21,637 nt of DNA from a virus: positions 1-21,637 of the IMG/VR virus record IMGVR_UViG_3300044701_002503; one strand, given 5' to 3'. The translations under genes and the position numbers were made by a program. The first letter of the stretch is position 1. Each line of letters begins with the position of its first letter. Shown in pieces: positions 1 through 21,637 of this stretch. Under the pieces are notes generated by a model, which had not been told where the DNA came from, ran no database searches, and saw only the letters and a program-made list of their open reading frames with translations.

Positions 1-2320
1 TGCCTCCTGTGTACGAGAACCGCGGCCCAGGGCCCGCGTAGGCAGGCGCCGAGCCGGTGAGGGTGTTGAGGAACCAGTTGCCAGCAGCGGCAAGCGGTGA
101 GCCCTGGTTCATGGCTCGCACCTGCTCGACGTAGTTCTGTGTCGCCCTGGCCTGCTGGCCGTTACGACTGAGCTGCGAGCGCTGCGCTGGGCTGAGCTTG
201 ATGTCGTCGGGGTAGAAGTCGACTTGCTGCAGCAAGAACTGCTGAGGGCTGGTGCCGGCCTGCTTGGCTGCGCGGGTCACGGGTGCTGGCAGGGCCTGCC
301 CCTGCAGCGCAAGCGGCACCAGGCGGGCGGTTTCGGCTGCGCTCAGCACAGCCTCCCCCCGCCAGTTCGATAGCCGCTGCTCACGGTTGGGCATGTTGTC
401 CAACTGCGCCGACTGGTAGGTCGGTGATGCCTGCGCGCGGCGACCCGGCGGCGGCTTTGGCAGCTCTGGCCTGTCGGGGTCGGGCCTGGTTGGGCGCAAC
501 GGCACCACACTGGGCAGCCCGTTTGCCCCAGGGAACAGCGTCTTCCAGGTGGACGGAGCGTTCTTCTCGAAGCCCGACAGGGTGGTGCTGATCACCTGCT
601 GCGCCTCGGCTGGCGTCAGCTCGCGATCAAGCTGCCCGCGCTTGGCGTCAATCGCCTCGTAGACCGACTGCCGCAATGCGGCGCTCTGGCGGGCGGTGGA
701 TTCAGCAGAGTTGGCGTCGCCGGCCGCCATGAGCGCTTCGACCGAGGCCATTGACCTGCCGCCTTGTGAGGCCTGCATCGCCGCTGTCTTGAAGTCCGGG
801 TAGTAGCGCTCGAGGTTGGCCTTGATCTGGCGGGTGATGGCGCTCTCCAGCACACCGGCGCCAATGGGCAGGTCCTTCTTCTGCGACTCCTTGCGCCGCC
901 GCATCGCTGCGTAGTCGGCATCGAATTGAGCGCGGCGCTCCGGGGCGACCTTGTCGCGCTCCAACCGGTAGAGCTGGTCCCATTGCTTGGGGTTCCAGTC
1001 GCTTCCGTAGGCGGCATCTGCTTCCTGCAGGAACGAGGAACCGGCGTCGTCGGAGTAGCTGCGGTTGGTGACGTCCTCGCTGACGGAGGTGGCCTCCTTG
1101 ATGGCCTTGAGCTTTTCCAGCGGGTTTAGTGCTGCAAAGCGCGGATCGTTCAGGACGGCGTCGATGACCGCCTTCTTGCCTTCTCCGTCTGGCATCCCGA
1201 GGGTGGCCTCGGCTACCGCGCCGCCCAGCGCCTGGCCCAGCTGCTCCTGTTGCTGCTGCTGTTGCCGGTAGCGGATCTGGTCGTACTTGTCGTTCGACTC
1301 AAACAGCTCCAGCCCCAGCAACTGGCCGGCGGTTTGCCTGACGCCGTTGGCGTCCGGCGGGCCGATGGGAATCGCCCCCAGCAGCGATCTCATGCCCTGG
1401 TCCGGACGGCCGCTGGCGTCAACCGCCATGGCCGACGCGCTTTGAATCGCCTGCTGCTTGTACTTCTGGCCCTTGCCCGTGACGCCAAACTTGCGCGCCT
1501 CCTGGTCGAGGTAATCGCGCAGGGCATCGACGATCTGTGGGCTGGGGTAGCCCTGGGCCTTCAGCGCCGCAACCTTTGAGTAGAGGGTGGCGGCCATGAT
1601 CCGCGGCGCCGTCTCGTCGATGTAGGCGTTGTGGTCGTCGATCTGCTGGGTGGTGATCTTGTCCCACTGGGCGTTGACCTTCGGGACGACGTAATCGATC
1701 ACCCCCGGCGAGAACTCATCCAGGCCGAACCGCTGCAGGCCTTCCTGCAGGACGTTGGCCTTGAGCTGGTTGATGCGTGGGTCAGCCGGATCCAGCGGCG
1801 CCAGCTCGTCGCGGTTCTGCCGGTAGGCCCGCTGCATCTGCAGGGGGATGTCCTGGGCTGCCAGCTGGCTGAGCTGGTTCTGGCGACCGGCCGAGCGGAA
1901 CGGGTTGGCCCGATCCATCATCATCGCCGCGATCGGATCGCGACGTTCCAGCGCGCGGTTCTCGGCGGCGTACTGATCCGCTGATGCCATCATCTGGCGG
2001 TTGGCCAGCGTGTAGGCCTTCAGGGCTTCGTTCTGGCCCTGGCGGTATTCGTTGCTGGCGTACAGCTGCACGCCGTAATTCAGCAAGCTGGTCAGCTTCT
2101 CGCTGAAGGGTGCCAGCGCACGGGCGAACTGCTCGCCCTGGTCGTAGCCGCCGACGTTCTGCTTGGCCGGGGTATTGACCAGGCCAATGCTGTCGTTGGT
2201 CAGCCGCAGCGACTGCGGTTCAGCTGGCCGCGCGGGCTGGATCAGGCCCGGCTGGATGAACGCGGAGACCGGCCGGGCGGCGGGTTGGATCTGGCCAAGG
2301 GGTAGTTGTTCGTTTGCCAT
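1..2320 (-). CDS. Internal virion protein C, gp15-like (partial, runs off left edge)
   Basis: The frame opened by the ATG at 2320 stays open to the window edge, giving at least 773 residues with no stop. The start lies 3 nt after the stop of the gp14-like gene and has an AGGAGG site 10 nt upstream. It begins MANEQLPLGQIQPAARPVS. The rest is polar, helix-prone and rich in Q and A, with a Gln run (about residues 353-360, bases 1241-1264) and a segment RRDPIAAMMMDRANPF that recalls the DDPYAM segment near the N-terminus of T7 gp15. In T7, gp15 (747 aa) is part of the internal core and is ejected to form the trans-envelope DNA channel. The assignment rests mainly on its place right after gp14. 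A gp15-gp16 fusion or a much longer form cannot be excluded because the C-terminus is missing. Confidence 0.7.
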   Translation of the reverse strand, partial: MANEQLPLGQIQPAARPVSAFIQPGLIQPARPAEPQSLRLTNDSIGLVNTPAKQNVGGYDQGEQFARALAPFSEKLTSLLNYGVQLYASNEYRQGQNEALKAYTLANRQMMASADQYAAENRALERRDPIAAMMMDRANPFRSAGRQNQLSQLAAQDIPLQMQRAYRQNRDELAPLDPADPRINQLKANVLQEGLQRFGLDEFSPGVIDYVVPKVNAQWDKITTQQIDDHNAYIDETAPRIMAATLYSKVAALKAQGYPSPQIVDALRDYLDQEARKFGVTGKGQKYKQQAIQSASAMAVDASGRPDQGMRSLLGAIPIGPPDANGVRQTAGQLLGLELFESNDKYDQIRYRQQQQQQEQLGQALGGAVAEATLGMPDGEGKKAVIDAVLNDPRFAALNPLEKLKAIKEATSVSEDVTNRSYSDDAGSSFLQEADAAYGSDWNPKQWDQLYRLERDKVAPERRAQFDADYAAMRRRKESQKKDLPIGAGVLESAITRQIKANLERYYPDFKTAAMQASQGGRSMASVEALMAAGDANSAESTARQSAALRQSVYEAIDAKRGQLDRELTPAEAQQVISTTLSGFEKNAPSTWKTLFPGANGLPSVVPLRPTRPDPDRPELPKPPPGRRAQASPTYQSAQLDNMPNREQRLSNWRGEAVLSAAETARLVPLALQGQALPAPVTRAAKQAGTSPQQFLLQQVDFYPDDIKLSPAQRSQLSRNGQQARATQNYVEQVRAMNQGSPLAAAGNWFLNTLTGSAPAYAGPGPRFSYTGG

Positions 2321-2323
2321 GGG

Positions 2324-3223
2324 TCATCGACCTCCTAGTGCGCCAAGTCCTGAGAGGCCGGGCAAATCGGGCACGCCTCCCACGCCGAGGCCGGAAGAGC
2401 CCGGCTTGCCGCTGCTGGTGAACTTCTGCAGGCCCTGCCAGACGCCCAGGCCCGTATTGATGCCGCCCAGCACCGCGCTGCCCATCGAAAGATTCGCGGC
2501 GGCCTGGCTGGGGCCAGCGCCCGTCATCGACGGCGGCTGCGGCATCACCAGCGTTGGCAGCGGCGCAAACGGTCGGATCGGGTCCTGATACGGCGCCGGC
2601 TCGTAGAACTGCTGGCTGTTGTATTTGCTCAGGTAGCCGGCCACCAGTGAGGCCTGCTCGCGCGTGTACTGCCGCTCGCGGAAGTTCTGGTTGATCTGCT
2701 TCAGCGACTCGAAGTCGCCCAGCTGACGGGCGTAGTCATTGACCAAGCGGTCGACGCTGTTGCCTTCCTGCCCAGTGGCCACCACGGCGGCCTGGGCCTT
2801 CATTGCCTGGTGGGCGTACTGGTAGGCGGCAACGGCATCCTGCGAGGCCTGCTCGCGGATGCCTTCGCTAAGAGCCTGCGACTGCTGGGCGTAGTCCGCC
2901 ATCGCCGCCGTGCGGGTAAAGCGCACCACCTCAGCCTGCCTGTAGGCCTTGGTCAGCTCAAAGTTGCGCAGCGAGTTGACGTAGCCGAGGTTGGAGTTGT
3001 AGTTGACCAGCTCCGCCCAGTAGCGGTACTTGCTCTGGGTGTTGGCGATGCGCGCGTTTGTCCTGGCGCTCCAGCGCGCGTACCGGTCCGTTGCCTTCTG
3101 GTACTTGAGCTGATCTCTGTAGTTCTGCTTCTGCTGGGCGTTCTGGGCGCCGGCACCGGCCATGCCCATGCCGGTGGAAACGGCTGAAATGCCAAGCGCG
3201 ATTGCGTCATCCCATCCGAACAT
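2324..3223 (-). CDS. Internal virion protein B, gp14-like
   Basis: A 299-aa protein starting MFGWDDAIALGISAVSTGMG. The start at 3223 was chosen over a longer in-frame opening because GGGAGG lies just upstream and the ATG overlaps the preceding stop by 1 nt (TGATG). A short hydrophobic, Gly/Ala-rich N-terminus is followed by a long Gln- and Ala-rich helical region (about residues 30-190). This includes ATGQEGNSVDRLVNDY, a Gly-Ser turn like that seen in podoviral internal virion protein B proteins. The last 60 residues are Gly/Pro-rich and low in complexity. In T7, gp14 (196 aa) enters the outer membrane during ejection; this one is longer because of the C-terminal tail. It sits between the gp13-like and gp15-like genes, as in T7. 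Confidence 0.8.
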   Translation of the reverse strand: MFGWDDAIALGISAVSTGMGMAGAGAQNAQQKQNYRDQLKYQKATDRYARWSARTNARIANTQSKYRYWAELVNYNSNLGYVNSLRNFELTKAYRQAEVVRFTRTAAMADYAQQSQALSEGIREQASQDAVAAYQYAHQAMKAQAAVVATGQEGNSVDRLVNDYARQLGDFESLKQINQNFRERQYTREQASLVAGYLSKYNSQQFYEPAPYQDPIRPFAPLPTLVMPQPPSMTGAGPSQAAANLSMGSAVLGGINTGLGVWQGLQKFTSSGKPGSSGLGVGGVPDLPGLSGLGALGGR

Positions 3224-3681
3224 CAGACCGCCTCCCTGCAGAAGTAACGAAACAGCTGGGCATACGGCCCGTGCGGCTCCGGCGTGTGAACCGTGAAGCC
3301 GAGGAATCGCAGCCACGCCACCGAGTCGTGGTTGGCCGCAAACACCCAGTTGTGCAGCAGCTTCCAGTCATCCAGCAGGTGATCAACCCACTGGCGCCCG
3401 GTGCGCAGGAACTGGATGCGGTGGCTGCGCGACGACAGCAGGCCATCAGTGCCAAGCAGCCACACCTGCCCAGCGCCAGAGTCCGGGCAGACGCCGCAAG
3501 CCCCCACCAAGACGCCGTCGTCGCCCTCGATGCCCCAGCGCACCAGGCTGCTGTTCCAGCTGGTAAACACCGCCTCCGATGCGCCCAGCCCATGGCTGGC
3601 CTGCGCCTCCCTGCGGTCTGATGCCCGCAGCCAGTGGGCCATGGCGGCAACCTCGTCGTCGGTGGGATGGGTGAACTTCAT
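3223..3681 (-). CDS. Internal virion protein A, gp13-like (acyltransferase-like fold)
   Basis: A 152-aa protein starting MKFTHPTDDEVAAMAHWLRA. Its ATG overlaps the tail-tube B stop (ATGA) and its own TGA overlaps the next ATG (TGATG), so translation is probably coupled. The C-terminal half contains NWVFAANHDSVAWLRFLGF, which fits the asparagine-x(n)-WL-x-x-LGF pattern of the DUF2833/internal core protein A family and resembles GNAT-type acetyltransferases. T7 gp13 is 138 aa and is needed for virion morphogenesis. Any catalytic role is unproven. Position between gp12 and gp14 is the strongest support. Confidence 0.72.
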   Translation of the reverse strand: MKFTHPTDDEVAAMAHWLRASDRREAQASHGLGASEAVFTSWNSSLVRWGIEGDDGVLVGACGVCPDSGAGQVWLLGTDGLLSSRSHRIQFLRTGRQWVDHLLDDWKLLHNWVFAANHDSVAWLRFLGFTVHTPEPHGPYAQLFRYFCREAV

Positions 3682-6191
3682 TGGAGTGACTTGGCCTTGC
3701 CGGTGATCAGGCCCACCCATTCGCAAGTGGAGAACTTGCAGGGCAGGGCGGTGGCGTTGTGGATCTCGACCACGCAGTTCTCGCCCTTCGACAGGATCGG
3801 GATCGTGAACACCCCCTCGCGGTAGCGCTTGTTCTCGTTCGCCGTGTCGAAGTTCCAGGCGTCTTCGCCGATCTCGCTGTTGCGGCTGCCCAGTGATGTG
3901 CCGGTGTACTTGTAAATCGCGGTGCTGCGGCGCTCCGCCATCACGTGCGCCTCGAAGTAGTCCGTCTCGTGGAAGCGGAGCATCGCCTTGCGCACCTGCG
4001 TCCGCAGCGAGTTCGAGGCAGCCTTCCCGCCCCCTGCATCGCGGTAGGTCTTGAACCGCGTGAAGCGGTAGTGGAAGTCGTACACCTCCCCGAAGAACAC
4101 GCTCTTGGCAGACCAGTCGCCTCGAGCTGTGATCGTGTTGCCAGTGCTGGCCTCGCCCAGCAGCACGCCGCCGTTGCTGGTGGCAAAGCTGCTCCAGGCC
4201 TGTGTCTTGGCCCGGATCGTGAACGGCAGCGTCCAGGTGGTGGTGTTGGCGGTGGCGTTGTACGTCCCGGCCGCCACGCGGATCGCAGCGGGAGTGTCCG
4301 TGGTGGTGGACACCCACCGATCAAGCAGCAGGGGCGTTGGCTTGGTCGCGCTCTCTGCGGTCTGATCAGCGATTGGCGCCTTCTCCAGCCACACCTCGGT
4401 GCCGTACTGCACAAGCAGGTAGAGCGCTTCCTGGATCGCCAGGATCTGCAGCACCTTGTCGGCGCCGCTCAGCTTCCAGTGGCTCCAGCTGTTCTGGATG
4501 CGCTCGTAGCCGTTGCCGGTGGAGCGGATGAAGAACTTCTGGGTGTAGACGCGGTTGAGGTAGCCGCTCTTGTCGCTGATGGCGTACCAGCTGTTGCTGG
4601 TGTTATCGACCGCGATGCGGAAGATGCCGCCTGGCACGTAAGCGCTCACCTGCTGCGTCAGGTCCTGCGCGTCGGCCGTGATTGAGGTGCCGTTGCCACG
4701 GATGCTGAACTCCCGGAACTTCGTCCAGTCGCCATCGGTCTGGGCGAACACGATGCCGTTGGCCACCTGCACCGGCCGGCAGCGCGTGTCGATCTCGTAC
4801 TGGGTGAGCGTGGTCAGCTGCGCCGTCACCGACGTCAGACTGGTGTCATTGCTGCTCAGGCGGAACTGCGTCTGATCCGAGAACAGGATCAGCTCGTCCT
4901 GAAATGGGACGGCATAACGCAGCACGCTGACCCGGGTGCCGCTGGCCGCCAGGTCAATCGGATCGGTTGCCAGGGTGGTGGTGACCGTCTCTGGGAAGAA
5001 CTCAAAGAACTCGCCCGGGCGGCTGAGCACAAGGTTCTCGTCGGCCAGGATCCCCAGCCGGTTCTTAAACACGAAGATGTCCTGGATGCCCTTGCCGATA
5101 AAGCTGGGATCCGGCGCCGTCTCGTAATCGCCGCAGGTGCGGTCGCCCCACTTCTTCAGCGTCAGGCCGGTGGCCACCGTCGAGCCATCCATCGGCCCAA
5201 AGTGGAACGTGCCATCCGGCTTGCGCACCAGCACGTGCGGCATCGTGCTGGCCTTGATCTGGTACTCCATGCCAGGCGCCACGGTTTCGATCCAGGCGCC
5301 CTCGCCAAAGGTGCCAGCGCCGGTGCGTGGCTTGAACTGGACGTAGTAGCCGTCCCACTTGTTGCCGGGATCACCGGTGACGTTGACCTGATACCCCTCA
5401 GGCGCAATCGTTGGCAGCTCGGTGAACGCCTGCACGCTGCTGGTGATGGCTGTGATGTCGGCGTTCGCCCGGGCGTCAGTTGCGGCGATCGTCATCGCGC
5501 TGCTGCTTTTGAAATGCAGCACCGACCCCGAGCGCACGATCGTCACGCCGCTGACGCCAGCCAGGCCGGTCTTGATGTTCTCGGCGATGTCGGCCGCCGA
5601 GATCTTGACCTCAGTCGCCACGTTGTTGACCACGATCACAGCGGCCGTTGCCGTGGTCACGGTGACCGTCGTGCCGTTCAGGGTGACCTTGTAGGTCTGG
5701 CCGTAGTTGGCGGCCTTCACCCAGACCAGCGCCTCGTGCGTCGATGGCCGCGGGGTCGCCGGCGCCACCAGGGCGGAGTCGGTGTCGGGCACCGCCTTCA
5801 CGTTGCTGACGAACGTGTAGTCGCCGATCGAGACCGCTCGGATGTCGTTCTTGGCGCTGACGACACTGCTCAGGTAGGTGTAGGCGCCGGCCGCTGCGGT
5901 GACGGTGTACTCCGTGCCAGCCAGGTCGAACACCCGGATCGCGGTCTTGCTGATCACCGCCAGGTACTTCTCTGTGCTGTCGCGCAGGATCGAGTGGATG
6001 AACACGTCGCCCAGATCGCTGGTGCTGACCTTCGCCAGCGACTGCGTCGGCTCGCGTTTGCGCAGGCCCTCCGAGATCGAGCTGTAGCCGTTGACCTGGA
6101 TCTCGCCCTGCGTTGGATCGCGCTGAGCATCAGGCTGCTGGCTGATGCCCTGGAACAGGTTGGAGAGCGTGTAGGAGAAGAGCTCAGCCAA
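3678..6191 (-). CDS. Tail tubular protein B, gp12 (nozzle)
   Basis: An 837-aa protein starting MAELFSYTLSNLFQGISQQP. GISQQPD, QVNGYSS, GLRKREP and YLAVIS-x(4)-IRVFDLAGTEY match the conserved N-terminal region of T7 gp12 (794 aa), which forms the tail nozzle below gp11. The start codon is TTG at 6191. A TAA lies immediately upstream in frame, no ATG occurs in the conserved N-terminus, and a strong GGGGGAGGG site sits about 8 nt upstream, so TTG is well supported. It overlaps gp11 by 8 nt. The C-terminal third is rich in beta-strand patterns, as expected for the nozzle platforms. Confidence 0.96.
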   Translation of the reverse strand: MAELFSYTLSNLFQGISQQPDAQRDPTQGEIQVNGYSSISEGLRKREPTQSLAKVSTSDLGDVFIHSILRDSTEKYLAVISKTAIRVFDLAGTEYTVTAAAGAYTYLSSVVSAKNDIRAVSIGDYTFVSNVKAVPDTDSALVAPATPRPSTHEALVWVKAANYGQTYKVTLNGTTVTVTTATAAVIVVNNVATEVKISAADIAENIKTGLAGVSGVTIVRSGSVLHFKSSSAMTIAATDARANADITAITSSVQAFTELPTIAPEGYQVNVTGDPGNKWDGYYVQFKPRTGAGTFGEGAWIETVAPGMEYQIKASTMPHVLVRKPDGTFHFGPMDGSTVATGLTLKKWGDRTCGDYETAPDPSFIGKGIQDIFVFKNRLGILADENLVLSRPGEFFEFFPETVTTTLATDPIDLAASGTRVSVLRYAVPFQDELILFSDQTQFRLSSNDTSLTSVTAQLTTLTQYEIDTRCRPVQVANGIVFAQTDGDWTKFREFSIRGNGTSITADAQDLTQQVSAYVPGGIFRIAVDNTSNSWYAISDKSGYLNRVYTQKFFIRSTGNGYERIQNSWSHWKLSGADKVLQILAIQEALYLLVQYGTEVWLEKAPIADQTAESATKPTPLLLDRWVSTTTDTPAAIRVAAGTYNATANTTTWTLPFTIRAKTQAWSSFATSNGGVLLGEASTGNTITARGDWSAKSVFFGEVYDFHYRFTRFKTYRDAGGGKAASNSLRTQVRKAMLRFHETDYFEAHVMAERRSTAIYKYTGTSLGSRNSEIGEDAWNFDTANENKRYREGVFTIPILSKGENCVVEIHNATALPCKFSTCEWVGLITGKAKSLQ

Positions 6192-6846
6192 TTAACCGCC
6201 CTCCCCCAGGCCCACGCAGCAGGCCGTAGCCCGGGCTGTAGGTCGGAATGGGCCGCAGGCCAGGGCCGCCCGTCAGCAGGTTGTACTGCTCGTTCTCGGC
6301 CTCCATCCGCAGCAGTTCATTCAGTGCCGCCTGCTCGTCGACAGCGGTGAACTTGAACAGCGAGTCCGAGCTCAGCACCCGATCGCTGAAGACGCGCGCG
6401 GAGCGCACCGTCACCCAGCGGTTGAACGGCTCAGGGCAGTCGTCCCACGGCAGAAGAAAGACGACGTCCGCCTCGATCTTGCTGATGTCGGCCGCCAGCA
6501 CTGATGTGCGCTTCTCGCGGTCGTACACCGTCGTGCCGCGCAGCTGAAAGCGATTGGCCCAGCGATACGGGTCCGGCGACCAGCGCACAACGTTGGCCGG
6601 CACCGTGATCTTGCTGGTGGCGGCGTCTTTGGTGAAGGGGTAGGAAGCCTCACTGTTCCACCCCCAGCCCCTCGACTGCCCTTCCTTGTGGAACTCGAGC
6701 AGGGTGCGCTCGGCGATTCGGGCCTCGGCGATCTGCTCGTTCTCGAGCGTGTCAACCGGCGCCTCGCCGATGTTCTCCAGCAGCACGTTGACCGCCTCAA
6801 GCAAGGTGGTCCGCCCCGGCGTCACAGACTGATTGGCGGTGCCCAT
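6184..6846 (-). CDS. Tail tubular protein A, gp11 (gatekeeper/adaptor)
   Basis: A 220-aa protein. LLEAVNVLLENIGEAPVDTL near the N-terminus and QSRGWGWN, VYDREKRT and PEPFNRWVTVRSARVFSDR further on match T7 gp11 (196 aa), the 12-subunit ring joining the portal to the nozzle. The ATG at 6846 keeps the N-terminal extension before AVN about as long as in T7. No clear Shine-Dalgarno is visible, and a CCCCGTA promoter-like motif ends only 6 nt upstream. It follows the terminator downstream of the capsid gene. Confidence 0.95.
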   Translation of the reverse strand: MGTANQSVTPGRTTLLEAVNVLLENIGEAPVDTLENEQIAEARIAERTLLEFHKEGQSRGWGWNSEASYPFTKDAATSKITVPANVVRWSPDPYRWANRFQLRGTTVYDREKRTSVLAADISKIEADVVFLLPWDDCPEPFNRWVTVRSARVFSDRVLSSDSLFKFTAVDEQAALNELLRMEAENEQYNLLTGGPGLRPIPTYSPGYGLLRGPGGGRLIG

Positions 6847-6852
6847 TTGCTC

Positions 6853-6865
6853 TACGGGGCCGTGG
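6853..6865 (-). promoter_or_regulatory. Candidate phage promoter copy before gp11
   Basis: On the minus strand this reads CCACGGCCCCGTA, sharing the CCCCGTA core with the sites before ssb, the 63-aa gene and capsid. It lies between the capsid terminator and the gp11 ATG, where restarting late transcription would make sense. It is the most divergent minus-strand copy (10 of 13 against the capsid copy), and the start codon is only 6 nt away. Confidence 0.45.
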
Positions 6866-6886
6866 CACTCACTCTACGAGGCGCAC

Positions 6887-6914
6887 AAAAAAGGGGCCAG
6901 CCGTAGCCAGCCCC
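6887..6914 (-). terminator. Intrinsic terminator after the capsid gene
   Basis: The minus strand has an 8-bp stem, GGGGCTGG/CTGGCCCC (two wobble pairs), with a 6-nt CTACGG loop, followed directly by six T. It begins about 20 nt after the capsid stop. This matches the position of the T7 late terminator T-phi, which sits just after gene 10 and limits read-through into the tail genes. Confidence 0.85.
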
Positions 6915-6934
6915 ATGCGTCTTGCGCCAGGCGC

Positions 6935-7945
6935 TCAGGGGATGTTGACGCGATACGCGGCCTCTGCGCGCAGCACGCCCATGCCCAAGGCTTGGCGCGC
7001 AACCATCAGAGTGGCCTGCATCTGGATGTTCCAGTCGCCGCTGGTGACCTGCAGAGATGGCTCCATCAGGGTCACGACGCCAACCGCCTCCTTGTTGAAT
7101 ACAAGGCCGCGGCACTTGGACAGATCCTGCGCGTAGTCGGCGTTGGTGTCGCCGGTGACGTTGGTGTAGGCAGCCTGTGTCACGTGGTTGGACATGAACA
7201 CCGGGATGCCCGCCACCTGCAGGGTCCGGCCGGTTGCGATCGAGCCGTTGGATCCGCTTGCGCCGTTGAAGTCGGCATTGATCGCGCGGCTGGACTGCGA
7301 GATGCAGAAGTATTCCGTTGGCGGGAACACTGCATAGAGGCTGTCCGTGGGGACGTCCTTCGACTCGAAGTTCACCCGTGCGGCGAACAGCGCATCCACC
7401 AGTTCGTCGCCCTTGGCCTGGTTGGTGGCCGCGGCATAGCCGGCTGTCAGGGTCTTGGTGGCGCCGATGCGGCCAGCGTTGCCGGCCTTGGCCAGCGGCT
7501 CAGTGGTCTTGCCGGCGGCGGCATAGATCATCCGAGCTACGCGCTTATCAAATTCGTACGCAAGAGCCCTGCCCAGCTCAGTTGTGTAGATCTGGCGCAC
7601 GTCGTAGTACGCCATGAGCTCGTCGATTTCCGCCACAGCGGTATCGGCGATCATCAGGCCATCGAGCTCAATGATCCGCTCGTTCAGGTCGGAAGGGCTG
7701 TTGCCTTCCCCTAGGATTGGAACCCCGGCCGAGTGGTAGCGAGCGCTCATCTTGCCCGTGATCGGGAAAGCAACGCTCTTGCCATTGCGGATGTTCCGCT
7801 CGCGAGTTTTGCCGCGGAATACCGTCGTTCTCTGGAAGGCGTCAAGAACTTCAGCCGCTCCGAGTTTCAAGAACAAGGCGCGCGTATCGCCGGCGCCTTG
7901 GATTTGACCAAGCCGCTGAAGCGCGGCATCTGGAGGGGTAGCCAT
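6935..7945 (-). CDS. Major capsid protein, gp10A-like
   Basis: A 336-aa protein, close to T7 gp10A (345 aa), beginning MATPPDAALQRLGQIQGAGD. RTTVFRGKTRERNIRNGKSV, followed by SARYHSAGVPI, is the typical N-arm/E-loop region of T7-type HK97-fold capsids. ELDGLMIADTAVAEIDELMA and VRQIYTTELGRALAYEFDKR form the spine region, and the protein ends AYRVNIP. It lies between scaffold and terminator. It has no Shine-Dalgarno. Its 5' leader holds a hairpin and a 12-bp palindrome downstream of a promoter-like motif. I see no convincing frameshift signal for a gp10B form. Confidence 0.96.
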   Translation of the reverse strand: MATPPDAALQRLGQIQGAGDTRALFLKLGAAEVLDAFQRTTVFRGKTRERNIRNGKSVAFPITGKMSARYHSAGVPILGEGNSPSDLNERIIELDGLMIADTAVAEIDELMAYYDVRQIYTTELGRALAYEFDKRVARMIYAAAGKTTEPLAKAGNAGRIGATKTLTAGYAAATNQAKGDELVDALFAARVNFESKDVPTDSLYAVFPPTEYFCISQSSRAINADFNGASGSNGSIATGRTLQVAGIPVFMSNHVTQAAYTNVTGDTNADYAQDLSKCRGLVFNKEAVGVVTLMEPSLQVTSGDWNIQMQATLMVARQALGMGVLRAEAAYRVNIP

Positions 7946-7959
7946 GGTGATTCAGAAGA

Positions 7960-7980
7960 AAGAAGATTGGCTGTCTTCTT
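7960..7980 (-). promoter_or_regulatory. Hairpin in the capsid mRNA leader
   Basis: Perfect 7-bp stem AAGAAGA/TCTTCTT around a 7-nt loop, 14 nt upstream of the capsid ATG. With no Shine-Dalgarno in the leader, it may present or protect the start region or act as an RNA-processing site. Confidence 0.4.
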
Positions 7981-7999
7981 GCCCTCTGATCTGGGTTGC

Positions 8000-8011
8000 C
8001 TCCCTAGGGAG
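8000..8011. repeat. Perfect 12-bp palindrome CTCCCTAGGGAG
   Basis: Perfect inverted repeat centred between 8005 and 8006, 12 nt downstream of the promoter-like motif and 54 nt before the capsid ATG. It could be an operator, an RNA-processing signal or a transcript 5' structure. The minus-strand TAGGGAG also resembles the initiation region of T7 promoters, though the upstream part does not match. Confidence 0.4.
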
Positions 8012-8022
8012 ACCCATTCAGT

Positions 8023-8035
8023 TACGGGGTTGTAG
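8023..8035 (-). promoter_or_regulatory. Candidate phage RNA polymerase promoter before capsid
   Basis: The minus strand reads CTACAACCCCGTA followed by ACTG. The same 13-mer occurs exactly before the ssb gene. The CCCGTAA ending equals the end of the Syn5 RNA polymerase promoter as I recall it (ATTGGGCACCCGTAA). It lies 77 nt before the capsid ATG, where T7 has its strongest promoter (phi10). Confidence 0.6.
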
Positions 8036-8055
8036 AGCTGCCGCCCTGAAGATAC

Positions 8056-8910
8056 CTAGAACACATTGGATGCGGCCAGCATCCTCGCCACCTGATTGCG
8101 GTAGGCCTCATCGACGTCGTACAGACGCTGGCCCTTGCTGTCCAACTTGTTCATCGCCTCCAGCACCTGCGCCTTGCTCTCGAACACCTTGCCGGCGCTT
8201 GGCGCTTTGCCGCTGCCAACCAGCTCCGGCTCCTTCAGCGTTGGCAGCGCCGACCCTTGCGATGCCCTGGCCTGCAGCGCCTGCAGCGCCCAGTAGATGG
8301 CGTCCTTGTTGCCACTGGCCACCACCGCGTTGTAGCGATCCAGCTCGGCCTGGGGCATGTTCTTCTTGGCCCAGCTGGAGAGCTGCTGGAAGCCGTCATC
8401 CCCGCCGACAAGCCCTTTGAGCTCAGCCTGGTCCTGCTCGGTCAGCTCGGGGACGTCCGCTGCCGCGCCGCTGTTGAGGTAGCGCTCGACAACACCGCGC
8501 GGGATGCCAACGCCCTCCAGCTTTTCAATGAACGGGGTGACGTCCTCGCCAGCCTCGTAGGCCGCCGCCATCTCGTAGGGGTTGAACTCGGCCTCCTCAA
8601 ACTTGTCAGCCAAGAACTCGCCGTACTCCTTGACGCCTTCCTCGCGGCTGTAAGGCTGGGGTTGTGAGATGGGCTCTTCGCTGGGCGGTTCCTTGGGCTG
8701 GCCCAGCTTTTTCTCCAGCTCCTGGTAGGCCTTGGCCAGGTCTTCCGCACTGTTGAACTTGCCGAGGATCTTCTCGGTCTCGCCGCTCTGTTGCTCGGCC
8801 TCGCGCTCTGCCAGGAACTCCTCCAGCAGGTTCTCCTGGCCGGGGGCCACCGGCGTTTCAGCAATCGCCTCGGCGTTGCTCAAGCTGTTGTCGACAGGGG
8901 TTGTGGTCAT
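8056..8910 (-). CDS. Capsid scaffolding/assembly protein, gp9-like
   Basis: A 284-aa, strongly acidic, Glu/Gln-rich protein, near T7 gp9 (307 aa). LGKFNSAEDLAKAYQELEKK (about residues 49-68) is the signature N-terminal motif of podoviral scaffolds. The C-terminus, LYDVDEAYRNQVARMLAASN, is a predicted basic/amphipathic helix of the kind that contacts the capsid. It overlaps the portal gene by 4 nt (ATGA) and precedes the capsid gene, as expected. It would direct procapsid assembly and then leave. Confidence 0.93.
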   Translation of the reverse strand: MTTTPVDNSLSNAEAIAETPVAPGQENLLEEFLAEREAEQQSGETEKILGKFNSAEDLAKAYQELEKKLGQPKEPPSEEPISQPQPYSREEGVKEYGEFLADKFEEAEFNPYEMAAAYEAGEDVTPFIEKLEGVGIPRGVVERYLNSGAAADVPELTEQDQAELKGLVGGDDGFQQLSSWAKKNMPQAELDRYNAVVASGNKDAIYWALQALQARASQGSALPTLKEPELVGSGKAPSAGKVFESKAQVLEAMNKLDSKGQRLYDVDEAYRNQVARMLAASNVF

Positions 8911-10535
8911 TGCTGTTCAGGTGTGGGTTGGGCGCCCTGCTGGGCCATCTGCTGTTGAATCGCAGCGGCCTGGGCCTGCTTCTGTGGGTCGGCCATAGGC
9001 GATGCCATGGCCTGCTGGGCCAACGCCATCTGCTGGGCTTGCTCCTGCTCAGCAGCGACTTCCTGATCGGTCTTAATCAGGCCAACGGTGTCAACGCCCA
9101 TCGATGACGCCAGCCGGCGGATCAGCTCTGACGGGTTGACCCGCATCATCACTTCCTGCTGGCCGATGGCATTGCCCAGCTCGGCGATGGTGGAGACAAA
9201 GCGCACCACCTTCTCCAGGTCGTTGCTGCGGCCCACAGCGGCCAAGCCGACGGACACCACCGGCCGGACCAGATCCTTCTCCAGCGGCTGCAGCTTGCCC
9301 TGGCGGATCAGCAGATCCAGCTTGCGGCTGACGTATGGCGTCTGGAACTCGGTGACCAAGATCGAGTAGATCGAGCCGAGCGAGTTCTCGATCTGCAGTG
9401 CCTGCAGGCGCACCTCTTCTGCGGTGGTGCGCTCGGAGTCGCGCACGTCAGCAAGCATGAACGCCTGGCTCAGCCGTGCTTCCACCCGGGCCAGCCCGGC
9501 CATTGCCACCTGCAGGTCGCCGGACTTCTGCACCTGCAGCGCCTGGACGTCGTTGATGTCGCCAACCACAAAGGCGCCGTTGGGCGCGTCGGCCAGCGCC
9601 TTGGCCTTGGTGACGCCGTTGGGCCGCACCAGGAAACGGATGGCGGCACTGGCCAGTGACCCCTCGGACACAGCCTGGCTGAGCGCCTCGGCGGTCTTTA
9701 GGTCAGCCAGTGCTGCGCTCTCGACATAGCCAACGCCATACGGCTGGCCGTCGATGCGGGACATGCGCAATGGCATCCAGGGGTTGGACTCCAGCGGCGC
9801 CTCACCCTCGCTGCCGGGGATCTCTTTGCCCCGCACCTCCTGGTGCCACAGCACCTTCTTCTCGCCCTTCAGCCAGCGGACGTGGGTGTAGATCTTGACC
9901 GTCTTGTCGTACTCGCCGATCTCGTCGTAGTCGTCGTTCGCAAGACGCCCCACCAGATCGTCCTCGTCGTCCTCGAGCAGGGCGCGGACCTTGGGCTCAA
10001 GCTGGTTGATCGCCAGTTCTTCGCACGTGATCGCCTCCAGTGGGTTGCCTTCCGGGTCACGGCAGCAGACGTAGCGATTCAGGTGGTGAACCCGCAGGCC
10101 CTCCTTGCCGACATACAGCAGGACGTTGCCGGCGACGATCAGCCACAGCAGCGCCTCATGAAACGCCACCCGGTCGTTGGTGGCCTCGATGCTGCGCAGC
10201 ACCTCGGCCTCCATCTTCGCCAGCGCGGAGTCGTACTCCGACTTCAGGTCCATGGAGATGCCACGCCGCACCATCTCCATCTCGTTGAGCGTGAAGCGGA
10301 AGAACGACTGCGTCGGCGGCAGGATCGCCAGCAGCATTCGGCTGGCCAGGTTGAGGCACCCCCTGGCGCCGATGCCATTCCACGGCAGGGGGAACACCTC
10401 CCGGCTGGTCTTGCCCGGGTCGTTTGACGACGGGATCAGGTACGGCAGGGTGAGCTTGGCCGCCTCGCGACCGCGCTCGAGGTAGTAGTTGCGGTCGGAC
10501 TCAAGGGCCCGGTAGCGCTGTGCAGCAGTGACCAT
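8907..10535 (-). CDS. Head-tail connector (portal) protein, gp8-like
   Basis: A 542-aa protein, close to T7 gp8 (536 aa). Typical features are RNYYLERGREAAKLTLPYLI at the N-terminus, LASRMLLAILPPTQSFFRF, NPWMPLRMSRIDGQPYGVGY and RVEARLSQAFMLADVRDSER with TTAEEV (the channel/stem region). The C-terminus is Gln/Ala-rich (AQQMALAQQAMASP), the likely barrel or crown helix. The portal dodecamer nucleates procapsid assembly, docks terminase and carries the tail. It starts 2 nt after the upstream gene without a clear Shine-Dalgarno, so it is probably coupled. Confidence 0.96.
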   Translation of the reverse strand: MVTAAQRYRALESDRNYYLERGREAAKLTLPYLIPSSNDPGKTSREVFPLPWNGIGARGCLNLASRMLLAILPPTQSFFRFTLNEMEMVRRGISMDLKSEYDSALAKMEAEVLRSIEATNDRVAFHEALLWLIVAGNVLLYVGKEGLRVHHLNRYVCCRDPEGNPLEAITCEELAINQLEPKVRALLEDDEDDLVGRLANDDYDEIGEYDKTVKIYTHVRWLKGEKKVLWHQEVRGKEIPGSEGEAPLESNPWMPLRMSRIDGQPYGVGYVESAALADLKTAEALSQAVSEGSLASAAIRFLVRPNGVTKAKALADAPNGAFVVGDINDVQALQVQKSGDLQVAMAGLARVEARLSQAFMLADVRDSERTTAEEVRLQALQIENSLGSIYSILVTEFQTPYVSRKLDLLIRQGKLQPLEKDLVRPVVSVGLAAVGRSNDLEKVVRFVSTIAELGNAIGQQEVMMRVNPSELIRRLASSMGVDTVGLIKTDQEVAAEQEQAQQMALAQQAMASPMADPQKQAQAAAIQQQMAQQGAQPTPEQQ

Positions 10536-10537
10536 GA

Positions 10538-11410
10538 TCAGGCGGCGATGTTCAGGCCGGTGCCTGCGGAAGTTGTTTCAGGTCTGATCGACAACGAGGT
10601 GTTGGAGATCTTCTGCCGGCGGTTGATCGCCTGCGTCGTCTGCGCGCCCATCACCGGCACGCTGTTCTGCGTGGTGACGGCATAGGGGCCAGAGAACATC
10701 TGCTGATTGGCCGCAGACATCTGGCCGATCAGGTTGTCGATGGTCGTCATGTAGCTCTGCTGGTTCGCCTGGTTGTCCGCGATCGTCTTATTCAGCGAGT
10801 CAGTTAGCGTCTGGATGCCAATGCCCAGCGAGTCGAGCCAGGCCTGCATTCCGCTTGGCACGTCTTGGCCAGCGCCTTGGGTTGTCACGCCATAACTGAG
10901 CGGGCCGACACCAGAGCGCAGGGGCCCGATGTTGTTGGGCCCACCGCCTGAGTTGAAGGCAACGCCGGAGTAAGGAGACGCTCCGCCGCTTGAGCCGGAC
11001 CGCACGGCTGCGCCCGAGCCGCCCCCGGCGCCCATGTAGGTGTAGGTCGGCGCCACGTTATTGGTGCTGCCGGTCGACGGGTCGTTGGTCTGGTAGCCCT
11101 GCTGGCCGGTGATCACAAAGCCGCTGCCAGGTTTTGGCGTGGCCGCGCCACCCAGGCCATAGGCGCCATTGGCCGCCGTCATGCCGCCAATCCCAGGGGT
11201 CAACGCCGGCGTGTAGCTGATCAGTCCGGTGCCCCTGTTCTGGCTGATGTTGAAAGCGCTTTGCGCGTCCCTGGTAATCGTGGCGCCCTGGTTGCCAGCG
11301 ACCTTGATCACCTTGTCCATGCCGATGCCGGCGTTGGTCAGGTTCCTGATCTCGTTTCTGGTCAGCCTGCCATCGGCAGTGGCGTTTCTGACCTGTCTGC
11401 TCTGGCCCAT
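10538..11410 (-). CDS. Gly/Ser-rich protein with gp7.3-like C-terminal tail (putative virion/tail protein)
   Basis: A 290-aa protein. The start at 11410 (MGQSRQVRNATADGRLTRNE) follows an AGGAGG, although the spacing of 3 nt is short; a longer in-frame opening has no support. An N-terminal charged helical part is followed by a long Gly/Ser/Pro-rich, low-complexity centre (about residues 85-185), a helix-prone Gln-rich segment, and the tail NTSLSIRPETTSAGTGLNIA. That tail resembles the last residues of its neighbour and, as I recall it, of T7 gp7.3 (SLSVARSSGGGINI). T7 gp7.3 is an ejected virion protein needed for tail assembly. Position just upstream of the portal fits. Otherwise unrecognised. 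Confidence 0.6.
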   Translation of the reverse strand: MGQSRQVRNATADGRLTRNEIRNLTNAGIGMDKVIKVAGNQGATITRDAQSAFNISQNRGTGLISYTPALTPGIGGMTAANGAYGLGGAATPKPGSGFVITGQQGYQTNDPSTGSTNNVAPTYTYMGAGGGSGAAVRSGSSGGASPYSGVAFNSGGGPNNIGPLRSGVGPLSYGVTTQGAGQDVPSGMQAWLDSLGIGIQTLTDSLNKTIADNQANQQSYMTTIDNLIGQMSAANQQMFSGPYAVTTQNSVPVMGAQTTQAINRRQKISNTSLSIRPETTSAGTGLNIAA

Positions 11411-11417
11411 GGTCCTC

Positions 11418-11966
11418 CTAGTAGATGGTGAGATCGCCCGCAGGCGCCTTGTCGATCCGCAGATCGCGCCTGGTGCGGCCAGGGCGCGGACCGTCAAAGC
11501 GATTGGCGCCGATCACGGGCGCCTTGGCTGATTCCTCTGGTGGCGGCGGCCCGATCAATGCGCTCATCCGCATGGCGTCCTGCTGCATCAGCTGCTGGTT
11601 CTCAGCGGCCAGGCTGGCCAGCTGATTCAGGTTGGTGAGCGTCTGCTGCACCCCCTGCTGCGAAGCATTGGCCAGCTCCTGCAGCTGGTTGAGCGGGTTG
11701 CCTTCATCCAGCAAGCCCTTCACCACATCCAGCGCAAAGCGGCTGGACTCGTCAACCTTGTTGGCGTTCTTGTCGGCGTACTTCGGCGCGTTGCGCTTGG
11801 CCTCCCGCGCCTTGTCCAGCTTCCGCTGATACTTGCCCGGCGACATGTCGCCCTTCCTGGCCTTGATCTGCTGAATGCGCTCCTGCGCTTTTTTCCGCTC
11901 AGCAGAGGGCGCCAGCGGGTTGGTGATCACCGCTTCGCTGACACTGCCGCCACCGCCAACACACAT
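11418..11966 (-). CDS. Putative gp7.3-like virion protein
   Basis: A 182-aa protein starting MCVGGGGSVSEAVITNPLAP, with GGAGG 7 nt before the ATG and a 1-nt overlap with the upstream stop. A Lys/Arg-rich basic region (about residues 24-65) is followed by a Gln/Asn-rich helical middle, a PPPPEE stretch, and the C-terminal tail RRDLRIDKAPAGDLTIY. The tail has the same L-x-I-x(n)-G-x-L-x-I layout as the next gene and as T7 gp7.3. A basic N-part with this tail fits a small ejected virion or tail-assembly protein. The function is inferred from tail motif and position only. Confidence 0.6.
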   Translation of the reverse strand: MCVGGGGSVSEAVITNPLAPSAERKKAQERIQQIKARKGDMSPGKYQRKLDKAREAKRNAPKYADKNANKVDESSRFALDVVKGLLDEGNPLNQLQELANASQQGVQQTLTNLNQLASLAAENQQLMQQDAMRMSALIGPPPPEESAKAPVIGANRFDGPRPGRTRRDLRIDKAPAGDLTIY

Positions 11967-12157
11967 CAGCCTGCCTCCAGGTCAATGCCTTTCTCGTACT
12001 GCTCTTGCAGGCGTGCGATCAGGAAGCGGACCACAGAGGCCTGGCCTGACCGGAACCAGACCTCCTTCTCGGTCCACTGCAGATCCGGCGCTCGATCCGG
12101 GAACTGCTGAGCGAGCACGTTGACCAGCCGCTCAGGTATCGGAGGGAGTGCTACCAC
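11966..12157 (-). CDS. Conserved-looking 63-aa hypothetical protein
   Basis: Opens at a GTG at 12157 and ends with a TGA overlapping the next ATG by 1 nt. It contains PPIPERLVNVLAQQFPDRAP and RSGQASVVRFLIARLQEQYE, a probable amphipathic helix. I do not recognise a family. A CCCCGTA promoter-like motif ends directly against the GTG, so either the mRNA is leaderless or the true start is the in-frame GTG at 12118. No Shine-Dalgarno is visible for either. Confidence 0.6.
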   Translation of the reverse strand: MVALPPIPERLVNVLAQQFPDRAPDLQWTEKEVWFRSGQASVVRFLIARLQEQYEKGIDLEAG

Positions 12158-12170
12158 TACGGGGCTGCAG
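12158..12170 (-). promoter_or_regulatory. Candidate phage promoter copy before the 63-aa gene
   Basis: The minus strand reads CTGCAGCCCCGTA, 11 of 13 matches to the capsid and ssb copies. It lies in the 19-nt gap between the exonuclease stop and the GTG at 12157, a natural break between the replication and morphogenesis blocks. Confidence 0.5.
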
Positions 12171-12176
12171 ATGATC

Positions 12177-12923
12177 TCAGGCTACCGGTGGGCTCCAGAG
12201 CACGGGAGTCTTGGTTTCCATGTCGTACTCCCCCCGACGAAGAATGCGAGCGCAGCGGGCTTGCTTGATGGCATAGGCCTCATCGAGCTGCTTCTTCTCG
12301 TACTGCTCAACAACTGCCTGCCACATCTCCAGCTCTGTAGTGCAACCAGCGAGGATCCGTTCTGCCCCCACCGCTCCAACACCAGGACAGCCGGGGTAGT
12401 TGTCAGTGCTGTCGCCGGTCAGCACCTGGGCGTAGAAGGCCAGGTCCGCTTGCAGTCGATTGACCTCCTTGATCTCACCATCACGCAGGTGCAGCCCTGG
12501 GATGGTGAGCAGGTCTTTGTCGACGGAGGCGATGACGTCACCCATCTCGTACAGCACGCCGAGCACGTCGTCGCCCTCAACGTCCGGCAGCCGCTGCACC
12601 TCCCAGCCGCGGGTGGGCGCAACGAACCAGGCCCACTTCATCAGGTCGTGGTAGCCAGCCGGCCTGCGGTACTTGCGGCGGTTGGCCTTGTAGCCGGGCC
12701 AAATGCCATAGCGGAATGACCAGCGCTCGCCGAACACCAGCACCGGCTGGTGGTCAGGCACCACCTCTTGGAAGGCGTTGATCTGATCCTGGAACGTGGC
12801 CTTGGCCTCGTCGTGGCGGCACAGGTAGGTCCAGTCCCCGTCATCCCACTCGGCCTCGAACTCAGCGCCAGTGGCAGCGCGGTAGAGGTAGACCTCGGTG
12901 TCGATGAGGAGCTTGGGGAACAT
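12177..12923 (-). CDS. 5'-3' exonuclease, gp6-like (PIN/FEN family)
   Basis: A 248-aa protein. Metal-binding acidic residues of the FEN/5'-3' exonuclease family are visible: D8 in LLIDTEVY, E116/D118/D119 in VEGDDV, D135 and D137 in SVDKDLL, and D171/D174 in GDSTDN. These are followed by the helix-hairpin-helix-like GCPGVGAVGAERIL (about 178-191). T7 gp6 (about 300 aa) removes RNA primers and degrades host DNA. The ATG at 12923 is preferred because GGAG lies 5 nt away and it overlaps the upstream stop; a GTG one codon earlier is also possible. It is the last gene of the DNA-metabolism block. Confidence 0.93.
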   Translation of the reverse strand: MFPKLLIDTEVYLYRAATGAEFEAEWDDGDWTYLCRHDEAKATFQDQINAFQEVVPDHQPVLVFGERWSFRYGIWPGYKANRRKYRRPAGYHDLMKWAWFVAPTRGWEVQRLPDVEGDDVLGVLYEMGDVIASVDKDLLTIPGLHLRDGEIKEVNRLQADLAFYAQVLTGDSTDNYPGCPGVGAVGAERILAGCTTELEMWQAVVEQYEKKQLDEAYAIKQARCARILRRGEYDMETKTPVLWSPPVA

Positions 12924-13123
12924 CACTTCTCCACCTCCCGCATCAGCCGGTCCGCGATTTCGTTGATCGCCATGTGGCAGATGCGCGCCTGCTCCTCCGG
13001 TGGCGCCCAGGTGCGGATGGTGCTGGCGATCTCTCGCACCACCTCCTTCATTCGCCGCTTGTCGTCAATGCTGTATTCGCCCAGCGACCAGTACAGCTCC
13101 AGCAGGGTCTCAAGCAAATTCAT
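12923..13123 (-). CDS. 66-aa hypothetical protein
   Basis: Begins MNLLETLLELYWSLGEYSID and is predicted almost entirely helical and charged (KRRMKEVVREIASTIRTWAP). The ATG overlaps the preceding stop (ATGA) and its own stop overlaps the exonuclease start, so it is translated as part of the chain. No recognised family. It could be a small partner of the exonuclease or of the replication genes, but nothing in the sequence proves that. Confidence 0.6.
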   Translation of the reverse strand: MNLLETLLELYWSLGEYSIDDKRRMKEVVREIASTIRTWAPPEEQARICHMAINEIADRLMREVEK

Positions 13124-13347
13124 GGCAGTGCAGTAACGGTGCAGTCAGGCCAGCGGTGCTGGCAGTAGCTGATGGCCTTGGCCTTGGTGGCAGCAGGGAT
13201 GGCCACCCGCATCACGGGGCTGCCCTCGCGCCGCACCTCCATGCGGTACAGCCGCGTCCGCTCCTTGGCGTGGGGCCTGCTCAGCCCAGCGCCCAGCACA
13301 GGGTTGGGCCAATCGGGCGACAACTTGTAGCGCTCGTTCCAACCCAT
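13120..13347 (-). CDS. 75-aa basic hypothetical protein
   Basis: The ATG at 13347 (MGWNERYKLSPDWPNPVLGA) overlaps the stop of the gene before it (TAATG) and has a GGAG 8 nt upstream. The in-frame extension upstream of it is another gene's shadow. Arg/Lys-rich, ending SYCQHRWPDCTVTALP with two cysteines and a histidine. The RLYRMEVRREGSPVMRVAIP part looks like paired beta strands. No family recognised. Confidence 0.55.
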   Translation of the reverse strand: MGWNERYKLSPDWPNPVLGAGLSRPHAKERTRLYRMEVRREGSPVMRVAIPAATKAKAISYCQHRWPDCTVTALP

Positions 13348-13454
13348 TACTCGTTCTCCATCTCGAGCATTTGCTCGCAGCAGCGGATGTAGCCCTCCCA
13401 CCACGTCTGCGCGTAGGAGCGGTCGACGCACTCCAGGTAGTTGCGCTGCGCCAT
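13347..13454 (-). CDS. Very small hypothetical protein (35 aa; possibly 58 aa)
   Basis: The ATG at 13454 lies 2 nt after the preceding stop and would give MAQRNYLECVDRSYAQTWWE and 15 further residues. An earlier in-frame ATG at 13523 gives 58 aa but would overlap the previous gene by 67 nt and has no Shine-Dalgarno. The stop overlaps the next ATG (TAATG), which argues that the frame is translated. Three cysteines and a WW pair are notable for its size. Function unknown. Confidence 0.4.
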   Translation of the reverse strand: MAQRNYLECVDRSYAQTWWEGYIRCCEQMLEMENE

Positions 13455-13456
13455 CC

Positions 13457-13684
13457 TCAGAAGTCGAACGACGGATTCTCGGGAGACGTCGAGGGGGCTT
13501 TCTTGTTCTTGCCTGAATCCCATGGTCGGATGTTGCGAGGGTCGTGGACATTGACGTGGCCGAACTTGCCGATGAAGACCATGCAGCTGCGCTGCCGGCG
13601 GGAGACCACTGCACCGCGGCGCCATGCGCCCTGGTAGTAGACCTGCACCTCCTGGCCCACCTCGTATTCAGGTGCCCAGGTCAT
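13457..13684 (-). CDS. 75-aa hypothetical protein, SH3/Tudor-like barrel pattern
   Basis: The ATG at 13684 overlaps the previous stop (ATGA). The sequence YEVGQEVQVYYQGAWRRGAV followed by VVSRRQRSCMVFIGKFGHVNV and DPRNIRPW has the alternating strands and closing NIRP of small SH3-like or Tudor-like barrels; the last 25 residues are a polar tail. Such folds bind nucleic acid or protein, but the resemblance is by pattern only. It belongs to the small-gene run between the zinc-ribbon gene and the exonuclease. Confidence 0.55.
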   Translation of the reverse strand: MTWAPEYEVGQEVQVYYQGAWRRGAVVSRRQRSCMVFIGKFGHVNVHDPRNIRPWDSGKNKKAPSTSPENPSFDF

Positions 13685-13881
13685 CGGCTGTGGTGCTTGC
13701 GGAACGCTTCCATGTCGCGGAAATCCATCTCCTTGAACTGCGGGTGCTGCTCGAGAAACTCGGGCGTTGGGAGGATCACGTCCCGGCCCTTCTTGTTGAA
13801 ATCGAGCACCGACCACTTGCCGGTCTTCAGGCCGTGCTCGAGGATTCCGCGAAGCTCGTCGCGGCCGATGAGTGGTTCCAT
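13681..13881 (-). CDS. 66-aa hypothetical protein
   Basis: The ATG at 13881 overlaps the preceding stop by 1 nt (TGATG), and its TGA overlaps the next ATG (ATGA); longer in-frame starts are not supported. It contains DELRGILEHGLKTGKWSVLD and KKGRDVILPTPEFLEQHPQF, a compact alpha/beta-looking protein with a His-rich end (KHHSR). No family recognised. Confidence 0.55.
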   Translation of the reverse strand: MEPLIGRDELRGILEHGLKTGKWSVLDFNKKGRDVILPTPEFLEQHPQFKEMDFRDMEAFRKHHSR

Positions 13882-14414
13882 CAGACATCGGCCAGGCGCT
13901 GCTCTTCCTGCTCGGCCCACTTGAGGTAGTCCGCCCACTTCTCTGGCGTCAGTGGCGCCTCCTCGGCAGCGGGCGGCAGCTGTGGCGCCCAGTCCACCTC
14001 AAATGGCACGTAGGCCTCGGCGTTGTGCGGGTCCGGCGCAGCCGCCAGGGACCGGCGCGCGGTGGGCAGCATCTCCAGCTGCGCAACAGTCGGCCGGCAG
14101 AACGGTGGCAGCTCCTCGCGGAACCCCCACGTCCTGTTCGCCATGCCGTTCTCGGATCGGTAGAGCGGGGTCATCAGTTCTTTCCAGGTGGGGTAGCGCT
14201 TGAACGTGTTGGGCTCGAGGCTCTGGATCCACTGCTCTGCGGCCCACATGAACTGGGGCTCGTTCACCTCTGGGAACTCCGAGGTGAAGCTGTGGAACTT
14301 GAGCCGGCAGATGTGCGGGCTCCAGCGGTCGGCCTCCTTGATGCGCAGCTGGGCGGCGATCATTTCGGCGACGGCCAGAAACGTCTCTGGCGTCAGGCGG
14401 TTTGCTCTGGCCAT
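13881..14414 (-). CDS. 177-aa hypothetical protein in the replication block
   Basis: Begins MARANRLTPETFLAVAEMIA. The centre is well structured and aromatic: FPEVNEPQFMWAAEQWIQSL, FKRYPTWKELMTPLYRSENG and MANRTWGFREELPPFCRPT. The C-terminus is Pro/Ala/Glu-rich and acidic (LTPEKWADYLKWAEQEEQRL). It overlaps the zinc-ribbon gene by 22 nt. I do not recognise it with certainty. Its place, where T7 carries helicase/polymerase genes, and its helical, Trp-rich body would suit a protein that contacts replication proteins, such as a loader or adaptor, but no ATP-binding or polymerase motif is visible. Confidence 0.6.
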   Translation of the reverse strand: MARANRLTPETFLAVAEMIAAQLRIKEADRWSPHICRLKFHSFTSEFPEVNEPQFMWAAEQWIQSLEPNTFKRYPTWKELMTPLYRSENGMANRTWGFREELPPFCRPTVAQLEMLPTARRSLAAAPDPHNAEAYVPFEVDWAPQLPPAAEEAPLTPEKWADYLKWAEQEEQRLADV

Positions 14415-14980
14415 TGCTCCAGGGCGGCGAGCATTGCGGGGTCTTTGGGCATGGGCCGGCCGCTACTGGTGGGCTTGGCCAGCTCGTCCTGCAGGTAGGC
14501 AGGCTTCAACGCTTGCCAGCCGTGCTCCACACCGGCCTGGGCCAGCAGCACCTGCTGATGCGCAGGCAGCAGCGCCACTCGGCACACCGAGGCGTGAAAA
14601 GCGGGGTAAGTCCACGCCGCTTTGGCGCCGTGCTTGGAGCGGCGGCTGACGTTCCACCACTCCACAACCAGTGCCTGTGCCTCGGGGGCGAGGGTGGCGA
14701 TGCCGGCGTCGTTGATGTGCGCGACGTACGGCCCCCTGCGCTTGGCCGCAATCCGGTCCTGCGGCGGGTCAGGCACCACGGCCAGGGCCGGCACCGCACG
14801 AATCTCACCCGGCTGGATGTAGTCGCGGATCGTGTGGTCCCACTCCTCGATGCGCTCGAGCGTGCGGAACTTGCTGCGGCATTTGCGATCGCTGCAGATC
14901 CGGTGCCGGCGCAGCCCCTGCGGCACGCGGATGGTGTCGACGATGCGGGACAGGGTGTTCCCGCACTTGGGGCAGTTCAT
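14393..14980 (-). CDS. NrdR-type zinc-ribbon protein with novel C-terminal domain
   Basis: A 195-aa protein. The N-terminus MNCPKCGNTLSRIVDTIRVP, then RRHRICSDRKCRSKFRTLER, matches the NrdR zinc ribbon (ligands C3, C6, C29, C34, then the F-R-T-x-E-R end). NrdR represses ribonucleotide reductase operons, but the ATP-cone that should follow is missing. Instead there is a linker and a C-terminal domain with EWWNVSRRSKHGAKAAW, AFHASVCRVALLPAHQQVLL and GVEHGWQALKPAYL. The ribbon therefore probably binds DNA or a protein in another role. It overlaps the resolvase stop by 4 nt (ATGA). Domain call good, function unknown. Confidence 0.7.
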   Translation of the reverse strand: MNCPKCGNTLSRIVDTIRVPQGLRRHRICSDRKCRSKFRTLERIEEWDHTIRDYIQPGEIRAVPALAVVPDPPQDRIAAKRRGPYVAHINDAGIATLAPEAQALVVEWWNVSRRSKHGAKAAWTYPAFHASVCRVALLPAHQQVLLAQAGVEHGWQALKPAYLQDELAKPTSSGRPMPKDPAMLAALEQWPEQTA

Positions 14981-15336
14981 TCCCAGATCACCTTCAGGTA
15001 AATCGACGATTGCTTTGGTGGAACACGGGTGAAGCGCAGCGCCATGGCCGGCACGACGTTCACCCGGTCATCGGCCCACACCAGGCCGTTGCCGCTGTCG
15101 AGCACCGCGCCCGCCAGGTTGTCCAGGTCACCCCGTGCCGGGCCCCGAAACGTGAGCACCAGGCACGACACCCGCTCAAGCGGTGGGTCCGTCCACCACT
15201 CGGCCAGCAGGGCGCGAACGGTGGCCTTCCACTGCATGTAGGCAGCAGGCATGTAGGGCCGCCCGCCGCCCCTGGGGGAGCGGGGCCGGGCCTTGGACAT
15301 CAGCGGAACGCGGAGCTCGAAGTCGGCGGTTTGCAT
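14977..15336 (-). CDS. rusA: RusA-like Holliday junction resolvase
   Basis: A 119-aa protein, the usual RusA size (120 aa). It shows the N-terminal K-x-RPR segment (K15-ARPR), YMP (28-30), and the catalytic core GDLDNLAGAVLDSGNGLVWA followed by DDRV. Asp70 and Asp72 fall at the same numbers as the catalytic pair of E. coli RusA, and Asp89/Asp90 match its third Asp. It would resolve branched DNA before packaging, the job done in T7 by gp3 endonuclease I, which is not seen here. The ATG overlaps the ssb stop by 1 nt. Confidence 0.92.
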   Translation of the reverse strand: MQTADFELRVPLMSKARPRSPRGGGRPYMPAAYMQWKATVRALLAEWWTDPPLERVSCLVLTFRGPARGDLDNLAGAVLDSGNGLVWADDRVNVVPAMALRFTRVPPKQSSIYLKVIWE

Positions 15337-15971
15337 CAGAAAGGGATCTCGTCGTCCGCCTCAACGGCCGGCCGCTCTTCCGGCTCTTCCTTCGGCGGCA
15401 CAGTGGTCCTGGCCTCCTTGCCGGTCAGGGCGTAGCCCTCCTCAGGGGCGCCAAACGCATCGCCTGCATTTGGCGGCTCGTACGGCACGTGATGCAGCAC
15501 CCGCACCGCTTCAAGGCTGGCGCTGATGCCTTTGCCGCCCTCCGGGTTGGTCCAGCTCCAGGTGTGAAACGCGACCTTGCCGGTGCTGCCATTGCCGATC
15601 AGCACGTCCCTGGGCCATGGATTCCCCTTGGCGTCCTGCACTGCCGGCGGCGGCAGTTCAATGCCGCGCGGGGTGATGGTGTTCCGCTTGAACGTGAACT
15701 GCCACAGGTCCGTCTCGTCGCCGTTGCTGTCGAGGTAGGTCTTGAACGGCAGGCCGTTCAGCCCAGGCTTGGTGCTGGTGCCGTGGGCGTCGATGAAGGC
15801 CTGCTTCAGGGACTTCACGAACGCTTGGGCGTCAGCGTCGGCTTTCGACAGCAGCAGATCGATCGAATAGATCTCCTTCTCGTTTTCCCTGCCGCGGTTC
15901 ACCACGCCAGGCTGGAGCACCTTGGCCCAGCACAGCTCTCCATGAGGCGACACTTTGATCTCTCGAGGCAC
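15336..15971 (-). CDS. Single-stranded DNA-binding protein, gp2.5-like
   Basis: A 211-aa protein (T7 gp2.5 is 232 aa). KEIYSIDLLLSKADADAQAF, DLWQFTFKRNTI and STGKVAFHTWSWTNPEGGKG followed by ISASLEAVRVL follow the OB-fold layout of phage gp2.5-type proteins. The C-terminus is acidic and ends EADDEIPF, almost identical to the bacterial SSB tip (DDDIPF) rather than the T7 ending. It should coat ssDNA and recruit partners through this tip. The start is a GTG at 15971 with a weak AGGA 4 nt upstream; a GTG six codons further in (15953) is the alternative. It is the first gene after the RNA polymerase and has its own promoter-like motif. Confidence 0.85.
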   Translation of the reverse strand: MPREIKVSPHGELCWAKVLQPGVVNRGRENEKEIYSIDLLLSKADADAQAFVKSLKQAFIDAHGTSTKPGLNGLPFKTYLDSNGDETDLWQFTFKRNTITPRGIELPPPAVQDAKGNPWPRDVLIGNGSTGKVAFHTWSWTNPEGGKGISASLEAVRVLHHVPYEPPNAGDAFGAPEEGYALTGKEARTTVPPKEEPEERPAVEADDEIPF

Positions 15972-15978
15972 GTTGTCC

Positions 15979-15991
15979 TACGGGGTTGTAG
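15979..15991 (-). promoter_or_regulatory. Candidate phage RNA polymerase promoter before ssb
   Basis: The minus strand reads CTACAACCCCGTA, identical over 13 nt to the capsid copy. Both copies also have GGCAG a few nt upstream. It lies in the 86-nt gap after the RNA polymerase gene, a logical site for the first class II promoter. The GTG start is only 8 nt away. Confidence 0.55.
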
Positions 15992-16057
15992 TGGACTGCC
16001 GGAAGCTAAGCGCACTGCATCAGATCTGCAACGTGTTTGCTGTGTCCTATGAGTCTC

Positions 16058-18475
16058 CTAGGAAAAGCAGTAGGGGTTGCTACCCACCAGGCCAGGACAG
16101 AGATCTCCAACCATCGGCGCCTTCTGAATCCCCTTGACCCTGCTGCGACGGCGGATCTCGCTGGTCATCAGCTGCAGCCAGTCCTCCTTGTAGAGCTCGC
16201 GCAGTTGCCGATGCAGCTCCGCGTGCAGCCACCCAGCTCGCGCTGGCACAACGCCAAAGCAGTCGTGATTCGTCAGCACTTGGGCGCCATGCACTACGGC
16301 CGTGCAGACGATGGCGTGGGCCAGGGCCGCGTCAAAGGAATGGCAGACGTTGGCCGTGATGCCGCGGTTGGTGGCGCGCGCGCTCAGCTGGTGACTGACG
16401 GCCTCCTCGCGCCGGTGCAGCTGACGCGGCAGGCCGGCCAGCGTCGTGCCGCTGCTGACGGTCCCGCTCAGCTCTGCCCCCAGCCGCATTGGCCAGCCCA
16501 TTGGCGTCGTCCACTCGATCGGTTTGTCAGCGCTGAGCACGGTCTTTGACAACGTCCGCAGCCAGCGCTGCAACGCCAGGCAGGGGCCGATCTCCTCCTC
16601 CAGCGCCTGGCGCAGCACCTTGGCCATGGCCCTGGCAGGGCGCAGCAGATCGCCCCGCACCTGCCACAGCTGCACCTGGCCGCGGCGCTCCTCAAGCAGC
16701 TCCACCAGCCCCTCCACCAGCGTCAGGTGGCTGGCCCCATAGACCGACGTCATCACCGGCGCTTTGCACATGGCCCGATCGACGCCAAGGTCCAGCCAGA
16801 ACGCAGCCATTCGCCCGGCCACCTCGCCAGCCAGCTCCACTTCCTGGCGCAGCATCCGCGTCGCGCGGTCCGCCACCGCTTGGTAGATGTCTCCCCGCGT
16901 CCCGCCGATCAGGTTGGTGTGACGCGCCAGCCGCTGATCACGCAGCAGCGCAGCCGCGATGCCAATGCCTGAGCAGGTCTGATCAAACCGGACCGGGCAG
17001 TTCAGCGGTTGGGTCGGGTCCTCCAGCCACTGCCGCACCGCCTTGGCTGCCTGCAGCAGCTGCCACGGGTCATCGGCGCCGCGCCACAGCTCCAGCCGCT
17101 CGAGCGGGTCGTCCGCAATGGCCGTCAGCAGATCCAGGTGTTGCTTGCCCCATGCCAGGCGCTCGTCCCACTTCGCCTTGCCCAGCCCCCAGTGGCCGGC
17201 AGCCCCCTTCAGCAGCCACTCGAAGCCCTCTTCCCCGCACGCCTCGCCCTGCGCAAACGACACCACGCCCTTCTCGTGGTCTGGCCCCTGGTGCGTGACA
17301 TAGCGATTGGAGCTGTAGACCCGGCCCCTGAAGTCCAGGTCGTAGGCAAACCAGATCGGCCGGCCCGCTGCGCTCTCGCACTGGCGCAGGGACTCTTCAA
17401 TGCGCAGCCGTGCGGCTCGGTTCTCGTGCTCGTCGTGCCATGCCTCGGCCTGCTGGCGTCGCCACTCCACCCAGGCGCCGCCGCCGGCCCCGTCATCGGG
17501 CTGCGGCGGCACGCGGATCGGATCACGCGTCATTGGGAACAGGCCGCGGATGTTGCTGTCCCATGCCTGGCGCTGCACCTCCACCATCCACGGGTCCAGC
17601 ACCATCGCCTGGCGCTGCAGGGCGTTGACCACCTGCAGCTGGGTGCCAAGCTCCTTGCTGGCGTAGTAGCTCAGGTCGATCGGGCTGCGGCTGCTGATCA
17701 GCGGCTGCTTGGAATCGAGGTGCCCTCCCTCTTCAACGCCAAGCCATGGCCTGGGCTCCACCAGCATCGGCAGCCGGCGGACCGGCAGCGGCCGCGGCGG
17801 GTTGGCTTTGATCAGCGCCAGCGTTTCGCGGGTGGGCTCGACGAACTGGCCCTTGCGAGGGCCCTGCACCACCTGCACCAGGCCGGTGCTGGCCACCACC
17901 AGATCCAGCAGCAGGCCGCCGACATGGAACCGGTCGTCCAGGCTCCAGCGCTCCTGGTCGCAATGCAGTTCCTGCATAACGCGCTGACTGACGGCCTCCC
18001 TGCCACGGGTGCGGCGCTTCACCTGGCGCAGCAGCAGGGCGTCGCGGCCATTGATCACCAGCGCCCGCAGCTCGTCCTCGATGTCGCGGCCGATCAGGCG
18101 TGCCACCTCCCGGTACGGGCGGCGCCGGCTGAGCTGGTCAAGCACGGCGCCGAGGGCCAGCGACGCAGCCGGCCGCACACCCCGCTCACCAAAGCGCAAC
18201 AGCACCGGCAGCGCGCAGAAGTGCGGGCCGGCTGCCGCCTCGCCCCGCGCTAGGCGTCCGACGAGGGCGTCGAGGCCGTCCGAAACGACCTGGGCGTAGT
18301 GGCGGAACAGGGTTCGGCCGTATTCGGTGGCTGTTTCACGCCCGGCAGCGAGCAGGTTCCGGCGGATGGCCTCAGCGCGTTCTTCAGAGAGCCTGCGCTG
18401 GTGCTGTTCTCGATCCTTTTCCTCTGCCCAGAGCGCTGCGGACGAAATGCTCGCTGCATCGGGCACTGCAAACAC
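16058..18475 (-). CDS. T7-type single-subunit DNA-directed RNA polymerase
   Basis: An 805-aa protein (T7 gp1 is 883). Catalytic elements are in order: motif A FDQTCSGIGIAAALLRD with D498; motif B RAMCKAPVMTSVYG with R567, K571 and Y579; HSFD at 712-715; and motif C NHDCFG with D738. These match T7 D537, K631, Y639 and D812. YDLDFRGRVYSSNRYVTHQG (about 378-397) is the conserved DFRGR segment before the palm. The N-terminal domain is shorter than in T7. It would transcribe the replication and virion genes from phage promoters. The start is uncertain: GTG at 18475, with another GTG three codons later and no visible Shine-Dalgarno; an in-frame TAA lies five codons upstream. Confidence 0.96.
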   Translation of the reverse strand: MFAVPDAASISSAALWAEEKDREQHQRRLSEERAEAIRRNLLAAGRETATEYGRTLFRHYAQVVSDGLDALVGRLARGEAAAGPHFCALPVLLRFGERGVRPAASLALGAVLDQLSRRRPYREVARLIGRDIEDELRALVINGRDALLLRQVKRRTRGREAVSQRVMQELHCDQERWSLDDRFHVGGLLLDLVVASTGLVQVVQGPRKGQFVEPTRETLALIKANPPRPLPVRRLPMLVEPRPWLGVEEGGHLDSKQPLISSRSPIDLSYYASKELGTQLQVVNALQRQAMVLDPWMVEVQRQAWDSNIRGLFPMTRDPIRVPPQPDDGAGGGAWVEWRRQQAEAWHDEHENRAARLRIEESLRQCESAAGRPIWFAYDLDFRGRVYSSNRYVTHQGPDHEKGVVSFAQGEACGEEGFEWLLKGAAGHWGLGKAKWDERLAWGKQHLDLLTAIADDPLERLELWRGADDPWQLLQAAKAVRQWLEDPTQPLNCPVRFDQTCSGIGIAAALLRDQRLARHTNLIGGTRGDIYQAVADRATRMLRQEVELAGEVAGRMAAFWLDLGVDRAMCKAPVMTSVYGASHLTLVEGLVELLEERRGQVQLWQVRGDLLRPARAMAKVLRQALEEEIGPCLALQRWLRTLSKTVLSADKPIEWTTPMGWPMRLGAELSGTVSSGTTLAGLPRQLHRREEAVSHQLSARATNRGITANVCHSFDAALAHAIVCTAVVHGAQVLTNHDCFGVVPARAGWLHAELHRQLRELYKEDWLQLMTSEIRRRSRVKGIQKAPMVGDLCPGLVGSNPYCFS

Positions 18476-18497
18476 TGCGTTTTCGGCAATTTATCCA

Positions 18498-18510
18498 CCA
18501 CACCCCCGTA
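18498..18510 (+). promoter_or_regulatory. Promoter-like motif on the plus strand, facing the integrase
   Basis: The plus strand reads CCACACCCCCGTA, 11 of 13 matches to the ssb and capsid copies, with the CCCCGTA core intact. It is in the int-RNA polymerase gap but points away from the RNA polymerase, so it would transcribe the att region and then the antisense strand of the integrase gene. Confidence 0.4.
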
Positions 18511-18525
18511 GAGCTCGCTGCTCAC

Positions 18526-18544
18526 CCAGGAAACTCAGTCCTGG
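18526..18544. repeat. Inverted repeat in the att region
   Basis: Perfect 6-bp arms CCAGGA/TCCTGG around a 7-nt spacer, between the plus-strand promoter-like motif and the tRNA fragment. Not followed by a T-run, so not an obvious terminator; possibly part of the recombination site. Confidence 0.35.
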
Positions 18545-18575
18545 CGGATGCTCTGCGGGGGTGGAGACGTGCGGA

Positions 18576-18619
18576 ACGGATTTTAAGTCCGCTGCGTATA
18601 CCAATTCCGCCATGCTCCC
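18576..18619 (-). other. Putative attP core: 5' part of tRNA-Leu(UAA)
   Basis: Read on the minus strand, 44 nt reproduce the 5' acceptor strand (GGGAGCA), D-arm (GCGGAATTGGTATACGC) and complete anticodon arm (GCGGA-CTTAAAA-TCCGT, anticodon TAA) of a tRNA-Leu. The sequence then leaves the tRNA: no variable arm, T-loop (GTTCRA) or 3' acceptor strand follows, so it is not a functional tRNA gene. It lies about 120 nt downstream of the integrase stop. As I recall, P-SSP7 has a 42-bp match to its host's tRNA-Leu gene in the same place. Int and RNA polymerase both flank it, which is the unintegrated arrangement. Confidence 0.75.
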
Positions 18620-18620
18620 G

Positions 18621-18635
18621 CCTTCCGCCGGAAGG
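18621..18635. repeat. Inverted repeat adjoining the tRNA fragment
   Basis: CCTTCCGCCGGAAGG is a 15-nt perfect inverted repeat (6-bp arms, 3-nt centre) touching the 5' end of the tRNA-like segment. Its position suggests an integrase or accessory-protein site at the att core, but it could equally be a hairpin in a transcript. Confidence 0.4.
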
Positions 18636-18684
18636 GATCTCAGCGATTTGGGGTGCTGCCACCGCTGCTTTGTTAAGCATCAAT

Positions 18685-18704
18685 CGGCAGCGCCCCGGCA
18701 GCGC
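18685..18704. repeat. Tandem direct repeat CGGCAGCGC x2, 11-bp period
   Basis: Two exact copies at 18685-18693 and 18696-18704, one helical turn apart, between the integrase stop and the tRNA fragment. Spacing by one turn is what arm-type integrase binding sites often show. Confidence 0.35.
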
Positions 18705-18716
18705 CAAGCGGTTCCG

Positions 18717-18730
18717 GTGGATGCGTCCAC
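18717..18730 (-). repeat. Small hairpin after the integrase gene
   Basis: Perfect 5-bp stem GTGGA/TCCAC with a 4-nt loop, 10 nt past the integrase stop. No T-run follows, so a terminator role is weak. Confidence 0.25.
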
Positions 18731-18740
18731 AGTACGGGCC

Positions 18741-19739
18741 TCAGCCCTCGATCGCTGCCACGCAGGCCGTCAGCTGGTGCGTCTGCAGGTGCATGTAGCG
18801 CTGCACCGCAGCCAAGCTGCGCCAGCCCCCGTAGGCGGCGATCTGCTGCAGCGGCACGCCGGCCTGGGCCATGCGGGTGGCGCCGGTGTGGCGGGTGCAG
18901 TGGATGGTGAGCTGCTCGTCGTCAGCCAGCCCTAGAGCGCCCTTGGCGCGGTTGAACAGGTTCTTGGCCCGCCAGTACGGGTAGCCCCAGATCCGCTGCC
19001 GTGGGACGGCTGGCACGTAGGCCTCGAGCACGCTGCAGGCCTTGGGTCCCACCGCAATCGTGCGCGGGTGGCCGTTCTTGGTCTTCCAGAACGTGATCAG
19101 CCCCTTCTCCAGGTCGACGTCCTCACCGCGCAGGCGCTCGGCCTCGCCCCAGCGGGCGCACGTCAGGGTGAGGAACACCAGCAGGTCGGCGAACTCCGGT
19201 TCGTTGATCTCCCGGAAGAACGCGCAGAACTGCTCGAGCTCCTGCTTGGAGATCACCCGGTCCTTGGTGTTGGTCACCCGTATCTGCTGCGGGATGGGCG
19301 GCAACGCCTGAATGTGGCCATGCAGGGCGGCGTCGTTCAGCATCGAGCGCAGGCACGACACCTTCCGGTTAACGGTGCTGGGCTGGTTGCCCTGGGCCAG
19401 CAGGTGCTGGCGCCAGCGCTCAATCTCAGGCGCTCCGATGGCGCCCAGCTGCACGGAGGCCCCGAAGAACTCGACAGCGTGGCGGCTGTAGATCCCCGCG
19501 GTGCGCTCCCAGCTGGTGCCCTTCCAGCGGATCCGCAGGGACAGCTCCCTGGCGTCGCGGATGGTGATGCCGGTGCCCGTGCTGCGGTTGGCGGCGGGCC
19601 TGCTGGCCAGGTGCTCGAGCAGCTCCTTTTTCTTGGCCAGGGCTTCGTTGCGTGTCTTGGCGCGGCGGGTGCGACGGACGCCGTCGATGGTGACGTCAGC
19701 GACCCATCCGTCCGCGGTGCGGCGAACTGATCCAGACAT
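18741..19739 (-). CDS. int: Tyrosine recombinase (phage integrase)
   Basis: A 332-aa protein with the full catalytic set: R196 (CARWGEAERL), K221 (KTKNGHPRTI), H280 and R283 (HCTRH), W306 (YGGWRS, in place of the usual His, a common variant) and nucleophile Y315 (VQRYMHL). The N-terminus (MSGSVRRTADGWVADVTIDG) looks like an arm-binding domain, and residues about 68-155 like the SAM-like core-binding domain. It would recombine the tRNA-Leu-like site just downstream with the host gene. There is no Shine-Dalgarno; the leader is C/A-rich and carries GACCAACCACC, which overlaps the stop of the upstream regulator gene 18 nt away. Confidence 0.95.
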   Translation of the reverse strand: MSGSVRRTADGWVADVTIDGVRRTRRAKTRNEALAKKKELLEHLASRPAANRSTGTGITIRDARELSLRIRWKGTSWERTAGIYSRHAVEFFGASVQLGAIGAPEIERWRQHLLAQGNQPSTVNRKVSCLRSMLNDAALHGHIQALPPIPQQIRVTNTKDRVISKQELEQFCAFFREINEPEFADLLVFLTLTCARWGEAERLRGEDVDLEKGLITFWKTKNGHPRTIAVGPKACSVLEAYVPAVPRQRIWGYPYWRAKNLFNRAKGALGLADDEQLTIHCTRHTGATRMAQAGVPLQQIAAYGGWRSLAAVQRYMHLQTHQLTACVAAIEG

Positions 19740-19748
19740 GGTGGGTGT

Positions 19749-19759
19749 GGTGGTTGGTC
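19749..19759 (-). promoter_or_regulatory. Shared leader motif GACCAACCACC before int
   Basis: Minus-strand GACCAACCACC, 9 nt before the integrase ATG, overlapping the TGA of the upstream gene. The identical 11-mer precedes the genes starting at 21364 and 21589. The full leader is almost free of G and has no Shine-Dalgarno, so the motif may be a translation-initiation or RNA-binding element. Confidence 0.5.
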
Positions 19760-20078
19760 ATTGGATGCCCTCCAGCTGCTTGAGAACGCGCTTGCCCTTG
19801 GCACTGAGTCGCACCAGGAAGCGGCGGCCTTCGCCGGGGTCCTTGTAGGCCTCAACCAGGCCCAGGCCAGGACGCCCGTCCTCGCGCTCGTCGGAGAGCG
19901 ATTGAACGCCCCGGGACACCGAGGCATTTGAGCTCACAAGTCGCTCCTCGAGCTCCTTGTAGGTGATGGGGCCGTGTACGGCGATCTCCAGGAACAGGCG
20001 GATGCGATGCGCCGGCAGCTGGTCAGGGTCCAGCGTTTTGAAAACGTCCAAAGCCCGCGCCAGTTGATCCAGATCCAC
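19758..20078 (-). CDS. MarR-like winged-helix regulator next to int
   Basis: A 106-aa protein from a GTG at 20078 (MDLDQLARALDVFKTLDPDQ). LPAHRIRLFLEIAVHGPITY-KELEERLVSSNASVSRGVQSLSD is a helix-turn-helix with helices at about residues 35-65, followed by a wing (GLGLVEAYKDPGEGRRFLVR) and the closing LSAKGKRVLKQL typical of MarR proteins. It is shorter than free-standing MarR (about 140 aa), lacking much of the dimerisation helices. It ends 18 nt before int, so the two are probably co-transcribed. A 26-bp palindrome 13 nt upstream of the start is a natural autoregulatory operator. It may control integrase or early genes; the ligand is unknown. Confidence 0.8.
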   Translation of the reverse strand: MDLDQLARALDVFKTLDPDQLPAHRIRLFLEIAVHGPITYKELEERLVSSNASVSRGVQSLSDEREDGRPGLGLVEAYKDPGEGRRFLVRLSAKGKRVLKQLEGIQ

Positions 20079-20091
20079 GGCCCAGGGTCTC

Positions 20092-20117
20092 GTACGAGTG
20101 TCCTAGGACTCTCGCAC
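20092..20117. promoter_or_regulatory. 26-bp near-perfect palindrome (putative operator)
   Basis: The central block GTCCTAGGAC is perfect and the outer arms GTACGAG/CTCGCAC pair at 6 of 7 positions, so 11 of 13 symmetric pairs match overall. It is centred at 20104/20105, 13 nt from the GTG of the MarR-like gene. Size and symmetry suit a dimeric winged-helix repressor. It sits in the 145-nt gap 20079-20223, the largest gap in the early block, where I see no convincing sigma-70 promoter or extra gene. Confidence 0.6.
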
Positions 20118-20223
20118 AGGTGGAGAGAAAGCCTGACCCTGTCAGCGATCTGCTCCTGATACACCGCAACGTGCCGCCACGACTCGAGAGCTGGAATCTC
20201 GATCGAAAGCAATAAAGCAACCC

Positions 20224-20604
20224 TCATGACTCGTGCTCTCCAGCCGTGTTGACGGGAACGAACGTACTACTGATCAGCTGTAACGCGTCGTCCGTCAGCC
20301 TTAGCTGATAGCCGCTGCGGTGTGGGTGGTTGGTTACAGACACCAGGCCGATTGTGCTCTCAATCCAGCGGCCGTTCTCCAGCCGGCCGCGGCCGCGCAG
20401 CAGCGACAGCGTGCGGCTGGCCTGGCCTGTGCTCATGCCCATCACGCGCTGCAGGTCAGTGACGGTGTCAACGCCCTGGGCGATGTGCAGCAGGGCCTCC
20501 ACTGCCGCCAGCGGGATGCCGGAGTCGACGGCGCTGCGCTTTGAAGCGCGTCTGAGGCCGCCCAGCAGGGCTGCAACGGCTTCCGGTGTGGCAGCGCGTG
20601 TCAT
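20224..20604 (-). CDS. Second winged-helix (MarR-like) regulator
   Basis: A 126-aa protein whose ATG overlaps the preceding stop (ATGA). IPLAAVEALLHIAQGVDTVT-DLQRVMGMSTGQASRTLSLL (about residues 30-70) is a helix-turn-helix with a recognition helix at STGQASRTLSLL. GLVSVTNHPHRSGYQLRLTD looks like a wing, and the following DALQLI is the usual MarR-type ending. Sequence similarity to the other regulator is low apart from the fold. With int and the first regulator it forms a likely lysogeny-control group. Confidence 0.72.
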   Translation of the reverse strand: MTRAATPEAVAALLGGLRRASKRSAVDSGIPLAAVEALLHIAQGVDTVTDLQRVMGMSTGQASRTLSLLRGRGRLENGRWIESTIGLVSVTNHPHRSGYQLRLTDDALQLISSTFVPVNTAGEHES

Positions 20605-20897
20605 TGGCGCCTCCGTGCCTTGGCGGGCCGGCAGAGGGCCTGCACGACGCGCTCCCGATTGATCGGGGTGTCCTCGAGCTTGTGCGCGGTCAGGTGCATC
20701 TGGATCAGCTGCTCAACCCGCGCCCGTTCGGCCATCACGCGACGGCGTCTGGCGGCGCGTTCGCTGTTGGGCCGGCTGTAGTCCCACAGCAGCCACAGCG
20801 GCCACCAGATAACGCCCAGCAGCGGCGCCACCAGCACGGCCAGCAGCATCACCGCCAGGCCACCGCCGATCAGCAGCACGGCAGAGGTGTCACTCAT
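20601..20897 (-). CDS. Small membrane protein (98 aa)
   Basis: Begins MSDTSAVLLIGGGLAVMLLA. Residues about 6-39 are strongly hydrophobic (one long or two short membrane segments, with a WWPLWLLW stretch). They are followed by a basic, helix-prone cytoplasmic-type tail (ERAARRRRVMAERARVEQLI) ending KARRRQ. It overlaps its neighbours on both sides by 4 nt. No family recognised. Early small membrane proteins of phages can affect host envelope, superinfection or lysis, but nothing here specifies which. Confidence 0.65.
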   Translation of the reverse strand: MSDTSAVLLIGGGLAVMLLAVLVAPLLGVIWWPLWLLWDYSRPNSERAARRRRVMAERARVEQLIQMHLTAHKLEDTPINRERVVQALCRPAKARRRQ

Positions 20898-21103
20898 GCG
20901 GCCTCGCTCTGCAGCTGTGCGTTGCGCACCTTCAACAGCGCGCTATTGGCGGCCCTGAGCTCGTCCTGAGTGCGACACCAGCTGTCGTCGCCCGGTTCGA
21001 GCGACTGGATCTGCACCTCGAGCAGCTCACCCAGCAGGTGCGCGCGTGGCCGCAGCAGGGCCACCAGTAGATCCGCCTCGCGGCGGTTGATCTTCAGATC
21101 CAT
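20894..21103 (-). CDS. 69-aa hypothetical protein
   Basis: Begins MDLKINRREADLLVALLRPR and is predicted helical throughout, with regular leucines (LLVALLRPRAHLLGELLEVQ) that suggest a coiled-coil or helical hairpin. It starts 3 nt after the preceding stop (TGACCCATG) and overlaps the next gene (ATGA). No family recognised. Confidence 0.6.
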   Translation of the reverse strand: MDLKINRREADLLVALLRPRAHLLGELLEVQIQSLEPGDDSWCRTQDELRAANSALLKVRNAQLQSEAA

Positions 21104-21106
21104 GGG

Positions 21107-21364
21107 TCAGGCAGCAACGGGAACAGGGCGACGGGTGCGGCGTTTGGCCGCGGCTTTGGGTTTCGCAGCGGGTGTGGGTTGTTTCGGCTTGGCGGGTTCC
21201 TTATGCGGTTGTGGTGTGGGCCGCCAGCCGGCCAGCAGCAGGGCCGTGGCGATGGCGTGGGCCAACACCGGGCGCAGCAGCAGGGCCAGGGCCTCGAGGG
21301 CCAGCCCAGCCCATACAAGGGCGGAGAGCAGTAGATCGCACTCCGCGGGTGTGGTGTTTTTCAT
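21107..21364 (-). CDS. Small membrane protein with basic Pro/Lys-rich tail (85 aa)
   Basis: The ATG at 21364 (MKNTTPAECDLLLSALVWAG) is preferred over a longer opening because the shared GACCAACCACC leader ends 4 nt upstream. Residues about 10-61 are hydrophobic (LALEALALLLRPVLAHAIAT then ALLLAGW, one or two membrane segments). The C-terminus is a low-complexity KPKQPTPAAKPKAAAKRRTR tail that could bind nucleic acid or membrane phosphates. Function unknown. Confidence 0.62.
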   Translation of the reverse strand: MKNTTPAECDLLLSALVWAGLALEALALLLRPVLAHAIATALLLAGWRPTPQPHKEPAKPKQPTPAAKPKAAAKRRTRRPVPVAA

Positions 21365-21368
21365 GGTT

Positions 21369-21401
21369 GGTGGTTGGTCGGGGAGAGGGCACAGAGCCCT
21401 C
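21369..21401 (-). promoter_or_regulatory. Hairpin plus GACCAACCACC leader before the 85-aa gene
   Basis: A perfect 6-bp hairpin GAGGGC/GCCCTC (21385-21401) is followed after 5 nt by GACCAACCACC (21369-21379), which ends 4 nt before the ATG. The same hairpin-then-motif order is seen before the gene at 21589. No Shine-Dalgarno. Confidence 0.5.
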
Positions 21402-21409
21402 CGCACTGG

Positions 21410-21589
21410 TCAGCGCTTCGCCTCCATTGCGGTTTCGATCAGGTGCGCGCAGAGGTTGGACAGGCTGCGGCCCTGCTCAAGCGATGCCGCCAACACCCGC
21501 TCGTGCAGGGTGTGGCTGAGGGTGACGCAAACGCGTTTCGGTGAGCGCTTGGCGCGTGCCAGGCGATCACGCAGGGAGAGAGGTTCCAT
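21410..21589 (-). CDS. Ribbon-helix-helix (CopG/Arc-like) DNA-binding protein, 59 aa
   Basis: Translating the minus strand from the ATG at 21589 to the TGA at 21410 gives 59 aa beginning MEPLSLRDRLARAKRSPKRV. CVTLSHTLHERVLAASLEQG followed by RSLSNLCAHLIETAMEAKR fits the ribbon-helix-helix pattern: a short beta strand (RVCVTLS), helix A (HTLHERVLAASLEQG), a turn (RSLS), and helix B (NLCAHLIETAM). The basic N-terminal arm is like those of Arc/CopG repressors. It is first in the visible early block and carries the hairpin plus GACCAACCACC leader, so it may regulate the early genes. Confidence 0.72.
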   Translation of the reverse strand: MEPLSLRDRLARAKRSPKRVCVTLSHTLHERVLAASLEQGRSLSNLCAHLIETAMEAKR

Positions 21590-21601
21590 GGTTTGGGCCT
21601 C

Positions 21602-21628
21602 GGTGGTTGGTCGCTGGGTGAACCCAGC
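21602..21628 (-). promoter_or_regulatory. Hairpin plus GACCAACCACC leader before the RHH gene
   Basis: A perfect 6-bp hairpin GCTGGG/CCCAGC with a TTCA loop (21613-21628) directly abuts GACCAACCACC (21602-21612), which ends 12 nt before the ATG at 21589. Third copy of the motif and second of the hairpin-motif pair. Confidence 0.5.
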
Positions 21629-21637
21629 AGGGAAGGG

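Follow-up and report, generated by a model that had tools for sequence, protein, structure and literature searches.

A short A/C-rich leader, often capped by a hairpin, tends to stand just upstream of the early genes in a clade of integrase-bearing T7-like phages, several of which are tied to freshwater cyanobacteria. We consider it probable, with moderate confidence, that this element serves as a hairpin-capped translation-initiation cassette of early genes that works independently of a Shine-Dalgarno (SD) sequence. At the sequence level this reading is supported by the repetition of the element, its restriction to one strand and one region, the near-absence of SD sequences, the covariation of the leader-proximal hairpin (H2) and the prediction that the leader is open; for the translation step and for the hairpin's role, the inference is drawn from precedent.

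The analysis started from a 21,637-base IMG/VR virus record, which was taken at its full length and is called the window below. The 11-mer GACCAACCACC occurs exactly three times without mismatch in the window, in each case on the coding (minus) strand. The relevant features are the following:

18741-19739, minus strand: tyrosine integrase gene (int), leader-bearing (PHROG integrase, 1.8e-51)
19749-19759, minus strand: leader copy 1, GACCAACCACC, before int, 9 nt from the ATG at 19739
19758-20078, minus strand: gene of a MarR-like regulator (gp0.7 type), without leader; homologs in 24 of 25 related loci searched
20325-20335, minus strand: 10/11 match, AACCAACCACC, in the gene of a 126-aa winged-helix protein
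21107-21364, minus strand: gene of an 85-aa protein, leader-bearing, no family match
21369-21379, minus strand: leader copy 2, GACCAACCACC, before the 85-aa gene, 4 nt from the ATG at 21364
21385-21401, minus strand: hairpin of copy 2, GAGGGC-TCTGT-GCCCTC, 5 nt 5' of the leader
21410-21589, minus strand: gene of a 59-aa ribbon-helix-helix (RHH) protein, leader-bearing (Pfam RHH_5, 1.5e-9; PHROG Arc-like repressor)
21602-21612, minus strand: leader copy 3, GACCAACCACC, before the RHH gene, 12 nt from the ATG at 21589
21613-21628, minus strand: H2 hairpin of copy 3 (GCTGGG-TTCA-CCCAGC), directly adjoining the leader; in relatives it holds this position and covaries
21629-21637, minus strand: probably the 3' arm of a hairpin further upstream (H1) that the contig end truncates, as judged from relatives

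An earlier note on this DNA had reported three exact copies 4-12 nt from their ATG codons and perfect 6-bp hairpins with different stems upstream of the last two; copies, distances and hairpins were all found again. Its statement that none of the three leaders has an SD sequence is largely right, except that a weak SD-like GAGG is present in the RHH leader (-12 to -9). The int copy shares nucleotides with the stop codon of the MarR-like gene (TGACC) and has only a weak 4-bp stem upstream. For the partial H1 at the end of the window, L262:6883-6927 (GGAGGGGGTTCGCCCCTTCCCTG) served as comparison. The 10/11 match, which the note had regarded as probably coincidental, is probably due to chance and lies outside the system. 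Among the other early genes of the window, the one for a 69-aa protein (20894-21103) has relatives in 18 of 25 related loci.

About 20 different, partly overlapping 11-mers are present at least three times on one strand of the window, compared to 1.7 expected from first-order simulations. Since three-copy 11-mers are not rare, the significance of GACCAACCACC within the window rests on its position before three starts. Taken alone, the evidence from the window is weak to moderate, and it is the relatives that supply the statistical weight.

Relatives were picked by similarity of the RNA polymerase (RNAP) alone and not by the motif. The nearest isolate in the phage collection was Synechococcus phage S-SRP02, a freshwater phage from Singapore isolated together with its host strain, whose RNAP and integrase are 47% and 59% identical, respectively, to those of the window. 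In S-SRP02 CCCAACAACCACCACC precedes the DnaN-like gene, two more early genes and int. An integrase search placed relatives of the window's int in Cyanobium MAG contigs and in other MAG contigs, an RNAP search of GTDB genomes returned no relatives, and plain pattern scans of IMG/VR gave many unrelated contigs among the matches. The earlier note had named absence of the motif from other early genes and from relatives as the outcome that would speak against it; the motif was present in both. In the RNAP-selected relatives, several copies per phage precede early genes and int, and at least two copies of a lineage-specific version were counted by hand in 15 of the 16 contigs with some 4 kb or more of sequence upstream of the polymerase gene, which thus cover enough of the early region. 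GACCAACCACC is the version of the window's clade; CCAACAACCACCACC and CAACAACAACCACC are those of the S-SRP02 clade, ACCAACCACCAACC is found in L265/L266 and L279, and CCCAACCACCACC in L284.

In the window, S-SRP02 and the RNAP-selected contigs, to which these counts were limited, copies on the early strand outnumber those on the other strand by 100 to 2, and 91 copies lie in the 130 kb upstream of the RNAP start, whereas 3 lie in the 295 kb from RNAP onward. A control with reversed patterns was discarded, as these overlap the motif itself. The patterns used to collect the copies had been drawn from the same set of sequences, and the list includes loci found by the motif (L156, L188, L228, L238, L246 and L257); copies within a phage or in near-identical contigs (e.g. 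L269-L271, L274/L278) are not independent, and gene starts in uncultured contigs are predictions. Inspection of more distant phages revealed ACCAACCAACCAACGGACT in MedDCM S38-C3, CCACGACAACAACACC in S31-C1 and three copies of CAACCTCACCCC in L301. LUZ100, P-SSP7, S-CBP1 and S-TIP37, likewise inspected, showed no obvious repeated leader.

An out-of-sample prediction came from a 42.5-kb contig, L300, which had been binned in a Sphingomonadaceae MAG and whose int leader reads ACCACCTACCACC. The string CACCTACCACC, derived from this leader, occurs at 10 places in the 3.4-Mb assembly, nine of them on the phage contig, on the forward strand. Their positions (16, 1519, 1529 and 38434-42021) correspond to the early region of the contig, which probably closes on itself. 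Read backwards in the same assembly, the string gave 3 and 3. The copies at 41379 and 42011 have both H1 and H2 upstream. The prediction of further early-region copies from the int leader of L300 thus held.

The leaders consist of 53% C, 36% A, 7% G and 4% T (89% A+C). An SD match was found in 3 of 92 element genes as opposed to 12 of 17 late genes of S-SRP02; 86 of the 92 start with ATG, and the codons after the start are often ACC, ACA or GCA. Leader and start codon are predicted to be open, with an unpaired probability of 0.72 vs 0.40. SD-type pairing with 16S rRNA was also considered and rejected: with the 16S rRNA of a Cyanobium MAG, five leader types paired no better than their own shuffles. 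Three roles had been proposed in the earlier note, an unstructured ribosome landing site, the target of an RNA-binding protein or small RNA, and a transcript-start cassette; openness and SD counts give the best support to the first (for the last, see below).

A perfect Watson-Crick stem of at least 5 bp, ending at most 6 nt from the core, was found in 43% of the 92 distinct copies, the corresponding figures being 10% for random positions within these loci and 8% for shuffles; 52 of the 92, including several int copies and the int copy of the window, lack such a stem. When the last 9 nt were exchanged among copies, the number of stems fell from 39 to 10.3 ± 2.9 (maximum 22 in 200 swaps), which shows that each copy tends to pair with itself. 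In an alignment of nine H2 copies, chosen for clean register and thereby favouring structure, 98% of the cells were paired, nine cells carried double changes, and none of 500 shuffles reached the score; a second aligned set, of four copies, pointed in the same direction. That the structure is kept while the bases change, noted earlier for two hairpins, is thus borne out by covariation across copies. TCA was present in 22 of 39 loops (9% in control hairpins), and in 11 of 39 copies H2 has H1 immediately 5' of it (8% in controls), several H1 loops being of the UNCG type (TACG, TTCG, TCCG). No RNA family scored above the Rfam gathering score in window positions 18000-21637. Intrinsic terminators were ruled out as an identity of the hairpins, which run into A/C-rich sequence with no U-run after the GC-rich hairpin.

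In the cassette that we envisage, the transcript would read, in order, an optional H1 (often with a UNCG-type loop), H2 (5-7 bp with a variable stem and commonly a YUCA loop), the leader and the AUG. The leader, G-poor, A/C-rich, single-stranded and with a lineage-specific core, often followed by A/C-rich codons after the AUG, would be an SD-independent landing site at which S1 or the 30S subunit binds unstructured A/C-rich RNA, in the manner of an ACA-type enhancer. The hairpin might shield the leader from pairing with upstream RNA, protect the 5' end of a processed early mRNA, or both. Early and late genes would then start translation differently, the late ones mostly by SD. As for precedents, unstructured start regions suffice without an SD according to one report (PMC3121790), and ACA motifs enhance translation, an ACAA repeat being cited as promoting it without an SD (PMC3879156). 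Three observations weigh against this reading: a landing site alone needs no near-identical cores within one phage, more than half of the copies (52 of 92) have no perfect stem of at least 5 bp, and the leader need not replace the SD, as look-alikes in Pelagibacter phages have one downstream. In these phages, whose RNAP is about 23-25% identical, a similar H1-H2-CAAC architecture is seen: AATCAACAATCAAC precedes several early genes, in some cases behind a GACTTT...AAAGTC hairpin, with an SD before the ATG (L292:1029-2370, L295:1388-2065, L297:1357-2236).

Because copies within a phage have nearly the same core while lineages have different ones, the main rival is a sequence-specific RNA regulator. 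The element would then be the target of a phage RNA-binding protein or of a G/U-rich, GcvB-like sRNA, H2 and its YUCA loop would belong to the recognition site, and the early genes would form a post-transcriptional regulon. Conservation of the loop on a variable stem is consistent with such a target, as is the fact that the core type mostly tracks the RNAP tree, and GU-rich sRNAs naturally target leaders rich in CA (PMC3879156). However, core type B is shared by L265/L266 and L279, the latter inside another clade, and copies could also become alike through gene conversion or simple repeat expansion. In addition, a scan of early proteins of the window and S-SRP02 detected no RNA-binding domain, and the opposite strand of the window has no motif match at up to 2 mismatches. 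Taken together, we regard a regulator of this kind as unlikely. A phage-wide RNA regulon in which H2 and the lineage-specific A/C core form one module, recognised by a phage- or host-encoded trans-acting factor that co-evolves with the core and switches early-gene translation on or off, late genes having ordinary SD sequences, is a tentative possibility. If it existed, the H1-H2-CAAC architecture of the Pelagibacter phages would point to a strategy, either old or convergent, that integrase-bearing T7-like phages have in common.

The tandem arrangement of H1 and H2 would also be compatible with a signal for RNA processing or transcript 5' ends, where cleavage or initiation at the hairpins would provide every early gene with a separate mRNA that carries a hairpin at its 5' end, the leader being the resulting 5' UTR. 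A promoter-like sequence, recognised by eye, lies within about 120 nt before the first, DnaN-like copy in several relatives. It was seen only before that copy; most copies lie between genes of the same direction, inside a co-directional gene string and with no obvious promoters of their own, so that the transcript-start role of the earlier note is not supported for the majority. Moreover, processing leaves the A/C-rich core near the AUG and the missing SD unexplained, and stems as short as 5-7 bp are poor substrates for RNase III. We consider this explanation quite improbable.

Asymmetric repeats in one orientation near gene starts are reminiscent of the stoperators of L5 and other cluster A mycobacteriophages, which show an orientation bias, and genes for MarR-like and winged-helix proteins accompany nearly every element-bearing locus. 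An operator or stoperator acting at the DNA level, bound by a phage repressor (the MarR-like, winged-helix or RHH protein), is nevertheless very unlikely, because the stems covary while their bases change, which points to RNA, and because a separate palindrome upstream of the MarR-like gene is a better operator candidate; furthermore, a search of 25 loci found RHH homologs in only 12. This perfect palindrome, TCCTAGGA, stands upstream of the MarR-like gene in both the window and S-SRP02 and occurs at one further place in each phage (window 20101-20108 and 16056-16063; S-SRP02, L293, 10057-10064 and 13598-13605), where 0.1-0.2 would be expected; it is a candidate operator of the MarR-like regulator. 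Chance, i.e. C/A-rich stretches in a high-GC genome, might account for repeats in the window alone, given its many three-copy 11-mers, but almost certainly not for the restriction by strand, region and start codon in RNAP-selected relatives or for the prediction that held in L300.

The closest described system is that of the start-associated sequences (SAS) and extended SAS (ESAS) of cluster K mycobacteriophages (PMC3203893). Like the element described here, SAS is an asymmetric repeat 3-7 bp before the starts of non-structural genes, in one orientation and with many copies per phage; an inverted repeat lies upstream of about half of the copies, and its consensus differs between subclusters. 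In contrast, the SAS core GGGATAGGAGCCC contains an SD (AGGAG) and can pair with 16S rRNA, and the inverted repeats of ESAS are 17-mers with a conserved sequence, in which deviations lend no support to an RNA hairpin (PMC3203893), whereas here the stems vary and covary. The present element thus shares the start-proximal placement in one orientation but neither the SD-containing core nor the conserved non-hairpin inverted repeat, and was not assigned to SAS/ESAS. The cluster A stoperators are likewise asymmetric repeats, of about 13 bp (PMC3203893), but act in the regulation of transcription, unlike what the covarying hairpin suggests here. The ACA-motif or CA-rich enhancers silenced by GcvB (PMC3879156) resemble our leaders as A/C-rich, single-stranded elements near the start codon, a likeness that composition and predicted openness bear out; they stand beside an SD in single host genes, whereas here a repeated, hairpin-capped phage cassette with a putative function is concerned. 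TAACTGA heptamers of Beggiatoaceae and some cyanobacteria, for which a post-transcriptional binder was proposed, are also short repeats just before starts and mostly without SD; according to the available part of the report (PMC4679880) they differ in sequence, belong to bacterial genomes and are described with no hairpin, whereas the lineage-specific cores of the present element are confined to phage early genes.

The main text of the S-SRP02 paper (PMC8790148) does not mention promoter, terminator, Shine-Dalgarno, ribosom-, motif or leader, and a limited literature search, mostly outside subscription journals, found no description of this element. A hairpin-capped, SD-free leader of early phage genes therefore looks like an undescribed way of starting genes. 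Cyanophages mimic the SD usage of their hosts, according to a comparison based on S-SSM6a and S-SSM6b (PMC6847405); if our preferred reading, the SD-independent start cassette, is true, the leader-bearing early genes would be an exception to this. In a cyanophage clade, a start signal free of SD and capped by a hairpin would then mark the early genes, the late genes mostly using SD, and the division between early and late would extend to translation. The element is compact, can be tested in S-SRP02 and is of use for annotating early genes of uncultured phages and for locating the true starts of these genes.

Some further sequences near the element deserve mention. A conserved TTGTTACAGAT together with a CTCCAC...TGGAG palindrome is found 40-110 nt before the first (DnaN-like) copy (L277:5000-5156, L271:3810-3967, L262:5850-6015 and relatives), a candidate promoter and operator as judged by eye. 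The copy beside the divergent maturase/terminase gene is accompanied by a separate, longer hairpin, one arm of which, GCAGAAGGG, is conserved (L016:9316, L271:2495, L284:2741, L322:2435); this copy may also serve the divergent gene. Finally, just downstream of int, a stretch on the minus strand of the window (18558-18625) resembles the 5' half of tRNA-Leu(UAA); its Rfam tRNA score of 25.8 bits is below the cut-off and ARAGORN detected no complete tRNA in it, and the stretch is a candidate attP.
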